Origin: Solirubrobacterales bacterium
GTDB lineage: Bacteria; Actinomycetota; Thermoleophilia; Solirubrobacterales; 70-9
Assembly: GCA_035573435.1 (NCBI GenBank)
Contig: DATMZR010000019.1
Span: 1-64,000 of the forward strand
Direction: 5' to 3'
Length of the DNA: 64,000 bases
The position numbers were made by a program, and so were the translations under genes. The notes beneath the pieces are model-generated. The model had not been told where the DNA came from and ran no database searches. It was given only the letters and a program-made list of their open reading frames with translations. Positions 1 to 64,000 of the stretch are shown piece after piece. How positions within the stretch are numbered: position 1 is the first letter of the stretch; each line of letters opens with the position of its first letter.

Positions 1-1
1 C

Positions 2-64
2 AATGGGACCGCGTACGTGGGCGTGCTCGGCGGCCTCACCAGGTTCAAGGACGCGGCCCGCTAG
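2..64 (+). CDS. 3' end of an unidentified gene, cut by the window start
   Basis: An open frame enters from the left edge and ends at TAG (62-64). Only the last 20 residues are visible; they end in LTRFKDAAR. The stop overlaps the stop of the convergent acyltransferase gene through a shared CTAG. Too little is left to name a family. Confidence 0.5.
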   Translation, partial: NGTAYVGVLGGLTRFKDAAR

Positions 65-1439
65 ACCAGGGCGCCCAGCTCCTGGACCGAGTCATCGAGC
101 CCGGCGGCGAGCTCGGCGACGCCCGGCACTGCGCCGGGGTCCGTGCAGAAGCCGAAGCCCATCCGTCCAGCAAGCGAGACCGCCGAAGCACGCAGAGCGT
201 GCCGGTCGGCGGGCTCCGCGATCGAGTAGAGCTCGGCGACGCGTCCGCCGAGCAGATGGACGGGCTCCCCGGGGCCGGGCACGTTGGAAACGGAGAGCGC
301 GAACTCCCGCGGCCCGGAGGCCAGCCCGGAGGCGACCCGGTAGAGGGGCCGGATGTGCGAGAGGCTGTGGAAGAAGGAGTAGAGCTCGTCGGCGTCGTGG
401 TGCCGCTTGCGGCTGAGGGTCTCGGCGTTGATCGCCGCGAGCCGCTTCCGGGGGTCGGGTTCGGAGACCGGCAGGTCGCAGAACAGGAACGAATCGCGAT
501 TGCCCAGCTCGTCGGGACGCTCGCCTCGGTGGTGCATGCTGACCGGGATCTGGACGCGCATCGCCCCGGTGGGCTCGTGATGAGCGCCCGACCAGCGACG
601 GATGGCGCCCGCCACAGCCGCCAGCACGACGTCGTTGATCGTCACGCCGCTGCCCGCAGCGTGCTCTATTCGCTTCAGATCGGCCAGCTCGCAGGCCGTG
701 AACGCCACCTCGCGATCGCCGCCGATGCGGCGATCGAACGCAGTGTCGGCGCCGAGCGGCCAGAGCTCGCGCCGCAGGGTCGCGGGGAGCGCGGACAGCT
801 CGCTGCCGACCTCGCGCCAGCGGCGCGGAGAGGCCGCCGCTCGGGCGCCGCCCGCAACGGCGCCGCCGACGTCACGTAACCGGCTGCCGACGCCGGATGC
901 GAGCAGGCGCAATTGGCCGGGCGCAGGATCCGGCTGCCACACCCCGGGCGCCGGGGCCTGGTCCGGTGCGTCCGTGTCCCAGAGCAGCTGGGAGAGCATC
1001 CGCAGGCAGGTGACGCCGTCCGCGAGGCAGTGATGGATGCGAATCACCAGCGCGGTGCGGCCGTCCTCGAGCGGACCCGCGACGTCTATGCACCAGAGGG
1101 GTGAGCGTGATCGAGTCGCTGGGCCATCAAGCTGCCGACCAGTCGCATGAGCTGGGCCCGGTCGCCCACCCCGGCCGCGGCGCGGACGTGGTTGCGGAGG
1201 TCAAAGCCGGCGTCGTCCACCCAGGCCGGAGGGGCCAGCCTCAACGGCGTCGGCGCCAGGCGCTGGCGGGCACGGGGGAGACTCTGAAGCCGCGCGTCTG
1301 CGCGGCTGCGCAGGCGATCCAGGGTCAATGGCTGCCCGTCGCGGCCCGGCTCGACCAGCGCCAGCTTCAGCGTGTGCCCCGCGATCGCGGCGGACTCCAG
1401 GCGCAGGATGCGGGCGTCGTCTGCGCTCAGTCGCTCCAT
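61..1439 (-). pseudogene. Wax ester synthase / diacylglycerol acyltransferase (WS/DGAT), frameshifted
   Basis: WS/DGAT enzymes join acyl-CoA to fatty alcohols or diacylglycerol to make storage wax esters or triacylglycerol. The first part (1439 to about 1100) begins MERLSADDARILRLES, the usual family start, and runs into TAG at 1086-1088. The remainder continues in another frame with the catalytic HHxxxDG motif (HHCLADG) and runs to TAG at 61-63. One extra base in the GGGG run at 1098-1101 (CCCC on the coding strand) would rejoin them as LDHAHPLWCIDVAGPL, matching the family's PLW segment. The total length of about 459 codons is normal. So there is one single-base deletion, either a true mutation or a homopolymer sequencing error. 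All other landmarks look intact. Confidence 0.85.
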
Positions 1440-1550
1440 CGTTCAGGGGCCCCGCCCGCAGTAGGCACCGGCGGGACCCCACACGATAAGCACCGACTGG
1501 CAGTTGCCGCGTCTTGTACCTATGCGGTCCGAAACGCGCCGAATGCTGGC

Positions 1551-2081
1551 TCAGTAGCCGTAGCTGCCCCCTCCGGAGGAGGTGCCGCTGTCATCGGTCT
1601 GGGAGCCGCCGCCGGCCGAGGCACCGGTGCCGCCGGCCTGGGAGCCGCTGCCGGCCGCCGCGCCGCCTCCACCCGTGACCGTGATCTCGCCTTCCATGCC
1701 GCGTTGGCGATGCTCGTCGATCGGGCAGTAGAACTCGTACTTGCCGGGTTGCGAGAGATCGACGGTCAACGTTCCGTTCTGGCCCGGGGCGAGGTCCTGC
1801 TCGAGCTCCTGCTCGCCGTTCGGCCCCTCGACCTCCAGGTTGTGATCGATGCTGCCGTCGTTCGTGGCCTTGAACGAAACGGTACCCGCCTTCACGGAGG
1901 GGTCAGAGGGGTCGAGCTGGTACTCGGTCTCGCTGACGTTCACCGTCTGTCCGCCCGCGCTCGGAGTGCCCGATGCCGCGGTCGTGGCGGTGGTCTCGTT
2001 GTCGTCACCGCCGCAGCCGGCGATCGCCAGCGCCGTGATCGCCAGGCACGCGGAGACGAGGGATAGCTTGATGGCTCTCAT
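1551..2081 (-). CDS. Cupredoxin-like lipoprotein
   Basis: A 176-residue exported protein. The signal peptide ends in the lipobox LAIAGC with lipidated Cys23, so it is probably anchored outside the membrane. Residues 45-137 form a plastocyanin/halocyanin-like cupredoxin fold. Candidate type-1 copper ligands are His80 (in IDHNLEV), Cys119, His124 and Met129 (in YCPIDEHRQRGM). The tail from about residue 137 is Gly/Ser-rich and disordered. It is the third gene of an operon: its ATG overlaps the anti-sigma stop by 4 nt. The context suggests it is a product, or possibly the sensor, of an envelope or redox/copper stress circuit. Copper binding is inferred from residues only. Confidence 0.85.
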   Translation of the reverse strand: MRAIKLSLVSACLAITALAIAGCGGDDNETTATTAASGTPSAGGQTVNVSETEYQLDPSDPSVKAGTVSFKATNDGSIDHNLEVEGPNGEQELEQDLAPGQNGTLTVDLSQPGKYEFYCPIDEHRQRGMEGEITVTGGGGAAAGSGSQAGGTGASAGGGSQTDDSGTSSGGGSYGY

Positions 2082-2803
2082 GCGATCGGTTTCCTCTCTG
2101 TCGTTCGGCTTGACTGGTCAGGGGTCTTCGGCGCTCCGGCTCCGGGCAGAGACGCCACGTAGGTCTTGGAGCCGGCCCGCAGGCCGATCGCCGTAGCGTC
2201 GCGGGGCGACAGGGCGGCGCTGAGCTCGGCGTGGTTGCCCTGGCCCTTGTAGACGTACCGAAACGACCCAGCCGGCACTCGCTTGCCGTCTGCGCGGCGC
2301 AGCCACACCTGGCATTGGGTGCCGCGCCGAAAGCCGTAGACGTGGACGCTGATCTCGCTCCCCCAGGGGCGGGGCTCCAGGGTTGCCTGGGCGTAGGTGC
2401 CGTGCGGCAGCGATCGGAAGGCGACGGTCTGGGGGGAGGTGGATCGCTCCGAGCCTCCCGTCAGCAGGACGACGAGAACGACCGCGGCCGCGACGACTGC
2501 CGCCGCCGTGGCCAGGCGAAGAGTGAGGCGAATCCTCTTCCCGCGAGCTGCGCGGCGCTCGGCCGCGATTCGTCGGACGATCCGCTCGCCAAGCCCCGGC
2601 GGCGGCACCGGCGCGGGCTCGAGCCGATCAGGATCGGCGCGCTCCAGCAATGCCGCCACCGGTGCGAGGGCCTCAGCCTCCTCGCGGCAGGCGCGACAGC
2701 CGTCGAGGTGAGCCTCCGTCGCGAACCGCTCCTCCTCCTCGAGCTGGCCCAGCACCAGCGCGCCGATCCGCTCCCGCCATTCGCGGCACCCCTCAGCCTT
2801 CAT
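2078..2803 (-). CDS. Zinc-finger anti-sigma factor (RskA-like)
   Basis: A 241-residue membrane anti-sigma factor. The cytoplasmic N-terminus has a ZAS/zf-HC2 zinc motif (Cys6, His32, Cys36, Cys39 in HLDGCRAC) that would hold the adjacent ECF sigma factor. One transmembrane helix lies at about residues 95-115. The extracytoplasmic part (about 120-225) resembles the anti-sigma-K (RskA) C-terminal domain. The start overlaps the sigma gene by 11 nt and the stop overlaps the lipoprotein gene by 4 nt, so the three are translationally coupled. Release of sigma by regulated proteolysis is usual for the family but is not shown here. Confidence 0.9.
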   Translation of the reverse strand: MKAEGCREWRERIGALVLGQLEEEERFATEAHLDGCRACREEAEALAPVAALLERADPDRLEPAPVPPPGLGERIVRRIAAERRAARGKRIRLTLRLATAAAVVAAAVVLVVLLTGGSERSTSPQTVAFRSLPHGTYAQATLEPRPWGSEISVHVYGFRRGTQCQVWLRRADGKRVPAGSFRYVYKGQGNHAELSAALSPRDATAIGLRAGSKTYVASLPGAGAPKTPDQSSRTTERKPIA

Positions 2804-3302
2804 AGCCCATCTCCTCGAGCGCGTTGCGAAGCGCTTTCAGCCCGTAATACACGCGGCTCTTGATCGTTCCCTCGGGCACGCCCAGCTCCACAGCGACCTC
2901 GGCGTACGGACGCCCCCGAAGGTAGGTCTCGACCAGGACCCGGCGATGCTGCTCGCCGATCCGGCTCAGAGCCTCCTCGACCTGCCAGCTGAGCAGCATG
3001 TCCTCGAACGGCTCGTGGCTCTGCTCGGGCAGTTCCCCGCCCACCCTGGGCCGTGCGGCGCGGGCCCGGCCGAGGTCCGCCACCACGTTTCGAAGGATGG
3101 CGAACAGCCAGGTGCGAAGCGACCCGAGCTCGGGATCGAAGCGGTCGCCCGCCCTCCAGGCCCGCAGGAAGGTGTCCTGAACGGCCTCCTCCGCGACCGC
3201 GGGATCGCCGAGCGAGCGGACCGCGAAGCCGTAGAGCTCCCCGGCATGGGCTGCATACGCCTCGCGAACCCCCTGCTCCCGGGTGAGAAAGGCGTCAGCC
3301 AT
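2793..3302 (-). CDS. ECF RNA polymerase sigma factor
   Basis: A 169-residue extracytoplasmic-function sigma factor. Region 2 spans about residues 17-82 (AEEAVQDTFLRAW, then SLRTWLFAILRNVVAD) and region 4 about 110-165 with the helix-turn-helix PEGTIKSRVYYGLKALR. There is no sigma-3 domain, as expected for ECF factors. It heads the operon with its anti-sigma factor and a cupredoxin lipoprotein, an arrangement like SigK/RskA and SigL/RslA. It is divergent from the GGDEF/HD-GYP gene. I could not assign its own promoter with confidence. Confidence 0.93.
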   Translation of the reverse strand: MADAFLTREQGVREAYAAHAGELYGFAVRSLGDPAVAEEAVQDTFLRAWRAGDRFDPELGSLRTWLFAILRNVVADLGRARAARPRVGGELPEQSHEPFEDMLLSWQVEEALSRIGEQHRRVLVETYLRGRPYAEVAVELGVPEGTIKSRVYYGLKALRNALEEMGYEG

Positions 3303-3441
3303 CGTCCCGGCGATTTTGCTCGTAGGGCTCCACGCTCAGTAATACTGGCGCCGCGCGCACCTAGTTCAAGTCGCCGGTGCCGTCCCACACCGAGTGGCTC
3401 CCTCAAGCACCCTCGGCGGCGGGTCGATTAGTCAGGCAGAA

Positions 3442-4626
3442 ATGCGTTCGCGGGAACGACAACGCCTGTCCGACGAGCTGGCTGCCGCCCGTCACCGGAT
3501 CGGCACTCTCGAGGCGGAGTTGACCCGGCTCTCACACTGGGATCGACTGATCCCGAGCCTGCTCAGCCCCGGCGCCTTCCGGACCCAGTACGAGCTCGAC
3601 GTGGGGCGCGCGGATCGCTACCGGCGCCCGCTGACCGTTGCCCTGCTCGACATCGACCGGTTTCGCCAGATCAACCTCGAGCATGGCTACGCGGCGGGCG
3701 ATGCGGTGCTGGCGGCGGTAGGCGCCCTGATCGGCGAGCAGACCCGTGTTCACGATCTCGCCTGCCGGATGGGAGGCGATGAGTTCGCCTTGTTGTTGCC
3801 CGAGACGTCCGCCACCGGGTCGTTGGAAGCGGTCAACCGAATCCTGGTCGAGCTCGAGGATCTCGAGGCGGGCACAATCCGGGGCGTCTCGGCGTCGGTG
3901 GGGGTGGCGCAACTGGAGAGCGGGCAAAAACCCGAGTCCTTGCTTGCCGCAGCTAGGGCGGCTCTGGAGCAGGCACGCGCCGACGGTGGCGGCCGGTCAG
4001 CGGTCTTCGCCGTTCCCTCCAAGAATGGCGACGCCGTGGCTGAGCTCGGCCACGGCGACGTGATCGCCGCGCTCGCCTCGGCCCTGCAGGAGCGAGACCG
4101 CTACACGGGGGACCATTCGGAGAGCGTTGTCAACCTGACCGCGAGGGTGGGCGAGTCGCTCGCGCTGAGCAGTGAGGAGATCAGCCGCATCCGTACCGCC
4201 GCGCTCCTCCATGACATCGGCAAGGTTGGGGTCCCTGACGAGATCCTGCACAAGAACGGCCCTCTGGACGAGCGGGAGTGGGAGATCATGCGTCAGCACC
4301 CGGCGATCGGCGAGCGCATCCTGCGCGCGATCCCGGGTATGGGCGCCGTCGCTCGCATCGTCCGCCACGAGCACGAGCGCTGGGACGGCAAGGGGTATCC
4401 GGACGGCCTGGCCGGTGCGGAGATCCCGGTCGGGAGCCGGATCATCCTCGCCTGCGACGCCTACCACGCAATGACCTCCGACCGTCCCTATCGCAAGGCA
4501 ATGGACCACGCAGACGCGATGGCCGAACTCTCAGGCAACGCCGGCACCCAGTTCGATCCCGAGGTTGTGGAGGGACTCGTCGGCTACCTGTTCGGCCGCC
4601 GCCAAGCCGGGCTCGCGGTGGTCTGA
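3442..4626 (+). CDS. Bifunctional c-di-GMP enzyme, GGDEF plus HD-GYP
   Basis: A soluble protein of 394 residues from ATG 3442, or 410 from GTG 3394; neither start has a strong ribosome site. A short coiled coil is followed by a GGDEF diguanylate cyclase domain with an intact GGDEF (residues 127-131 in the longer numbering) and a product-inhibition I-site, RVHD, exactly five residues before it. An HD-GYP phosphodiesterase domain follows, with HDIGK (273-277) and HERWDGKGYPDGL (326-338). Both active sites look complete, so it could make and break c-di-GMP. No sensor or membrane segment is present. Stop TGA 4624-4626. Confidence 0.9.
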   Translation: MRSRERQRLSDELAAARHRIGTLEAELTRLSHWDRLIPSLLSPGAFRTQYELDVGRADRYRRPLTVALLDIDRFRQINLEHGYAAGDAVLAAVGALIGEQTRVHDLACRMGGDEFALLLPETSATGSLEAVNRILVELEDLEAGTIRGVSASVGVAQLESGQKPESLLAAARAALEQARADGGGRSAVFAVPSKNGDAVAELGHGDVIAALASALQERDRYTGDHSESVVNLTARVGESLALSSEEISRIRTAALLHDIGKVGVPDEILHKNGPLDEREWEIMRQHPAIGERILRAIPGMGAVARIVRHEHERWDGKGYPDGLAGAEIPVGSRIILACDAYHAMTSDRPYRKAMDHADAMAELSGNAGTQFDPEVVEGLVGYLFGRRQAGLAVV

Positions 4627-4706
4627 GGCCCCTGGAAACGACCGCGACGGCCCCGGGCGAACCCGAGACCGACGCCGGCCGCTATCCGGTTTGCTTCAGG
4701 GCTGCC

Positions 4707-4850
4707 CTAGAGCTTGCCGATCTTGAAGATCTTGGTGCCGCAGTCGGGGCACGTGCCCTGAATCGCCGGGCGCCCGTTCTTCATGGTCACCTGTTGCGGA
4801 TTCTGGATCTCGACCTTCTTGCGTTCCTTCACGCAGTAACCGGTTGGCAT
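4707..4850 (-). CDS. Small DUF5679 zinc-ribbon-like protein
   Basis: A 47-residue protein, MPTGYCVKERKKVEI followed by NGRPAIQGTCPDCGTKIFKIG. It matches the DUF5679 family of very short actinobacterial and chloroflexi proteins as I remember it. A strong ribosome site AAAGGAGA lies 8 nt before the ATG. Cysteines are at 6, 34 and 37. Position 9, which many relatives fill with a second Cys of a CxxC, is Glu here, so only three Cys ligands are visible. Function is unknown; metal binding is inferred. Confidence 0.8.
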   Translation of the reverse strand: MPTGYCVKERKKVEIQNPQQVTMKNGRPAIQGTCPDCGTKIFKIGKL

Positions 4851-4998
4851 CTGTGGGATCTCCTTTCAGGAACCACGTGTGTGTGCGCGTCCGCCGGACA
4901 GCTGCGATGCCTCGACTGTCAGGCGACGTTCGAGCGACCGTAGAGCACGCGGCGGACGCGTGCAGGCACGCCTCGTATCGATCAGCACAAGTAGTGGG

Positions 4999-5568
4999 CT
5001 ACGGACTGGACGCCTGGCCGGACGCCTGGCCGGCCTGAGAGCCGCCCCCGGACGAGCTGCGAGCACTGGACACCTGGCTCCGCAGCTCCTTGATGTCGTC
5101 CTGCACGACCCTGAGCTCGCGCTTCGTAGTCGTCTGACCGGTGGAGATCCTGTTCACCTCGTCCTCGAGCTCGGCAAGGCGCCGGTCCAGCGCCTGGACG
5201 TCCTGCTGCGCTGCCTGAGACGCGCTTTGCTCCACGGCTGAGATCTGGTCCTGCAGCGATTGGACGTCGCCGTTGGTGGCGGCGCCCTGGTTCAGGTCGA
5301 GGGTCAGGACCAGGGCAACCGCCGCGGCGGCAAGCGCCAGCACCGCGATCGCGGCGCCCACGTAGGTGCGCACTGCGAGCTTGCGGTGGAGCTGTGCGAC
5401 CCAGGCGCGAAGCCCGTCGATGCGCTCCTGGGGATCGGCCGGCGCCTGGGGCGTCGTGGCGGGCGCAGGCGTCGTTGGCTCCGCGTTCTCGGCGACCGCC
5501 GGGCTTGACGGTGACTCGGCGGCTGGGGGCTCTGCCCGGCTGCGCCTGAATGGACGGCGCACGGCCAT
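4999..5568 (-). CDS. Single-pass membrane protein with coiled coil
   Basis: A 189-residue protein. Residues 1-50 are disordered and Pro/Ala-rich. One transmembrane helix lies near 70-92 (GAAIAVLALAAAAVALVL), and a predicted coiled coil (about 98-165) has DRRLAELEDEVNRI and KRELRVVQDDIKELRSQV. The tail is Ser/Gly/Gln-rich. The ATG overlaps the rhodanese stop by one base (TGATG), so translation is coupled. The topology looks like a cytoplasmic basic N-terminus and an external coiled coil. I do not recognise the family; a structural or cell-wall role is only a guess. Confidence 0.75.
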   Translation of the reverse strand: MAVRRPFRRSRAEPPAAESPSSPAVAENAEPTTPAPATTPQAPADPQERIDGLRAWVAQLHRKLAVRTYVGAAIAVLALAAAAVALVLTLDLNQGAATNGDVQSLQDQISAVEQSASQAAQQDVQALDRRLAELEDEVNRISTGQTTTKRELRVVQDDIKELRSQVSSARSSSGGGSQAGQASGQASSP

Positions 5569-5930
5569 CAACTGCCAGGCCGTGACTCGGCGACCTCGCC
5601 GTCCGCCGGGTCCAGCGGCAGCCCGCGCTCGACCCAGGCACGCAGGCCCCCGGCCAGGTTGTAGGCGTCCCACCCGGCCTGCCTGAAGGCCGCGGCAGCC
5701 AGCGCCGAGCGGCTCCCCGACCGGCAGTAGAAGATCACCGGCCTGTCCCTGGGGATCGACTCAGCCTCGCCGCTCAGGTCGTTGACCTCGATCCAGCGGG
5801 CGCCCTCGATCCGTCCCGCCTCCCACTCGAAGGGCAGGCGGACGTCGATCAACTCCACCTCGCCCGCCTCGATCATCGCGGCGGCTCGATCCGGCGGGAG
5901 CTCGGTCTCGGTGGCCGTCTCCTTTGCCAC
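5568..5930 (-). CDS. Rhodanese-like sulfurtransferase
   Basis: A 120-residue single-domain rhodanese. The family moves sulfane sulfur through a Cys persulfide. The active-site loop CRSGSRS starts at Cys69, and the N-terminal LIDVRLPFEWEAGRIEGA is typical. The GTG start is chosen because a -10 box TAAGCT (5937-5942, antisense) ends six bases before it, as in many leaderless genes here. It is first in a two-gene operon with the coiled-coil membrane protein, so its sulfur acceptor may lie at the membrane; that link is inference. Confidence 0.88.
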   Translation of the reverse strand: MAKETATETELPPDRAAAMIEAGEVELIDVRLPFEWEAGRIEGARWIEVNDLSGEAESIPRDRPVIFYCRSGSRSALAAAAFRQAGWDAYNLAGGLRAWVERGLPLDPADGEVAESRPGS

Positions 5931-5936
5931 GCGCTC

Positions 5937-5946
5937 AGCTTATTCT
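5937..5946. promoter_or_regulatory. Overlapping divergent -10 boxes, rhodanese / thiolase
   Basis: AGCTTATTCT carries TAAGCT on the minus strand, 6 nt from the rhodanese GTG, and TATTCT on the plus strand, 36 nt from the thiolase ATG. They share the central TA. Clear -35 boxes are not obvious. Confidence 0.5.
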
Positions 5947-5981
5947 TCTGCGGTCCGCACTCGAACGAAGGAGGCTTTCCA

Positions 5982-7145
5982 ATGCCCGAAGCCGTGATCG
6001 TCGACGCCGTTCGGACTCCGATCGGCCGCGCGTTCAAGGGGTCGCTCGCGCAGCAGCGCCCCGACGAGATGGGTGCGTATGTCGTGGACAGGCTCCTCGA
6101 GCGCAACCCGGACGTGGAGCCCGCCTCGGTGGAGGACGTCTTCTGCGGCTGCGGCCTGCCCCAGGGGCTTCAGGCCTTCAACATCGCCCGCATCATCACG
6201 CTGCTCTCCGAGCGCCTGCCGCAGACGGTCAACGGGGTCACCGTGTCTCGCTATTGCTCCTCCAGCCTCGACGCGATCCGTCACGCCGGGAACGCGATCA
6301 AGGCTGGAGAGGGCGACACCTACGTTGCCGCGGGAGTCGAGTGGGTGAGCCGCTACAACGAGCGCCAGGAAGCGGCCGGCGTGGCCGACCAGAACGAGCG
6401 CCTGCAGGGCAAGGACGGACAGCCCGATGCCTACATCCAGATGGGCGAGACGGCGGTGAACGTGGCCAAGAAGTACGAGGTGAGCCGCCCCGACATGGAC
6501 AAGTACGCGCAGCGCTCCCAGGAGCTGGCGGTCGGGTCGCAGGAGTCCGGATTCTTCGACCGTGAGATCGTCCCGGTGCAGCTCGAGGACGGCACCGAGG
6601 TCGCCAAGGACGACGGGCCCCGGGCCAGCTCGACGCTGGAGAAGCTCGCCGAGCTGCCGGAGGCGTTCGAGGGCGGTGGCGGGGTTACGGCCGGAAACTC
6701 GTGCCCTCTGAACGATGGGGCCGCCGCCGTGCTCCTGATGTCCGATACCAAGGCGAAGGACCTCGGCCTCAATCCGCGAGCGAGGATCGTGACCGCCGCC
6801 ACCTTCGGAAACGAGCCGGAGTACATGGGCGTGGCTCCGATCGGAGCGATCAAGAAGGTGCTCGACCGCGCTGGGATGACCATCGACGACGTCGAGGTCG
6901 TGGAGCTGAACGAGGCCTTCGCGGCCCAGGTGATCCCGATCATGGACCAGTGCGGAATCCCGCTCGAGAAGCTCAACACGCACGGCGGTGCGATCGCGTT
7001 GGGCCACCCGTTCGGGATGACCGGGGCACGGATCATGACCACCTTGCTCAACGTGATGGAGACCGACGACTACCAGGTCGGCCTGGAGACGATGTGCGTC
7101 GCCGGCGGCCAGGGCAAGGCGATGATCGTCGAACGGCTCAGCTGA
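5982..7145 (+). CDS. Acetyl-CoA C-acyltransferase (thiolase)
   Basis: A 387-residue thiolase for the last step of beta-oxidation (or acetoacetyl-CoA exchange). The acyl-accepting Cys92 lies in SRYCSSSLDAI, His342 in GGAIALGHPFGMTGAR, and the second catalytic Cys372 in MCVAGGQGKAMI. A strong ribosome site AAGGAGG precedes the ATG, so unlike many neighbours this gene has a leader. Its neighbours (acyl-CoA dehydrogenase, crotonase) support fatty-acid degradation. Chain-length preference cannot be read. It is not near-identical to the second thiolase in this window (56825-58009). Confidence 0.93.
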   Translation: MPEAVIVDAVRTPIGRAFKGSLAQQRPDEMGAYVVDRLLERNPDVEPASVEDVFCGCGLPQGLQAFNIARIITLLSERLPQTVNGVTVSRYCSSSLDAIRHAGNAIKAGEGDTYVAAGVEWVSRYNERQEAAGVADQNERLQGKDGQPDAYIQMGETAVNVAKKYEVSRPDMDKYAQRSQELAVGSQESGFFDREIVPVQLEDGTEVAKDDGPRASSTLEKLAELPEAFEGGGGVTAGNSCPLNDGAAAVLLMSDTKAKDLGLNPRARIVTAATFGNEPEYMGVAPIGAIKKVLDRAGMTIDDVEVVELNEAFAAQVIPIMDQCGIPLEKLNTHGGAIALGHPFGMTGARIMTTLLNVMETDDYQVGLETMCVAGGQGKAMIVERLS

Positions 7146-7314
7146 AGCGGGCGACGCCGCGGGCGACGGCGCTAGTCAGCCGCTCGGCCCGGCGCGGGCG
7201 GCGTGGAGCGGCGGGAACCGCCCCGGGCTCGGGGCGCCGCCAGGCGTTGCGAGTGCGTCGCGCCAGCTCGCGCTCGCGCTCGGCCATCAGGGCGATCATC
7301 AGGGCGGGATGCAT
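7138..7314 (-). CDS. Small basic protein, MHPALM type
   Basis: A 58-residue protein starting MHPALMIALMAEREREL and continuing with an Arg/Ala/Pro-rich tail. The ribosome site AAAGGAG lies 7 nt before the ATG. The start resembles short actinobacterial proteins beginning MHP followed by a charged helix; their function is unknown to me. It is divergent from the CGNR regulator, with shared inverted repeats between them, and its 3' end overlaps the thiolase 3' end by 8 bp. It may be the regulator's target. Confidence 0.6.
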   Translation of the reverse strand: MHPALMIALMAERERELARRTRNAWRRPEPGAVPAAPRRPRRAERLTSAVARGVARFS

Positions 7315-7329
7315 GGCGAGCTCCTTTCG

Positions 7330-7375
7330 TTGCTAACCTGTGAAAAGCATTTGCCGGTGTTGCGAACACTAGCAA
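7330..7375. promoter_or_regulatory. Inverted repeats between the small protein and the CGNR regulator
   Basis: TTGCTA (7330-7335) and TAGCAA (7370-7375) form an outer inverted repeat. GTGTTGCGAACAC (7357-7369) is an inner palindrome with a 3-base centre. They fill the divergent promoter region and could be operators. Confidence 0.4.
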
Positions 7376-7398
7376 AGACGTTTTAGTGGTGTCGAGTC

Positions 7399-7965
7399 AT
7401 GCGTGGCCCAGCCAAACAAGTTCCCGAGGAGCTCGAGCTGATCAGCTCGTTCGTCAACACGCTCCACCGGTCCGTCGACCCTGGCACGCCCGACGTCGAG
7501 CAGCTCACGTCGCCTGAGGCGCTTCGCTCGTGGATGCGCGAGCACGGCATCGCCGGGGGCGACGATCTGGGCGCGCAGGACCTGGAGGGCGCGATCGAGT
7601 TCAGGGAGGCGCTGCGGATGCTGCTCTGGGCGAACAACGGCGCCCAGCTCGATCCCGACGCGCTGCGGGCGCTACGAGGCGCCGCGGAGGAGGGGCTGAT
7701 CCGCGTGGAGATCGACTCAGCCGGACAGGCGGCTGCCCGGCCGGCTGGAACGGGCGCCGGCGCGCTGTTCGCGCGGCTCTTGGCGGCCATCGCCGACTCT
7801 CAGGCGGCTGGGAGCTGGCAGCGGATCAAGGCCTGCGCCGCCGAGGACTGCCAGTGGGCGTTCTACGACCACTCCCGGAACCGCTCGCGGGCCTGGTGCA
7901 CGATGGAGGTGTGCGGCAACCGCGCGAAGACCCGGACGTACCGCGCGAGGCGAAAGCAAGATTAG
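7399..7965 (+). CDS. CGNR zinc-finger / ABATE-domain regulator
   Basis: A 188-residue protein. The N-terminal two thirds match the ABATE ligand-binding-like domain. The C-terminus holds the CGNR zinc finger with Cys pairs in KACAAEDCQWAFYDHS and WCTMEVCGNRAKTRTYRAR. Such proteins are presumed transcription factors, probably controlling themselves and a neighbour. It is divergent from a small basic protein across about 80 bp holding two inverted repeats. The effector is unknown. Confidence 0.88.
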   Translation: MRGPAKQVPEELELISSFVNTLHRSVDPGTPDVEQLTSPEALRSWMREHGIAGGDDLGAQDLEGAIEFREALRMLLWANNGAQLDPDALRALRGAAEEGLIRVEIDSAGQAAARPAGTGAGALFARLLAAIADSQAAGSWQRIKACAAEDCQWAFYDHSRNRSRAWCTMEVCGNRAKTRTYRARRKQD

Positions 7966-7983
7966 GGCTCAGCCCGCCGCCTC

Positions 7984-8027
7984 GGCCTTTCGGAGGCCCC
8001 CGCCGATCGCCTCCCTCTCGCAGAGGG
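7984..8027. terminator. Two hairpins between convergent genes
   Basis: GGCCT-TTCGG-AGGCC (7984-7998) and CCCTCT-CGC-AGAGGG (8013-8027) lie between the CGNR gene and the convergent acyl-CoA dehydrogenase gene. There is no T-run, so termination is only likely by position. Confidence 0.4.
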
Positions 8028-8082
8028 ATCAGCGAACGCTGCGGGACCTGCTCGGCCGCGCAGTCGAGAGCCTCGAGACGGA

Positions 8083-9843
8083 TCAGTCGTCGAACAGGGC
8101 GTAGCCGTACTCGCCGCGCCTGTAGGCGAGCTTGGCGATTGCCGACATCCGGTCGTCGTCGTTGCGTTCGAGCTGATCGAACCGGGAGCGAACGCGATCT
8201 GTCGCCCGGGCGCAGAAGGTCTCTGCGATGTAGCGCTCCTGGCCCGAGGGCTCCACGCCCTGCTCGTCGAAGATCGAAGTGACCCTGGAGAGCACGGCGA
8301 TCTGGGCGAAGATGTCGGCAATCGAGTCGGCGAGGCGCTTCTGGGCGAACTGGCGGTGGACGATCTCCCGTTTGTGCTTGCGGAGCAGCGACTCTGAGAC
8401 ATCGCGCAGCTCCTTGACCTGATCGGAGACGGACTCTGCGTGCCTGGAGAGCTCAGGGTGCGCCCGGCTGATCCGGTGAGGGCGCACCTCGCGCTGGATC
8501 CTGCCGCCGAAGTAGTCGATCAGCACCCCGATCGAACCGATCGGATCCGCGAGTCCCACCTCGCCGAGGCCCGAGAGCTTCTCGCCTAGCGGCTTCAGGC
8601 CGGAGAGCGCGACGAAGGCTCGCAGCACGTCGTTCGCGCCTTCGAAGATCGGGAAGATCCGGATGTCGCGGAGGACCTTCTCGAACGGCTGGGTGCGCAG
8701 GTATCCCTCGCCCCCCTTGAGCTGGAGGGCGCGGTTGGCCGCGTACCACAGGAACTCCGTCCCGGAGACCTTGGAGACCGCCGACTCCAGCGAGTAGTCG
8801 GGCACCCCCGCATCCACCAGGCCGCAGGTGAGGTAGCACATCGCCTCGAGCCCAAACAGGTGGGAGACCATCCAGCCGATCTTGTCCTGGACCAGTTCGA
8901 AGTCGGCCAGGGCATGGCCGAACTGTTGCCGTTCCTTGACGTGGTCAATGGCCATGTCCAGCAGCCACTTGGCGGCCCCAACTGAGCCGGTCCCGAGCCC
9001 GATGCGGCCGTTGTTGAGGATCTCCATCGCGATGTGGAACCCCTCGCCCGGCTCACCGAGCACGTTCTCCGGCGACACCCGCACGTCCTTGAAGTAGAGG
9101 CGCCGGAGGTCGTTGCCTCGCAGCCCCATGGTGTCGTAGCGCTCGCCCACCTCGAAGCCCTTCATTCCCGCCTCGACGATCAACGCGATGTGGCGCTCGG
9201 TGCCGTCCACCTCGCAGCGGGCGAAGGTCGTGAAGACCGAGCCCGTGCCACCGTTGCCGATGAACCGCTTCTCCCCGTTCAGCAACCAGGAGCCGTCGGC
9301 CTGCTGGACCGCGCGGCTGGTGATGTGGTAGGCGTCCGAGCCGGCGTTCGGCTCGGTCAGCGCGAACCCCGCCAGCTTGCGGCCGGCGGCGAGGTCGGGG
9401 AGGAAGCGCTCCTTCTGCTCCTCGGTGCCGAACAGGTGAATGCCCTTGAAGCCGATCGACTGGTGGACTCCCAGGACGATCGACAGCGTGGCGTCGATCC
9501 GCGCAAAGGCCTCGAACACGCGCGCATAGCCGGTTTGCGAGAGGCCCTGGCCGCCGTAGCGCTCGGGGACATACAGGCCACACAGGCCACGCTCGCCGAG
9601 CTCGCGGATCACGTCGTCGCCGATCCAGCGCTCTTCCTCGATCCTGCGCGGGTCGAGCCGCGAGCCGAGCTCATCGGCTGCCGCAATCAGCGCCCGCACC
9701 CGCTCCTGCTCCGCCGCGTCGGGCTGCGGCCATGGAAAGACGAGGTCCTCGTGGATCTCGCCGAGGAACAGCGACTTCGCGAAGGATGAACACGGCTGCT
9801 CCGTCCGCGCTCGCTCGACCCTCGCCTCGGTCGCGGCTTCCAT
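8083..9843 (-). CDS. Acyl-CoA dehydrogenase, very-long-chain type
   Basis: A flavoprotein of 586 residues from ATG 9841-9843; an upstream ATG at 9888 would add 15. It oxidises acyl-CoA to trans-2-enoyl-CoA and passes electrons to ETF, whose genes are at 61-63 kb. FAD/substrate motifs include FALTEPNAGSDA and GEKRFIGNGGTG. The catalytic Glu is in IFEGANDVLRAF, close to the VLCAD/ACAD9 form. A C-terminal extension of about 170 residues beyond the core also fits VLCAD/ACAD9. The shorter start is preferred because the -10 TACCCT ends 7 nt before it. Confidence 0.9.
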   Translation of the reverse strand: MEAATEARVERARTEQPCSSFAKSLFLGEIHEDLVFPWPQPDAAEQERVRALIAAADELGSRLDPRRIEEERWIGDDVIRELGERGLCGLYVPERYGGQGLSQTGYARVFEAFARIDATLSIVLGVHQSIGFKGIHLFGTEEQKERFLPDLAAGRKLAGFALTEPNAGSDAYHITSRAVQQADGSWLLNGEKRFIGNGGTGSVFTTFARCEVDGTERHIALIVEAGMKGFEVGERYDTMGLRGNDLRRLYFKDVRVSPENVLGEPGEGFHIAMEILNNGRIGLGTGSVGAAKWLLDMAIDHVKERQQFGHALADFELVQDKIGWMVSHLFGLEAMCYLTCGLVDAGVPDYSLESAVSKVSGTEFLWYAANRALQLKGGEGYLRTQPFEKVLRDIRIFPIFEGANDVLRAFVALSGLKPLGEKLSGLGEVGLADPIGSIGVLIDYFGGRIQREVRPHRISRAHPELSRHAESVSDQVKELRDVSESLLRKHKREIVHRQFAQKRLADSIADIFAQIAVLSRVTSIFDEQGVEPSGQERYIAETFCARATDRVRSRFDQLERNDDDRMSAIAKLAYRRGEYGYALFDD

Positions 9844-9850
9844 CAACGCG

Positions 9851-9860
9851 AGGGTACCCT
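9851..9860. promoter_or_regulatory. Palindromic -10 box shared by two divergent leaderless genes
   Basis: AGGGTACCCT is a perfect palindrome giving TACCCT on both strands. It ends 7 nt from the acyl-CoA dehydrogenase ATG and 8 nt from the capA-like ATG. Confidence 0.6.
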
Positions 9861-9868
9861 GCGACGCG

Positions 9869-11077
9869 ATGCACGGGCCCGGCTCCAACCCGGCGCCCCA
9901 GCGCCGGCGTCCGATCCCGGCCGTCTACCGGCGCCGCCGGCTGGCGGCGCTCGCGCTCGTCGTCGCTCTGGTCGTCGCCGTGATCTTCGCCACGCGCGAC
10001 GGTGGAGGAGGACAGTCGTCGGTGCGCGAGATCGTGCGGGCCCAGCGCGAGGCCCAGCCGGTGCGCTTCACGATCGAGGCGAGCGGCGACCTGTTGATCC
10101 ACACAGCGGTCTGGGAGCGCGCCCTGGCCCTGGGCGGCTCCGACTACGACTTCGCCCCCCTGTTCGATGCGATCAAGCCCTATGTAGCCGGCGCCGACCT
10201 GGCTCTCTGCCACGTCGAGACGCCGATGACCGCGGCCCCGCCGGCGAGCTACCCGATCTTCAACACCCCGCCGGAGCTGGCCCGGGGGATTGCGGCGACC
10301 GGTTGGGATGCCTGCGATACGGCCTCGAACCACTCCCTGGACCAGGCGCAGACCGGGGTCGATCAGACCGGCAAGGCGCTCGACCACGTCGGCGTCGAGC
10401 ACACCGGTTCCTTTCCGTCGTCCGGGGCGCGCCGCAAGCCGGTCATCGTCAACGTCCACGGCGTCAAGGTCGCTCTGCTGGCCTATACCACGGACACCAA
10501 CGGGATCCCGCTGCCCCACCCGTGGTCGGTCAACATCGCCAGCCGCGCGCGAGTGCTCGCCGACGCGCGCCGGGCGCGACGGATGGGCGCCGAGGCGGTG
10601 ATCGTCAACCTCCACTGGGGTGGTGAGATCGTTCCCGAGTACCAGTCCCAGCCCAGCTCCGCGCAGCTTCAGCTGGTGAAGAGGCTCACCGCATCCGGCC
10701 TGATCACGGCGATCGTCGGGCAGGGCCCGCACGCCGTGCAGCCGATCGAGCGGGTCAACGGGAGGTTCGTCGTCTTCAGCGAGGGCAACCTGGTCTCGAA
10801 CCAAAGCCCCGAGGCGGGGTTGCCGGAGTCGAGCCAGGACGGGCTGATCGCGCTGCTCGACTGCGTCGCCACGGGCGCCAAGGTGGAGGTGCGCGGAGTG
10901 CGGTACGTGCCGGTGTTCGTCAACCACCCCGACTACCGGGTGCTGCCCATCGGCGACGCGATCAAGCGGGGCGATGGCGACCCGGCCCTGCTGCGCGGGT
11001 CCTATGAGCGGACCGTCAGCGTCGCCGGACGGGGCCGGGGAATCGAGCCGGTGCCCCCGAAACTGCCCAGCCACTGA
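9869..11077 (+). CDS. CapA family metallophosphatase-fold protein
   Basis: A 402-residue protein. A basic N-terminus is followed by one hydrophobic helix (about 28-46) acting as signal anchor, then a CapA/PGA_cap domain. Visible family motifs are GDLLIH, CDTASNHSLDQ, VNLHWGGEIVPEYQ and GQGPHAVQPIERVNGRFVVFSEGN, containing the conserved His/Asn/Asp metal ligands. The family is named for poly-gamma-glutamate capsule synthesis, but most actinobacterial members are uncharacterised. No other capsule genes (CapB, CapC) lie here, so a general extracellular phosphoesterase role is equally possible. Confidence 0.88.
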   Translation: MHGPGSNPAPQRRRPIPAVYRRRRLAALALVVALVVAVIFATRDGGGGQSSVREIVRAQREAQPVRFTIEASGDLLIHTAVWERALALGGSDYDFAPLFDAIKPYVAGADLALCHVETPMTAAPPASYPIFNTPPELARGIAATGWDACDTASNHSLDQAQTGVDQTGKALDHVGVEHTGSFPSSGARRKPVIVNVHGVKVALLAYTTDTNGIPLPHPWSVNIASRARVLADARRARRMGAEAVIVNLHWGGEIVPEYQSQPSSAQLQLVKRLTASGLITAIVGQGPHAVQPIERVNGRFVVFSEGNLVSNQSPEAGLPESSQDGLIALLDCVATGAKVEVRGVRYVPVFVNHPDYRVLPIGDAIKRGDGDPALLRGSYERTVSVAGRGRGIEPVPPKLPSH

Positions 11078-11120
11078 GCGATTGGGTACCCATAGGGGCC
11101 CGAATGTTTCGGTCGAAGGC

Positions 11121-11140
11121 AAAAGCCCCCAATCGGGGGC
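11121..11140 (-). terminator. Rho-independent terminator of the hydroxyglutarate oxidase gene
   Basis: On the minus strand GCCCCC-GATT-GGGGGC is followed by TTTT. It sits about 125 nt after the oxidase stop. Confidence 0.6.
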
Positions 11141-11160
11141 AAGGTATGCCCGCTGAGACG

Positions 11161-11200
11161 CTCCCGGAGTGTGACCACAAATGTGGTTACAAGACGGGAG
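11161..11200. repeat. Nested inverted repeat in the convergent 185-bp gap
   Basis: Outer arms CTCCCG (11161-11166) and CGGGAG (11195-11200) enclose GTGACCACA (11171-11179) and TGTGGTTAC (11182-11190), which pair except for one G-T. It may terminate the capA-like transcript, or be a protein site. I see no gene in 11078-11262. Confidence 0.45.
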
Positions 11201-11262
11201 GGTGTCCGGGAGGGCCCGTAGACCGGCCCAGGGGATCGGCAAGGACGAAGCCGCAGTTGTCG

Positions 11263-12498
11263 CTACTCGATCAGCTCGTTCGCCTCGTCGGCGATCACGC
11301 GGGCCAGGGCCAGCGAGGAGGTGGCCGCGGGCGAGGGAGCGTTGCGAACGTGCACCGCCCGCTCGGTGCGGTGGACGACGAAGTCGTCGACCAGCGAGCC
11401 GTCGCGTGCGACCGCCTGGGCGCGCACGCCGGCCGGACCGGGACGCACATCCGCCGCCCGCAGTTCGGGGACGAAGCGCCGCAGCTCGCCGACGAAGGCC
11501 TTGCGACTCGCGGCTGGGCCGAGCTCACCCGCCGCGGTGTGCCAGTGATCACGCAGCAGCCGCCAGGTGCCGGGCCAGGTGAGGGTCTCGGCCAGGTCGC
11601 GCGGGCTGACCCGCTCCAAGCGGTAGGCGTCGCGGGCCCCGACCAGCAACGCCGACGGGCCCAGCAACACCTCATTGTCGATGCGCCGGGTCAGGTGCAT
11701 GCCGAGAAAGGGGAGATCGGGGTCCGGGACCGGGTAGATGCTGCCCCGGACAAGCTCTCGGCGCTCCGGTTTGAGGCGCAGGTAGGCCCCCCGAAAGGGA
11801 ATGATGCGCGGCTCAGCCGGGGCGCCGCAGGCGGCGGCGAGGCGGTCCGACCACGCTCCCGCACAGCAGATCGCCGCCGCGGCCCTGATCGTGCCCGTTG
11901 GGTGGTCGATCGCGATCGATTTGGCCTCCGCTGACAGCGACACCCCGGCACACCCCGTGACCACCCGCCCACCGCGGCGCTCCAGCTCGGCGGCGAAGCT
12001 CGCCGCCACCCGCGCGAAGTCGACGACGCCGGTGGCGGGAGAGTGAAGGGCCGCGATCCCGGTGGCGTGCGGCTCGATCTCGCGTAGCTCTTCGGCTTCG
12101 ATCCGGCGCAGTCCCGGGACCTGATTCGCCTGCCCTCGGCGCTCCAGCTCGTCGAGCGCCTCCAGCTCATCGTCGGCGGTCGCGACGATCAGCTTGCCGT
12201 TCCTTGCCGTCGGGATCCCGTGCTCGTTGCAGTAGGAGTAGAGCTCCCTGGAGCCTGCCACGCACAGCCGGGCCTTGAGCGAGCCGGGCCGGTAGTAGAC
12301 CCCGGCGTGGATCACGCCGCTGGTCCTGCCGCTCTGGTGAGCCGCGATCCTCGACTCGCGCTCGAGCACCACCACCCGCAGGTCGTCGTGGCGCCGGACG
12401 AGCTCCCTCGCCGTGGCGAGGCCGACGATCCCCGCGCCGATCACGACCACGTCGCAGGTCGTGGGCGGCGATTCGGGCGCTGGGGTTCGCGGCGTCAC
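11263..12498 (-). CDS. lhgO: L-2-hydroxyglutarate oxidase
   Basis: A 411-residue FAD enzyme of the DAO/LhgO family that oxidises L-2-hydroxyglutarate to 2-oxoglutarate, a metabolite-repair reaction. The Rossmann motif GAGIVGLATA lies at residues 21-30. The family-typical HQSGRTSGVIHAGVYYRPGS follows, and later IIPFRGAYLRLKPE and PFLGMHLTRRIDNEVLLGPS. The GTG start at 12496-12498 is chosen because the -10 TAGCGT ends 7 nt before it. Divergent from DNA ligase. Electron acceptor unknown; quinone is usual. Confidence 0.9.
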   Translation of the reverse strand: MTPRTPAPESPPTTCDVVVIGAGIVGLATARELVRRHDDLRVVVLERESRIAAHQSGRTSGVIHAGVYYRPGSLKARLCVAGSRELYSYCNEHGIPTARNGKLIVATADDELEALDELERRGQANQVPGLRRIEAEELREIEPHATGIAALHSPATGVVDFARVAASFAAELERRGGRVVTGCAGVSLSAEAKSIAIDHPTGTIRAAAAICCAGAWSDRLAAACGAPAEPRIIPFRGAYLRLKPERRELVRGSIYPVPDPDLPFLGMHLTRRIDNEVLLGPSALLVGARDAYRLERVSPRDLAETLTWPGTWRLLRDHWHTAAGELGPAASRKAFVGELRRFVPELRAADVRPGPAGVRAQAVARDGSLVDDFVVHRTERAVHVRNAPSPAATSSLALARVIADEANELIE

Positions 12499-12505
12499 CC
12501 GCGGG

Positions 12506-12536
12506 ACGCTATCCGGGAGGGCATCGCGCGTACCAT
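12506..12536. promoter_or_regulatory. Divergent leaderless -10 boxes, lhgO / DNA ligase
   Basis: The minus strand has TAGCGT (12506-12511), 7 nt before the lhgO GTG. The plus strand has TACCAT (12531-12536), 10 nt before the ligase GTG. Confidence 0.55.
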
Positions 12537-12546
12537 CGCTTTCGCC

Positions 12547-13518
12547 GTGGCCCTGCCGTTGAAGCCCCCAGTGCAGCCCCAGCTGGCCCTCTCCCGCAAG
12601 GAGATTCCGGAGGGCGAGGAATGGGTGTACGAGCCGAAGTTCGACGGCTTCCGCGTGCTCGTGTTCGTGGACGGCGAGGACCTCTACCTTCAGTCCCGCA
12701 CGGGCAAGCCGCTGCTTCGCTACTTCCCCGAGCTCGATTTCCCTGCGGGCCGTTACGTGCTGGATGGCGAGTTGGTGATCCTCGACAAGGACGGCCGGGA
12801 GGAGTTCGACGCGCTCCAGAACCGCCTCCACCCGGCGGAGTCGCGCGTGCGGATGCTCGCGGCCTCGACGCCGGCACGGTTCCGGGCATTCGACCTGCTT
12901 GCGGAGGGAGGCGAGAAGCTGCTCGCCAGGCCCTTCGCTGAGCGTCGCGAGCGCCTCCAATCATTGGTCGCCGGTCTCGGAGGGCGCAAGAAGTCCGTCG
13001 CCGGCTCCGTCGAGCTGACGCCGCTGGCGGCCAGGCTCGCCAAGGCCGCCCCCTGGCTCGAGTCGGGCGAGGGCGTGATCGCGAAGCAGCTGGATGCCCC
13101 GTACCGCCCCGGCGAGCGCAAGGGGATGGTGAAGGTGAAGCGGGTGCGAACCGCGGACTGCGTCGTGGTCGGCTGGCGGCCCGGCAAGGAGGAGGGCACC
13201 GTCGGCTCGCTGATCCTGGGCCTGTACCAGCGCGGCCAGCTCCGAGTCGTGGGACACACCTCGGGCTTTCGGGCCAAGGAGAAGCGCGAACTTGTGGCCA
13301 GGCTGGCGCCGTACGAGACCGGCGAGCGAGGCTCCGGCGATCCAAGCCGGTGGTCGCACGACCGCGACCTGGAGTGGATCGAGCTGCGCCCCGAGCTCGT
13401 GGTCGAGGTCTCCTTCGATCACGTCAGCGACGGCCGCATCCGCCACGGCACCAAGGTCCTGCGCTGGCGCGACGACAAGGACCCGAAGGACTGCCGCTTC
13501 GACCAGCTCGCCCAGTGA
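12547..13518 (+). CDS. ATP-dependent DNA ligase (LigC-like)
   Basis: A 323-residue ligase. Nucleotidyl-transferase motif I EPKFDG places the adenylated lysine at Lys31. Later motifs include DGELVI, GEGVIAKQ and the motif V lysines in MVKVKRVRT. The OB-fold domain follows (about 215-320). There is no Ku, nuclease or primase domain, so it resembles the stand-alone LigC/LigB type used in repair, not a full LigD. GTG start supported by the -10 TACCAT upstream. It may share an operon with the crotonase (32-nt gap). Confidence 0.9.
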   Translation: MALPLKPPVQPQLALSRKEIPEGEEWVYEPKFDGFRVLVFVDGEDLYLQSRTGKPLLRYFPELDFPAGRYVLDGELVILDKDGREEFDALQNRLHPAESRVRMLAASTPARFRAFDLLAEGGEKLLARPFAERRERLQSLVAGLGGRKKSVAGSVELTPLAARLAKAAPWLESGEGVIAKQLDAPYRPGERKGMVKVKRVRTADCVVVGWRPGKEEGTVGSLILGLYQRGQLRVVGHTSGFRAKEKRELVARLAPYETGERGSGDPSRWSHDRDLEWIELRPELVVEVSFDHVSDGRIRHGTKVLRWRDDKDPKDCRFDQLAQ

Positions 13519-13550
13519 TCGGCCCCTGGCATTCGAACGGAGAGGAGCGC

Positions 13551-14465
13551 ATGGAGACCCTCAAGACGATGATCTACGAGCGCGACGGGCGCGTGGCGCG
13601 CATCACCCTGGACCGGCCCGAGCGAGGCAACGGGATCACGCTCGAGATGCCGCGTGAGCTGTCGGCCTGCGTCGAGCGGGCGAATCTGGACCCCGAGGTG
13701 CACGTCCTGGCCCTGTCCGGCAACGGCTCGGGCTTTTGCGGCGGCTACGACCTCGTCGCCTCCGCCGAGGCGATGAAGGAGGGGTTCGGAGCCGACGAGG
13801 CGCCCAGGGGCTCAGCGTTGGATCCGGCGGTGCAGGCGGCGAACCACGACCCGGATCGCGTCTGGGACCCGGTGGTCGACTTCCAGATGATGTCGCGGAA
13901 CGTGCGCGGCTTCATGAGCCTCTTCCACTCCGAGAAGCCGGTGCTCTGCAAGGTGCACGGCTTCTGCGTTGCCGGTGGCACCGACATGGCGCTTTGCTCT
14001 GACCTGCTGGTGGTCGAGGACGAGGCGAAGATCGGCTACCCGCCGGCTCGGATGTGGGGCGTGCCCACGACGGCGCTGTGGGCTTGGCGGATCGGGGCGG
14101 CCCGGGCGAAGCGGCTGCTCCTCACGGGCGACTCGATCTCGGGCACGGAGGCCGCCGAATGGGGGCTGGCCGCGGAGGTGGCGCCCGCCAATCGTCTCGA
14201 CCAGCGCTTCGAGGCGCTGCTCGGCCGAGTGGCGCGAGTGCCGGTCAACCAGCTCGTGATGCACAAGCTGCTCGTCAACCAGGCCGTCTACGCGCAGGGC
14301 CTGCACGCGACGCAGTTGCTCGGCACCTTCTTCGACGGCGTCGCCCGTCACACGCCCGAGGGCTACGCGTTCCAGCGCCGGGCGGCCGAGGCTGGATGGG
14401 GGGAGGCGGTCCGCGAGCGCGACGAGCCCTTCGGCGACCTCGGCCGCTCCACGTTCAAGGGGTAG
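13551..14465 (+). CDS. Crotonase / enoyl-CoA hydratase family protein
   Basis: A 304-residue crotonase-fold enzyme acting on an acyl-CoA. The oxyanion-hole segments are LSGNGSGFCGGYDL and VHGFCVAGGTDMALCSDLLV, followed by KIGYPPARMWGVPTT. An insertion of about 45 residues around 85-130 makes it longer than classic enoyl-CoA hydratases (about 260). The hydratase Glu pair is not clear, so the exact reaction is uncertain. The ribosome site GGAGAGGAG precedes the ATG. It probably takes part in fatty-acid or branched-chain acyl-CoA breakdown with the thiolases and dehydrogenase nearby. Confidence 0.87.
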   Translation: METLKTMIYERDGRVARITLDRPERGNGITLEMPRELSACVERANLDPEVHVLALSGNGSGFCGGYDLVASAEAMKEGFGADEAPRGSALDPAVQAANHDPDRVWDPVVDFQMMSRNVRGFMSLFHSEKPVLCKVHGFCVAGGTDMALCSDLLVVEDEAKIGYPPARMWGVPTTALWAWRIGAARAKRLLLTGDSISGTEAAEWGLAAEVAPANRLDQRFEALLGRVARVPVNQLVMHKLLVNQAVYAQGLHATQLLGTFFDGVARHTPEGYAFQRRAAEAGWGEAVRERDEPFGDLGRSTFKG

Positions 14466-14472
14466 CCACAGG

Positions 14473-14478
14473 TACTCT
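14473..14478 (+). promoter_or_regulatory. Leaderless -10 box of the thioesterase
   Basis: TACTCT ends 8 nt before the GTG start. Confidence 0.5.
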
Positions 14479-14486
14479 GCGCCGCC

Positions 14487-14912
14487 GTGGCCCGCGGCAA
14501 TCCCGAGATCACGCCGGAGTCGCTTCGCGCCCGGGTCGCCGGCAGCTTCCCTGCCGATTTGGGGGTGGAGCCGCTCGAGATCACCGACGATCGCTCGACC
14601 GGTCGGATCGTCGTCGACGCGCGCCACCTGCACCCCGGTGGGCTGGTCCACGGCGGCGCCTGGGTCGCGCTCGCCGACTCGGTCGCCGCCTGGCAAACCT
14701 TCCGGCACCTGCCACCCGGCTACAACTTCACCACCGTGGAGATGAAGCTGAACGTGTTCGCCGCCGGGCGCCCGGGGGACGAGCTGATCGCGACCGCCGA
14801 GCACCTCCATGCCGGGCGCAGCACCCACGTGGTCGAGGTTCGTGTGCGTAGCGCCGAGCGCCTGGTGGCGAACCTGTTGGTCACCCAGCTGGTGCTCGCC
14901 CCGCCGGACTGA
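14487..14912 (+). CDS. PaaI-type hotdog thioesterase
   Basis: A 141-residue single hotdog domain that would cleave an acyl- or aryl-CoA thioester. HPGGLVHGGAWVALADS (about residues 50-66) is the family's active-site helix with its HGG turn and acidic residue. GTG start with -10 TACTCT 8 nt upstream, so it can be transcribed apart from the crotonase 21 bp before it. It ends 7 nt before the convergent pyruvate kinase stop. Substrate unknown. Confidence 0.88.
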   Translation: MARGNPEITPESLRARVAGSFPADLGVEPLEITDDRSTGRIVVDARHLHPGGLVHGGAWVALADSVAAWQTFRHLPPGYNFTTVEMKLNVFAAGRPGDELIATAEHLHAGRSTHVVEVRVRSAERLVANLLVTQLVLAPPD

Positions 14913-14919
14913 CGAGGGG

Positions 14920-16383
14920 CTACGGCACCCGGTGGACCTCGAACATGTTGGTGCCCAGGTCCTGCCGAGGCAGCCCGGCGGTGACCCCGATCAGCTCGCC
15001 GCTTTGGGCAACTCCCTCTTCCTTGGCCAACCGGGCGCACTCGTCCAGCAGGGTGCGCAGGCTCGTCCAGTCCTCGGCGAGCGCGCAGCTGACTCCGAAC
15101 AGCAGGCGGAGCCGGCGCACGGTTTCGAGCCGCGGTGAGACGGCCAGCACCGGCACCCTCGGCCGGTGCGCCGAGACCAGCCGCGCCGTGCGGCCGCTGC
15201 GCGTCGGGACGACCACCGCGGCGAGCCCGAGCGTGTAGGTCGAGCCCACGGCCGCCCGGGCGACGGAGCCGGCGACGTCCGAAGCCTCGGTAGTGACGCG
15301 GTTGAACAGCCAGTCGCCGTACGGGAGGTCCGGCTCCGCCTCGCGGGCGATCCGGTCCATCATCCGCACCGCCTCCACCGGATACTCGCCCACGGCCGTC
15401 TCCTCCGACAGCATCACGGCGTCCGTCCCCTGGTAGATGGCGGCGGCCACATCCGAGACCTCCGCTCGGGTCGGTCGGGGCGACCCCACCATCGAGGCGA
15501 GCATCTGGGTCGCGGTGATCGAGGGCTTCGAGTGGCGCCCGGCCAGCGCCAGGAGCTGCCTTTGGACCACCGGCACCCGCTCGATCGCCATCTCGATGCC
15601 CAGGTCGCCGCGGGCCACCATGATCCCGCTCAAGGCCGCCCGAATGATCGCCTCGGCGTTTTCGGCCGCCTGCGGCTTCTCGATCTTGGCGATGAGCGGG
15701 ATGTCCGCTCCGGCGGCCCGAACGCGGCGCTCGACCGGCTCCAGGTCCTCGGCGCGGCGGACGAATGACACCGCAAGCAGGTCGATGCCCTGCTCGGCCG
15801 CGAAGTCCACCCAGTGCAGGTCGGTGTGGCCGGCGGACGGCAGCGGCACCTCCGTGCCCGGCAGGTTGATCCCCTGGTGCGAGGCGACCGGGCCCCCGAC
15901 CTCGACCGTGCAGCGAACGTCCCGGCCCTTCGCCCCGAGCACGCGCAGCCGCACACGGCCGTCGGCCAGGTAGACCTCGTCACCCTCGGAGACCGCCTCC
16001 GGCAGACCCTCCCACGAGACAGGCAGGTGAACGGTGCCGCCGATCTCCTCTCCCGTGGTCAGCGTCAACTCCGAGCCCGTGTGGAGCTCGACCACGCCTC
16101 CCTCGACCTCGTCGAGCCGCAGCTTTGGCCCCGGCAGGTCACCGAGCAGGCCGACCTCGCGGCCGGCGAGCTGCGAGGCCTCGCGCGCCCTGGCCACGGT
16201 CGCGGCGTGCTCGTCGCGGGCGCCGTGCGAGAAGTTGAGCCGGAAAACGTCGGCGCCCGCCCGGATCAGCTCCGTCATCCGCTCGATGGAGCGCGTGGCG
16301 GGCCCGATCGTGGCGACGATCTTGGTGCGCCGCCGCGCGGACGAGGCGGGGCCGGGAAGGGCTTGGCCGGGACTCGCCGCCAT
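14920..16383 (-). CDS. pyk: Pyruvate kinase
   Basis: A 487-residue glycolytic enzyme converting phosphoenolpyruvate and ADP to pyruvate and ATP. Motifs are complete: TKIVATIGPATRS, RLNFSHGARDEH, LIAKIEKPQ with the catalytic Lys, MVARGDLGIEM, ITATQMLASM and DAVMLSEETAVGEYP. The C-terminal regulatory domain follows from about 350. ATG at 16381-16383 lies 5 nt after the P-type ATPase stop, so the two form an operon. It converges on the thioesterase gene. Confidence 0.96.
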   Translation of the reverse strand: MAASPGQALPGPASSARRRTKIVATIGPATRSIERMTELIRAGADVFRLNFSHGARDEHAATVARAREASQLAGREVGLLGDLPGPKLRLDEVEGGVVELHTGSELTLTTGEEIGGTVHLPVSWEGLPEAVSEGDEVYLADGRVRLRVLGAKGRDVRCTVEVGGPVASHQGINLPGTEVPLPSAGHTDLHWVDFAAEQGIDLLAVSFVRRAEDLEPVERRVRAAGADIPLIAKIEKPQAAENAEAIIRAALSGIMVARGDLGIEMAIERVPVVQRQLLALAGRHSKPSITATQMLASMVGSPRPTRAEVSDVAAAIYQGTDAVMLSEETAVGEYPVEAVRMMDRIAREAEPDLPYGDWLFNRVTTEASDVAGSVARAAVGSTYTLGLAAVVVPTRSGRTARLVSAHRPRVPVLAVSPRLETVRRLRLLFGVSCALAEDWTSLRTLLDECARLAKEEGVAQSGELIGVTAGLPRQDLGTNMFEVHRVP

Positions 16384-16388
16384 CGCCG

Positions 16389-18881
16389 TCAAGCGCCGGT
16401 AGGCCCGCTGGGCCCGGCGTGGGGCAGCGGCCCGCGGGGGGTTGGGCTCTGGTCGGCCTCGGAGGGCTCGACCTCGGCGGTCTGCCCGTCGGCCGGTGGG
16501 GACTCGAGCTCCTGGATGTAGGGGACTCGCCAGGCGATCGCCGCTGTGATCAGCCCGGCGGCAACCGACAGCAGGCTGAGGAACCACTGCCCGGCGGACA
16601 GCAGCTCGAGGTCGAAGAACTCGCGCACGGGTCCTGCGGCGAGCACCAGCGCGTACAGCGCCCCAAGCGCAGCGATCATGGCCAGCATGTAGCTCTGGAT
16701 GGTGATGTGCTCGCGGCCCGGACCGCGCTCGAGCAGCAGGATGAAGCAGAGCCCGAGCACGATCAGGGTGGTGGTGGCGGCCGTGCGGCCCTCGGCCAGC
16801 GAGCCGGCGAAGAGCTTGTCCACCAGGAAGAAGGAGAGCAGCGAGCCCAGGGCGATCCCGACCCCCGCCGGCACCGCGAACGCGGCCAGCGCGCGCAGCA
16901 GCCGGCCCCGGTACAGGGGCCCCTCGCTCGGCGCCAGCGCCAGGACGAAGGACGGGATCCCAATGGTGAGAGTGGCGGCGATCGTCAGCTGGCGGGGGAG
17001 GAAGGGGAAGGCGCCGCCAAAGATCGCAGTGAACAGGATCAGGACCCCCGCGTAGACGGTCTTGGTCGCATACAGGCGGGCCAGGCGGTGGATGTTGCGC
17101 GCGATCTTGCGCCCCTCGGCGACGGCGCGGGGCAGCATCGAGAACTGGTCCCGCATCAGGACGATGTCGGCGATTCCCTTGGTGATCTGGCTTCCCGACC
17201 CCATGGCGACGGCGAGCCTGGCCTGCTTGAGCGCGGGGACGTCGTTGACGCCGTCGCCGATCATCGCCGTGAACCGCCCGCGCTCACCGAGCGCCCCAAC
17301 CAAAGCCTTCTTCTGCTCGGGCGTGATCCGGCAGAAGATCGTGTTGCGCTCCGCGGCCAGCGCGATGCCGGCCCTGTCGTCCGGCAGTTCCGGCCCCTCG
17401 ATCACGCCGGCGTCACCCGCCACGCCGACCCCTTGCGCGACCGCCGTCACGGTCTGTCGGGCGTCACCGGAGATCAGCTTCAAATCAACGCGTTGGCGGC
17501 GCATGAACTCGATCGTCTCCGCGGCGTCGGGGCGAAGCTGTTCCTCCAGGACCACGAGGGCGCGCGGCTCCAGCCTCGGCGGCGGCTCGCTGCCCGGGTC
17601 GGCGGGCAGGACCGAAGACGCCTCCCCGAAAGCGACGACGCGCCGCCCGGCGGCGGTGTGCTCCTCGAGCGTGCGCTCGAGCCTGGGCGTCAGCTCGAGC
17701 GCCCCAGCCTGGGCGAGCACGTCCGGCGCCCCCATCACGTAGCTGCGGGTCGATCCCTGCCCGTCGAGGGTGACGCCGCTCCACTTCCACGACGAGGAAA
17801 AGGGCACCTCGGCGACCACGCGTTCCGCCCTTCCCGGGTAGCGCTCGGCGATCACCTGGAGGGTCCGGTTTCGCTCCCCGGCCGAGTGCGCGAACAGGGC
17901 CAGAGCCTCGTGTGCCAGGGCCGGCTGGGTCTTGTCGGCCACCTCCACGGACACCAGATCGAGGGTCCCGTCGGTCAGCGTCCCGGTCTTGTCGACGCAG
18001 ATCGTGTCGACCGCGGCGAGCGCCTCGGTCGCGGCCATCTGCTGGACCAGGGTGTTCATCCGCGCCAGGCGGACCGCCGCCACAGCGAGGGTGATGCTCA
18101 TCAGCAGCACCAGGCCCTCGGGGATCAGCGTCACCAGGCCGGCGGCCGCCGTCTGGGCAGCCTCCTGGAGCTCGACGTTGCGGATCGAGAAGGCGAGCAG
18201 CAGGAGCACGGCGAGCGGCACCATGACGATCGTGGTCGCGCTCAGCACGCGGTTGACCTCGAGTTGTAGCGGCGAGGGCGGGTGGCGGAAGGCCCTCGCC
18301 TCGCCGGCTACCTGCTCGGCGTGGCTGTCCTCGCGCACCGCATCCACCTCGTAGTAGCCGGAGCCCGCCAGGCAGAAGGCGCCCGACAGCACCCGGTCAC
18401 GATCGTGCTTGCGGACCCCATCGGACTCGCCCGTCAGGATGGACTCGTCGATGGTCAGGCCCCGCGTCGAGACCACAACGCCGTCTGCGACCAGCTGGTC
18501 GCCCGGCTCGACTCGAATCACGTCGCCGGGCACGACCTCCTCCGCACGCAATTCGACCAGCTCTCCGTCGCGGACGGTCTTCGCCCTGGGGGCCACCAGG
18601 ACCGCGAGCCGGTCGAGGGTCTCCTTGGCCTTGAGCTCCTGGCGGATCCCGATCGCCGAGTTGATCACCGCGATCAGGCCGAAGAGTGCGTCCGCGAACA
18701 GCCCGAGCGACACGAGGAGGACGAAGAAGGCGCCCAGGATCGCGTTGAACAGCGTAAAGACATTGCCGGCGACGATGCTGGAAACCGAGCGGCTGGTCGG
18801 CGGTTCAGGCGGCCCCAGGTCCTCAAGCCGCCGCGCCGCCTCGCTGCCGCTCAGCCCGCGCGGATGCGCCTGCTCGCTCAT
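16389..18881 (-). CDS. P-type cation-transporting ATPase (CtpE-like)
   Basis: An 830-residue P-type ATPase. The actuator loop has TGES (150-153), the phosphorylation site is Asp297 in DKTGTLT, and the hinge is GDGVNDVPAL. Helix M4 carries LIPEGLVLLMS, the PEGL form I associate with actinobacterial CtpE (calcium uptake) rather than the CPC motif of heavy-metal pumps. About 8-10 membrane helices are visible. ATG 18881 is preferred over one 30 nt upstream because TATAGA lies 9 nt before it. Calcium specificity is inferred. Operon with pyruvate kinase. Confidence 0.9.
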   Translation of the reverse strand: MSEQAHPRGLSGSEAARRLEDLGPPEPPTSRSVSSIVAGNVFTLFNAILGAFFVLLVSLGLFADALFGLIAVINSAIGIRQELKAKETLDRLAVLVAPRAKTVRDGELVELRAEEVVPGDVIRVEPGDQLVADGVVVSTRGLTIDESILTGESDGVRKHDRDRVLSGAFCLAGSGYYEVDAVREDSHAEQVAGEARAFRHPPSPLQLEVNRVLSATTIVMVPLAVLLLLAFSIRNVELQEAAQTAAAGLVTLIPEGLVLLMSITLAVAAVRLARMNTLVQQMAATEALAAVDTICVDKTGTLTDGTLDLVSVEVADKTQPALAHEALALFAHSAGERNRTLQVIAERYPGRAERVVAEVPFSSSWKWSGVTLDGQGSTRSYVMGAPDVLAQAGALELTPRLERTLEEHTAAGRRVVAFGEASSVLPADPGSEPPPRLEPRALVVLEEQLRPDAAETIEFMRRQRVDLKLISGDARQTVTAVAQGVGVAGDAGVIEGPELPDDRAGIALAAERNTIFCRITPEQKKALVGALGERGRFTAMIGDGVNDVPALKQARLAVAMGSGSQITKGIADIVLMRDQFSMLPRAVAEGRKIARNIHRLARLYATKTVYAGVLILFTAIFGGAFPFLPRQLTIAATLTIGIPSFVLALAPSEGPLYRGRLLRALAAFAVPAGVGIALGSLLSFFLVDKLFAGSLAEGRTAATTTLIVLGLCFILLLERGPGREHITIQSYMLAMIAALGALYALVLAAGPVREFFDLELLSAGQWFLSLLSVAAGLITAAIAWRVPYIQELESPPADGQTAEVEPSEADQSPTPRGPLPHAGPSGPTGA

Positions 18882-18890
18882 TCCCGTCCA

Positions 18891-18918
18891 TCTATACCGG
18901 AGCCGACTCATCTAGGAT
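18891..18918. promoter_or_regulatory. Divergent -10 boxes, P-type ATPase / osmoprotectant importer
   Basis: The minus strand has TATAGA (18891-18896), 9 nt from the ATPase ATG. The plus strand has TAGGAT (18913-18918), 12 nt from the ABC gene's GTG, with GAGAGG between. Confidence 0.45.
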
Positions 18919-18930
18919 CGGCGAGAGGCA

Positions 18931-20124
18931 GTGTCGCCCGACACCCAAGACACTCGGGACCGGGCCGCCGAGGCCCCTTCGGTGGTCTTCCGGCAGGTCA
19001 CCAAGCGGTATCCGGGCGCCGACGAGCCGGCCTTGGTGGAGCTGGACCTGGAGGTCTCGGGAGGCGAGATCTGTGTCTTCGTCGGTCCGTCGGGCTCCGG
19101 CAAGACCACCGCCATGCGGATGGTCAATCGCATGGTCGAGATCACCGAGGGCGACATCCTGGTTCGGGGCACGTCGGTGCGCGAGCGCTCGCCCGCCGAG
19201 TTGCGACGCGAGATCGGCTACGTGATCCAGCAGATCGGGCTCTTCCCCCACCGTACGGTCGGCGAGAACATCGCCACCGTTCCGCGCCTGCTGGGTTGGG
19301 ATCGCCGGCGCGTGGAGGATCGGGTGGAGGAGCTCCTGGACCTGGTCCGGATCGACCCCACGTTGCGACACCGGTACCCGGCGCAACTCTCGGGCGGCCA
19401 GCAGCAGCGCGTCGGGGTCGCCCGCGCGCTGGCCGCCAACCCGGGCGTGATGCTGATGGACGAGCCCTTCGGGGCGGTCGATCCGATCAACCGCGAGCGG
19501 CTCCAGAATGAGTTCCTCCGCCTCCAGGCCGAGGTGCGAAAGACGATCCTCTTCGTCACCCACGACATCGACGAGGCGATCAAGATGGGCGATCGGGTCG
19601 CCGTCCTCCGCGAGGGGGGGCATCTGGCCCAGTACGCCACGCCAGCCGAGCTCCTGATGGCGCCCGCTGACGACTTCGTCGAGGACTTCGTCGGCGCGGA
19701 TCGCGCCCTGAAGCGCCTGGCGCTCATGCGGGTGGCCGACATCGATCTCTGGGAGGCGCCGCTGGCCTTCCCGGGACAGGCCACATCCGAGGTCCGGGCC
19801 AAGCTCGACGGCGCCGAAGTTCCTCACGCTTTGGTGATCGACGGCGAGCGACGCCCTCTGGGTTGGCTCTCCGACGCCGATCTGCGGGCCGAGACCGTTC
19901 CGACCCGTCCCGACACCGGCCCACAGCCACTGCTCGAGCTGGACGACGTGATGCGCGACGCGCTCTCGGACCTGCTCCAGGCCGAGACCCGGTACGCCCC
20001 CGCGGTCGACGCCGAGGGGCGCCTTGCGGGGGTGCTCTCGGTGGAGATCATCTCCGAGTTCCTGACCTCGCCCGAGGCGCTGGTGGAGGAGCACACGGCG
20101 GCGGAGCGGCAGGTGGGGGACTAG
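18931..20124 (+). CDS. opuCA: Osmoprotectant ABC importer, ATP-binding subunit
   Basis: A 397-residue ATPase of the quaternary-amine (betaine/choline/carnitine) uptake family. Walker A GPSGSGKTT is at 52-60, signature LSGGQQQRV near 153-161, and Walker B LMDEPFGAVDP with Asp177/Glu178. The C-terminal part (about 270-385) is a CBS-domain pair, which in OpuA/OpuC senses ionic strength or c-di-AMP. GTG start. Two permeases and a binding protein follow with almost no gaps, giving a complete importer. Confidence 0.92.
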   Translation: MSPDTQDTRDRAAEAPSVVFRQVTKRYPGADEPALVELDLEVSGGEICVFVGPSGSGKTTAMRMVNRMVEITEGDILVRGTSVRERSPAELRREIGYVIQQIGLFPHRTVGENIATVPRLLGWDRRRVEDRVEELLDLVRIDPTLRHRYPAQLSGGQQQRVGVARALAANPGVMLMDEPFGAVDPINRERLQNEFLRLQAEVRKTILFVTHDIDEAIKMGDRVAVLREGGHLAQYATPAELLMAPADDFVEDFVGADRALKRLALMRVADIDLWEAPLAFPGQATSEVRAKLDGAEVPHALVIDGERRPLGWLSDADLRAETVPTRPDTGPQPLLELDDVMRDALSDLLQAETRYAPAVDAEGRLAGVLSVEIISEFLTSPEALVEEHTAAERQVGD

Positions 20125-20126
20125 CA

Positions 20127-20909
20127 GTGCTCGTCCCGACGATCGCCCAAGCGAGCGCCGACTTCTTCCGTGATCGCTCGGATTCGAATTGCATCCAGGA
20201 CAACGGCGCCTTCTGCGCGGGCTGGGTGATCGACAACTTCGACCGCTACGTCGACCCGCTGCTTCAGCACGTGGTGCTCGTGGCCGTCTCTGTGGGCCTC
20301 GGCTTCCTGATCGCCTTTGCCATGGCGGTCGCCTCGCATCGGCAACGCTGGCTCGTCCCCGCGTTCATCGGCGCGACCGGCGTCCTCTACACGATTCCCA
20401 GCCTCGCCTTCTTCTTCTTGCTCCTGCCGATCACCGGCCGCGGTACTGACACGGCGATCATCGCGCTGACCGCCTTCACGCTCCAGATCATCTACAGAAA
20501 CATCGTCGCCGGGCTCGCCGACGTTCCGCGCGACGCCAAGGACGCCGGCCGCGGGATGGGGATGACCGAGCAACAGCTGCTCTGGCGCGTCGAGCTACCG
20601 CTCGCTGTGCCGGAGATCATCGCGGGGGTTCGGGTCGCCACCGTTTCCACCGTCGCGATCGCGAGCCTTGCCGTGTTCGCGGGCGGTGGTGGCCTCGGCT
20701 CGGAGATCGTCACCGGCTCGAACATCACATTCCACACCGGTGTCGTCACCGCCAGCACACTCCTGATCGGGATGGCAATCGCCTTCGACGTGGTCCTGTT
20801 GCTGGTCCAGCGGCGACTGACCCGCTGGCGGTCGGCGGGTGAGGGGCGCGGCGCGAGGCGCACGGACCTGCTCCGCACCCTGTCGCGGCGCGCTCACAGG
20901 ATGGGTTGA
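20127..20909 (+). CDS. opuCB: Osmoprotectant ABC importer permease 1
   Basis: A 260-residue inner-membrane permease with five or six hydrophobic helices. The EAA loop is DAGRGMGMTEQQLLWRVELPLAVPEI. It starts at GTG two nt after the ATPase stop. An extra N-terminal segment (about residues 8-35) with Cys22 and Cys30 precedes the first helix and may face outward. It pairs with the next permease. Confidence 0.88.
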   Translation: MLVPTIAQASADFFRDRSDSNCIQDNGAFCAGWVIDNFDRYVDPLLQHVVLVAVSVGLGFLIAFAMAVASHRQRWLVPAFIGATGVLYTIPSLAFFFLLLPITGRGTDTAIIALTAFTLQIIYRNIVAGLADVPRDAKDAGRGMGMTEQQLLWRVELPLAVPEIIAGVRVATVSTVAIASLAVFAGGGGLGSEIVTGSNITFHTGVVTASTLLIGMAIAFDVVLLLVQRRLTRWRSAGEGRGARRTDLLRTLSRRAHRMG

Positions 20910-21631
20910 TGACCGTCCCGCTCGCCTTGCTGGATTCGTTCTCGGGCGCCGTCGATTTCATCTTCAGCCAGCGGGAGTCGTTCGGCGGCGGCACCCAGGT
21001 GGGTGGCCTCGGCCAGGTGTGGGAGCTGACGCTCGAGCATCTGCAGGTGAGCGGCATTGCCCTTGCCGTCTCGCTTGCTCTCGCGCTGCCGCTGGGCCTC
21101 CTCCTTGGCCACCGTCGCACGGGCGAGCTGTTCGCGGTCGCGGCCGGGAACGCAGGCCGAGCGATCCCCGAGCTGGCGCTGATCGCCCTGCTGGTGGCCT
21201 TCGTCGGCACCGGGACGGTCAACGTCGCGATCGCCCTGGCGGTCCTGGGCATCCCGCCGATCCTCACCAACACCTTCGTCGGCGTTCATCAGGTCGATCC
21301 CCAGGCGGTCGGGGCCGCCCGGGGAATGGGGATGAGCGAGCTACAGATCGCCGTGCGGGTGGAGTTGCCGCTGGCTGTGCCGACGATCATGTCCGGCGTG
21401 CGTACCGCGGCGATCAACATCATCGCCACCGCGACGATCGCACCGCTCGCAGGCGTGCTCACGCTGGGCGACTTCATCCTCGCCCGCAACGTCTATGGGG
21501 ATGAGGGAGTGCTCGCCGGCGCGATCCTGGTCGCCCTGCTGGCTCTGACCGTAGAGCTGACGCTGGCCGCGGTCCAGTGGGCGCTCACGCCCCGCGGCCT
21601 TCGCCTGCAGCGAACGGAGGCGTCCACATGA
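20909..21631 (+). CDS. opuCD: Osmoprotectant ABC importer permease 2
   Basis: A 240-residue permease with five or six hydrophobic helices and an EAA loop GAARGMGMSELQIAVRVELPLAVPTI, closely like permease 1, so the channel is a heterodimer. The ATG overlaps the previous stop (TGATG). A tandem-repeat leader separates it from the binding-protein gene. Confidence 0.88.
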   Translation: MTVPLALLDSFSGAVDFIFSQRESFGGGTQVGGLGQVWELTLEHLQVSGIALAVSLALALPLGLLLGHRRTGELFAVAAGNAGRAIPELALIALLVAFVGTGTVNVAIALAVLGIPPILTNTFVGVHQVDPQAVGAARGMGMSELQIAVRVELPLAVPTIMSGVRTAAINIIATATIAPLAGVLTLGDFILARNVYGDEGVLAGAILVALLALTVELTLAAVQWALTPRGLRLQRTEAST

Positions 21632-21640
21632 GTGCCGAGA

Positions 21641-21744
21641 GTGTGCATAGGATTGCCCCGCGCCTCCGGATGCGGAGGGGTGCACACGAGAGAGGAACCA
21701 GCGCCTCCGACACGCGGAGGGGCACACGAGAGAGGAACCGCCCG
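21641..21744 (+). promoter_or_regulatory. Structured leader before the osmoprotectant-binding lipoprotein gene
   Basis: GTGTGCA (21641-21647) can pair with TGCACAC (21681-21687) of repeat A, or in shorter form with GCACAC of repeat B (21722-21727). The two pairings exclude each other. Each repeat also holds its own CCTCCG/CGGAGG hairpin. It ends in the working ribosome site GAGAGG. It is riboswitch-like in layout, but I do not recognise a known class. Confidence 0.45.
21660..21739 (+). repeat. Two tandem copies of a 39-40-bp hairpin-plus-SD unit
   Basis: Copy A (21660-21699) and copy B (21701-21739) are nearly identical. Each is CCTCCG, a 4-5-nt loop, CGGAGG, then a shared tail CACACGAGAGAGGAACC. 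Only copy B's AGAGAGG serves a start codon (ATG 21745). Confidence 0.85.
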
Positions 21745-22728
21745 ATGAGAGACGATCCACGTCTACGCGTGCTGCTGGCGCTGGTCGCCGCGTTCGCCCT
21801 GGCCTTTGGACTCGCCGCCTGCGGAGATGACGACGACGAGAGCGACGGGGGCGGCGGCGGCACGAGCGCGAACCTGATCGAGGAGAACCCGGACAACAAC
21901 GGGGTCTCGATCAAGGTCGGGTCCAAGAACTTCGACGAGCAGTTGATCCTCGCCGAGATCTACGCCCAGGGGCTGGAGGCCGCGGGCTACGACGTCAGCA
22001 CGGACCTCAATCTCGGCGATGAGACCATCGCGTTCAAGGCGCTCACCAGCGGCGAGATCGACGCGTACCCGGAGTACACATCGACAATCCTGACCTCGAT
22101 CTTCGACGTGGCGCCAGAGGACGTGCCGGGCGACGCCCAGCAGGCGTTCGAGGACTCGCAGGACGAGTTCGACAAGCGCAACTTGGTGGCGTACCCGCCG
22201 ACGCCGTTCTCGAGCGCGAACGCGGTCGGGCTGCTGACCAAGACGGCCGACGACCTCGGAGTGAGCACCATCTCCGACCTCGAAGGGAAGTCGCAGGACC
22301 TGGTGCTCGCGGGCTCGCCCGAGTGCCGCCAGCGAATCGACTGCCTGCTCGGTCTGGAGCAGAACTACGGGCTCGAGTTCAAGGAGTTCACGCCGGTGGA
22401 CATCGGTCTGCGCTACGAGGTGCTCGACAACGGCGACGCGGACCTGTCGATCCTGTTCACCACCGACGCCCAACTGTTCACCGACCCCGATAAGTACACC
22501 GTGCTCGAGGATGACAAGCACGTGCTGCCCGCGGGGAACGTGCTCTTCAGCGTCAGGAAGCAGACCGCGGACGAGGCTGGGCAGGACCTCGGCGACACGG
22601 TCGAAAACGTGCAGTCCAACATGACGGTCAAGGTGATGCAGGAGCTCAACGCTCGCGTCGCCATTGACAAGGAGAAGCCGGAGGACGTCGCGCACGAATA
22701 CCTGGTCGAGTTCGGGTACGTGAAGTAA
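21745..22728 (+). CDS. opuCC: Osmoprotectant-binding lipoprotein
   Basis: A 327-residue substrate-binding protein of the OpuAC/ProX type. The signal peptide ends in LAAC with lipid-modified Cys26, followed by an acidic Gly-rich linker. The mature part has KVGSKNFDEQLILAEIYAQGLEAAG and EIDAYPEYTSTIL, typical of glycine-betaine/choline-binding OsmX-like proteins. It completes the importer begun at 18931. The TAA stop shares a base with the next gene's ATG. Confidence 0.9.
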   Translation: MRDDPRLRVLLALVAAFALAFGLAACGDDDDESDGGGGGTSANLIEENPDNNGVSIKVGSKNFDEQLILAEIYAQGLEAAGYDVSTDLNLGDETIAFKALTSGEIDAYPEYTSTILTSIFDVAPEDVPGDAQQAFEDSQDEFDKRNLVAYPPTPFSSANAVGLLTKTADDLGVSTISDLEGKSQDLVLAGSPECRQRIDCLLGLEQNYGLEFKEFTPVDIGLRYEVLDNGDADLSILFTTDAQLFTDPDKYTVLEDDKHVLPAGNVLFSVRKQTADEAGQDLGDTVENVQSNMTVKVMQELNARVAIDKEKPEDVAHEYLVEFGYVK

Positions 22729-23789
22729 TGGCGTTGAAGCTCGGTCTCAATCTCGGCTACTGGGGGATCGGCCCCCAGGGCGAGGAGGCCGTCGAGGCCG
22801 TCCGGGTCGCCGAGCGCGCTGGCTTCGACTCGGTCTGGGCAGCGGAGTCATACGGCTCTGACGTGGTCAGCGTGCTCGCCTGGCTCGCGGCCCAGACCGA
22901 GACGATCCAGCTCGGCGCGGCGATCATGCAGGTGCCGGCCCGGCCGCCGGCGGCCGCCGCGATGGCGGGTTGCACGATCGACGCGCTCTCGGGGGGGCGG
23001 TTCATCTTCGGGTTTGGTCCATCGGGTCCGCAGGTCTCGGAGGGCTGGTACGGAGTCCCTTACGCGAAGCCCTGGGGCCGCACCCGGGAGTACGTCGAGA
23101 TCGTCCGCCAGATCGTCGCCCGCGAGGGCCGGCTGGAGTACGACGGGCAGCACTTCAAGCTGCCGCTTCCCGGCGGCGAGGGCAAGGCGCTGAAGCTCAA
23201 TTTCCATCCGGTGCGCAACCGGATCCCGATCTTCGTCGGCGCGATCGGCCGCAAGTCGGTGGAGATGGCGGCGGAGATCTGCGACGGCTGGATTCCGATC
23301 TTCTCCTCGCCGGATGCGTTCGAGTCCACCTGGGGCGAGCACATCGAAGCCGGGCTGGCGAAGGGCAGCCGGAGTCGCTCCGAGCTCGAGGTCTCGCCGA
23401 CCGTCCAGGTGGCGATCGACGGCGACCTCGACGCGGCCCGCTCGATCGTCAAGGCCGGCCTGCTGCTGTACCTGGGCGGCATGGGCAGCCGCAAGACCAA
23501 TTTCTACGTCGACCTCACGCACCGCTTCGGCTTCGGCGAGGTCGCCGACGAGGTCCAGTCGCTGTACCTGGACGGCAAGCGCGAGGACGCCTATAACGCG
23601 ATCCCCGACGAGCTCGTCAACGCGACCGCGCTGATCGGCAGCGAGGAAGAGGTGGCTGAGCGGCTGGATCGCTACGCGTCGGCCGGCGTGGACCGTCTGA
23701 TCGTTTCCCCGATCAACCCGGAGACCGAGCAGCGCCGGCACACCGTCGAACGCCTGGCTGCGCTGGTGGGCGCTGCCTCGCCCGCCTGA
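22728..23789 (+). CDS. LLM-class F420-dependent oxidoreductase
   Basis: A 353-residue TIM-barrel protein of the luciferase-like monooxygenase superfamily, F420-binding actinobacterial branch. Motifs include AERAGFDSVWAAESYGSD, LGAAIMQVPARPPAAAAM and FIFGFGPSGPQVSEGWYG. Its ATG overlaps the binding-protein stop (TAATG), so it may be co-translated with the osmoprotectant importer although no functional link is evident. Substrate unknown; F420 rather than FMN is inferred from subfamily. Confidence 0.88.
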   Translation: MALKLGLNLGYWGIGPQGEEAVEAVRVAERAGFDSVWAAESYGSDVVSVLAWLAAQTETIQLGAAIMQVPARPPAAAAMAGCTIDALSGGRFIFGFGPSGPQVSEGWYGVPYAKPWGRTREYVEIVRQIVAREGRLEYDGQHFKLPLPGGEGKALKLNFHPVRNRIPIFVGAIGRKSVEMAAEICDGWIPIFSSPDAFESTWGEHIEAGLAKGSRSRSELEVSPTVQVAIDGDLDAARSIVKAGLLLYLGGMGSRKTNFYVDLTHRFGFGEVADEVQSLYLDGKREDAYNAIPDELVNATALIGSEEEVAERLDRYASAGVDRLIVSPINPETEQRRHTVERLAALVGAASPA

Positions 23790-23810
23790 CCCACCTACGC
23801 GCGGCTCGGA

Positions 23811-23816
23811 TACGCT
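23811..23816 (+). promoter_or_regulatory. Leaderless -10 box of the transhydrogenase operon
   Basis: TACGCT ends 9 nt before the TTG start of the alpha-1 subunit. Confidence 0.5.
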
Positions 23817-23825
23817 CTCGCCGCT

Positions 23826-24956
23826 TTGCGGGTAGGCGTGCCCAAAGAAACCCGGGAGGGCGAGCGCCGCGTGGCGCTGATCCCGGACTCGGTCCGCTCA
23901 CTGACGGGCAAGGAGGTCGAGGTCGCGGTCGAGTCGGGCGCCGGAGAGGGCGCCGGCCATCCCGACGCCGAGTACTCCGAGGCCGAGGCGGCCGTCGGGT
24001 CGGCGGATGAGGCATGGGGCGCCGAAGTCGTGGCCAAGGTGGCGGTACCCACGATGGACGAGATCGGCCGGCTGCGTTCCGGCCAGGTCCTGGTCGGCCA
24101 CCTGGCGCCGCTGACCTCCCCGGAGACGAACCGGGCGCTGGCCGAGGCCGGGGTGACCAGCTTCGCGATGGAGGCAATCCCGAGGATCACCCGTGCGCAG
24201 GCGATGGATGCGCTCTCCTCGCAGGCGAACGTGGCGGGCTACGCGGCCACCTTGCTGGCCGCACGGGAGGCCGGCCGCTTCTTCGGCATGATGACCACCG
24301 CCGCAGGCACCGTGGCGCCGGCGAAGGTGATGGTGCTGGGCGCGGGTGTGGCCGGCCTCCAGGCGATCGCGACCGCCAAGCGGCTGGGAGCGGTGGTCAC
24401 GGGGTTTGACATCCGACGCGCCGCCTGGGAGCAGATCGCGAGCCTCGGCGGCCGTCCCCTGGAGCTCGACTTCATCCCAGACGCGGAGGCCGAGGGCGGG
24501 TACGCGCGACCGCTGACCGAGGAGGAGAACGAGCAGGTACGCGAGGCTCTCGCCGAGGCCGCCAAGCGCCAGGACGTGATCATCACCACCGCGCTCGTGC
24601 CCGGCCGTCCGGCGCCGCTGCTGATCACCGCCGATGCCGTGCGCCAGATGTCGCCCGGGTCGGTGATCGTCGACCTCGCCGGCGAGAGCGGCGGGAACTG
24701 CGAGCTGTCCAAGGCCGGCGAGACCGTCGTCGAGGGCGGGGTGACGATCATCGCCCCGCTCAACCTGCCGAGCGAGATGGCCACCCACGCCTCCCAGCTC
24801 TATTCCAAGAATGTCGAGAACCTGCTCGGCCTGCTGGTGTCGGAAGGCCGGCTGACCCTCGACTTCGACGACGAGATCGTGGCCGGGGCATGCATCACGC
24901 ATGACGGCGAGATCAAGAACGAGCGGGCCAGGGAAGCTGCCGGGGCGGCCGCCTGA
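23826..24956 (+). CDS. pntAA: NAD(P) transhydrogenase subunit alpha-1
   Basis: A 376-residue NAD(H)-binding soluble domain (dI) of proton-translocating transhydrogenase. It starts RVGVPKETREGERRVALIPDSV, with GAGVAGLQAIATAKRLGAVVTGFDIR as the Rossmann motif and the VSLVP-like region replaced by TIIAPLNLPSEMATHAS. TTG start supported by the upstream -10 box. It is the separate alpha-1 form of three-gene transhydrogenases. The enzyme uses proton-motive force to make NADPH from NADH. The stop overlaps the next ATG by one base. Confidence 0.94.
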   Translation: MRVGVPKETREGERRVALIPDSVRSLTGKEVEVAVESGAGEGAGHPDAEYSEAEAAVGSADEAWGAEVVAKVAVPTMDEIGRLRSGQVLVGHLAPLTSPETNRALAEAGVTSFAMEAIPRITRAQAMDALSSQANVAGYAATLLAAREAGRFFGMMTTAAGTVAPAKVMVLGAGVAGLQAIATAKRLGAVVTGFDIRRAAWEQIASLGGRPLELDFIPDAEAEGGYARPLTEEENEQVREALAEAAKRQDVIITTALVPGRPAPLLITADAVRQMSPGSVIVDLAGESGGNCELSKAGETVVEGGVTIIAPLNLPSEMATHASQLYSKNVENLLGLLVSEGRLTLDFDDEIVAGACITHDGEIKNERAREAAGAAA

Positions 24957-25288
24957 TGGACCTGATCACCGAGATCACGATCTTCGTCCTCGCCGCCTTC
25001 GTCGGCTTCGAGGTGATCTCGAAGGTGCCGACCACTCTGCACACGCCGCTGATGTCGCAGACCAACGCGATTCACGGCATCGTCATGCTCGGCGGGCTGA
25101 TCGTGATCGGCACCGCCGACGACACCCTCGACAAGGTGATCGGCACGATCGCGATCGCCTTCGGGACGATCAACATCGTCGGCGGCTTCATGGTCACGGA
25201 CCGGATGCTCGGGATGTTCCGCCGGAAACCAAAGCCGCCCGAATCCTCCGCTGACGCGTCCGGTTCGGCCGGGTCTGCGGAAGGCTGA
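24956..25288 (+). CDS. pntAB: NAD(P) transhydrogenase subunit alpha-2
   Basis: A 110-residue membrane subunit supplying the first part of domain II, with three hydrophobic helices (about 5-22, 42-57, 62-82) and the conserved PTTLHTPLMSQTNAIHGI. The tail after residue 90 is Ser/Ala-rich. It lies between alpha-1 and beta with 1-nt overlap or 1-nt gap. Confidence 0.93.
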   Translation: MDLITEITIFVLAAFVGFEVISKVPTTLHTPLMSQTNAIHGIVMLGGLIVIGTADDTLDKVIGTIAIAFGTINIVGGFMVTDRMLGMFRRKPKPPESSADASGSAGSAEG

Positions 25289-25289
25289 G

Positions 25290-26705
25290 ATGCCCGTCGC
25301 AGCTCTCTCTCCCAGCTCCGATTTCGTCACGGCTTGTTACATCGTCGCCTTCTCCCTGTTCATCTACGGGGTTCGACAGGGGACTCACCCGACCACCGCC
25401 CGCCGCGGAAACCTGATCGCCGCCGCCGGGATGGCGGTCGCGGTGGTGATCACGCTGTTCCTGGACGTGATCGGGAACGGCGTCTTGATCCTGCTCGGCA
25501 TCCTGATCGGCAGCCTTATCGGCGGGATCGCCTCGCGGCGCATCCAGATGACCCAGATGCCCCAGATGGTGGCGCTCTACAACGGCGTAGGTGGCGGAGC
25601 CGCTGCGCTGATCGCGTGGGCAGAGTTTCGCCACCGCCTCGAGCTCGGAGGGGACATCCCGCTCGACGTGATGATCCCGATCCTGTTCTCGCTGGTGGTC
25701 GGCTCGGTCTCGTTCTGGGGCTCCAACGTCGCTTTCGCGAAGCTCCAGGAGCTGATCTCCGGCCGCCCGATTCGCTTTCCGGGCCAGCACATCGTCAACG
25801 GCATCCTGCTCGCCGGAATCCTCGCGGCCTGTGTGGTGCTCGCCGCCAACCATGATTCCGATCCCTCGCAGGGTCTGTTCGTTGGCGTCCTGATCGCAGC
25901 GGCCGTGCTCGGGAACCTGTTCGTGCTGCCGATCGGCGGGGCCGACATGCCGGTCGTGATCTCGCTCCTGAACGCGTTCACCGGCCTGGCGGCGGCGGCG
26001 GCGGGCTTCGCGCTCGACAACGTCGTCCTGATCGTCGCCGGCACCCTGGTGGGGTCCTCTGGAACGATCCTCACGCTCGAGATGAGCCGGGCGATGAACC
26101 GCTCGGTGGGCAACCTCCTGTTCGCCGGGTTTGGCGCCGTGGCCCCCGGCGGGGCTGTCGCCGGCGAGGAGCGCCCCGTGCACTCGATCGGGGCCCAGGA
26201 CGCCGCGATCAAGCTCGGCTACGCCGACTCGGTCGTCTTCGTTCCCGGCTACGGAATGGCGGTCGCCCAGGCGCAGCACGCGGTCAAGGAGCTCGCCAGC
26301 GAGCTCGAGCGGCATGGGGTCCGGGTCAGCTACGCGATCCACCCGGTGGCCGGCCGGATGCCGGGCCACATGAACGTCCTGCTGGCCGAGGCGGATGTCC
26401 CTTACGAGCAGCTCAAGGAGATGGACGAGATCAACCCGGAGATGCCGCAGACCGATGTCGCGGTCGTGATCGGCGCCAACGATGTCACCAACCCGGCCGC
26501 CAAGGACGATCCCTCGAGCCCGATCGCCGGCATGCCGATCATCGAGGTCAACGAGGCGCACGAAGTGATCGTGATCAAGCGCTCCCTGAGCCCCGGCTTT
26601 GCCGGGATCGACAACGACCTCTTCTACCGGGACAACACCTCGATGCTGTTCTCGGACGCCAAGCAGGCGGCCACCGAGATCGCGGCCCAGGTGCAGGAGC
26701 TCTAG
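25290..26705 (+). CDS. pntB: NAD(P) transhydrogenase subunit beta
   Basis: A 471-residue subunit. About eight membrane helices (residues 10-260) complete the proton channel, and a soluble NADP(H)-binding dIII domain (about 290-471) carries VPGYGMAVAQAQHAVKEL, the GRMPGHMNVLLAEADVPY loop and VVIGANDVTNPAA. All key segments are present, so the enzyme should work. The stop lies 4 nt before that of the convergent LapA-like gene. Confidence 0.95.
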   Translation: MPVAALSPSSDFVTACYIVAFSLFIYGVRQGTHPTTARRGNLIAAAGMAVAVVITLFLDVIGNGVLILLGILIGSLIGGIASRRIQMTQMPQMVALYNGVGGGAAALIAWAEFRHRLELGGDIPLDVMIPILFSLVVGSVSFWGSNVAFAKLQELISGRPIRFPGQHIVNGILLAGILAACVVLAANHDSDPSQGLFVGVLIAAAVLGNLFVLPIGGADMPVVISLLNAFTGLAAAAAGFALDNVVLIVAGTLVGSSGTILTLEMSRAMNRSVGNLLFAGFGAVAPGGAVAGEERPVHSIGAQDAAIKLGYADSVVFVPGYGMAVAQAQHAVKELASELERHGVRVSYAIHPVAGRMPGHMNVLLAEADVPYEQLKEMDEINPEMPQTDVAVVIGANDVTNPAAKDDPSSPIAGMPIIEVNEAHEVIVIKRSLSPGFAGIDNDLFYRDNTSMLFSDAKQAATEIAAQVQEL

Positions 26706-26709
26706 AGGG

Positions 26710-26958
26710 TCAGCCGCCGCCCTCGCGGCGGTGCCGTCGCACAAGCGGGCCGACGTAGCCGATCACGGCGCCGAGGACCGCGGCGATCAGCAGGGCGAAG
26801 ATCAGTGGTGTCGTGGTGTCGATGAACAGGAACTCGACCTTCACTTCCTGGGAGTTCTGGAAGATCAGGATCAGCACCAGAAGCACGGCGATGCCCAGCG
26901 CCCAGGGGCGCCAGGAGCTCTTCCTGGCCTGCGGCTGAAGCTCGTCGGCGCTTGCCAT
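26710..26958 (-). CDS. LapA-domain membrane protein
   Basis: An 82-residue protein with two transmembrane helices (about 19-36 and 49-66) around FQNSQEVKVEFLFI, the hallmark of LapA/DUF1049 proteins, and an Arg-rich cytoplasmic end. In E. coli LapA works with LapB in lipopolysaccharide control, but actinobacterial members are uncharacterised. The ATG at 26956-26958 lies 8 nt after -10 TAGAGT. Confidence 0.82.
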   Translation of the reverse strand: MASADELQPQARKSSWRPWALGIAVLLVLILIFQNSQEVKVEFLFIDTTTPLIFALLIAAVLGAVIGYVGPLVRRHRREGGG

Positions 26959-26966
26959 CGAGGGCG

Positions 26967-26972
26967 ACTCTA
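26967..26972 (-). promoter_or_regulatory. Leaderless -10 box of the LapA-like gene
   Basis: TAGAGT on the minus strand ends 8 nt before the ATG. Confidence 0.55.
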
Positions 26973-27036
26973 TCTCGGGTAGCTGCTTCCAGGTAGGGGC
27001 TTGACACCGCGCTGGCGCATCGGGAGGATCGCCCCC

Positions 27037-27543
27037 ATGCAGCGCGGACCCCTGCTTCTTTCGACCGCTCTGTCGACCGTGCTCGTTGCATTCGCGGTCG
27101 CGCCCGCGGCAAACGCCGACAAGCCGACGCGGGAGATCGTCCCCGGCCAGGACGATGTCCGCATCACCGACCAGTGCGCCTTCCCGGTCCTGGTCCAGAC
27201 GACGGGTCGGGAAATCGTCACTTCGTTCACCGACAAGTCGGGCAACCTCGTCAAGCAGATCGCGGTCTTTCCGGCCAACAAGCAGACGTTGACCAACCTC
27301 GATACCCGCAAGTCGATCGTCGTCCTGGCCACTGGGTCGTTTAACGCGCGGCGTCAACCCGATGGCACCGCAACCCTCCACGTGACGGGCCACGGGATCT
27401 TTCCCGGCCACCCCGTAACCGAAGAGCCAGGGATCTGGTACCTGAGTGGCCGCATCTTTGCCACCCTCGACGTGGACGACAATCCGACCTCGATCAACGT
27501 CACGGGCAAGCTGGTCGATCTGTGTGGCCGGCTTGGCAACTAG
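27037..27543 (+). CDS. Secreted protein of unknown function
   Basis: A 168-residue exported protein. The signal peptide has a hydrophobic core (about 6-22) and an ANA cleavage site after residue 27. The mature protein is beta-rich, with Cys47 and Cys163 able to form a disulfide. The ribosome site GGGAGG precedes the ATG, and TTGACA (27001-27006) is a likely -35 element. I do not recognise the family; related-looking proteins seem common in soil actinobacteria, with no known role. Confidence 0.75.
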   Translation: MQRGPLLLSTALSTVLVAFAVAPAANADKPTREIVPGQDDVRITDQCAFPVLVQTTGREIVTSFTDKSGNLVKQIAVFPANKQTLTNLDTRKSIVVLATGSFNARRQPDGTATLHVTGHGIFPGHPVTEEPGIWYLSGRIFATLDVDDNPTSINVTGKLVDLCGRLGN

Positions 27544-27630
27544 TGTGATTCGTTAGCGCCGCCCGGATATCTCCTCATTCAGGTGTGGGTTTCCTCGCCG
27601 CACGTGATCCATAGGTGAACCAGGCGCGCC

Positions 27631-27636
27631 TAGCGT
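27631..27636 (+). promoter_or_regulatory. Leaderless -10 box
   Basis: TAGCGT ends 6 nt before the GTG of the Vps62-like gene. The rest of 27544-27642 shows nothing else. Confidence 0.5.
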
Positions 27637-27642
27637 CGGCGC

Positions 27643-28533
27643 GTGAGAGGGGATCGCGGGCGAGGCGGCGGGAGAGGGCAGGCGACGATCGAGTGGACCG
27701 GGCTGCTTCTGCTCGTCTCTCTGCTGCTCGCGGGGATGCTGGCTGCCACGGCGCGAGTGTCCGCGACGGGCCTGCCGCACGCGATCGCGGCGGAGCTGGT
27801 CTGCGCGGTTCGCCTCCTCGGTGAATGCTCGGCGCAGGCGGAGCTCGTCGCCGCGTACGGGCCCGAGCTTGCCGCGCAGGTCGCCGCCGAGGCGCCGGAG
27901 ATCGTCTACGAGAAGGGGATGACGGCGCTGCCCGTCGACTTCCGCGCCTGCCGCGAGGGCGGGTGCGGGAACGGTGCCGGCTCGGGCGCCGTGTTGGCGT
28001 CCGACACCGGCGAACCCGCCACCGCCTTCGTGCACGTCGTCGACTGCGGCGGCTCCGAGGCGCGTGGCGACAGATGCTCCGGGGAGCGCCTGGGAAACGT
28101 CTACATCCAATACTGGCTCTACTACGAGGACTCGACGAGCCTGCGCGCCCTGCCCGGAAGCGTGGGCTCACACCAGGATGACTGGGAGGGCTACCAGGTC
28201 CGGGTGGGGCCCGGCGGCACCGAGGCCCGGGCCACCTCTCATCACGGCTACAACTACGACGGCGGCCCCGGGAGCTGGCTCTCGGACGCCGGCCTGGTCC
28301 ACCGTTCGGCGTGGGGGCCGTCCACCGGCCGCCTGTACGTCTCGGGCGGCAGCCACGCCGGCCACATCCACGAGGACGGCCGTCCGCGTCGGGCGAGCCG
28401 GTGGACCCCGGCCGATCGGCTCGCTCTGGTCCCGATCGAGGCCCTCGACGGCCCCGCCCGTCGCACCGGGTTCGCGATCACGCCTCCCTGGCGCAAGCCG
28501 GTCTACGCCGACCCGGAGGACAAGGGCACCTGA
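27643..28533 (+). CDS. Pilin-signal protein with a Vps62-like domain
   Basis: A 296-residue protein. The N-terminus GQATIEW (12-18) followed by a hydrophobic stretch (19-36) looks like a TadE/Flp-type prepilin signal. Two Cys-rich stretches follow. Residues about 153-245 contain YIQYWLYYED, HQDDWEGYQV (177-186), SHHGYNYDGG and GGSHAGHI (235-242), the pattern of Vps62/HExxDWE-type domains found in fungi, plants and some bacteria. The domain assignment is from memory of the pattern. Function unknown; the N-terminus suggests surface export through a Tad-like or simple signal-anchor route. No tad genes are nearby; pilT lies 10 kb away. Confidence 0.7.
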   Translation: MRGDRGRGGGRGQATIEWTGLLLLVSLLLAGMLAATARVSATGLPHAIAAELVCAVRLLGECSAQAELVAAYGPELAAQVAAEAPEIVYEKGMTALPVDFRACREGGCGNGAGSGAVLASDTGEPATAFVHVVDCGGSEARGDRCSGERLGNVYIQYWLYYEDSTSLRALPGSVGSHQDDWEGYQVRVGPGGTEARATSHHGYNYDGGPGSWLSDAGLVHRSAWGPSTGRLYVSGGSHAGHIHEDGRPRRASRWTPADRLALVPIEALDGPARRTGFAITPPWRKPVYADPEDKGT

Positions 28534-28544
28534 ACGAGTGGCCG

Positions 28545-29312
28545 CTAGCGCGGCGGCATCCGCAGGGCGCCGTCGAGGCGGATCGTCTCGCCGTTCAGCA
28601 TCGGGTTCTCGACGACGTGGCGGGCCAGGGCCGCGAACTCCTCCGGCTCGCCGAGGCGGTTCGGGAAGGGGATCTGGGCGCCGAGCTCGGTGCGCGCCTC
28701 CTCGGGCAGCGCCGCCAGGAGGGGCGTGTCGAAGGTCCCGGGGGCGATCGTCACCACACGCACCCCTCGACCGGCCAGGTCGCGGGCGGCCGGCAGGGTG
28801 AGGCCGACGATGCCCCCCTTGGAGGCCGCGTAGGCCACCTGGCCGATCTGGCCGTCGAAGGCGGCGATCGAGGCGGTGTTCACGCAAACGCCGCGCTCAC
28901 CGCCGGAGTCCGGATCGTTGTTCACCATCGCCGCGGCCGCGAGCCGCAGCACGTTGAAGGTTCCGATCAGGTTGACCTTGAGCACGTTGTGGAAGATCTC
29001 CAGGTCGTGCGGGCCCTGCTTGCCCGCCGTCCGCTGCGCCCAGCCGATCCCCGCGCAGCAGACCGAGATCCGCAGCCCGCCGTGGGCCTTCGCAGCTGCC
29101 TCCACCGCCGCCTGTACTGGCTCGGGCTCCATCACGTTCGCCGCCACGAAGCTGGCCCGCTCGCCGAGCTCGGCGGCCAGCGCCTCGCCCTTGTCGGCGT
29201 TCAGATCGGCGATCAGCACGCCCGCGCCGGCCTCGTGCAGCGCCCGGACGGTGGCGGCCCCCAGCCCGGACGCCCCACCGGCGACCAGGGCGCTCGCATC
29301 CTTGATCCTCAT
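28545..29312 (-). CDS. SDR-family dehydrogenase, HSD10-like
   Basis: A 255-residue short-chain dehydrogenase. The NAD site is GGASGLG near residue 12, and the catalytic tetrad includes Ser in [10 protein letters not shown] and YAASKGG with Tyr and Lys. The segment [21 protein letters not shown] is typical of 3-hydroxyacyl-CoA dehydrogenase type 2 (HSD10), so oxidation of 3-hydroxyacyl-CoA, perhaps 2-methyl-branched, is likely. That would complete the beta-oxidation set in this window. ATG start with -10 TAGAGT 9 nt upstream. Confidence 0.87.
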
Positions 29313-29321
29313 CGGCGCGGC

Positions 29322-29364
29322 ACTCTATTCCCCGCTGCCGGCCGCTCGTCGTACTCGTTAGCCT
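29322..29364. promoter_or_regulatory. Divergent leaderless -10 boxes, SDR / egtB
   Basis: The minus strand has TAGAGT (29322-29327), 9 nt before the SDR ATG. The plus strand has TAGCCT (29359-29364), 6 nt before an ATC codon proposed as the egtB start. Confidence 0.5.
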
Positions 29365-29370
29365 GTCGCC

Positions 29371-30576
29371 ATCGTCGCCCCGGTCGAGGCCCCCCAAAAG
29401 AATGGGATCGCGGAGCGCCTGGCCGAGGCGCGGCAGCGGACTCTTTGGCTGGTCGATCCGCTCTCCGACGAGCAGCTGAACAACGTCTATGCGCCGATCC
29501 TCAGCCCCCTGGCCTGGGACCTGGGCCACATCGCCAACTTCGAGGAGTTGTGGCTGGTGGAGACGGTGGGTCGCCAGGAGCCTCTGCACGGGGAACTGGG
29601 CCGCCTGTACAACGCGATCGAGAACCCAAGGGCGACCCGCGGCAAGCTGCCGATCCTTCGCGGCGACAAGCTTCGCGTCTACCTCAGCGAGGTGCGCGAG
29701 CGTGCGCTGGACGTCCTCGCCCGGGTCGACCTCGATTCGATCGAGGACCCGCTGGTGGCCGGGGGCTTCGTCTACGAGATGCTGATCGCCCACGAGCACC
29801 AGCACAACGAGACCATGCTGCAGCTGATCCAGCTGGTTGAGGGCTACGAGCCAGGGCAGATCGAACGGCCGCCGCCGGCCGACTCCGAAGGGCCGGAGAT
29901 GGTGCTCGTCGAGGGTGGGGGAGTGGAGATCGGCGCCGCTGAGAGCGGCTTCGCGTACGACAACGAACGTCCTCGCCATGTGGTCGAGGTGGAGCCGTTC
30001 TGGATTGACCGCACGCCGGTCACCAACCGCGCCTATGCCGAGTTCGTCGCCGATACGCGGGCCGAGTCCCCCATGTACTGGGAAGCCGAGCGGGAGGGAG
30101 GGTGGTCTCGCACGGCGATGGGGCGCCGCGAGCCGCTCGACCCCGACCAGCCCGTGGTCCACATCTCCTGGCACGAGGCCGACGCCTTCGCCCGCTGGGC
30201 GGGCAAGCGGCTACCCAGCGAGGAGGAATGGGAGCTGGCGGCCGCGGGAGCCGATCGAGAGCGCGCCAACCTCGATCAGCTCGCCTTCGGCTGCGCCGAG
30301 GCGGGCGCCTATGCAGACGCGCCATCCGACTGCGGGGCGGTGCAGATGGTCGGCGACGTCTGGGAGTGGACCAGCTCCGACTTCGAGGCCTACCCCGGCT
30401 TTCAGGCCTTCCCCTATCGTGAGTACTCCGAGGCATTCTTTGGCGACGCCCACAAGGTGTTGCGCGGGGGCTCCTGGGCGACCCGCCGCAATGTGATCCG
30501 AACCAGCTTCCGCAACTGGGACCTCCCCGAGCGTCGGCAGCTCTTCGCCGGGCTGCGCTGCGCGAAGGACGCTTGA
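29371..30576 (+). CDS. egtB: Hercynine oxygenase EgtB, apparent ATC start
   Basis: About 401 residues. EgtB is an iron enzyme joining hercynine to gamma-glutamylcysteine or cysteine with O2 in ergothioneine synthesis. The DinB_2 domain (about 15-155) carries His53 in LGHIANFEE and the iron pair His141/His145 in HEHQHNE. The FGE-sulfatase-like domain runs to the end, with GDVWEWTSS and VLRGGSWATR. In-frame TAG at 29359 closes the frame upstream, and no ATG/GTG/TTG follows until TTG 29548, which would delete His53. ATC 29371, 6 nt after TAGCCT, is therefore the likeliest start, unless the base at 29373 is an error. Confidence 0.88.
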   Translation: MVAPVEAPQKNGIAERLAEARQRTLWLVDPLSDEQLNNVYAPILSPLAWDLGHIANFEELWLVETVGRQEPLHGELGRLYNAIENPRATRGKLPILRGDKLRVYLSEVRERALDVLARVDLDSIEDPLVAGGFVYEMLIAHEHQHNETMLQLIQLVEGYEPGQIERPPPADSEGPEMVLVEGGGVEIGAAESGFAYDNERPRHVVEVEPFWIDRTPVTNRAYAEFVADTRAESPMYWEAEREGGWSRTAMGRREPLDPDQPVVHISWHEADAFARWAGKRLPSEEEWELAAAGADRERANLDQLAFGCAEAGAYADAPSDCGAVQMVGDVWEWTSSDFEAYPGFQAFPYREYSEAFFGDAHKVLRGGSWATRRNVIRTSFRNWDLPERRQLFAGLRCAKDA

Positions 30577-30640
30577 ACCGGGATGGTGAGAAGGCCGTAC
30601 TGCAACGTATGAGCGTCAGCCGAGTCAGAAGCAGGAACCC

Positions 30641-31642
30641 GTGGATCCGCTGAACACCACCGTCGCCCGCGAGCCAATCGCCATCGACATCCACCTGCCA
30701 CCCGGCGGGCCCCTGTCGGGAATGGCCGCGGACGTGCGCGCCGGTCTCACGAAGCCCTTCAAGGAGCTCTCCCCGCGCTACTTCTACGACGAGCGCGGTT
30801 CGGAGCTGTTCGAGGCGATCACCGCGCTGCCCGAGTACTACCCGACTCGCGCTGAGCGCGCGATCCTCGAGCACCACGCCGCCGGGATCTGTGCGACGGC
30901 GGGAAACCCCACCACGCTGATCGAGCTCGGGTCCGGCTCGGCGAGCAAGACCCGCGTCCTGCTCGACGCGATGCGCGAGGCCGGCTGTCTCGAGGCATAC
31001 GCACCGGTGGACATCTCGGAGCAGATCACACGCGACACTGCGGAGGCGGTCGCCGGCGAGTACAGGATCACCGTGCATGGTCTCGTCTGCGACTTCGAGC
31101 GCGACCTGGAGCGAATACCGCTCGCAGGGCCGCGAGTGATCGCCTTCCTCGGGGGAACGATCGGGAACTTCGAGCCCGCGCAGCGCGCCAGCTTCCTGGC
31201 GCGGGTTGCGAACCTCCTCGGACCGGACGATCACTTTCTGCTCGGCACCGACCTCGTCAAGGATCGCGATTCCCTGGAGGCCGCCTACAACGACCCCGCC
31301 GGGGTGACGGCTGCGTTCAACAAGAACGTGCTCAACGTGCTCAACCGCGAGCTCGGCGGCGACTTCGACCTCGACGCGTTCGAGCACGTTGCCTTTTGGG
31401 ACCACGAGAACCTCTGGGTGGATATCCGCCTACGCTCGCTCGCACGTCAGGTGGTCCACATCTCTTCGCTCGGAATGAGCGTCGCGTTCGATCGCGGGGA
31501 GGAGATGAGGACGGAGATCTCGACCAAGTTCGCCCGGGAGGGACTCGGCGGCATCTACGCCGAGGCGGGCCTCGAGATGGTCGAGTGGTGGACCGACCCC
31601 GACGAGCTCTTCGCCCTGTCGCTCGCCCGCCCGGCGAACTAG
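30641..31642 (+). CDS. egtD: L-histidine N-alpha-methyltransferase EgtD
   Basis: A 333-residue SAM-dependent enzyme that trimethylates histidine to hercynine, the EgtB substrate. Typical motifs are LSPRYFYDERGSELFEAIT, LPEYYPTRAE, LIELGSGSASKTR and AFLGGTIGNFEP. GTG start with ribosome site AGCAGGA. It lies 64 nt after egtB, in the same operon. No egtA, egtC or egtE is nearby. Its stop shares CTAG with the convergent LLM gene. Confidence 0.95.
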   Translation: MDPLNTTVAREPIAIDIHLPPGGPLSGMAADVRAGLTKPFKELSPRYFYDERGSELFEAITALPEYYPTRAERAILEHHAAGICATAGNPTTLIELGSGSASKTRVLLDAMREAGCLEAYAPVDISEQITRDTAEAVAGEYRITVHGLVCDFERDLERIPLAGPRVIAFLGGTIGNFEPAQRASFLARVANLLGPDDHFLLGTDLVKDRDSLEAAYNDPAGVTAAFNKNVLNVLNRELGGDFDLDAFEHVAFWDHENLWVDIRLRSLARQVVHISSLGMSVAFDRGEEMRTEISTKFAREGLGGIYAEAGLEMVEWWTDPDELFALSLARPAN

Positions 31643-32571
31643 CTTGGGGCCAGCGCCTCGATCAGCTCGCCGAGCTTGTCGGGAGTGGTGATCGGGGTCA
31701 GGACCGGCAGGGTGATGCCGCCCGCCACGTATGCCTTGAGCCGATCGAGTATCTCCTCGGGCGTGCCGAAGATGAAGGTGTCCTCGATTACCTCCCAGGG
31801 CGCGGCGCCGACGGCTGCCTCGCGGTCCTTCGCCTTCCAGGCGGCGGCCATCTCGTCGATCTGCTCGCCGTAGCCGAGCCAGCGAAAGAACGCCTCGTAG
31901 ACGGGCACGGTGACGTAGGAGGCGAACATGAACCGGGCCAGGGGCTCGAACTGGTCCCGGTCGCCCGGCACGCAGAAGAAGCGGCACGCCAGCTCGAAGC
32001 CCTGCGGGGCTCCCTCGAGCTGCTCGGTGACCTTTGGAAGCGCCGCCAGCGGGAGAAAGTTCGTGAACGCACCGTCCGCCTTCTCGACCGCCAGCCTGAG
32101 CATCTTGCCCCGCAGCGCCGCTAGCACGATCGGCGGGGGCTCCGCGGGCGCCTGCTCGAGCTTGAAGCCCGTCGACGTGCGCTCCCCGGAGAACGCGGTC
32201 CGCAGGAACTCGAGCGTCTGCGACATCTTGGTCAGCGGCTTCTCGAACGGAATCTGGTTCCAGCCCTCGACAATCCGGTCCGAGGAGGCGCCGATGCCGA
32301 GCACGAACCGGCCGTTGCTGGCGTCGGAAAGGGCGGCCGCCTGCTGCGCCAGCAGCGCAGGCCCGCGGGTGAAGACACCGACCACCCCGGTGCCGAGGCG
32401 GGTCCGCTCCGTCCAGGTGGCGGACAGCGCCAGCGGCGTGAAGCCGTCGGGCCCCGCTGTCTCGCCGCTCCACAGGTCGGTGTAGCCGGCCGCCTCGGCG
32501 CGGCGAACCAACTCCGCGTGCTCGCGCAGCGGAAGGTTGGGCAGTGGCACCGTCAGCCCCCAGCGGCTCAT
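31639..32571 (-). CDS. LLM-class F420-dependent oxidoreductase
   Basis: A 310-residue luciferase-like TIM-barrel protein. Family segments are HAELVRRAEAAGYTDLWSGET, LGTGVVGVFTRGPALLAQQAAAL and GRFVLGIGASSDRIVEGWN. It is the second F420-type LLM protein in the window, shorter than the one at 22728 and from a different subgroup. Substrate unknown. ATG start, with -10 TAGGGT 10 nt upstream. Confidence 0.88.
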   Translation of the reverse strand: MSRWGLTVPLPNLPLREHAELVRRAEAAGYTDLWSGETAGPDGFTPLALSATWTERTRLGTGVVGVFTRGPALLAQQAAALSDASNGRFVLGIGASSDRIVEGWNQIPFEKPLTKMSQTLEFLRTAFSGERTSTGFKLEQAPAEPPPIVLAALRGKMLRLAVEKADGAFTNFLPLAALPKVTEQLEGAPQGFELACRFFCVPGDRDQFEPLARFMFASYVTVPVYEAFFRWLGYGEQIDEMAAAWKAKDREAAVGAAPWEVIEDTFIFGTPEEILDRLKAYVAGGITLPVLTPITTPDKLGELIEALAPS

Positions 32572-32581
32572 CGGGCTGGCG

Positions 32582-32626
32582 ACCCTATTCGAAATCGCTG
32601 CTGTGGGCGGCTGACTCGGCTAAGCT
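32582..32626. promoter_or_regulatory. Divergent leaderless -10 boxes
   Basis: The minus strand has TAGGGT (32582-32587) for the LLM gene, 10 nt from its ATG. The plus strand has TAAGCT (32621-32626), 7 nt from the ATG of the membrane-protein gene. Confidence 0.55.
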
Positions 32627-32633
32627 CGCGCCG

Positions 32634-33122
32634 ATGGACTTCTCGCGCCTGGACCGCAACCGCGTGCTCTTGGGCGCCTTCGGGGGAGGGGTGCTGCTGT
32701 TCAGCCTCCTGTTCCTGCCCTGGTACACGCTCGACCACAATGCTGTTCGCGATTCCGGACAGGGATTCATCTGCGGCACCAATGACTACACCTGCACCGG
32801 CTTCGAGACCTTCCCGATCATGCGCTGGCTCCTCATCCTCGGCGCCCTGGCGCCGCTGATCCTGGCCTGGATCATCGTCCGCGGCCACCAACTCACGTGG
32901 GCGCCCGGCGAGCTGACGATGGTGGCGGGGCTGATTGCCACGGTCCTGATCCTTTACAACGGCATCATCGACCGGCCCGGCTCGGGTACCGCCGAGATCG
33001 GGGTCGGCCTCGACTGGGGGTACTGGCTCGCCCTCCTGGGGGCGATCGCGATCGCGGCCACCGGATTCCTTCGCGCCCAGGTCGGACAGAAGCGGGAGCG
33101 CAAAGCCCCAGGCACTGTCTGA
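32634..33122 (+). CDS. Four-helix membrane protein of unknown function
   Basis: A 162-residue protein with four hydrophobic helices (about 12-30, 62-80, 92-108, 128-145). The loop after helix 1 holds a Cys pair in FICGTNDYTCTGFETF, probably outside the cell and able to form a disulfide. It ends in a basic tail. It is one base before glpX and co-transcribed with it. I do not recognise the family. Confidence 0.78.
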   Translation: MDFSRLDRNRVLLGAFGGGVLLFSLLFLPWYTLDHNAVRDSGQGFICGTNDYTCTGFETFPIMRWLLILGALAPLILAWIIVRGHQLTWAPGELTMVAGLIATVLILYNGIIDRPGSGTAEIGVGLDWGYWLALLGAIAIAATGFLRAQVGQKRERKAPGTV

Positions 33123-33123
33123 C

Positions 33124-34161
33124 GTGGCCGTTGAGGCCGACCAACCGGGCGTCATCTCGCACGACGTCCGCTCGGGCACCAGGCCGGATCGCAATCTCGC
33201 GCTGGAGCTCGTCCGAGTCACGGAGGCCGCGGCGCTCGCTGCGGCCCGCTGGGTCGGCCGGGGCGAGAAGGAGGCGGCCGACCAGGCGGCCGTCGACGCG
33301 ATGCGGCTGATGCTCGACACGGTGCCGATGGACGGCATGGTCGTGATCGGCGAGGGCGAGAAGGACGAGGCGCCGATGCTCTACAACGGCGAGCGGATCG
33401 GCGACGGCAGTCCGCCGGAGGTCGACATCGCGGTCGACCCGCTCGAGGGCACGCGGCTGACCGCCCAGGGCCAGCCGTCAGCGCTCGCCGTGATCGCGCT
33501 TTCGGAGCGCGGCACGATGTTCGACCCCGGCCCCTGCGTGTACATGGAGAAGATCGCCGGCGGCCCCAAGATCGCGGACTGCTTGAGCCTGACCGACCCG
33601 CTCGCGGACGTCGTCCGGCGGGTCGCCGAGCGCAGGGGCGTCGAGGTCGGCGACGTCACCGTGATCATGCTCGATCGTCCCCGCCACGAGGAGACCGTGA
33701 CGGAGGTCCGGGAGGCCGGCGGGCGGATCCGGTTCATCGGCGACGGGGACGTCGCAGCTGCCCTGCTCGCGGTGACCCAGGGAACCGGGGTGGACCTGCT
33801 GTGGGGGATCGGCGGCACGCCGGAGGGCGTGCTCTCAGCCGGAGCCATCAAGTGCCTGGGCGGTCAGCTCTTGGGCCGGCTGTGGCCCCGGGACGACGCC
33901 GAGCGCCAGGCAGCCATCGACGCGGGATACGACCTCGACGAGGTGCTGGACGTCGACCGGCTGGTGGGCGGGAGCAACGCTTTCTTCGCCGCTACGGGGG
34001 TGACCGACGGCGACCTGCTCCAGGGTGTTCGCTACCTGGGCGACGGCCATGCGACCACGGAGTCGCTGGTGATGCGCTCTCGCTCCGGCACCGTGCGCAC
34101 CGTGCAAGCCCGGCACGACCGCCCAAAGCTCCGAGAGGTCACGGGCGGACGCTACGGATAG
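33124..34161 (+). CDS. glpX: Class II fructose-1,6-bisphosphatase
   Basis: A 345-residue GlpX, the main gluconeogenic phosphatase of actinobacteria. Metal and substrate motifs are VIGEGEKDEAPML, DIAVDPLEGT, RFIGDGDVAAAL and LLWGIGGTPEGVLSAGAIKCLGG. GTG start one nt after the membrane-protein stop. The last codons (GGRYG, TAG) lie inside the first unit of a tandem repeat that copies this gene end twice more downstream. Confidence 0.95.
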   Translation: MAVEADQPGVISHDVRSGTRPDRNLALELVRVTEAAALAAARWVGRGEKEAADQAAVDAMRLMLDTVPMDGMVVIGEGEKDEAPMLYNGERIGDGSPPEVDIAVDPLEGTRLTAQGQPSALAVIALSERGTMFDPGPCVYMEKIAGGPKIADCLSLTDPLADVVRRVAERRGVEVGDVTVIMLDRPRHEETVTEVREAGGRIRFIGDGDVAAALLAVTQGTGVDLLWGIGGTPEGVLSAGAIKCLGGQLLGRLWPRDDAERQAAIDAGYDLDEVLDVDRLVGGSNAFFAATGVTDGDLLQGVRYLGDGHATTESLVMRSRSGTVRTVQARHDRPKLREVTGGRYG

Positions 34162-34296
34162 CCGGGGGGAGGCGCCGCTATGCGGCGCCGAGGGGGGCAG
34201 AGCCCCCCCTGGGCGGACGCTACGGATAGCCGGGGGGAGGCGCCGCCATGCGGCGCCCAGGGGGGCAGAGCCCCCCTGGGCGGACGCTACGGCTAG
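34143..34296. repeat. Tandem 67-68-bp repeat with paired hairpins
   Basis: Unit 1 is 34143-34210, unit 2 is 34211-34277, and a 19-bp partial third copy is 34278-34296. Each starts with the last bases of glpX (GGGCGGACGCTACGG), then GGCGCCGC-TAT-GCGGCGCC and GGGGGGC-AGA-GCCCCCC, in unit 2 with small changes. The partial copy runs into the 3' end of yihY. It works by position as a bidirectional terminator between convergent genes. Confidence 0.9.
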
Positions 34297-35240
34297 TCAG
34301 CGTCGGCGGATGACGATGACGGCGTTCGCAGCTCGCCGGTGTCGCGGAGCTCGTAGCGGAGGGCGTTGATCACGCCTCCCGCCATCAGGCCGAGGCTGAC
34401 CAGGTAGAACCAGACCATCGCGATGAGGACGAAGCCGATCGTCCCGCCGACCTCCCCGACGCTGGAGACCTGCGCCAGATAGAAGGGATAGACGGCGTTC
34501 GCAATGCCCGTGGTCACGGTGACGAACAGGGCACCGGGCCACACTCCGTGCCATGGCACGTGTCCCTTGGGCACCAGGTAGTAGATGACGCAGCAGAGCA
34601 GGAACGTCCCGGCCAGGGCCGCCAACAGGAGCACCGCGCTGGCGAGGCCATGGATTCGGGAAAGGCCGAAGGGAAGGTCTCCGGCGCTCGAGACCAGCGC
34701 GCCCTCGAGGGTGGGCACGACCACGCTGGCCGCGAGGAACAGCATGACCACGAGCAGCATCCCGAGGGCGAAGCGCTTCTGCTCCAGCCAGCCTCGGCAC
34801 TGGACGTGGTAGATCCGGCAAAAAGCGGTGTCCATCGCGCCCCAGAATGAGGTGCCGATCCAGATTGCGCCGACCGCCGCCGCCACGCCGATCGTCGTGG
34901 AGCTGTCGCGGATGTGCGCCAGCGTGTTCCTCAGGGTGTTCAGCTCGACGGCGGGGAACAGGCGCTGAAGGTCGTTGATAACGCTCTCCTCGACGCTGGG
35001 GCTCTGGATCACGCGCCCGAAGATGAACAGGACCAGGAGCGCGAACGGGAAAAGCGCCAGGAACAGGTTGTAGGCGACCATGCCCGCCAGCCCGGTGATG
35101 TTCTCCTGGTAGGCGCGGTCCCAGAAGGCCCGCAGGTAGGGGGCGGGCCGCGTCTCGCGCGATACCTCGATCCCGCGCGACCAGGACCGCGCTACGCCGC
35201 TGAAACGCCGCGCTGCCGGGTCGCGGGCCGCCGGCGTCAT
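34293..35240 (-). CDS. YihY/BrkB family membrane protein
   Basis: A 315-residue inner-membrane protein with six helices. Landmarks are NITGLAGMVAYNLFLALFPFALLV, AIWIGTSFWGAMDTAFCRIYHVQCRGW and VPKGHVPWHGVWPGALF. The family was once called ribonuclease BN, but members are membrane proteins of unknown transport or envelope function. The start overlaps the upstream gene by 4 nt. The stop lies in the partial third copy of the tandem repeat. Confidence 0.9.
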   Translation of the reverse strand: MTPAARDPAARRFSGVARSWSRGIEVSRETRPAPYLRAFWDRAYQENITGLAGMVAYNLFLALFPFALLVLFIFGRVIQSPSVEESVINDLQRLFPAVELNTLRNTLAHIRDSSTTIGVAAAVGAIWIGTSFWGAMDTAFCRIYHVQCRGWLEQKRFALGMLLVVMLFLAASVVVPTLEGALVSSAGDLPFGLSRIHGLASAVLLLAALAGTFLLCCVIYYLVPKGHVPWHGVWPGALFVTVTTGIANAVYPFYLAQVSSVGEVGGTIGFVLIAMVWFYLVSLGLMAGGVINALRYELRDTGELRTPSSSSADAD

Positions 35241-35638
35241 CGGCGGTCCGCAGGCTTGCGCACCGCCTCCACGGCGCGGCTCAAAAGCCGGACACCAAGC
35301 GTCGCCGCCTCGGCTGCCACGGCGACGCCCGCCCAGGCAAGGTCCTCGATGCCCCCGTGCTCGGCGTCGGCCGCGGCCGCAGGCTCGCGTGCGATCGGAC
35401 CCTCCCGGGGCTGAGCCGCCGGCCCCCGCGGCGATCGCCCTCCCATCGGAGCGGCTCGCGGCTGCCTGCCGCTGGACTTCGCGGTCGTGCCGCCGGCTCT
35501 TCCGGCGCCCCGGCCCTTGCCGCGACGCGGGCTTCGCACTCCCGGGCGGCTGCCGGGGAGGTTGCCGAACACGCTTCCCTGCTCGGCAGGCTGCTCGCCG
35601 GCCTCAGGCTTGGATGGGGTCTGCTCGGAGTCGGCCAT
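35237..35638 (-). CDS. Disordered basic protein with a C-terminal helix
   Basis: A 133-residue protein. Residues 1-90 are Pro/Gly/Arg-rich and disordered. Residues about 95-125 (IEDLAWAGVAVAAEAATLGVRLLSRAVEAV) form a probable amphipathic or membrane-touching helix. The stop overlaps the yihY start by 4 nt, so the two are coupled. No family recognised. Confidence 0.6.
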   Translation of the reverse strand: MADSEQTPSKPEAGEQPAEQGSVFGNLPGSRPGVRSPRRGKGRGAGRAGGTTAKSSGRQPRAAPMGGRSPRGPAAQPREGPIAREPAAAADAEHGGIEDLAWAGVAVAAEAATLGVRLLSRAVEAVRKPADRR

Positions 35639-35808
35639 TCAGCGCGTATTCCATCGTGCTCGACGGACGCCTGCGCCGGCGCCCAGCTCGTAACCCCCGC
35701 TGCCCGTCGGTGTTCTCACACTGACCACCGGCTCTCGGGCCCGGCCGGCGGATGCGCAACAATCAGCTCATAAAGCAGGCTCATTCACGCTGACTGCCGG
35801 CGGGAGAC

Positions 35809-35837
35809 TTGACTTCAGAAAATATAGCGGTTACGAT
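35809..35837 (+). promoter_or_regulatory. Housekeeping promoter of the primary sigma gene
   Basis: -35 TTGACT (35809-35814), a 17-bp spacer, -10 TACGAT (35832-35837). The start of transcription would be near 35844, leaving a leader of about 230 nt. The stretch 35639-35808 shows nothing else. Confidence 0.75.
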
Positions 35838-35901
35838 TCGAACAGACGTTTGAGGAGTCCTCCGACTGGGAATTTGACAACCCGGCGAGGGGCAAGGGCT
35901 G

Positions 35902-35928
35902 CGCGGATCGGCCCCGATCCGCGTTTTT
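35902..35928 (+). terminator. Intrinsic terminator inside the sigma-factor leader
   Basis: CGCGGATCGG-CC-CCGATCCGCG (35902-35923), equivalent to an 8-bp stem with a 6-nt loop, is followed by TTTTT (35924-35928). It lies about 60-85 nt after the predicted start and about 150 nt before the sigma ATG. It could act as attenuator or as the end of a small RNA. Confidence 0.75.
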
Positions 35929-36075
35929 GTCGCAAAGTCGGGCTTGAAGGGATGGCGCTTCGCGCAGGCGACTCCCGGATTGAGACCGACGTCCGATATG
36001 GATGGTGCGGGGCCGGGTAGCCGAATGACGCCGAGAAGGTCCCATAGGTAAGCGAAGGAAGACGAGAGCGAACTA

Positions 36076-37179
36076 ATGCTGGTTGCAGAGATCCAAGAGC
36101 TCGACGAGGTCAAGGGCCTGGTCGTCAAGGGACAGCAGGACGGGGTGATCTCGTACGGCGAGGTCGCCACGGCCGTGTCCGAGGTCGACCTGGATGAGTC
36201 CGATATCGAGGAGCTCTACGCGTACCTGGAGCGTCAGGGCGTCGAGCTCGTCGAGGACGTCGATCCGGCGCAGGCTACGGCCGCCGCCGCCGAGACGGAG
36301 TCGGACAAGCGGAGCAAGCGCCGCAAGGCCACCGCGCTCGACCTGAAGCCGGACATGACGACCGACTCCCTTCAGCTCTTCCTGAAGGACATCGGCAAGG
36401 TGCGCCTGCTGACCGCACAGGAGGAGGTCGAGCTCGCGAAGCGCATCGAGCGGGGCGATCTCGACGCGAAGCAGAAGATGGTCGAGTCGAACCTGCGCCT
36501 GGTCGTCTCGATCGCCAAGAACTATCGCAACCAGGGCCTTCCATTCCTCGACCTGATCCAGGAGGGGACGCTGGGCCTGGTGCGGGCTGCCGAGAAGTTC
36601 GACTATCGCAAGGGGTTCAAGTTCTCGACCTACGCGACCTGGTGGATCCGCCAGGCGATCGCTCGGGCGCTCGCCGACAAGGCGCGCACCATCCGCATCC
36701 CCGTCCACGTGGTCGAGAAGCTGAACAAGATCGGCCGTGCGGAGCGGAAGCTGGTCACGGAGCTCGGCCGCGAGCCGACCCCGGACGAGATCGCTGAGGT
36801 GACCGGGATCGATCCCGAGGAAGTCGATCAGATCAAGCGCTCGGCGCAGGCCCCGGTTTCGCTCGAGAAGCCCGTCGGCGACGAGGAGGAGTCCGAGTTC
36901 GGTCAGTTCATCGCCGACGAGAAGGCGGAGTCGCCGTTCGAGCGGGCCGCTGACCTGCTCACCAAGGAGGCCCTGCGCGAGGCACTCGAGAACCTCTCAT
37001 ACCGCGAGCGGCGCGTGCTCGAGCTCCGCTACGGGTTGGGCGGCGAGCACCCGCGCACGCTGGACGAGGTCGGGCGGACATTCAACGTCACCCGCGAGCG
37101 AATCCGCCAGATCGAGAATCAGTCGCTCAAGAAGCTCCAGAGCCTGGCTGAGGCTCAGAAGCTGCGCGAAGTCGCCTGA
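36076..37179 (+). CDS. rpoD: Primary RNA polymerase sigma factor
   Basis: A 367-residue group-1 sigma factor (RpoD/SigA). A short region 1.1 (about 1-60) and an acidic/basic linker precede region 1.2 ([30 protein letters not shown]). Region 2 has [22 protein letters not shown] and [15 protein letters not shown], region 3 covers about 210-285, and region 4 ([19 protein letters not shown]) reads the -35. Complete, hence essential. It has a long leader with a terminator-like hairpin. A zinc-ribbon protein follows. Confidence 0.95.
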
Positions 37180-37262
37180 GGCGGCGAGACCTTCGCCGGG
37201 CGGCGTCATCGTCGCTCGCGCGAAGAGCACCCCACGCTCCCTGAAGGAAACGGAGGATCACC

Positions 37263-37619
37263 ATCGGCACCGCAACTGCAACCAAGGCTCAGCCCGCGGA
37301 GTGGACCTGCGCCCGCTGCGAGATGAAGAGCACGTGGACGAAAGGGCTCGCCGAGGGGTCGGCGCCCCCGCACTGGGTCCAGGACCCCGACGGTCGTCAC
37401 TACTGCCTGTCCTGCCGGCGCGAGCGGGCCGTCGATGACGCCCTGGAGGCGGCGGGCGACATCGGTATCGATGCCCGCGCAAAGCTGCGTTCCAAGGCGG
37501 TGGTCAGGTTCGAGATCGCACGCGATCCCGAGCGTACTGAGGGCGAGATCGCCAAGGCCGCACGCACGTCGATCGGCGCGGTGCGCAACGCGCGCAAGCA
37601 AGCAGCTGAGCAGTCCTAA
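37263..37619 (+). CDS. Zinc-ribbon/HTH-like small protein, apparent ATC start
   Basis: 118 residues if translation starts at ATC 37263. Cysteines at 16, 19, 48 and 51 (TCARCE and YCLSCRRE) form a zinc ribbon, and the C-terminus (ERTEGEIAKAARTSIGAVRNARKQ) looks like a helix-turn-helix. In-frame TGA at 37242 bars earlier starts, and the first ATG (37323) comes after the first CxxC. A clear GGAGG (37252-37256) lies 6 nt before ATC 37263. It directly follows rpoD, so a transcription-related role is plausible. Family not recognised. Confidence 0.72.
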   Translation: MGTATATKAQPAEWTCARCEMKSTWTKGLAEGSAPPHWVQDPDGRHYCLSCRRERAVDDALEAAGDIGIDARAKLRSKAVVRFEIARDPERTEGEIAKAARTSIGAVRNARKQAAEQS

Positions 37620-37665
37620 GCCGGGCGCCTAAAGGCCATTCGCGAGGGGCCCGATAAGGGTCCTG

Positions 37666-38829
37666 ATGGCGTTCGATATCGACGCAGCGCTGCGCTTTGT
37701 GGTCGAGCATGAAGGCTCGGACCTGCACGTCAAGGTTGCCTCGCCCCCCATGGCGCGGGTGCACGGTGCGCTGCAGCCGATCGACGACGCCGACCCGCTG
37801 AGCGAGGAGGACGCCAAGGACGCCCTCCAGCACATCCTCAGAGATGAGCATCTGCAGGAGGAGTTCGCCAAGGAGGGTGAAGCCGACTTCTCATATGAGA
37901 TTCCAGGGCTCTCGCGCTTCCGGGTCAACGCCTTTCGCCAGCGCGGGTACATCTCGATCGCCTGCCGCGCGATTCCCTTCCAGGTGCGGACGATCGACGA
38001 CCTCGCGTTGCCGGAGGTGATCCGCACGCTGGCCGAGGAGCCGCGAGGGATCATCCTGCTCACGGGCACGACCGGCTCGGGAAAGTCGACGACCCTGGCG
38101 GCGATGATCGACCACATCAACTCGACCCGCTCCCGCCATGTCGTCACCCTCGAGGACCCAATCGAGTACCTGCACCGGGACAAGCTGTCGATCATCAACC
38201 AGCGCGAGGTCGGTCACGACACGGAGAGCTTCGCCAGGGCGATGCGCCGCGTCCTGCGACAGGACCCGGACGTGATCCTGATCGGCGAGATGCGCGACGA
38301 GGAGACGGTCCGCACGGCGCTTGCCGCCGCCGAGACGGGACACCTGGTGCTGTCCACGCTCCACACGCTCGACGCGACCGAAACGATCAACCGGATCGTC
38401 GACTTCTTCCCGCCGCACCTCCAACAGCAGGCAAGGGTGATGCTGGCCTCCACGCTGCGGGGGGCGGTCTCGCAGCGCCTCGTACCACGGGTCGACGGGA
38501 ACGGCCGCGTGGCCGTCTGCGAGGTGATGGTGGTCACCGGCCGTGTCCAGGATCTGATCCTCAATCCGCAGGAGACCGGTCGGGTGACCGAGGTGATCGC
38601 CGAGGGCGAGTACTACGGGATGCAGACCTTCGACCAGGCGCTGCTCAAGCACGTGGTCGCCGGCAACATCAAGGAGGAGGTCGCCTTCGAGGTGGCCTCG
38701 AGCGCGCACGATTTCAAGCTCATGCTCGCCGCAGAGGGTCAGCGGGCGAGCGGGATCGAGCAGGTCGCGGGTACGCCCACGGACCATGGCGAGAGCCCCG
38801 CAGACTCACTTCAGTTCGTAAAGCATTGA
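37666..38829 (+). CDS. pilT: PilT-type twitching ATPase
   Basis: A 387-residue hexameric ATPase that retracts type IV pili. The N-terminal PAS-like domain starts with GSDLHVKVASPPMARVHG. Walker A is GTTGSGKST (134-142), Walker B DVILIGEMRD, and the His box HLVLSTLHTLDATETINRIVDFFP. It is full length with a family-typical C-terminus. No other pilus genes lie within the window, so its partners are elsewhere or it serves another secretion system. Confidence 0.93.
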   Translation: MAFDIDAALRFVVEHEGSDLHVKVASPPMARVHGALQPIDDADPLSEEDAKDALQHILRDEHLQEEFAKEGEADFSYEIPGLSRFRVNAFRQRGYISIACRAIPFQVRTIDDLALPEVIRTLAEEPRGIILLTGTTGSGKSTTLAAMIDHINSTRSRHVVTLEDPIEYLHRDKLSIINQREVGHDTESFARAMRRVLRQDPDVILIGEMRDEETVRTALAAAETGHLVLSTLHTLDATETINRIVDFFPPHLQQQARVMLASTLRGAVSQRLVPRVDGNGRVAVCEVMVVTGRVQDLILNPQETGRVTEVIAEGEYYGMQTFDQALLKHVVAGNIKEEVAFEVASSAHDFKLMLAAEGQRASGIEQVAGTPTDHGESPADSLQFVKH

Positions 38830-38831
38830 GC

Positions 38832-38837
38832 TATACT
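38832..38837 (+). promoter_or_regulatory. -10 box of the HxlR regulator gene
   Basis: TATACT, placing the start of transcription near 38844 and leaving a 50-nt leader with GGAGGA before the ATG. Confidence 0.5.
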
Positions 38838-38893
38838 CGGCGTTGGCGGTCGGGCACCAGACCGAGTCACTGTCGCCTCGACCCCGGAGGAAA

Positions 38894-39235
38894 ATGGCCG
38901 AGAATCCCTGTCCAGTGGGCTCTTGTGCGGAGATCATCTCCGGCAAGTGGACGTTGCTCGTGATTCGCGATCTGGCCGGCGGCAGCCAGCGTTTCTGCGA
39001 GCTCGAGCGGTCGCTCGAGGGAATCAGCCCGCGCACGCTATCGCTGCGGCTGCGGGCCCTCGAGGAGCATGGGATCGTGGAGCGGCGCACCTACCCGGAG
39101 GTCCCTCCCCGGGTGGAGTACGGGCTGACCGAGAAGGGTCGCGCCCTGGTGCCCCTGATCGAGGACATGCGTGCCTACGGGCGCCGCTGGCTCGTGAACG
39201 GCGACCGGCAGCACGAAACCGTAGTCGCGGCCTGA
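38894..39235 (+). CDS. HxlR-family transcription regulator
   Basis: A 113-residue winged-helix protein. The N-terminal CPVGSCAEIISGKWTLLVIRDL contains the conserved Cys that often senses electrophiles or oxidants. The DNA-binding part is FCELERSLEGISPRTLSLRLRALEEHGIVERRTYPEVPPRVEYGLTEKG (motif positions about 35-85). ATG with GGAGGA close upstream. No obvious target sits next door. Two hairpins follow it. Confidence 0.9.
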   Translation: MAENPCPVGSCAEIISGKWTLLVIRDLAGGSQRFCELERSLEGISPRTLSLRLRALEEHGIVERRTYPEVPPRVEYGLTEKGRALVPLIEDMRAYGRRWLVNGDRQHETVVAA

Positions 39236-39254
39236 TCCGCTTCTGACCGGATAG

Positions 39255-39301
39255 CTGCAACGCGAGTTGCAGGGGAGGAGCGCTTCGCGTCCGCGCGAAG
39301 C
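39255..39301 (+). terminator. Two hairpins between the HxlR gene and the next gene
   Basis: CTGCAA-CGCGAG-TTGCAG (39255-39272) and GCTTCGCG-TCCG-CGCGAAGC (39282-39301). The second sits between GGGGAGGAG (39272-39280) and the ATG at 39310, so it may instead affect translation of the next gene. Confidence 0.45.
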
Positions 39302-39309
39302 CCCCCGGC

Positions 39310-41088
39310 ATGCGCGACCTGGTTGCTCCAGAGGCCCTTCACACGATGGCCCGGGACGCGGCGAAGCGTTTCCGCGAACTGGTGGTCGCGGGTCATCAGA
39401 TTCCCTATGACCTGGAGGAGACCGGTAGCCGCTCGCCTCTCCCTCGGTACGTCCCGCTCACTGGGCGCTTCGTTCGCGACAACGCTCCGGCGTTGCTCCA
39501 GCTCGACTCGTTCGGCTCGGCGTGCGCGGCGATCGAATCCGCGGAGCTGGCGGGCCCCTATCTCGAGGAGCTCGGGATCGACGTCCCGCCGGACGCCCGC
39601 GCGCGCGCCGAGCTCGCCGGCACGGTCTTCCTGTGCCGTCTGTGGGCGGACTCCACCGACTTCTCGCTCGACCGTGAGCGGCTGGATGAAGCGATCGCCG
39701 AGCTCGAGGCCGGCGGCCAAACGCGGGAAGACGAGATCGAGGTGGTGGTTCCGCTTCGCGGCCTGCGAATGCCCGTGGTGCGTCTCGAGCTGGCAACCGC
39801 GACGATCGTTCGGGCGGACACGGTCGAGGTGCCGGCGGAGGCGCGGGCCTCGGAGGGAACAGGCACTGCCGGCTGGGAGCCCACCTTCCTCGCCGCGGCG
39901 CGGATCAACCCCGCCGAGCCAGCCGATGACGAAGAGCGAGGCCCAGATGCTGCCGCCCGTTCCGTGGAGGCCCTCCGCCAGCTGATCACGGCGCTTCGCC
40001 TCTTCCAGGCCGGAGGCGTGGCCCTGGGCCCTTATGCGTGGACACGCGCCGGCGGGGATCGCTGGCGGCGGATCGCGACCGGCGCCGGGCGCCCAAGACG
40101 TGGCGGCTACCGGCTCGCCGAGGACACGCTGGGCGACCTGGCCACGCTCTCGCGGGTGCTCGCGTACCGCTCGACCTCGCTTGGGCAGGACCGCTCGCGG
40201 AAACCGGGGGCCGTGGCGCGGGCGATCTCGCGCTTCGAGGCCGGCCTGGAACGAAACGTCGCCCTCGAGGCGCTGAACGATTACCTGCTGGCTCTCCGGT
40301 TCGTGCTCGAAGGCGGCGGTCCGGCAGACCTGGGCCTGGCGATGCGGGTCGCTGCCCTGTGCGCCGAGCCCGAGCAGCGCCCCGAAATCAAGGCGATCGT
40401 GGACCGCGGGCTCGCCCTCGAGCGGGAGCTGTGGAGTGGCGAGCCGGCTCCGGCGGGCGACGGTGCTCCGACGGCCGCTGAGACCGTGGCCGCGATCGAG
40501 GAGCTGGCTCGCGCCATCCTCAGGGATGCCGCCTGCGGCCACCTCGGCGCCGACCTGCGCGCAACCGCCGACGAGATCCTGCTCGCCGATGGGCTGGCCG
40601 TGGGCGAGGGCGAGACCACCCAACGAGGCGGCTCGGAGGAATGGGACCTGCCTGTCGACGACCAGGAGGAGGTCCGGCCTGAGGAGGAGCTCCCGCCTGA
40701 GCAGCCGGAGGACCCGGACGAGCAGCCTTTGCTTGATGTTTCCGCGGATTGGCAGGACCGCCCACCGGCGGAGGACACGCAGGTGATGCAGGTCCTTGGT
40801 CCCGAGGGTCGAATGAGGGTCGAGCGAGTTCCCCACCAGGAGGAGGAGAACGTGTTCACCAGCGGTCAAAACGGGCGCCAGGCGCATCTCGCCGCATGGA
40901 TCGACGCTCCGGCGCCGAGCCAGGTCGCGGAGCATCCGGACGGACGGTCGCCTGAGCGCCAGCCGCTCGCCGACCGCGTCGCCTATCTCTTCCCGCGTCC
41001 GGAGCCGACTGATTGGAACGTGCGCGAGCTGAGCTACGACCGCCGCCGCGGCCGCGCCGCGCCGCCCCCAGAACGTCGGGTCTCCTGA
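39310..41088 (+). CDS. Large protein of unknown function
   Basis: A 592-residue cytoplasmic protein with no membrane helix. Residues 1-400 look folded and mostly helical; landmarks are FVRDNAPALLQLDSFGSA, ALRQLITALRLFQAGGVALGPYAW and AISRFEAGLERNVALEALNDYLLALRFVLEGG. The last feature loosely recalls HEPN/Apea-like helical proteins, but I cannot support that. Residues about 430-592 are acidic and Pro-rich, with a conserved-looking end WNVRELSYDRRRGRAAPP. Isolated, between an HxlR regulator and a convergent ATPase operon. Confidence 0.75.
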   Translation: MRDLVAPEALHTMARDAAKRFRELVVAGHQIPYDLEETGSRSPLPRYVPLTGRFVRDNAPALLQLDSFGSACAAIESAELAGPYLEELGIDVPPDARARAELAGTVFLCRLWADSTDFSLDRERLDEAIAELEAGGQTREDEIEVVVPLRGLRMPVVRLELATATIVRADTVEVPAEARASEGTGTAGWEPTFLAAARINPAEPADDEERGPDAAARSVEALRQLITALRLFQAGGVALGPYAWTRAGGDRWRRIATGAGRPRRGGYRLAEDTLGDLATLSRVLAYRSTSLGQDRSRKPGAVARAISRFEAGLERNVALEALNDYLLALRFVLEGGGPADLGLAMRVAALCAEPEQRPEIKAIVDRGLALERELWSGEPAPAGDGAPTAAETVAAIEELARAILRDAACGHLGADLRATADEILLADGLAVGEGETTQRGGSEEWDLPVDDQEEVRPEEELPPEQPEDPDEQPLLDVSADWQDRPPAEDTQVMQVLGPEGRMRVERVPHQEEENVFTSGQNGRQAHLAAWIDAPAPSQVAEHPDGRSPERQPLADRVAYLFPRPEPTDWNVRELSYDRRRGRAAPPPERRVS

Positions 41089-41117
41089 GCGCAGAACCTC
41101 CTCCCCCCGATCACCCT

Positions 41118-41160
41118 GGCAGGTTGCGGCCCCGGGCCTCGGCCCGGGGCCGGGCCTGCC
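41118..41160. terminator. Strong compound hairpin between convergent genes
   Basis: CCCCGGGCC-TC-GGCCCGGGG (41130-41149) is enclosed by GGCAGG (41118-41123) and CCTGCC (41155-41160). It likely terminates both the unknown gene and the Get3-like operon. Confidence 0.6.
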
Positions 41161-41181
41161 GCGGGAGCCCAGGGACGCGCC

Positions 41182-42330
41182 TCAGGCGGCGGCGATCGCC
41201 GTCCGCTCCTTGGGCCCGGCGGCGAACAGGTAGCGGTTGATCTCCATCAACCCGGAGAGGTCATGGACGTCGACGTCCAGGTGGGGGACCTGAATCACCG
41301 CGCGCGCCTGCATCTCGGCCGTCAGCCGCCTGATGTTGCGCTGGTCGCGAGCCGCGAGCGCCCGGTAGTCGTCGTAGTTTGAGAGGACCCGCCGCGCGAG
41401 CTCCTGGTCACCCAGCGCGTCTTCCAGCTCCCGTGGGAATCCCTCACCGTAATCCGGGAGCTCGCTCTCGTAGTGCACCTTGTTCACGATCACGCCGCCG
41501 AACGGCAGCTTTGCCTCGACCAGCTTGCGGTGGAAGTAGACGGCCTCGCTGATCGGCTCGCCCTGCGGCGCGCAGACCACCAGGAAGCACGTCTCGGGAT
41601 TCGCGAGCAGCTCGTTGACGCGTTTGGCTCGCTCGCGAAAGCCGCCCAGCATGCCGCTGAACGCCTGGAAGAACTCCGACAGATCCTCCAGCACCTCGAC
41701 GCCGGTGACCCGCCGCAGGATGGAGAACATCATCGAGGTCCCGCGCCCGAAGACGCGCATGCCAAGGCCGGTGGGGCGCATGAAGACCTGGAGAGCGCGC
41801 CCCTCGATGAACTGCATCAGACGCCGGGGCGCGTCCAGGAAGTCCAGCGCATTGCGGGTCGGCGGTGTGTCCAGAACCAGCAGGTCGTACCGATCCTCGG
41901 CGTGCAGCTCGAACAGCTTCTCCATCGCCATGTACTCCTGGGAGCCGGCGAGGGCGGCAGAGAGTTGCTGATAGATGCGGTTCTCCAGGATGCGGTCGCG
42001 CGTCTCCTCGTCGGGGGCGTGGCGGCGCACCAGCTCGTCGAAGGTCGCCTTCGCATCGAGCATCATCGCCCACAGCTCGCCGCCCTGGGTCTCGATCCCC
42101 GCCTTCGCGAACAGGGCGGGGTCCACCTGGCGCTCCTCGTTTCCCAGCTCGGGCAGCCCGAGCGAGTCCGCGAGTCGCTTTGCGGGGTCGATTGTCAGGA
42201 CGACGACCTTCTTGCCGCGTGCCGCCATCCCGGTCGCAATCGCGGCCGAGCTGGTGGTCTTCCCGACCCCGCCCGAGCCCGCGCAGATGCAGACGCGCTT
42301 GCGGTCGAGTAGCTCAGCGACGCTCGCCAT
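41182..42330 (-). CDS. Get3/ArsA-like ATPase, subunit A
   Basis: A 382-residue deviant-P-loop ATPase, with GSGGVGKTT at 18-26, switch-like DPAKRLADSLG and DLLVLDTPPTRNALDFL. It lacks the long two-domain form of arsenic ArsA. It follows a second ArsA-like gene by 7 nt. The pair resembles mycobacterial Rv3679/Rv3680 (bacterial Get3-like), proposed to act as a heteromeric ATPase in envelope integrity. No arsenic genes lie nearby. Membrane-protein targeting is a guess from Get3. Confidence 0.85.
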   Translation of the reverse strand: MASVAELLDRKRVCICAGSGGVGKTTSSAAIATGMAARGKKVVVLTIDPAKRLADSLGLPELGNEERQVDPALFAKAGIETQGGELWAMMLDAKATFDELVRRHAPDEETRDRILENRIYQQLSAALAGSQEYMAMEKLFELHAEDRYDLLVLDTPPTRNALDFLDAPRRLMQFIEGRALQVFMRPTGLGMRVFGRGTSMMFSILRRVTGVEVLEDLSEFFQAFSGMLGGFRERAKRVNELLANPETCFLVVCAPQGEPISEAVYFHRKLVEAKLPFGGVIVNKVHYESELPDYGEGFPRELEDALGDQELARRVLSNYDDYRALAARDQRNIRRLTAEMQARAVIQVPHLDVDVHDLSGLMEINRYLFAAGPKERTAIAAA

Positions 42331-42337
42331 CAGCCCA

Positions 42338-43273
42338 TCAGTCGACGGTCTCGGACAGCTCGCGGATCTGCTCGACGTCGAGCGCCGGCGCAAAGACGAA
42401 CGGGAGCGTTCGGACGGGCGCGGTGACCAGCTCCGCGAGGCGAGCGAGCTGCTCGCGTTGCGCTGCGGCGCGGCGGCTCTGGCTGAGCGCGGCACGGTAC
42501 GTCCCGCGAAGCGGCCCGTTGGCGTTGCCGCACGCCTCCGCGAGCCGCTCAACCTCGTCCGCCGAGAAGCGTTCCGGGTAGAGCCCGTTCATGTACACGC
42601 GGTCGACCGCGACGTCGACCTCCTCGGTCAACTGGCGCTCGAGCGCCACGGTCTCGTTGACGGGCATCTCCTCGGGCAGGGCGACGATCGCGACTCCCGT
42701 CTTCCGGTGGTTGACGATGAATGTCTCGAGCGCCTGCGCCTGCGCCTTGATCGGTCCGACCCGCGCGATGTTCGCGAACGTGCGCGGCGTCTGCAGGAAC
42801 CCGACGCCCGCGCCGGTTGCCGGAGCATCGACGATGACGAGGTCGTAGTGGCGCCCCTTTTTCACCTTGCGGTCGGGTTGAGCAACCTCCCAGATCTTCC
42901 CGATCGTCACCAGCTCACGGAGGCCAGGCGTGGCTGCCGTCAGGTAGGTGAAGATCCGGGAGCGGAACAGAAGGTCGCGCATCGCCCGCACCTTCAGTTG
43001 AAGCAGGACGTACTCGCGCATCGCCTCGTCGGGGTCGATCGAGATCGCCCACAGGTTGTCCGCCATCTCGACCTCGTGGAAGCCGACCTCGGCCCGGTTG
43101 AAGACGTGGGAGGTGTGCTCCTGCGAGGAAACCTCGCAGACGATCGTTCGCCGGCCCTCTTGCGCGGCGGCAAGACCGAGGGCCAGGGCGACGGTCGACT
43201 TGCCCACCCCGCCCTTCCCGGTGACGATCACCAAGCGCTTGTCGAGCAGCTCGGACGTCGCAGGAACATACAT
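42338..43273 (-). CDS. Get3/ArsA-like ATPase, subunit B
   Basis: A 311-residue partner of the gene above. The P-loop GKGGVGKST is at 19-27, followed by VCEVSSQEHTSHVFNR and DLVIVDAPATGAGVGFLQTP. Its shorter length and poor match to subunit A suggest an old heterodimeric pair. It starts the operon and is divergent from parA across 220 bp holding two palindromic motifs. Confidence 0.85.
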   Translation of the reverse strand: MYVPATSELLDKRLVIVTGKGGVGKSTVALALGLAAAQEGRRTIVCEVSSQEHTSHVFNRAEVGFHEVEMADNLWAISIDPDEAMREYVLLQLKVRAMRDLLFRSRIFTYLTAATPGLRELVTIGKIWEVAQPDRKVKKGRHYDLVIVDAPATGAGVGFLQTPRTFANIARVGPIKAQAQALETFIVNHRKTGVAIVALPEEMPVNETVALERQLTEEVDVAVDRVYMNGLYPERFSADEVERLAEACGNANGPLRGTYRAALSQSRRAAAQREQLARLAELVTAPVRTLPFVFAPALDVEQIRELSETVD

Positions 43274-43404
43274 CGGTGCCCTCTGCCCGGGCTGAACGAA
43301 AGCCCGCTTGGGCTAGCGACGAAGTCGCGGTAGCAACGTGCGGACCTGCCGGGTCAGGCTTGCGCCTTAGCCCGGCGGGGGACGTAGCCGAAGGCGAGCT
43401 GCCA

Positions 43405-43437
43405 CCGGAATATTCTGGCCGAGGCTTCCGGCGGAAT
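43405..43437. promoter_or_regulatory. Two palindromic motifs in the Get3-like / parA divergent region
   Basis: CCGGAATATTCTGG (43405-43418) is a near-perfect inverted repeat. AGGCTTCCGGCGGAAT (43422-43437) contains TTCCG-G-CGGAA. The same 16-mer recurs at 47709-47724 upstream of the nicotinamidase gene. Confidence 0.45.
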
Positions 43438-43493
43438 GATGATGCTCTCTCATGGGAAGGAAACGCACGATCACGTGCGAATAAGCGCGATCA

Positions 43494-44645
43494 ATGGGTC
43501 TCTTCAACCGCGGTTTCAAGCCGAACCTGCCCGACAAGGGCCAGCCGCACTCGGCAAACGGCGACGTGCCCACCGAAGACGCGGTGCCGGACGATCCCTG
43601 GTCATGGGAGGAGCCGGTGCAGCCCGACCCGGTGGAGTCCGACCCGGTGGAGTCCGAGCCGCCGGCGCCCGAGCCGGAGGAGCCCCAGGGCGCCGAGCCC
43701 GAGAGTGCCGAGCCCGAGAGTGCCGAGCCCGAGCAGCCGACGGCGGCGTCCTCGCCCCCGGTCAATCAGGCTGAGCCGGATCCCTCCGACGAGGGGCGGA
43801 TCAGCGCAAACGAGGCGCTCGCGCCAACCCGGGCCGCGGGGCCGGGGAAGCTTCCCGGCGCGCACATCGGGGATGAATCCGAACGTCGGGCGAAGATCAT
43901 CTCGTTTGCGAACCAGAAGGGCGGGGTGGCGAAGACGACCACCACGCTGAACCTGGCCGTCGCCTTCTCCGAGTCCGGTCACCGGGTCCTGGCGGTGGAC
44001 CTCGACCCGCAGGGCAACTTGACGATGAGCCAGGGGATCGACCCCGACAAGGTCGAGGGCAGCATGTACGACGTGCTGGTGGACCACGTCCCGATTCGCG
44101 AGGTGATCCAGCAGCGGGAGATCGACATCGCCGTGGCCTCCATCGACCTCGCCGGCGCCGAGATTGCCATGAGCATGCAGATCGGCCGCGAGCGATCGCT
44201 GGAGAAGGCCCTGTCGGCCGTCGTGGACGACTATGACTTCGTCTGCATCGACACCCCGCCGAGCCTGGGCCTGCTGACGGTGAACGCGCTCACGGCGTCG
44301 GACAAGGTGATCGTCCCCGTCCAGTGCGAGTATCTCTCCATGCGCGGGCTCGTCCAGCTCCAGAACACGTTGCAGATGATTCGCGAGAACCTCAACCCCC
44401 GCGTCGACATCGAGGGCATCCTGCCGACAATGCTGGACTCGCGCACCGTTCACGCCAAGGAAGCGGTGGAGATCCTCGAGGAGAACTTCGGCGAGCTGGT
44501 CTTCAAGTCGCGAATCCGCAAGGCGATCAAGTTCGCAGAGGCCCCGGTTCGCGGTTCGAGCGTGCTCAAGTACGATCCGAACGGCAACGCCGCCAACTAC
44601 TACCGCGAGCTGGCCAAGGAGGTTTTGACGAATGGCGCGTCGTAG
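43494..44645 (+). CDS. ParA-family ATPase with a long disordered N-terminus
   Basis: A 383-residue protein. Residues 1-132 are disordered, acidic and Pro/Glu-rich, with short internal repeats (SDPVE twice, PESAE twice) and a basic start [12 protein letters not shown]. The core is a ParA/Soj ATPase: deviant Walker A KGGVAKTT (142-149), [14 protein letters not shown], and [19 protein letters not shown]. No ParB gene follows; instead the gene overlaps ftsZ by 14 nt. So it may position the division machinery rather than chromosomes. That role is inference. Confidence 0.88.
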
Positions 44646-46065
44646 GCGGGCCAGCATGCGCGAGGGACCACTCGCCGACCTGTTCCGCTCCACTGCTGGC
44701 GAGCAGCCCGAGGAGGACACCCGAGCGGTGGGCGATCGCGAGGAGGCGCCGGGCCCCGAACCCGCCGAGCGCGAGATCCCTGACTCCGAGCCGGACAGCC
44801 CCCCGGATCCCGAGCGCGTGCGGGCCTACCGGGTGGAGGAGCGCGAGTCCTGGCCGCGTGAGCCGAGGGAGCGCCTGAACCGGATCTTCTCCGACGATGC
44901 CCACGACGTCGAGGGCCCCACCTACGGCCGCGACGAGCCCGGGCTGGGCGACTATCACGGACCGCCGCGGCCGCACCTGCCGGTGATCCGTGTGGTCGGA
45001 GTCGGCGGTGCCGGGGTCAACGCGATCAACCGGATGATCGAGGCCCGGATCCCTGGCGTCGAGTTCATGGCGATCAACACGGACCTCCAGTCCCTTCAGC
45101 AGTCCACAGCCGACGTCACGGTGCATCTCGGCAGCGGCGTCGCGCGGGGCCTCGGGACCGGCTCGAACCCCGAGCTCGGCTACCGGGCCGCGTTCGAGGA
45201 GCAGGACAAGATCAAGCGGCTCCTGAAGGGGTCTGACATGGTGTTCGTGACCGCTGGGGTCGGCGGCGGCACCGGGACTGGGGCAGCGCCGGTCGTCGCG
45301 CGGCTCGCCCGGGACGTGGGCGGGCTGACCGTCGGGATCGTCACCAAGCCGTTTCGATTCGAGGGCACGCGCCGTGCGAAGCAGGCCGAGGAGGGCATCG
45401 AGGCGCTGAGCGCCGAGGTCGACACGTTGATCGTGGTCCCCAACGAGCGCCTGCTCTCGGTGCTGGCCCGGACCACGACGATGATCGAAGCCTTCCAGGT
45501 GGCCGACGACGTCCTGCGCCAGGGCGTTCAGGGGATCTCCGAGCTGATCACCCTCCCCGGACTGATCAACCTCGACTTCGCCGATGTGCGGACGACGATG
45601 CGCGACGCGGGCCAGGCCCTGCTCGGGATCGGGATGGGCACGGGGGAGACCCGCGCCGTCTCAGCAGCCGAGCGCGCGGTGTCGTCGCCGCTGCTCGAGA
45701 CGTCGGTGGACGGCGCTCGCTCGATCTTGCTCTCGATCACCGGCGGTCCCGACATGAGCCTGATGGAGGTCTCCGAGGCCGCGAAGGTCGTTCAGGAGGC
45801 CGCCCACCCGGAGGCCAACATCATCTTCGGGGCCAACGTCGACGAGACGCTCGTCGACCAGCTCTGGGTGACAGTCATCGCCACCCGCTTCGACGGCCGT
45901 GGCCGTCGCGCCGACGGCAGCGCCCGAGCCGAGCTGCGGGTTGCCGGCACCACGGCGACCGCCGTCCGCCGTCCGGCCGACCGCAGGGCGGGGAGCGCAC
46001 CGAGCTTCGAGTCGCGACCGCGGGACATGTCGATAGAAGTTCCGGAGTTCGTCCCCGGCGGCTGA
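44632..46065 (+). CDS. FtsZ-family tubulin-like GTPase with an N-terminal extension
   Basis: A 477-residue FtsZ homologue. Residues 1-115 are disordered and charged; ordinary FtsZ has about 10-20 residues there. The core starts at [20 protein letters not shown]. Tubulin signature GGGTGTG is at 211-217, the T7 synergy loop [11 protein letters not shown] follows near 313, and the C-terminal tail ends [11 protein letters not shown], like the peptide that binds FtsA/SepF. So it looks able to bind GTP and polymerise. It sits with parA, not in a division-and-cell-wall cluster; whether a second ftsZ exists elsewhere cannot be seen. Confidence 0.92.
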
Positions 46066-46073
46066 CCAGCACC

Positions 46074-46079
46074 TAGGCT
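46074..46079 (+). promoter_or_regulatory. Leaderless -10 box of the gamma-glutamyltransferase gene
   Basis: TAGGCT ends 7 nt before the ATG. Confidence 0.55.
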
Positions 46080-46086
46080 GCGCCCC

Positions 46087-47646
46087 ATGAGCACGCAAGG
46101 GGCAGTGGCAGCCGGACATCCGCTCACCGCCGAGGCCGGGGCCGCCATCCTTCGCGAGGGCGGTAACGCGGTGGACGCCGCGGTGGCGGCCGTCCTGACC
46201 TCCTTTGTCACCGAGAGCCCGCTGACCGGGCTGGGGGCCGGCGGGTTCATGCTCGTCCACGCTCCGGACGACAACGTGCTGCTCGACTTCTTCGTTGCCG
46301 TTCCCGGTCAGGACGGAGTGGAGCGGCGCTCCGAACTGGATCCGATTCCGGTCTACTTCAGCGAGGACGTTCCACAGGTATTCAACGTCGGCGCGGCGTC
46401 GTGCGGGGTCCCAGGGACCGCTGCGGGGCTCTGGGAGGCGTTGCAGCGGTTCGGCTCGATGCCGATGGGGGAGTTGGTTCGTCCGGCCGTGGATCACGCG
46501 CGACAGGGGGTGCCGGTGAACGCCGAGCAGGCGTTCATCTTCAAGATCCTGGAGCCGATCCTCACGTACAGCCCCGAAGGGCAGGCGATCTATGCGCCAG
46601 GGGGCCGGCGCTTGCGCGAGGGCGATGTGTTCCGGTTCGAGGAGCTGGCGGAAGCGCTGGACCGGTACGGGGCCGAGGGGCCGGAGCCGTTCTACCGGGG
46701 CGAGCTCGCGCGAGCGGTCTCGGACTGGGTGGTGGAGCGCGGCGGGACGCTGGGAGTGGAGGACCTGGCCGCGTACGAGCCGATCGCCCGGTATCCGGCG
46801 CGCGGCCGCTTCCGCGGTCGGGACGTACTCACCAACCCGCCGCCCTCATCCGGGGGCATCCTGGTCGCCTTCGGTCTCGACCTGCTCGACCGGCTCGGCG
46901 CCGCCGGGGTGGAGGAGGTGGTGGCGGTGATGGAGCAGGCGCAGGCCGCTCGAACCGAGGAATTCCACGCCGGGCTCTACGAGGACGGCTGGCTGGAGCA
47001 GTTCCTCGATCCGGCGCGGCTCGACGCAGCCGCTGATCGTGTGCGGTCCCGCCTGCGCCCGGCCGGCGACGGGGTTACAGGGCCGGGCGACCAGCTCGGC
47101 TCGACGACTCACATCACGGCCGTGGACGGGGCCGGCCGCTGTGCGAGCGTGACCTGCTCGAACGGCACCGGCTCCGGGCTGGTGGTCCCCGGCACCGGCG
47201 TCCACGTCAACAACATGCTGGGTGAGGAGGACCTGAACCCGTTCGGCTTCCACACCCTGCCGGCCGGGCGTCGCATGCCCTCGATGATGTCGCCGACGGT
47301 GCTGGTCCGCGAGGGCGAGCTGGAGGCGGGACTGGGCAGCGGCGGCTCGAACCGGATCCGCTCGGCGGTCCTGCAGACGATCGTCTACCTGGTAGCCGAG
47401 CGGATGGATGTCGCCTCGGCCGTTGAGGCGCCCCGCATCCACTTCGAGGCGGGCGCTGTGCAGGCCGAGCCGGGCATCGACCGGGATGCGCTTGCCCGCC
47501 TGGAAGCGCGCGGCTACGTGATCGCCCCCTGGGCGCAGCGGAACCTGTTCTTCGGCGGTGTTCATGCCGTCTCCAGGGATCCCGAGACCGGCGAGCTCCG
47601 CGGCGGCGGCGACCCCAGGCGGGGAGGCGCAATCGCGTTGGCGTAA
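46087..47646 (+). CDS. ggt: Gamma-glutamyltransferase family protein
   Basis: A 519-residue Ntn-hydrolase that cuts gamma-glutamyl bonds. It starts AVAAGHPLTAEAGAAILREGGNAVDAAVAA. The self-cleavage nucleophile is Thr340 in GSTTHITAVDG, and GGSNRIRSAVLQTI follows in the small subunit. It has no signal peptide, so it is probably cytoplasmic, unlike the periplasmic E. coli enzyme. It could process gamma-glutamyl intermediates, but there is no direct operon link to egtBD. Confidence 0.9.
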   Translation: MSTQGAVAAGHPLTAEAGAAILREGGNAVDAAVAAVLTSFVTESPLTGLGAGGFMLVHAPDDNVLLDFFVAVPGQDGVERRSELDPIPVYFSEDVPQVFNVGAASCGVPGTAAGLWEALQRFGSMPMGELVRPAVDHARQGVPVNAEQAFIFKILEPILTYSPEGQAIYAPGGRRLREGDVFRFEELAEALDRYGAEGPEPFYRGELARAVSDWVVERGGTLGVEDLAAYEPIARYPARGRFRGRDVLTNPPPSSGGILVAFGLDLLDRLGAAGVEEVVAVMEQAQAARTEEFHAGLYEDGWLEQFLDPARLDAAADRVRSRLRPAGDGVTGPGDQLGSTTHITAVDGAGRCASVTCSNGTGSGLVVPGTGVHVNNMLGEEDLNPFGFHTLPAGRRMPSMMSPTVLVREGELEAGLGSGGSNRIRSAVLQTIVYLVAERMDVASAVEAPRIHFEAGAVQAEPGIDRDALARLEARGYVIAPWAQRNLFFGGVHAVSRDPETGELRGGGDPRRGGAIALA

Positions 47647-47653
47647 CCCGCCG

Positions 47654-47672
47654 CATCCGGCTTCGCCGGATG
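47654..47672 (+). terminator. Hairpin after the gamma-glutamyltransferase gene
   Basis: CATCCGGC-TTC-GCCGGATG, 8-bp stem, no T-run. Confidence 0.45.
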
Positions 47673-47732
47673 ACCGGTCGCCTTCGGCTTCCTTGGTAGG
47701 CGAAGCCCAGGCTTCCGGCGGAATATCAAGAG

Positions 47733-47738
47733 TAGGAT
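47733..47738 (+). promoter_or_regulatory. Leaderless -10 box of the nicotinamidase gene
   Basis: TAGGAT ends 6 nt before the ATG. The 16-mer AGGCTTCCGGCGGAAT (47709-47724) lies just upstream, over the expected -35/spacer region. Confidence 0.5.
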
Positions 47739-47744
47739 CGGAGC

Positions 47745-48314
47745 ATGGCCAAGGCTCTGCTGGTGATCGATTTCCAGAACGACTTCACATCGGGTGGAGC
47801 GCTCGAAGTGCCGGGCGGCGACGAGATCGCCGAGCCGGTGAGGAGGTTGGCCGACCACCTCGGCCTGGTCTTCGCCACCCGGGACTGGCATCCGCCCGAC
47901 CACGCCTCGTTCGAGACCGAGGGAGGCCCCTGGCCGGTCCACTGCGTGCGGGGCACCCGCGGCGCGGAGTTTCACCCCGCGATGGATGACGTGCACGTCG
48001 ATGCGGTTGTCGACGTGGGCCGGGAGCGAGAGGACGAGGGCTACTCGGGCTTCGAGAAGTCCGACCTGGCGCAGATCCTTCGCGACCATGACGTGGACCA
48101 GGTCTACGTCTGCGGGCTGGCCACCGACTACTGCGTGAGGGCGTCGGCGATCGACGCCTGCCGAGAGGGCTTCCGGGTGACTGTGGTCGAGGACGCGGTG
48201 CGCGGTGTAGAGGTCAACGAGGGGGACTCGGAGCGGGCGCTGGCCGACATGCGCGAGGCGGGTGCCGGCATCGGCACGTCGGACGAGATCCTGGCGAGCG
48301 TCGAAGCGCGCTAA
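47745..48314 (+). CDS. pncA: Nicotinamidase / isochorismatase-like hydrolase
   Basis: A 189-residue hydrolase likely converting nicotinamide to nicotinate for NAD salvage. Catalytic Asp9 is in FQNDF and Cys130 in GLATDYCVRASA; metal ligands are Asp47, His49 and His53 in RDWHPPDHASF. WPVHCVRGTRGAEFHP is typical of PncA. Its TAA stop overlaps the convergent LON-domain gene stop by 4 nt. Confidence 0.9.
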   Translation: MAKALLVIDFQNDFTSGGALEVPGGDEIAEPVRRLADHLGLVFATRDWHPPDHASFETEGGPWPVHCVRGTRGAEFHPAMDDVHVDAVVDVGREREDEGYSGFEKSDLAQILRDHDVDQVYVCGLATDYCVRASAIDACREGFRVTVVEDAVRGVEVNEGDSERALADMREAGAGIGTSDEILASVEAR

Positions 48315-48961
48315 TCCGACTGCTGGAAGACGACCTTGCCGTTCATCCTGGCGCGCTCGGCGATCTCGTTCGAGCGGGCGAGCACGGCGACCAGGCTGCG
48401 TAGCGCGGTGCCCAACATCCGCATCCGGTCGGGCTCCGAGCGCTGCTCCAGGAGCGCCTGCTTGGTCTCCGGCGGCAGCTCCACCCGCGCCGCGATCCCG
48501 TACGAATCCTCGGCCTCGAGCTCCGCGGCATCCGGCGGCTCGCCCGAGACCCGCTTGACCAGCTGGGCGAATGCCTCCCGCGCCTGGGTGGCCGCTTCCC
48601 GATCCTCCTGCTCGGGCTCGGCGCTGGTCTCGATCGGCACCACCTCGCCTGCGGGGAAGTCCTGTTCCTCGAAGCGCTCCAACACCTTGAAGGGCTGCTC
48701 GCCGGCCACCACGACGTTCATCCGCCCATCTTCGAATCGCTCCAGCACCTCGGTCACTCGCGCCATGCACCCGATCCGGTGCGCATTTCCGCCCTCGTCC
48801 CGGAACACGATCCCGAACGGCTCGGCATTCTCCAGGCAGTGGCCGATCATTCGCTTGTAGCGCTCCTCGAAGATATGAAGCGGCAGTAGCTCCCCTGGCA
48901 GGATCACCATCGGAAGCTCGAAGATGGGCAGCTCGACGCCGTCGCCCTGCATCAACGCCAT
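48311..48961 (-). CDS. LON substrate-binding-domain protein
   Basis: A 216-residue protein with the N-terminal domain of Lon protease alone: ELPIFELPMVILPGELLPLHIFEERYKRM, then IGCMARVTEVLERFEDGRMNVVVAGEQ, and an all-helical second half. There is no AAA+ or protease domain. Such proteins (PUA-like LON) are common in actinobacteria, function unknown. It begins one nt after the methyltransferase stop, in one operon. Confidence 0.87.
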   Translation of the reverse strand: MALMQGDGVELPIFELPMVILPGELLPLHIFEERYKRMIGHCLENAEPFGIVFRDEGGNAHRIGCMARVTEVLERFEDGRMNVVVAGEQPFKVLERFEEQDFPAGEVVPIETSAEPEQEDREAATQAREAFAQLVKRVSGEPPDAAELEAEDSYGIAARVELPPETKQALLEQRSEPDRMRMLGTALRSLVAVLARSNEIAERARMNGKVVFQQSD

Positions 48962-48962
48962 T

Positions 48963-49871
48963 CTAGGAGTCCGGCTTGCGCGCCGAGAGCACCAGGTTGT
49001 AGAAGGCGGACGCCGGGAGTCGTGGCTCGAGCAGCGCAGCATCGAGGCGCTGGAGCGTGAGGTACCCGCGGAACGCGAACCGGCGCCAGCGGTCAGGAAC
49101 CTGCTCGGCGTCGGCGCTCCCCTCCAGCGTGCGGACTGTCCATCCAAAGAGGTTGGCCAGGAGCTCCTCGCCGCGGATCCTGACGTCCTCGAAACCCGCC
49201 TGACGCAAGAGCCGATCGAGCGTGCCCGGGGCAAAGGCGTGCACGTCGACCTCCCGCTCCAAGTGATGCCCATCCTCGTGCTCAACCTCCTCGGCGCGGC
49301 GCGCCGGGGCCTGGAGCAACAGCCGCCACAGCGGCGCCACGAGCTGAGCGCCGCGCTTCGGCAGCCCGGCGATCGTGTCTCCGTAGCGAGACGGCTCGCC
49401 GCAGAACACCAGCGTCCCGCCCGGTCGGAGCACCCGCCGGAACTCCGCGAGCGCGATGGGCAGACCTGGCAGGTGATGTAGCACGGCGTGTCCGAACACG
49501 AGGTCGAAGCTGGCGTCCGCGAACGGCAGGCGCTCGGCATCGGTCACCTCGGTCTCCACGTGGAGCCCCAAACGCTCGGCGCTCGCGGCCAGCTCGTCGA
49601 GCATCCCAGGCGAGATGTCGGTCGCGACCACCCGCCCGAGCAGCCCCAGTTGCATGAGGTTGAGCGAGAAGTAGCCCGTTCCGGAGCCGATCTCCAGCGC
49701 CTCTCCGAACCCGTCGTCGGGCCAGCGACCCAGCGCCTTGGCGACCTTGGCGCGCACCTGGGCTTTGCCGGTCAGGCCGAAGTCGATGCCCCACTTCGTG
49801 TCGTAGCCGGTGGCCGCCACGTCGTGGTAGCGGAGGTTCGCCTCCTTGATCCGCTCGGGCGCCGATTGCAT
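48963..49871 (-). CDS. Class I SAM-dependent methyltransferase
   Basis: A 302-residue methyltransferase of the Methyltransf_11 type. SAM motif I is ALEIGSGTGYFSLNL; later motifs are VVATDISPGMLDELA and FDLVFGHAVLHHLPGLPIALAEFRRVLRPGG. The family includes small-molecule, lipid and sugar methylases. It stands divergent from the glycan-associated methyltransferase, start codons overlapping, so it may share its regulation and possibly its polysaccharide substrate. ATG start 6 nt after -10 TAGTGT. Confidence 0.85.
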   Translation of the reverse strand: MQSAPERIKEANLRYHDVAATGYDTKWGIDFGLTGKAQVRAKVAKALGRWPDDGFGEALEIGSGTGYFSLNLMQLGLLGRVVATDISPGMLDELAASAERLGLHVETEVTDAERLPFADASFDLVFGHAVLHHLPGLPIALAEFRRVLRPGGTLVFCGEPSRYGDTIAGLPKRGAQLVAPLWRLLLQAPARRAEEVEHEDGHHLEREVDVHAFAPGTLDRLLRQAGFEDVRIRGEELLANLFGWTVRTLEGSADAEQVPDRWRRFAFRGYLTLQRLDAALLEPRLPASAFYNLVLSARKPDS

Positions 49872-50643
49872 GAGCGGACACTATGTTCTCCGCCTGCACC
49901 GCGCCCAGAGGAATCAGCCACCAGGAGTCCCGCCGCTGGCGCTCACCGGCGAGCGGACGCTGCCGGACGTTCCCGAGGAGAACTACTGGTTCCGGCGACA
50001 CCTGGTGGTTTACGAGTGGCTTGCGGAGCAGGTCGGCGGGCTTCGAGTCGCCGATCTTGCCTGCGGCGAGGGATACGGCGCCGCGGTCCTGGCGGGAACC
50101 GCCGCCGAGGTGGTGGGCGTCGACGCGAACCCTGAAGCTCACGAGCACGCCAGGCTTCGCTACCGACGGCAAAACTTGCGGTTCGAGCGGGGGCTGGTGG
50201 AGGACTACACCGGGCCATGCGACGCGATCGTCTTCCTGCAGACGATCGAGCACATCGCCGAGCCCGGGCGCCTGCTGGAGCGCCTTGCCGCCGCCGCTCC
50301 GGTCGCCTACATAACGACGCCGAATCGGGTGACCCTGGCGCCGCCCGGTGCCCAGAAATCGGACAACCCCTGGCACCTGCGCGAGTACACACTCGCCCAG
50401 TACGCGGCGCTGCTGGGGCCCCACTTCTCGAGGGTCGAGATGCTCGGCGTCTTTCACGCCCGCAAGCTGCGCGTGCACGACTGGGCCCTGCGGCTCGGCT
50501 GGGAGAGGGTCCACAGCCTACTTCGCCTCACCAAGCCCTTCTACGACCGGTTCGTCCCGGCGATCACCTCCGCCGACTTCGAGGTCGCCTCCCAGGGCGA
50601 CCTGGAGGGGGCCCTCGACTTCCTGGCCATCTGCCATGTCTGA
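49870..50643 (+). CDS. Rv3030-like SAM-dependent methyltransferase
   Basis: 257 residues from ATG 49870. The sequence starts to match the family at ALTGERTLPDVPEENYWFRRH, with SAM motif DLACGEGYGAAVLAG, then FLQTIEHIAEPGRLLERL, TPNRVTLAPPG and TSADFEVASQG. From memory this layout is that of mycobacterial Rv3030, a putative sugar methylase of the methylglucose lipopolysaccharide locus. The true start may be CTG 49936, with AGGAG (49923-49927) 8 nt upstream, giving 235 residues, because the predicted promoter lies after 49870. It overlaps the GH57 gene by 8 nt, so they are coupled. Confidence 0.87.
   Translation: MSGHYVLRLHRAQRNQPPGVPPLALTGERTLPDVPEENYWFRRHLVVYEWLAEQVGGLRVADLACGEGYGAAVLAGTAAEVVGVDANPEAHEHARLRYRRQNLRFERGLVEDYTGPCDAIVFLQTIEHIAEPGRLLERLAAAAPVAYITTPNRVTLAPPGAQKSDNPWHLREYTLAQYAALLGPHFSRVEMLGVFHARKLRVHDWALRLGWERVHSLLRLTKPFYDRFVPAITSADFEVASQGDLEGALDFLAICHV
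49878..49887. promoter_or_regulatory. Overlapping divergent -10 boxes for two methyltransferase genes
   Basis: ACACTATGTT gives TAGTGT on the minus strand, 6 nt from that ATG, and TATGTT on the plus strand (49882-49887). They share the central TA. The plus-strand transcript would begin near 49894, downstream of the ATG at 49870. Confidence 0.45.
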
Positions 50644-52045
50644 GCCGGTCGGCGACCTCGCGGTCGTCCTGCACTCGCACATGCCCTACGTGGAGGGGTT
50701 CGGGACCTACCCGTTCGGCGAGGAGTGGCTGTTCGACGCCGTGGGCCGCTCCTACCTCCCCGTCCTCGAACAGGTGCACGACCTGACCGTCACGGTGACG
50801 CCGGTGCTCGCCGACCAGCTCGAGGACCCCGGGGTGGCGGAGCGCCTGCGGTCGTTCCTGCGCCGCTACCGGCTGGAAGCCGCCGAGCGCGAGGCGGCTG
50901 AGGGGGCTTCCGAGCTGCGAGGGGCGGCGCAGGCGGAGGCTGAGCGCCACGGTCGTGCCCTTGCCCGTCTGGAGGCGCTTGGAGGAGAGCCGCTGGAGGC
51001 GTTCCGCTCGGCGGCCCAAGAACGCAATGTCGCCCTGATCCCGTCCGCGGCCACCCACCCGGTATTGCCGCTGATCGCCACCGCCGCTGGTCGGCGCCTC
51101 CAAATCGACGCCGGGCTGCGCTCGCACGGGAGGCGGTTCGGCCCTGCCGATGGATTCTGGCTTCCCGAGTGCGCCTACCGCCCTGGAATCGAGCCGCCGC
51201 TCGCCGAGCGGGGTCTGCGGTTCTTCTGCACCGACCAGAGCGCTCGAGAGCCTCCGAGCGACTCGCTGGCACCCGTCCAGGCCGGCGCCGGGATGGTTGC
51301 GTTCACGCTCGACAGGGAGGCCGTTGATCTGGTCTGGTCGCCGGGCGGCTACCCGTCCGCCCCCGCCTACGCCGATTTCCATCGGCTTTCCATGGGTGGC
51401 GTGCGCCTTTGGTCGATCGGCGGCGACCCGTACGACCCAGCGGCGGCGCGGGATCGCGCCGAGAGCGATGCCGCAGAGTTCGCGGACTGGGTGGCCCAGA
51501 GGCTCGAGGCATTTCACGGCCGGCGCCACAAGCCCGGGCTCGTCACGTTCGCAGTCGACACCGAGCTGCTGGGCCACTGGTGGTCGGAGGGCCCGATCTG
51601 GCTCGGAGCCATGTTGCGCTTGGTGGCCGAGCGGGGCATCCGGCTGGTCACCCTCCCTGAGGCACTGGAGCGCCACCAGCCGGAGGAGCGGCCGTTGGTC
51701 GAGTCCAGCTGGGGCGAGGGCAGGGACCTTCGCACCTGGGACGCGCCCGAGGTCGCGGATCTCGCCTGGGCGGCAAGGCGCCTCGAGTTGCGCTTGCTGG
51801 CCGCTGTTAGCGCCGAGGCGCTCGGGCCGGATGCGACCGAGCGCGCGGCGCGCGAGCTGCTCGCGCTGCAGGCAAGCGATTGGGCGTTCTTGGACCGGCG
51901 CAGGCAGGCGGGGGATTACCCCTTTCAACGCTCAACAGGGCATGCGCGGGCGCTGCTCGAAGCCATACACTCTCGCGAGCCTCCGGACCCCCGCATGCGA
52001 AACCTGGCCCCCGACCTCAGCCTCGTCCCCCTGCGGGAGCCCTGA
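50636..52045 (+). CDS. GH57 1,4-alpha-glucan branching enzyme
   Basis: A 469-residue GH57/DUF1957 enzyme that forms alpha-1,6 branches in alpha-glucans. It starts LAVVLHSHMPYVEGFG with the family's HxH. The catalytic Glu178 is in GFWLPECAYRPG and Asp308 in VTFAVDTELLGHWW. The C-terminal helical part completes the fold. In mycobacteria the homologue Rv3031 is tied to methylglucose lipopolysaccharide synthesis. It lies between the methyltransferase and the GT4 gene, all on the same strand. Glycogen branching is the alternative role. Confidence 0.9.
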   Translation: MSEPVGDLAVVLHSHMPYVEGFGTYPFGEEWLFDAVGRSYLPVLEQVHDLTVTVTPVLADQLEDPGVAERLRSFLRRYRLEAAEREAAEGASELRGAAQAEAERHGRALARLEALGGEPLEAFRSAAQERNVALIPSAATHPVLPLIATAAGRRLQIDAGLRSHGRRFGPADGFWLPECAYRPGIEPPLAERGLRFFCTDQSAREPPSDSLAPVQAGAGMVAFTLDREAVDLVWSPGGYPSAPAYADFHRLSMGGVRLWSIGGDPYDPAAARDRAESDAAEFADWVAQRLEAFHGRRHKPGLVTFAVDTELLGHWWSEGPIWLGAMLRLVAERGIRLVTLPEALERHQPEERPLVESSWGEGRDLRTWDAPEVADLAWAARRLELRLLAAVSAEALGPDATERAARELLALQASDWAFLDRRRQAGDYPFQRSTGHARALLEAIHSREPPDPRMRNLAPDLSLVPLREP

Positions 52046-52059
52046 GCGCCCCGGCCATC

Positions 52060-53247
52060 GTGACCCGCGTGCTCATCCTCTCCTGGGAGTACCCGCCGCT
52101 GATCGAGGGGGGCCTGGCACGGCACGTCCGCAAGCTGTCCGAGTCGTTGGTCGAGCTCGGCGTCGACGTGCACGTGCTGACGCGCGGCGGGGAGGAGTCG
52201 CCGACCGACGAGGAGGTCGCGGGGGTGTCCATCCACCGCGTCCGCGAGCCGACCCGGCCCACCGACTTGGGCGAGTTCGTCGCCTGGGTCGAGCGGATGA
52301 ACTCCGACATGCTGGCCGCCGGCGTCGAGATCGGGGATCGCTACGAGTTCGATCTCGTGCATGGCCACGATTGGCTGGTCGCGATGGCGTGCGACCACCT
52401 GGCGCGGCGGTTCAGGGCGCCACTGGTCACGACCATCCATGCCACCGAATACGGTCGTCACCAGGGTTGGGTGAACAAGCACCCGCAATCGCACATTCAT
52501 GGCATCGAGAACTGGATCACCAACCGCGCCGACCGGGTGATCGCCTGTTCGTACTACATGCGGGAGCAGGTCGCCGACATCTTCGGGGTGCCCGACGAGA
52601 AGGTGACCGTGATCCCGAACGGAATCGATCCCGACGACCTTCAACCCTCCGACGCCGCCGAGCTCGCTCGCCTGCGGCTGGAGTTCGCGCCGCGGGACCA
52701 CCAGCTCGTGCTGCTGATCGGCCGGCTCGTCTACGAGAAGGGGTTCCAACTGGCGCTGGAGGCGATGCCGGCTCTGATCGAGCGCCTGCCACGCACCAGG
52801 TTCCTGGTCGCCGGCTCCGGCACCCATGAGCCCGAGCTGAGGCGCCAAGCCGAGCGGCTCGGGCTGATGGACCACGGCACCTTCCTGGGCTGGATCGGCG
52901 ACGACGTGCTGCATTCGCTCTACCGCATCGCCGACGTGTGCGTGGTGCCTTCGATCTATGAGCCATTCGGGCTGGTGGCGCTGGAGGCCATGGCCTCGGG
53001 TTGCCCGTGCATCGTCGCCGACACCGGCGGCCTGCGCGAGGTCGTCCCGCATGAGGAAGTCGGGCTGCGCTTCCGCAGCCGCGATCCGCAGGCACTGGTC
53101 GAGGTCGCCGCGCGGGTGCTCTCCGACGACGAGCTCGGGCGCCGCCTGGTCGCCGATGCCTACGAGCACCTGCGCCGTTACGACTGGTTCGACGTCGCCG
53201 GGCGCACCTCGGACCTGTACTCCGGGCTCGTGCGCGAGCGCGTCTAG
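52060..53247 (+). CDS. GT4 alpha-glucosyltransferase (Rv3032-like)
   Basis: A 395-residue GT-B enzyme. The start is RVLILSWEYPPLIEGGLARHVRKL, the acceptor loop HGHDWLVAM and TTIHATEYGRHQGWVNK. The nucleotide-sugar site is LIGRLVYEKGFQLALEAMP and VPSIYEPFGLVALEAMASG with its EX7E glutamates. It would elongate alpha-1,4-glucan from an ADP- or UDP-glucose donor. Rv3032 is its mycobacterial counterpart by sequence pattern. GTG start 15 nt after the GH57 stop. The stop shares CTAG with the convergent acyltransferase. Confidence 0.9.
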   Translation: MTRVLILSWEYPPLIEGGLARHVRKLSESLVELGVDVHVLTRGGEESPTDEEVAGVSIHRVREPTRPTDLGEFVAWVERMNSDMLAAGVEIGDRYEFDLVHGHDWLVAMACDHLARRFRAPLVTTIHATEYGRHQGWVNKHPQSHIHGIENWITNRADRVIACSYYMREQVADIFGVPDEKVTVIPNGIDPDDLQPSDAAELARLRLEFAPRDHQLVLLIGRLVYEKGFQLALEAMPALIERLPRTRFLVAGSGTHEPELRRQAERLGLMDHGTFLGWIGDDVLHSLYRIADVCVVPSIYEPFGLVALEAMASGCPCIVADTGGLREVVPHEEVGLRFRSRDPQALVEVAARVLSDDELGRRLVADAYEHLRRYDWFDVAGRTSDLYSGLVRERV

Positions 53248-53885
53248 TCCGGCTGCTCTGCGGCCTCCGGATCGATGGGGTTCGCCCAGCGCAGCGTGCG
53301 AGGAGCCTCGCGCATCCTGATCACCTTGGCGGGGATCCCGCCCACCACCGCGTTCGCGGGGACATCGGCGGTCACGACGGCGTTGGTGCCCACAATCGCG
53401 TTGTCGCCCACCTGAACGCCTCTCAGGATGCACGCGCCGTAGCCGATCCAGACATTCGAGCCGACGTCCACGTCGCGCTTGTAGATGCCCTGTTCCCGAA
53501 TCGTCCGCTCCACCTCGACCACGCCGTGGTCGAAGTCGATGAACATCGCCCGGTCCGCGATCACGCACTGCTCGCCGATCCGCACGTGCTTGTAGGCGGA
53601 GATCGTGCACTCCTGGCCGAGCACCGTTTTGGATCCGATGATCACCTCGCCCTCGTGACAGCGGATCTTCGTCCCGTCGCCGATCCACACGAAGCGGCCG
53701 AACCGCACCCGGCCGCGCCTGCTGATCTGGATCTGCAGCCTCCTGCCGAGGAAGAGCAGCCCGTCAGTCTCCCAGCGCCAGCCTGCCAGGGTGAAGAGGC
53801 GACGGCGCGCGTAGCGCAGCGCGAGCCTCGCGTACCGCGGAGTGAGCATGCGATTTCGGGCCAGGAAACGGATCAGGCGGACCAC
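53244..53885 (-). CDS. Hexapeptide-repeat acyltransferase
   Basis: A 213-residue left-handed beta-helix (LbH) O-acyltransferase. A basic N-terminal helix is followed by hexapeptide turns such as VWIGDGTKI, VIIGSKTVLGQECTI and VDVGSNVWIGYGACILRGVQVGDNAIVGTNAVV, then the cap AVVGGIPAKVIR. The catalytic His is probably in FIDFDHGVVE. The mycobacterial neighbour Rv3034c is of this fold and acylates an early methylglucose lipopolysaccharide intermediate. Tail-to-tail with GT4. GTG start with -10 TAGAGT 7 nt upstream. Confidence 0.87.
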   Translation of the reverse strand: MVRLIRFLARNRMLTPRYARLALRYARRRLFTLAGWRWETDGLLFLGRRLQIQISRRGRVRFGRFVWIGDGTKIRCHEGEVIIGSKTVLGQECTISAYKHVRIGEQCVIADRAMFIDFDHGVVEVERTIREQGIYKRDVDVGSNVWIGYGACILRGVQVGDNAIVGTNAVVTADVPANAVVGGIPAKVIRMREAPRTLRWANPIDPEAAEQPD

Positions 53886-53892
53886 GCGGCGG

Positions 53893-53936
53893 ACTCTAGG
53901 CGGCTCGCAAGTGACGCGCGAACCTGCATCTACACT
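53893..53936. promoter_or_regulatory. Divergent leaderless -10 boxes, acyltransferase / meaB
   Basis: The minus strand has TAGAGT (53893-53898), 7 nt from the acyltransferase GTG. The plus strand has TACACT (53931-53936), 8 nt from the meaB GTG. Confidence 0.55.
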
Positions 53937-53944
53937 GGCGCCCC

Positions 53945-54910
53945 GTGGCCGAGGCGGCGAAATCCACCCAGGAGTCGCTCGCCGAGCGCGTGATCGCGGG
54001 CGACAAGCGGGCGCTCGCCCGGGCGATCAGCCTGGTCGAGAATCGCGACCCTGAGGGGGACCGGCTCGTGGCGGAGCTCTTCCCGCGCACCGGCAGGGCG
54101 CGGATCGTCGGCGTCACGGGGCCGCCGGGCGTGGGCAAGAGCACCCTGATCGGAGCCTTGACCGCGGATCTCCGCAAGGCCGGCCGCGACGTCGGGGTGC
54201 TCTCGATCGATCCCTCGAGCCCGTTCACGCAGGGAGCGATGCTCGGAGATCGCATCCGGCTGGCCGACCACTTCCTCGACCCCGGGGTGTTCATCCGCTC
54301 GATGGCGACCCGCGGCTCACTCGGTGGGCTGGCGGAGGCTGCGCTGCAGGCCGCCCTGCTGATGGACGCCTCGGGCAAGGACGACGTGCTTCTCGAGACC
54401 GTCGGCGTGGGCCAGGGCGAGGTGGATGTCGTCGACCACGCTGACACCATCGTTCTCGCGCTGATGCCCGGCTCCGGCGACTCGATTCAGGCGCTGAAGG
54501 CGGGCGTGATGGAGATTCCCGACGTGATCGTCGTCAACAAGTCGGAGCACCCGCTGGCCGAGACCATGGTCCGGGAGGTGCGGGCCGTCCTGTCGCTCGG
54601 TCCGCAGCGCGATTGGCGGGTGCCCGTCGTCCGCACCGAGGCGGCGAAGGGCGAGGGGATCGCCGAGCTCCTGAAGAGCATCGACGCCCACCGCCGCCAC
54701 ATCGAGGAGACGGGCTCGCTGGAAGAGCGCCGGGCCCGGAACCTCCGCGCCGAGGTCCTCGGGCTCGCGGCGGTTCGCCTGCGGCGCCGGCTCGAGGAGC
54801 TGACGGCGAAGGACCCGGAGTGGGAGGGCCTCCTGGACAGCGTCGTGCGGCGCCAGACCGACCCCGCCACCGCGGCCCGGATGCTGCTGGAGAAGTCCGG
54901 AGAGCTCTAG
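53945..54910 (+). CDS. meaB: Acyl-CoA mutase chaperone GTPase MeaB
   Basis: A 321-residue G3E GTPase that loads and protects the B12 cofactor of acyl-CoA mutases. Walker A GPPGVGKST, LSIDPSSPFTQGAMLGDRIRL, LLETVGVGQGE and VVNKSEHPL are all present. The C-terminal dimerisation helices follow. Its client is most likely the mutase at 58851-61004, 4 kb downstream. GTG start supported by the -10 box. Confidence 0.94.
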   Translation: MAEAAKSTQESLAERVIAGDKRALARAISLVENRDPEGDRLVAELFPRTGRARIVGVTGPPGVGKSTLIGALTADLRKAGRDVGVLSIDPSSPFTQGAMLGDRIRLADHFLDPGVFIRSMATRGSLGGLAEAALQAALLMDASGKDDVLLETVGVGQGEVDVVDHADTIVLALMPGSGDSIQALKAGVMEIPDVIVVNKSEHPLAETMVREVRAVLSLGPQRDWRVPVVRTEAAKGEGIAELLKSIDAHRRHIEETGSLEERRARNLRAEVLGLAAVRLRRRLEELTAKDPEWEGLLDSVVRRQTDPATAARMLLEKSGEL

Positions 54911-54928
54911 GAGCCCAACGGCCCTTTG

Positions 54929-55135
54929 CTACAGAGCCTCGGCCGCCCAGTCGAAGGGCGCTGGGGCGGCGTTCGGAGTGCCGCCGACGGGCGGGACGAT
55001 CACGCGGGTGCGGCGTCCCTGTGCCCCACGCTCGACGCGAACCTCCGACCACTGTGCGCACGGCGCGAAGGCGTTCGATAGCTCCATCGCGAGACGCGAC
55101 GGCTCACGCTTGCGGTGGTTGGTATTCCTTTCCAT
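54929..55135 (-). CDS. Possible small protein
   Basis: A 68-residue reading frame starting MERNTNHRKREPSRLAMEL and ending PAPFDWAAEAL. Codon third positions are mostly G/C like real genes here. TAGAGT on the minus strand (55171-55176) could be a -10 box about 35 nt upstream, but no ribosome site is clear. No family recognised. Confidence 0.4.
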   Translation of the reverse strand: MERNTNHRKREPSRLAMELSNAFAPCAQWSEVRVERGAQGRRTRVIVPPVGGTPNAAPAPFDWAAEAL

Positions 55136-55216
55136 AGGCCCCCACTGAAAGGTTCGGTGACGGTCGCGACTCTACGCACGCCGGCGGTCGGAATCGTGCG
55201 CTGTCCCACAACAAAT

Positions 55217-55229
55217 CCCCAATTTGGGG
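55217..55229 (-). terminator. Terminator of the leucyl aminopeptidase gene
   Basis: Minus strand: CCCCAA-A-TTGGGG followed by ATTTGTTGT. It lies about 35 nt after the stop. Confidence 0.5.
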
Positions 55230-55262
55230 GGTCGGCGCCTTCGGCCGATTGCGTGGCCAGGG

Positions 55263-56735
55263 TCAGCCGGGTCGTGGCTCCGCGAGGTCGCGGGCCAGCG
55301 TAACCAGCAGCCGCACCCCGTAACCGGTCGGGCCGTTGCCCACGTACTCGCGCCCGACGTCCCAGGCCGTCCCCGCGATGTCGAGGTGCGCCCATGGCTT
55401 GCCGTCCACGAATTCCTCCAGGAAAGAGCCCGCGTAGATCGTGCCCGCCTTGCGCTTCGCCGACGCATTGGTGAGGTCGGCGTCCTTCCCCCTGGTCAGC
55501 TCCTTGTACTCGGGGTGGAGCGGCAGGCGCCAGGCCAGCTCGCCGGTGCGTCCCGCGGCCGCCAGCACGCGGTCGGCCCAGCCGTCGTCGTTCGAGATCA
55601 GCGCCGCGTACGTCGAGCCGAGGGCGATCAGTACCGCGCCCGTCAACGTCGCCAGGTCCACGAGGCGATCGGCGCCGAGCTCGCGCACGGAGTAGGTCAG
55701 AGCGTCGGCAAGTATCAGGCGGCCCTCCGCGTCGGTGTTGTTCACCTCGACCGTCTTGCCGTTCAGCTGCGTGATGATGTCGCCGGGTTTGGTCGCCGTC
55801 CCGCTCGGCATGTTCTCGGTGGCCGGAACGCAGGCGACCAGGTTCAACGGCAGGCCGAGCTCGGCGATCGCGGCGACCCCCTCGAGAACCGCGGCGCCGC
55901 CCGACATGTCCATCTTCATCTCCTCCATCTTCGATGCCGGCTTGATCGAGATCCCACCGGTATCGAAGGTCACGGCCTTCCCAACCAGGCCCAGCGTCTC
56001 GCCGTCGGCGGCGCCGCGGTAGCGCAGCACGATCAGCGCGGGCTCCTCGGCCGTGCCCTTGGCTACGGCCGCCAGCCCGCCCATCCCTCGTTCCTCGATC
56101 TCGGCCCGCCGCAGCACCTCGGCGGTGACTTGCTCGTTGGCGCGGGCGATCTCGTGAGCACGGTCAGCCAGGTAGCTCGGCGTGGCCACGTTCGACGGCA
56201 GGCCCTGGAGCTCGCGCGCGCGGTTGGCGGCCTCTGAGGCCACGCGCGCCGCCTCCACGTCTTGCGCGATCTTCGAGCCTTGCTCGCCGCCCGCCAGCAG
56301 CAGGTGCTCGATCCTGGGCGGCGCCGGATCCTCGGGGTCGCGGGACTTGAAGCGGTCGAACCGGTAGGAGGCGAGCACCGTTCCCTCGACCACGGCGGCG
56401 GCAACCGCCTGGGGGGTGACGTGGTCGCCGGCCGCCTCGGGAAGCGACCAGGCGATCGTTTCCGCCTCGTAGCGGCCGGCCCGGATCACGGTCAGCGCAG
56501 CGGCAATCCGCATCCGCTCGGCATCCAGGTCCTCCCGCTTGCCGAGCCCGACGATCAGCAACCGCTCGGGGTGCTCCGGGCGCAACAGCGTGAGCTTCTT
56601 GAATGCCGTTTTGACGTCGCCTGTGCCCGGCAGGTCGCGATACGCCTCCTGCAGCTCCTCGCCGTCGAACAGGCCCATCGCATGCAGGTCCGCCTCGACG
56701 CCGGCGAACGGCTTGTCGGTCACCTCCACTCGCAC
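55263..56735 (-). CDS. pepA: Leucyl aminopeptidase (M17)
   Basis: A 490-residue two-domain, two-metal cytosolic aminopeptidase. The catalytic domain has VGKAVTFDTGGISIKPA with the first metal Lys/Asp, KMDMSGGAAVL and the signature NTDAEGRL. It is full length for the family. It clears peptides and may also act as a DNA-binding protein, as in E. coli PepA. GTG start with -10 TAGACT 9 nt upstream. Confidence 0.94.
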   Translation of the reverse strand: MRVEVTDKPFAGVEADLHAMGLFDGEELQEAYRDLPGTGDVKTAFKKLTLLRPEHPERLLIVGLGKREDLDAERMRIAAALTVIRAGRYEAETIAWSLPEAAGDHVTPQAVAAAVVEGTVLASYRFDRFKSRDPEDPAPPRIEHLLLAGGEQGSKIAQDVEAARVASEAANRARELQGLPSNVATPSYLADRAHEIARANEQVTAEVLRRAEIEERGMGGLAAVAKGTAEEPALIVLRYRGAADGETLGLVGKAVTFDTGGISIKPASKMEEMKMDMSGGAAVLEGVAAIAELGLPLNLVACVPATENMPSGTATKPGDIITQLNGKTVEVNNTDAEGRLILADALTYSVRELGADRLVDLATLTGAVLIALGSTYAALISNDDGWADRVLAAAGRTGELAWRLPLHPEYKELTRGKDADLTNASAKRKAGTIYAGSFLEEFVDGKPWAHLDIAGTAWDVGREYVGNGPTGYGVRLLVTLARDLAEPRPG

Positions 56736-56744
56736 CGGAAGCCG

Positions 56745-56767
56745 AGTCTATTGGCGCCCACTAGGAT
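56745..56767. promoter_or_regulatory. Divergent -10 boxes, pepA / thiolase
   Basis: The minus strand has TAGACT (56745-56750), 9 nt from the pepA GTG. The plus strand has TAGGAT (56762-56767), leaving a leader of about 50 nt before the thiolase ATG. Confidence 0.5.
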
Positions 56768-56824
56768 CTTGATGGACCCCCGGCGGCTCCGAAAAGCCGC
56801 CGATGACCCGAAGAAAGGCGTCAG

Positions 56825-58009
56825 ATGTCGCAGACAGTCATCCTCGGCACCGCTCGCACACCCTTCGCGAAGATGGGAGGGGCGCTTTCGTCGAAGAGCG
56901 CCGTGGAGCTCGGAGGAACGGCGATCGCCGCTGCCCTGGACCGCGCCGAGCTGCCACCGGATCAGGTCCAGCAGGTGATCTACGGCCAGGTCCTGCAGGC
57001 CGGCCAGGGCCAGATCCCCTCCCGCCAGGCGCAGATCGAGGCCGGGATTCCGAAGGAGGTCCCCTCGGAGACGATCAACAAGGTCTGCGCCTCAGGCATG
57101 AGAACCATCGGCCTGGCCGACCAGGCGATCCGAGCGGACGACCTGGAGCTGGCGGTCACGGGCGGCATGGAGTCGATGAGCGGCGCTCCCTACCTCCTCC
57201 CGGGGGCTCGCTTCGGGTTCCGGATGGGCGACGTGCAGGCGATCGACTCGATGACCCACGACGGGCTCACGAACCCATTCACCGACAGGCAGATGATCGA
57301 CGAGGCAAGCGACGTCGCGGCGGAGCTGGAGCTGACCAGGGCCGACATGGATCGCTGGGCCGCCCGCTCCCATCAGCTCGCCGCCAAGGCGACCGACGAG
57401 GGACGACTGGCGGAGGAGATCGTCGGCGTCACGGTGAAGACCCGCAAGGAGGAGGCGGAGGTCGTCCACGACGAGGCGATCCGGCCTGAGACGACCGTGG
57501 AGGTCTTGGCGAAGCTGAAGCCGATCGGTGGCCCCGACGCCACCCATACGGCGGGCAACGCCCCCGGGGTCAACGACGGCGCCGGCGCGGTCGTGGTGGC
57601 CTCCGAGGGGTGGGCGAAGCGCGAGAGTCGTTCCCCGCTGGCCCGGATCCTCTCGTATGGCACCGTTGCCGACGACTTCCCCTACCTGGCTCGGACACCG
57701 GCGGGGGCAGCGAAGCAGGCGCTCGAGAAGATCGGTCGCTCGCCCTCCGACGTCGACCTCTGGGAGATCAACGAGGCCTTCGCCTCGGTCGCGATCAACT
57801 CCGTTCGGATGTTGGGTGTCGACGAGGAGAAGGTGAACGTGAACGGCGGCGCGATCGCCCTCGGCCACCCGATCGGCGCCTCCGGAGCCCGGATCGTCGG
57901 CGCCCTGGTTCACGAGCTGCGCCGGCGCGGCGGGGGACTTGGCTGCGCTGCGATCTGCAGCGGCGGCGGCCAGGGCGACGCGATCGTCCTGGAGGTGAAC
58001 GGCGCCTAG
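56825..58009 (+). CDS. Acetyl-CoA acetyltransferase (thiolase)
   Basis: A 394-residue thiolase. Cys88 lies in NKVCASGMRTI, His348 in GGAIALGHPIGASGAR and Cys378 in CSGGGQGDAIVLE. NKVCASGMK-type motifs are typical of biosynthetic/AtoB-like acetyl-CoA acetyltransferases, so it may make or split acetoacetyl-CoA. Ribosome site AAAGG before the ATG. A HAD phosphatase and the acyl-CoA mutase follow on the same strand. Confidence 0.93.
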   Translation: MSQTVILGTARTPFAKMGGALSSKSAVELGGTAIAAALDRAELPPDQVQQVIYGQVLQAGQGQIPSRQAQIEAGIPKEVPSETINKVCASGMRTIGLADQAIRADDLELAVTGGMESMSGAPYLLPGARFGFRMGDVQAIDSMTHDGLTNPFTDRQMIDEASDVAAELELTRADMDRWAARSHQLAAKATDEGRLAEEIVGVTVKTRKEEAEVVHDEAIRPETTVEVLAKLKPIGGPDATHTAGNAPGVNDGAGAVVVASEGWAKRESRSPLARILSYGTVADDFPYLARTPAGAAKQALEKIGRSPSDVDLWEINEAFASVAINSVRMLGVDEEKVNVNGGAIALGHPIGASGARIVGALVHELRRRGGGLGCAAICSGGGQGDAIVLEVNGA

Positions 58010-58042
58010 CCAGGCTCCGTCTTCCCCACCGTTCGCGGGCTC

Positions 58043-58840
58043 ATGAGCGGGCAGTCTGCCGCTTTCTTCGACCTCGACCGAACGCTGATGGCGGGCTCGA
58101 GCGGCATGCACTTTGCGCGTGCCGCCTATCGCTCGGGGATGGTCAGCCGGGCCCGCCTGGCACGGTGGGGCGCCGAGCACGTCCGTTTTCGCCTGCGCGG
58201 CTCGACCGACGAGCGCACCGCGCAGGTGCTCTCGCAGGTCAAGGAGCTCCTCGCGGGCGTGCCCGAGCGGAACATCCAGCGGATGGCCCCCGATCTGCTG
58301 GCCGGGGTCCTGCCGCGCATCTACCCGAAGATGCTGGAGGAGGTTCGTGCGCACCAGGACGCCGGCCGCGCGACCTTCATCGTGAGCGCCGCAGGCAACG
58401 GCCTGGTGGAGATGCTGGCACGAGTGCTCGGGATGGATGGCGGCATCGGAACCCGGTACGAGGTCGACGGGCACGGCGTGCTGACCGGGCGGATCGTGGA
58501 GCCGTTCGTCTACGGCGAGGGCAAGGTGGCCGCCATGCAGCGCTTCGCCGACGACCACGAGATCGACCTGCCGGAGTCGTGGGCCTACTCCGACTCCGCC
58601 TCGGACCTGCCGATGCTCCGCGCGGTGGGCAACCCGGTCGTCGTCAATCCGGATCCCGAGCTGGCGAAGATCGCGGCCGACCGGGGCTGGCGAGTGATGC
58701 GCTTCGAGCGGCTGGGCAGGCGCCTGGCGATCGGGGGTGTCACGTTGGCGGCGGCAGCCAGCGGCACCCTGCTCGCCTCGCGCCGCAAGCAGGCCCCCCG
58801 CGGACTTCGGGCCCGCGCCGGGCGGCGACGCCGGGCCTAG
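58043..58840 (+). CDS. HAD-IB family phosphatase with C-terminal helix
   Basis: A 265-residue SerB-like hydrolase. Motif I FFDLDRTL holds Asp10 and Asp12, motif II is FIVSAAGNG, motif [11 protein letters not shown] and motif [13 protein letters not shown]. After the domain (about 230-246) comes one short hydrophobic helix and a basic tail, suggesting membrane association. Relatives act as phosphoserine or lysophospholipid-type phosphatases, sometimes fused to acyltransferases; the substrate here is unknown. Its TAG stop is part of the mutase -10 box. Confidence 0.88.
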
Positions 58841-58843
58841 ACT
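58838..58843 (+). promoter_or_regulatory. Leaderless -10 box of the acyl-CoA mutase
   Basis: TAGACT starts with the stop codon of the HAD gene and ends 7 nt before the mutase ATG. Confidence 0.55.
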
Positions 58844-58850
58844 GTCGGGC

Positions 58851-60512
58851 ATGGCCGTAGAGCCGGGAGCCAGGCGACGTGCCCACGAGTGGCTACAGGA
58901 GGTCTACTCGAAGCAGGCCGAGCGGGAGGCGTTGTTTCAGACCATCTCGGGGCAGGAGGTGAGGCCTCTCTACACGCAGGAGGACCTCGCCGAAACCGAT
59001 CCCGAGGGCGAGATCGGGTTCCCCGGCGAGCACCCCTACACCCGCGGCGTGTACCCGTCGATGTACCGCGGTCGCCTGTGGACGATGCGCCAGTTCGCCG
59101 GCTTCGGCACCGCCGAGGAGACCAACGAGCGTTTCCGCTACCTGCTGGACCACGGCCAGAACGGCCTCTCGACCGCGTTCGACATGCCCACGCTGATGGG
59201 CCTCGACTCCGACCACGCCCGCAGCCTCGGCGAGGTGGGCCTCGAGGGAGTGGCGATCGACACCCTCGACGACATGATCGACCTCTTTCGCGGCATCCCG
59301 CTCGACCGGGTAACGACCTCGATGACGATCAACGCCCCGGCGGCGATCCTGCTCGCTTTCTACGTCTGTGCCGCCGAGGAGCAGGGAATCCCGCCGGAGG
59401 CGCTCGGCGGCACCATCCAGACGGACATCTTGAAGGAGTACATCGCCCAAAAGGAATGGTGCTTTCCGATCGAGCCGGCCATGCGGCTGGTCACCGACAT
59501 GGTCGAGTGGTGCACGGAGCGGATGCCGCGCTGGCACCCGATCTCGATCTCCGGCTACCACATCCGCGAGGCCGGCTCGACCGCCCAGCAGGAGCTCGCG
59601 TTCACGCTCAAGGACGGCTTCACGTACGTCGAGCTGGCGCTCGAGCGGGGGCTCGACATCGACGCCTTCGCGCCCCGCCTCTCGTTCTTCTTCAACGCCC
59701 ACATCGACTTCTTCGAGGAGATCGCGAAGTACCGCGCCGCCCGGCGGATCTGGGCACGGGAGATGCGCAACACGTACGGCGCCCGGCGGGAGGAGTCCCA
59801 GCGCATGCGCTTCCATACGCAGACTGCGGGGGTGTCGCTGACCGCGCAGCAGCCTCTGGTCAACATCGTGCGGACCGCGATCGAGGCGCTGGCCGGGGTG
59901 CTGGGCGGCACACAGTCACTGCACACGAACTCGTTCGACGAGGCGCTCGCGCTGCCGACCGAGGAGGCGGTGAGGGTCGCGCTCCGCACCCAGCAGGTGA
60001 TCGCTCACGAGACCGGGGTCACCAATACCATCGATCCGCTCGGCGGCTCCTACTTCGTCGAGGCGCTCACAAACGAGCTCGAGCGCTCCGCCTACGAGTA
60101 CTTCGCCCGCATCGACGAGCTCGGCGGCATGGTCGAGGCAATCAAGCGCGGCTTCCCGCAGCGCGAGATCGCCGACGCTTCGTTCCAGTACCAGCAGGAG
60201 GTTGATTCGAAACAGCGGATCGTGGTGGGCGTCAACGACTACCGCCTCGCCGACGAGGAGGAGGTCGAGCTCCACCGCCCCGACCCGGCGGTCGAGCGAA
60301 AGCAGGCGGGCAGGCTGTCCACGACCCGCTCCGAGCGCGACTCGGAAGCGGTCGAACGGGCACTGGCGGCGCTCAAGCGGGCCTCCTCTGCCGAGGGCGA
60401 GAACCTGATGCCCTACTTCCTCGACGCCGCCCGCGCCCGCGCCTCCGAGGGGGAGATGGTGGCGGCGCTCCAAGAGGTGTTCGGGAGCTACACCGAGCAG
60501 CCCGTTTTCTGA
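58851..60512 (+). CDS. icmA: B12-dependent acyl-CoA mutase large subunit, isobutyryl-CoA mutase-like
   Basis: A 553-residue TIM-barrel subunit. The family interconverts methylmalonyl/succinyl-CoA or isobutyryl/butyryl-CoA. Two residues that fix specificity read as isobutyryl type: Phe82 (in TMRQFAGF), where methylmalonyl-CoA mutase has Tyr89, and Gln200 (in [12 protein letters not shown]), where that enzyme has the carboxylate-binding Arg207. The Streptomyces IcmA equivalents are Phe80 and Gln198. Other landmarks are [15 protein letters not shown] and [12 protein letters not shown]. The B12 domain is separate (next gene). Most databases would call it methylmalonyl-CoA mutase. Confidence 0.85.
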
Positions 60513-60555
60513 GCCCCGGGCCGGGGGAGCAGCCGCCCGGCTGCGTCTGCTCGTT

Positions 60556-60561
60556 TACGCT
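60556..60561 (+). promoter_or_regulatory. Leaderless -10 box of the B12 subunit gene
   Basis: TACGCT ends 8 nt before the ATG, so the small subunit can be transcribed separately from the large one. Confidence 0.55.
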
Positions 60562-60569
60562 CCCGCGAG

Positions 60570-61004
60570 ATGAGCGGGCCAACTGCGCCAGCCGAAAGCG
60601 GTCGAAAGATCCGCGTCGTTGTCGCCAAGCCGGGGCTGGACGGGCACGACCGGGGCGCGAAGATCATCGCTCGGGCGCTTCGCGACGCCGGCATGGAGGT
60701 GATCTACACGGGCCTGCACCAGACACCGGAGCAGATCGCCGCGACCGTGATCCAGGAGGACGCCGACGCCGTCGGCCTCTCGATCCTCTCCGGCGCGCAC
60801 ATGACCCTGGTGCCGAGGGTCGTCAAGCTGCTGCGCGAACAGGGCGTGGACGACGTGCTGATCACGGTCGGCGGGACGATTCCGGCCGAGGACGCGCCGG
60901 AGCTGAAGAAGCTCGGGATCGCCGAGGTCTTCACCCCCGGCGCCTCCACCGACGAGATCGTCGAGTTCATCCGGGACGCCGTCGCCGAGCGGATGGCCTC
61001 CTAG
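60570..61004 (+). CDS. icmB: B12-binding small subunit of the acyl-CoA mutase
   Basis: A 144-residue cobalamin-binding domain. The DxHxxG motif is DGHDRG (24-29) with the cobalt-ligating His26, followed by the LSILSGAH and GGTIPAEDA segments. Length and context fit IcmB, the partner of the large subunit 57 bp upstream. MeaB at 53.9 kb probably services the complex. Confidence 0.92.
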
Positions 61005-61034
61005 CCACCGGCGAGTCAACGTCACGACGTGCCA

Positions 61035-61054
61035 GATTGACTGGCCAGTCAATC
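61035..61054. promoter_or_regulatory. Perfect 20-bp palindrome upstream of etfB
   Basis: GATTGACTGGCCAGTCAATC, symmetric over all 20 bp. It covers the -35 region of a promoter whose -10 is TAAGAT (61070-61075). Shape and place fit a TetR-type operator. Confidence 0.65.
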
Positions 61055-61069
61055 AATGGGGGCGATCAT

Positions 61070-61075
61070 TAAGAT
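61070..61075 (+). promoter_or_regulatory. -10 box of the etf operon
   Basis: TAAGAT, giving a start near 61082 and a leader of about 38 nt with GGAAGGAG before TTG 61120. Confidence 0.5.
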
Positions 61076-61119
61076 TCCCCGCCGCCCTCTTCCCCCATCT
61101 GCCGGAAGGAGCGACGCAC

Positions 61120-61911
61120 TTGAAGATCTGCTGTCTCGTGAAAGAGGTCCCGGACGCCGCCGTTCAGAAGCGGATTGACGCCTCGACGATGAGGCTCGAC
61201 CGCTCCGGCGAAAAGAACCTGAACCCGTTCGACACCCATGGCATCGAGGCGGCGATGCAGATCCGAGAGGGCGGCGCTGTGGAGGTGGATGAGATCGTCG
61301 CCGTGACCATGGGCCCGGAGTCGGCCGTGCGGGCGCTTCACAAGGCGGTCGCCCTGGGCGCCGATCGCTCCGTTCATCTCACCGATCAGGAGCTGGCCGG
61401 GTCCGACGTCTGCGCAACCGGCTACGCATTGGCCAAGACGCTCGAGTCCGAGCAGCCCGACCTGGTGCTGCTCGGCCAGCAGTCGGACGACGGCGAGTGC
61501 TACACGATCGGCGCCGTGGTGGCCGACCACCTGAAGATGCCGTCACTGACCCAGGTGATAAAGATCGACATCAGCGACGGCAAGCTCGTCTGCGAGCGCC
61601 AGGCGGAGTATGGCTACGACACGGTTGAGGTCCAGCTGCCCGCGGTGATCTCGGTCGGCGACGCCATCAACGAGCCGCGCTATCCGAGCCTGAAGGCGAT
61701 CATGGGGGCGAAGAAGAAGCCGCTCGAGACCTACGCCACCTCCGATGTCGGCATCGAGGCCGACAGCGTCGGCGAGACCGGCTCCAAGACCCAGGTCCTG
61801 GCGGTGAATCCGCCGCCCGAGAAGGAGGCGGGCGAGATCATCGAGGACGAGGACACGAACGAGACGGTCGAGAAGATCGTCGCCTGGCTCGACGAGAGGA
61901 AGCTGATCTAG
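61120..61911 (+). CDS. etfB: Electron transfer flavoprotein subunit beta
   Basis: A 263-residue ETF beta chain that accepts electrons from acyl-CoA dehydrogenases. KICCLVKEVPDA starts it; GPESAVRALHKAVALGADRSVHL and the AMP-site loop LVLLGQQSDDGECYTIGAVVADHL are conserved, as is the recognition region AIMGAKKKPLE. TTG start chosen for the strong ribosome site 8 nt upstream. The stop abuts the etfA GTG. Confidence 0.94.
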   Translation: MKICCLVKEVPDAAVQKRIDASTMRLDRSGEKNLNPFDTHGIEAAMQIREGGAVEVDEIVAVTMGPESAVRALHKAVALGADRSVHLTDQELAGSDVCATGYALAKTLESEQPDLVLLGQQSDDGECYTIGAVVADHLKMPSLTQVIKIDISDGKLVCERQAEYGYDTVEVQLPAVISVGDAINEPRYPSLKAIMGAKKKPLETYATSDVGIEADSVGETGSKTQVLAVNPPPEKEAGEIIEDEDTNETVEKIVAWLDERKLI

Positions 61912-62889
61912 GTGGCCGGAATACTCGTGTACGCCCTCCACGACGATGAGGGCAACTTCAACAAGAACTCGCTCGGCGCGATCTCGGAGGCGGCCAAGCT
62001 CGCCGGCGAGCTCGGCACCGAGGCTGCCGCGGTGGTGGTCGGCGAGGTGGGCGACGAGGCGTGCGCGGCGCTCGGCGCCTACGGCGCCGGGAAGGTGTAC
62101 CGGGCCAAGGCGGCCCCCGAGGGCCTCGCCCAGCCCGTCGTGGACGTGATGGCCAAGGTGATCGCCAACGAGGGCTTCTCCTACGCGCTCTTCGGCGGCG
62201 GCCTACTGGGCTTCGAGATCGGAGCCGGTCTGACCGCGCGCCTCAACGCGGGCGTGACCATGGAGGTCACCGAGGTCAAGGCCCAGGACGGGAAGCTGGT
62301 CGCCGAGAGGCCGGTGCTCCAGGACTCGGCGATCGTCGACGTGGGTTACGTCGGCGACCCGGGGATCATCATCGGCCGCCTGAACGCCTTCGACGCCACC
62401 GAGCGCGACGGCGGCTCGGCCGAGGTCGTGGACGTCGAGGTCGAGCTCTCGGAGTGGTCGACCAAGGCGACCATGGTCAATCGCGGCGAGCAGCGCGGCG
62501 CGGACGTCAACATCGAGGATGCCGAGATCCTGGTTGGCGGCGGCCGGGGACTGGGCGAGGCCGCCAACTTCAAGCTCGCTGAGGAGCTTGCAGCGGCGCT
62601 TGGCGGCGCGGTGGCCGCGACGCGCGCCGTCGTGGACGCGGGCTGGTACCCGTACGCGGCCCAGATCGGGCAGACGGGCAAGACCGTGGCGCCGAAGCTC
62701 TACCTGGCGGCTGGGATCTCCGGCGCGATCCAACACAAGGTCGGCATGCAGAGCTCCGAGAACATCCTGGCGATCAACAAGGATCAGAACGCGCCGATCT
62801 TCGAGTTCTGCGACCTGGGCGTGGTCGGCGACCTTCACAAGATCCTGCCCAAGCTCACCGAGGCCATCAAGGCCAAGAAGAGCGGCTGA
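61912..62889 (+). CDS. etfA: Electron transfer flavoprotein subunit alpha
   Basis: A 325-residue FAD-binding ETF alpha chain. The C-terminal FAD domain has LVGGGRGLGEAANFKLAEELAAALGGAVAATRAVVDAGW, GQTGKTVAPKLYLAAGISGAIQH and NKDQNAPIF (motifs spread over about 205-295). GTG start directly after etfB. Its TGA shares a base with the next ATG. Confidence 0.95.
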   Translation: MAGILVYALHDDEGNFNKNSLGAISEAAKLAGELGTEAAAVVVGEVGDEACAALGAYGAGKVYRAKAAPEGLAQPVVDVMAKVIANEGFSYALFGGGLLGFEIGAGLTARLNAGVTMEVTEVKAQDGKLVAERPVLQDSAIVDVGYVGDPGIIIGRLNAFDATERDGGSAEVVDVEVELSEWSTKATMVNRGEQRGADVNIEDAEILVGGGRGLGEAANFKLAEELAAALGGAVAATRAVVDAGWYPYAAQIGQTGKTVAPKLYLAAGISGAIQHKVGMQSSENILAINKDQNAPIFEFCDLGVVGDLHKILPKLTEAIKAKKSG

Positions 62890-64000
62890 TGGCCATCGCG
62901 CCGGCCGAATTCCCGCCGCCCGTCGAGCCGGCGGAGGAGTTCATCTCCGAGCCAACCGATCCCGTCGAAGACCGGATCGAGGTCGGCGTTGCGATCGTCG
63001 GCGGCGGCCCGGCCGGGCTCGCCTGCTCGATCAGGCTCATGCAGCTCCTCGAGGGAGAGCCCGAGCTGGCCGAGCAGCTGGGCGAGGTCCCCGTTGCGGT
63101 GATTGAGAAGGGCAAGGTGGCCGGCGCGCACCTGCTCTCCGGCGCGAACCTGCGCCCCTCAGCAATGCGAGAGCTGTTTCCGGATCTCGACCCCTCCGAA
63201 TGGCCCGTGTACCAAGAGGTCACGAAGGACGCCGTCTACCTGCTGACCCGCAAGCGGGCGCTGCCGCTGAAGCCGCCGCCCCCCAACTTCCGAAACCACG
63301 GCAACTACGTCACCTCGATTGCGAAGCTGGGTCGCTTTCTGGGTGAGAAGGCCGAGGAGGCAGGCGTCTACCTGCTGTCGGAGACCGCCGCGGAGAAGCT
63401 TCTGGTGTCCGATCGCATCGTCCGGGGGGTGCGCTCGGGCGACAAGGGGCGGGGCCGGGACGGCGAGGAGCTTTCGAACTTCGAGCCCGGTTCGGACGTG
63501 GTCGCCAGGGCCACCGTGCTGGCCGAGGGGACCCAGGGGCACCTGTCCGGCGCCGCGATGGACTACTTCGGGCTGCATGGCCTTCAGCCGCAGCGCTGGG
63601 AGCTCGGGGTGAAGGAGATCTGGAAGGTTCCGAAGCCGCTCGACCGCGTCATTCACACGATGGGATGGCCGCTGCGCAAGGGCGCCAGGTACAACGAGTT
63701 CGGCGGCAGCTTCATCTACCCGATGGGCGAGGACAAGGTCTCGATCGGGCTGGTGGTCGGCCTCGACTACACGGACGCCACCTTCTCGGTCCACGACGCG
63801 CTTCAGGAGCTCAAGACGCACCCGTTCGTTCGCAAGATCCTGGAGGGCGGAGAGCGCGAGGCGTGGGGGGCGAAGACGATCCCCTCCGGCGGCTACTGGG
63901 CGCTGCCGCGCAAGCTGGCGGTGCCGGGGATGGTGATGTGTGGCGACAACGCCGGGATGTGCAACGTCTCCGAGCTCAAGGGCATCCACTACGCGATGCA
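62889..64000 (+). CDS. ETF-quinone oxidoreductase, cut by the window end
   Basis: At least 370 residues visible. It passes ETF electrons to membrane quinone. The FAD motif VAIVGGGPAGLACS lies near 36-49, then EKGKVAGAHLLSGANLRP, GRFLGEKAEEAGV, AEGTQGHLSG, GARYNEFGGSFIYPMGEDKVSIGLVVGLDY and GDNAGMCNVSELKGIHYAM. These match the mitochondrial/actinobacterial ETF-QO family rather than FixC. The C-terminal 4Fe-4S domain lies beyond the window. It overlaps etfA by one base, so the three genes form one operon completing the acyl-CoA oxidation chain. Confidence 0.93.
   Translation, partial: MAIAPAEFPPPVEPAEEFISEPTDPVEDRIEVGVAIVGGGPAGLACSIRLMQLLEGEPELAEQLGEVPVAVIEKGKVAGAHLLSGANLRPSAMRELFPDLDPSEWPVYQEVTKDAVYLLTRKRALPLKPPPPNFRNHGNYVTSIAKLGRFLGEKAEEAGVYLLSETAAEKLLVSDRIVRGVRSGDKGRGRDGEELSNFEPGSDVVARATVLAEGTQGHLSGAAMDYFGLHGLQPQRWELGVKEIWKVPKPLDRVIHTMGWPLRKGARYNEFGGSFIYPMGEDKVSIGLVVGLDYTDATFSVHDALQELKTHPFVRKILEGGEREAWGAKTIPSGGYWALPRKLAVPGMVMCGDNAGMCNVSELKGIHYAM

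Follow-up and report, generated by a model that had tools for sequence, protein, structure and literature searches.

A probable internal promoter with a tandemly duplicated 5'-terminal hairpin ahead of an OpuAC-type binding-protein gene in a Solirubrobacterales bacterium

The 113-nt gap ahead of the binding-protein gene in an osmoprotectant-transporter operon of a Solirubrobacterales bacterium probably harbors an internal promoter for this gene, with a 5'-terminal hairpin that is duplicated in tandem. RNA polymerase would recognize a TAGGAT box at 21648-21653 and initiate at approximately 21660-21662, which would give rise to a separate binding-protein mRNA. The first bases of this mRNA would fold into a short hairpin rich in GC, and an unstructured stretch of purine-rich sequence with the Shine-Dalgarno (SD) sequence and the ATG at 21745 would come next. 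The internal transcript would add to the read-through mRNA from the operon promoter at 18913, so that more binding protein than permease may be produced. The 40-nt hairpin-SD cassette was probably doubled by replication slippage, which is the simplest route and would have left a spare hairpin together with a spare SD that lacks a start codon. Most likely, the arrangement amounts to gene-dosage control of an ordinary kind rather than to a novel RNA switch that senses a ligand. The repeat, the box with its promoter-like placement elsewhere in the genome and the recurrence of box and single hairpin in relatives are computational findings, from which the transcript, the stoichiometric purpose, the slippage and any role of the hairpin are inferred. 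All coordinates refer to the window, which is the whole stretch of 64,000 nt that was analyzed, and the relevant features are the following:

18913-18918, + strand: TAGGAT, -10 box of the operon's first promoter, ahead of the ABC ATPase gene (GTG at 18931); assigned because six of nine relatives have this box where their operon begins
20909-21631, + strand: second permease gene (BPD_transp_1; Pfam PF00528 and relatives)
21628-21630, + strand: in-frame ATG overlapping the permease stop codon (ATGA), with GGAGG at 21616-21620; unlikely to be where the binding-protein gene starts (sequence, codon statistics); not mentioned in the initial annotation
21641-21647, + strand: GTGTGCA, potentially pairing with the tail of copy 1 (sequence, fold); upstream of the predicted start
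21648-21653, + strand: TAGGAT, -10 box of the proposed internal promoter (recurrence in the genome and in relatives); missed by the initial annotation of this DNA
21660-21662, + strand: predicted transcription start, 7-9 nt past the box, placed by the spacing between TANNNT and leaderless starts
21660-21699, + strand: unit 1, with hairpin CCTCCG-GATG-CGGAGG (21663-21678), tail (21683-21699) and an SD without start codon (repeat searches, folding)
21700-21739, + strand: unit 2, with hairpin CCTCCG-ACACG-CGGAGG (21704-21720), tail (21723-21739) and the working SD (repeat searches, folding)
21745-22728, + strand: OpuAC-type lipoprotein binding-protein gene (Pfam PF04069; start matches relatives)

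The intergenic gap and its tandem unit

The product of the binding-protein gene contains an OpuAC domain (PF04069) that scored 152.5 bits versus a cut-off of 21.2 in Pfam, and according to Pfam the gene is accompanied by genes for an ABC ATPase and permeases and, downstream, by a gene for a luciferase-like monooxygenase. Between the permease stop codon (21629-21631) and the ATG at 21745 lie 113 nt, whereas the neighboring gene junctions of the operon overlap. The initial annotation was correct in describing a gap inside an otherwise gapless operon, and the two near-identical hairpin-SD units that it placed ahead of the binding-protein gene were recovered as well. Tandem Repeats Finder returned a single array at 21660-21739 with a period of 40, 2.0 copies, 87% matches and a score of 123, and a repeat search of the window detected a 21-nt tail repeat at 21679 and 21719 that is 95% identical. 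Each unit consists of a 6-bp hairpin followed by a purine-rich, SD-bearing tail, CACACGAGAGAGGAACC, which is found at 21683-21699 and 21723-21739. An exact search of the 2.58-Mb genome yielded no further copy of this tail, ruling out that it belongs to a dispersed repeat. A DNA search with the leader in 61 genomes did not find a homologue of the repeat, and the matches obtained were mostly to signal-peptide sequence. Neither hairpin is followed by a T tract, and no intrinsic terminator was reported in the 113-nt gap.

The tandem, two-unit form was seen in this genome alone, while relatives have a single unit. As far as visible, the second copy seems to be private to this genome, although the three genomes of the same genus are all drafts and the junction is visible in only one of them. 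The duplication is probably neutral or of small quantitative effect. The initial annotation had further pointed to GTGTGCA upstream of the units as a possible pairing partner of their tails. This heptamer (21641-21647) is indeed complementary over its full length to TGCACAC in copy 1, but since it lies upstream of the predicted transcription start, the pairing would be possible in read-through RNA only.

The TAGGAT box in this genome and in relatives

The first gene of the operon has a TAGGAT box 12 nt ahead of its GTG. The sequence CATAGGATNG occurs eight times in the genome, compared with a single occurrence of the reversed control. No fewer than six of these sites, among them the internal one, are followed within 100 nt by a long ORF, and four of them show the spacing of leaderless starts. 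Within 404 kb of the 2.58-Mb genome, in stretches picked partly for containing CATAGGAT sites, TANNNT preceded the ATG or GTG of long ORFs with gaps of 6, 7, 8 and 9 nt in 20, 37, 18 and 16 cases, respectively, compared with 1-11 cases, mostly 1-7, for any other gap. This peak at 6-9 nt matches the leaderless-promoter signature that was described for Actinobacteria together with a TANNNT consensus of the -10 box (PMC3160421). Considering the spacing peak over these 404 kb and the presence of the box at operon starts here and in relatives, it is very probable that TAGGAT functions as a -10 box in this lineage. A consensus scan detected no sigma-70 promoter with a -35 element, and the combination TTGAC N15-19 TAGGAT is absent from the genome. 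This lack counts against the proposed promoter, but the -35 element is often weak or absent in high-GC actinobacteria, and we did not take it as defining.

If transcription from the internal TAGGAT starts at approximately 21660-21662, the first bases of hairpin 1 come to lie at the 5' end of the predicted mRNA: the stem of this hairpin begins 10 nt past the box and 1-3 nt from the predicted start. The same layout, consisting of TAGGAT (56762), a hairpin (CGGCGGCT/AGCCGCCG), an SD and an ATG, precedes a thiolase gene (56825) in the same window, indicating that the layout is not specific to osmoprotection. The hairpin in the thiolase leader (56762-56825), CGGCGGCTCCGAAAAGCCGCCG, is strong, with -16.6 kcal/mol over 32 nt after the box region.

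In relatives, the box recurs at both positions of the operon. At the operon start, TAGGAT is found here and in six of the nine relatives checked (G002, G017, G007, G028, G032 and G062), with TAGAGT in G022 and TACGAT in G008. As judged from the operon starts at L091, L093, L094, L096, L097 and L098 and at 18913 in the window, the first gene of the operon is leaderless or nearly so, and TAGGAT stands just before its start in most relatives. In the gap before the orthologous binding-protein gene, G002, which belongs to the same genus, as well as G007, G008, G022, G015 and G012 contain TAGGAT and G017 contains TAGGCT, followed in all seven by an SD and an ATG. All of these except G008 have one hairpin of unrelated sequence 6-10 nt past the box, which brings the count to seven of eight leaders when this genome is included. 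The TAG doubles as the stop codon of the permease gene in six of the relatives, and this double role accounts for part of the conservation of the box; neither here nor in G008 does the box serve as stop codon, and yet it is kept. Over the 32 nt from the predicted start, the leaders had a better free energy than dinucleotide shuffles (combined P 0.0004 for the eight leaders, or 0.0015 leaving the window out); the eight are not independent of each other, and only two of them fall below P 0.03 individually. The difference was modest (P 0.02-0.04) when the comparison was made with 15 further TAGGAT sites in this genome that are not leaderless.

Relatives of genus g12 have short gaps with neither box nor hairpin, those of genus g11 carry a different, TACGGT-like box before the binding-protein gene, and in the distant family f3 the gene starts at an ATGA overlap without any gap. 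Judging from this distribution, the internal promoter appears to be a feature of part of the family. In four g11 loci (L019, L021, L023 and L026), the gap contains TTGA(A/C)C and GGATACGGT blocks, some with a CCGCCCGGGCGG-like palindromic spacer, which perhaps form a regulated promoter of a different type in the corresponding place. RNAalifold on the MAFFT-aligned leaders returned zero consensus pairs and no covariation; the hairpins differ in sequence and length and align poorly. With respect to the conservation and covariation among relatives that the initial annotation had looked to, the tandem unit is thus conserved neither in sequence nor in copy number and yields no consensus pair, whereas the layout of box plus hairpin recurs. 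This recurrence of promoter box and single hairpin in the gap of relatives also supports, as a hypothesis, its suggestion that the leader raises the amount of binding protein over that of the permeases.

Alternative readings of the leader

The main rival to an internal promoter is RNA processing, which we regard as unlikely. In this case, a nuclease would cleave the read-through mRNA immediately ahead of hairpin 1, leaving a structured 5' end that shields the binding-protein segment, as known from papBA. For E. coli, a cut immediately ahead of a stable structure, with stabilization of the downstream segment, is documented (PMC5927463), and the hairpin of the relatives is located at the same place. 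However, what is conserved ahead of the hairpin is a promoter box of the lineage, and the hairpin begins where the start distance of such a promoter would put it, both of which argue for initiation rather than cleavage. It is improbable that the leader acts as a cis-regulatory switch, in which osmolarity or a ligand would shift the RNA between two hairpins, a rod to which both copies contribute and a third fold in which the signal-peptide codons (21763-21785) pair with copy 2, and thereby gate translation or mRNA decay. These folds, which the initial annotation did not list, do compete in the computations: the minimal forms of the two hairpins and the rod are nearly equal in energy (-22.0 and -21.9 kcal/mol, respectively), the full rod is the minimum-energy fold of 21661-21740, and the pairing of copy 2 with the coding region is the minimum for 21661-21800. 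Compared with shuffled sequences, the region folds only mildly better (z-scores of -1.78 for 21629-21760, -2.16 for 21661-21740 and -1.22 for 21661-21800). The computed ensembles leave the working SD and the start codon largely free of pairing, with unpaired probabilities of 0.56-1.0 for the SD (21730-21737) and 0.95-0.98 for the ATG in the predicted short transcript, and of 0.41-0.99 and 0.93-0.98, respectively, in read-through RNA. Gating of translation by osmolarity or a ligand, as envisaged in the initial annotation, is therefore unsupported, and the identical layout ahead of the unrelated thiolase gene argues against specificity for osmolarity. Rfam contained nothing relevant to the whole window at the gathering threshold or to 21400-22000 at a relaxed threshold, where only sub-threshold miRNA and snoRNA noise appeared, and the initial annotation had not matched the leader to the ydaO, glycine or guanidine riboswitches either. 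The lack of the tandem unit in relatives and the failure to find covariation among the poorly aligning leaders likewise speak against a switch. Very improbable indeed is the narrower idea that the duplicated unit forms a bistable, salt-responsive RNA, two hairpins versus rod, that tunes decay or translation of the binding-protein mRNA; if true, an ordinary 5' hairpin would have been turned into an osmosensor by being duplicated in tandem. The arms of the pairing with the signal-peptide codons (21697-21719 and 21763-21785) are 23 nt long and 78% complementary and enclose the SD and the ATG in the 43 nt between them. When the coding sequence is included, this pairing beats hairpin 2, but the resulting fold is not beyond chance (z -1.22).

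Very unlikely, too, is a coding function of the leader, by which translation from the ATG at 21628, coupled to the permease stop, would add a 39-residue N-terminal extension and the repeats would represent an intragenic duplication. This ATG overlaps the stop codon (ATGA), has a GGAGG 7 nt upstream and opens a frame of 39 codons that reaches 21745 without a stop, and the distant f3 relatives begin the gene at a similar overlap. In contrast, the codon statistics of 21628-21744 are those of non-coding sequence, with a mean log-likelihood of -4.40 versus approximately -3.5 for genes and with arginine encoded by AGA or AGG in 5 of 11 cases versus 7 of 147 in genes (P 9e-5), and on these grounds the leader was rejected as a coding N-terminus. 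Additionally, the 40-nt period places the two copies in different reading frames, and in the nearest relatives the gene begins at the position corresponding to 21745 and encodes a normal lipoprotein signal. We give equally little credence to the possibility that the leader is non-functional, with a box that arose by chance or has decayed, hairpins that reflect chance in GC-rich sequence and a duplication that is debris of recent slippage. The modest fold scores of the single leaders and the occurrence of the duplication in one genome only are consistent with such a view, but TAGGAT is kept in relatives, even where it is not a stop codon, and the combined hairpin statistics stay below 0.002. 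With the internal promoter as the preferred reading, an apparent riboswitch candidate is recast in concrete terms, and the locus would illustrate, in an actinobacterial lineage that has received little study, how a binding-protein gene placed last among its transporter genes can obtain its own dose. Short hairpins right after TAGGAT recur, both in relatives and ahead of the thiolase gene, and should not be taken for ligand sensors without checking relatives.

Comparison with known systems

A literature search on internal promoters of binding-protein genes with stem-loops found no such case. The REP elements of malE-malF and stem-loop terminators behind binding-protein genes are thought to set the ratio of binding protein to permease. 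Both kinds of element lie downstream of the binding-protein gene, whereas the hairpins described here precede it and lack a U tract. The riboswitches for c-di-AMP (ydaO), glycine and guanidine are hairpin leader RNAs as well, some of them ahead of transport genes, but they differ from the present leader in that it has no Rfam match. Stabilizing stem-loops at the 5' terminus are described for ompA and papA of E. coli and aprE of B. subtilis in works cited in PMC3997798. As in these mRNAs, the hairpin would lie at or a few nt from the 5' end and is followed by the SD; unlike in these mRNAs, the unit is duplicated, the 5' end is only predicted, and the stabilization that is known for them is putative here. 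The role of the hairpin, if any, is possibly protection of the 5' end from RNases. Another internal promoter followed by a 5' UTR with a double stem-loop is that of esxB-esxA in Mycolicibacterium smegmatis; the double stem-loop of the esxB 5' UTR did not stabilize a reporter mRNA, and no sign was seen that its two hairpins are a tandem duplicate (PMC11728522).

A parallel in gene order comes from a survey of Clostridia, in which promoters were predicted in 52.9% of the long intergenic regions of clusters with 3'-located binding-protein genes, compared with 20.8% for 5'-located ones (PMC9045158). The clusters in that survey are from a different group of bacteria, while the promoter proposed here has a bare TAGGAT box and a doubled leader hairpin. 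In both cases, the binding-protein gene is the last of the transporter genes, the translocator genes are tightly packed and a long gap contains a predicted promoter. The proposed internal promoter thus agrees with the published link between predicted promoters and 3'-located binding-protein genes (PMC9045158).
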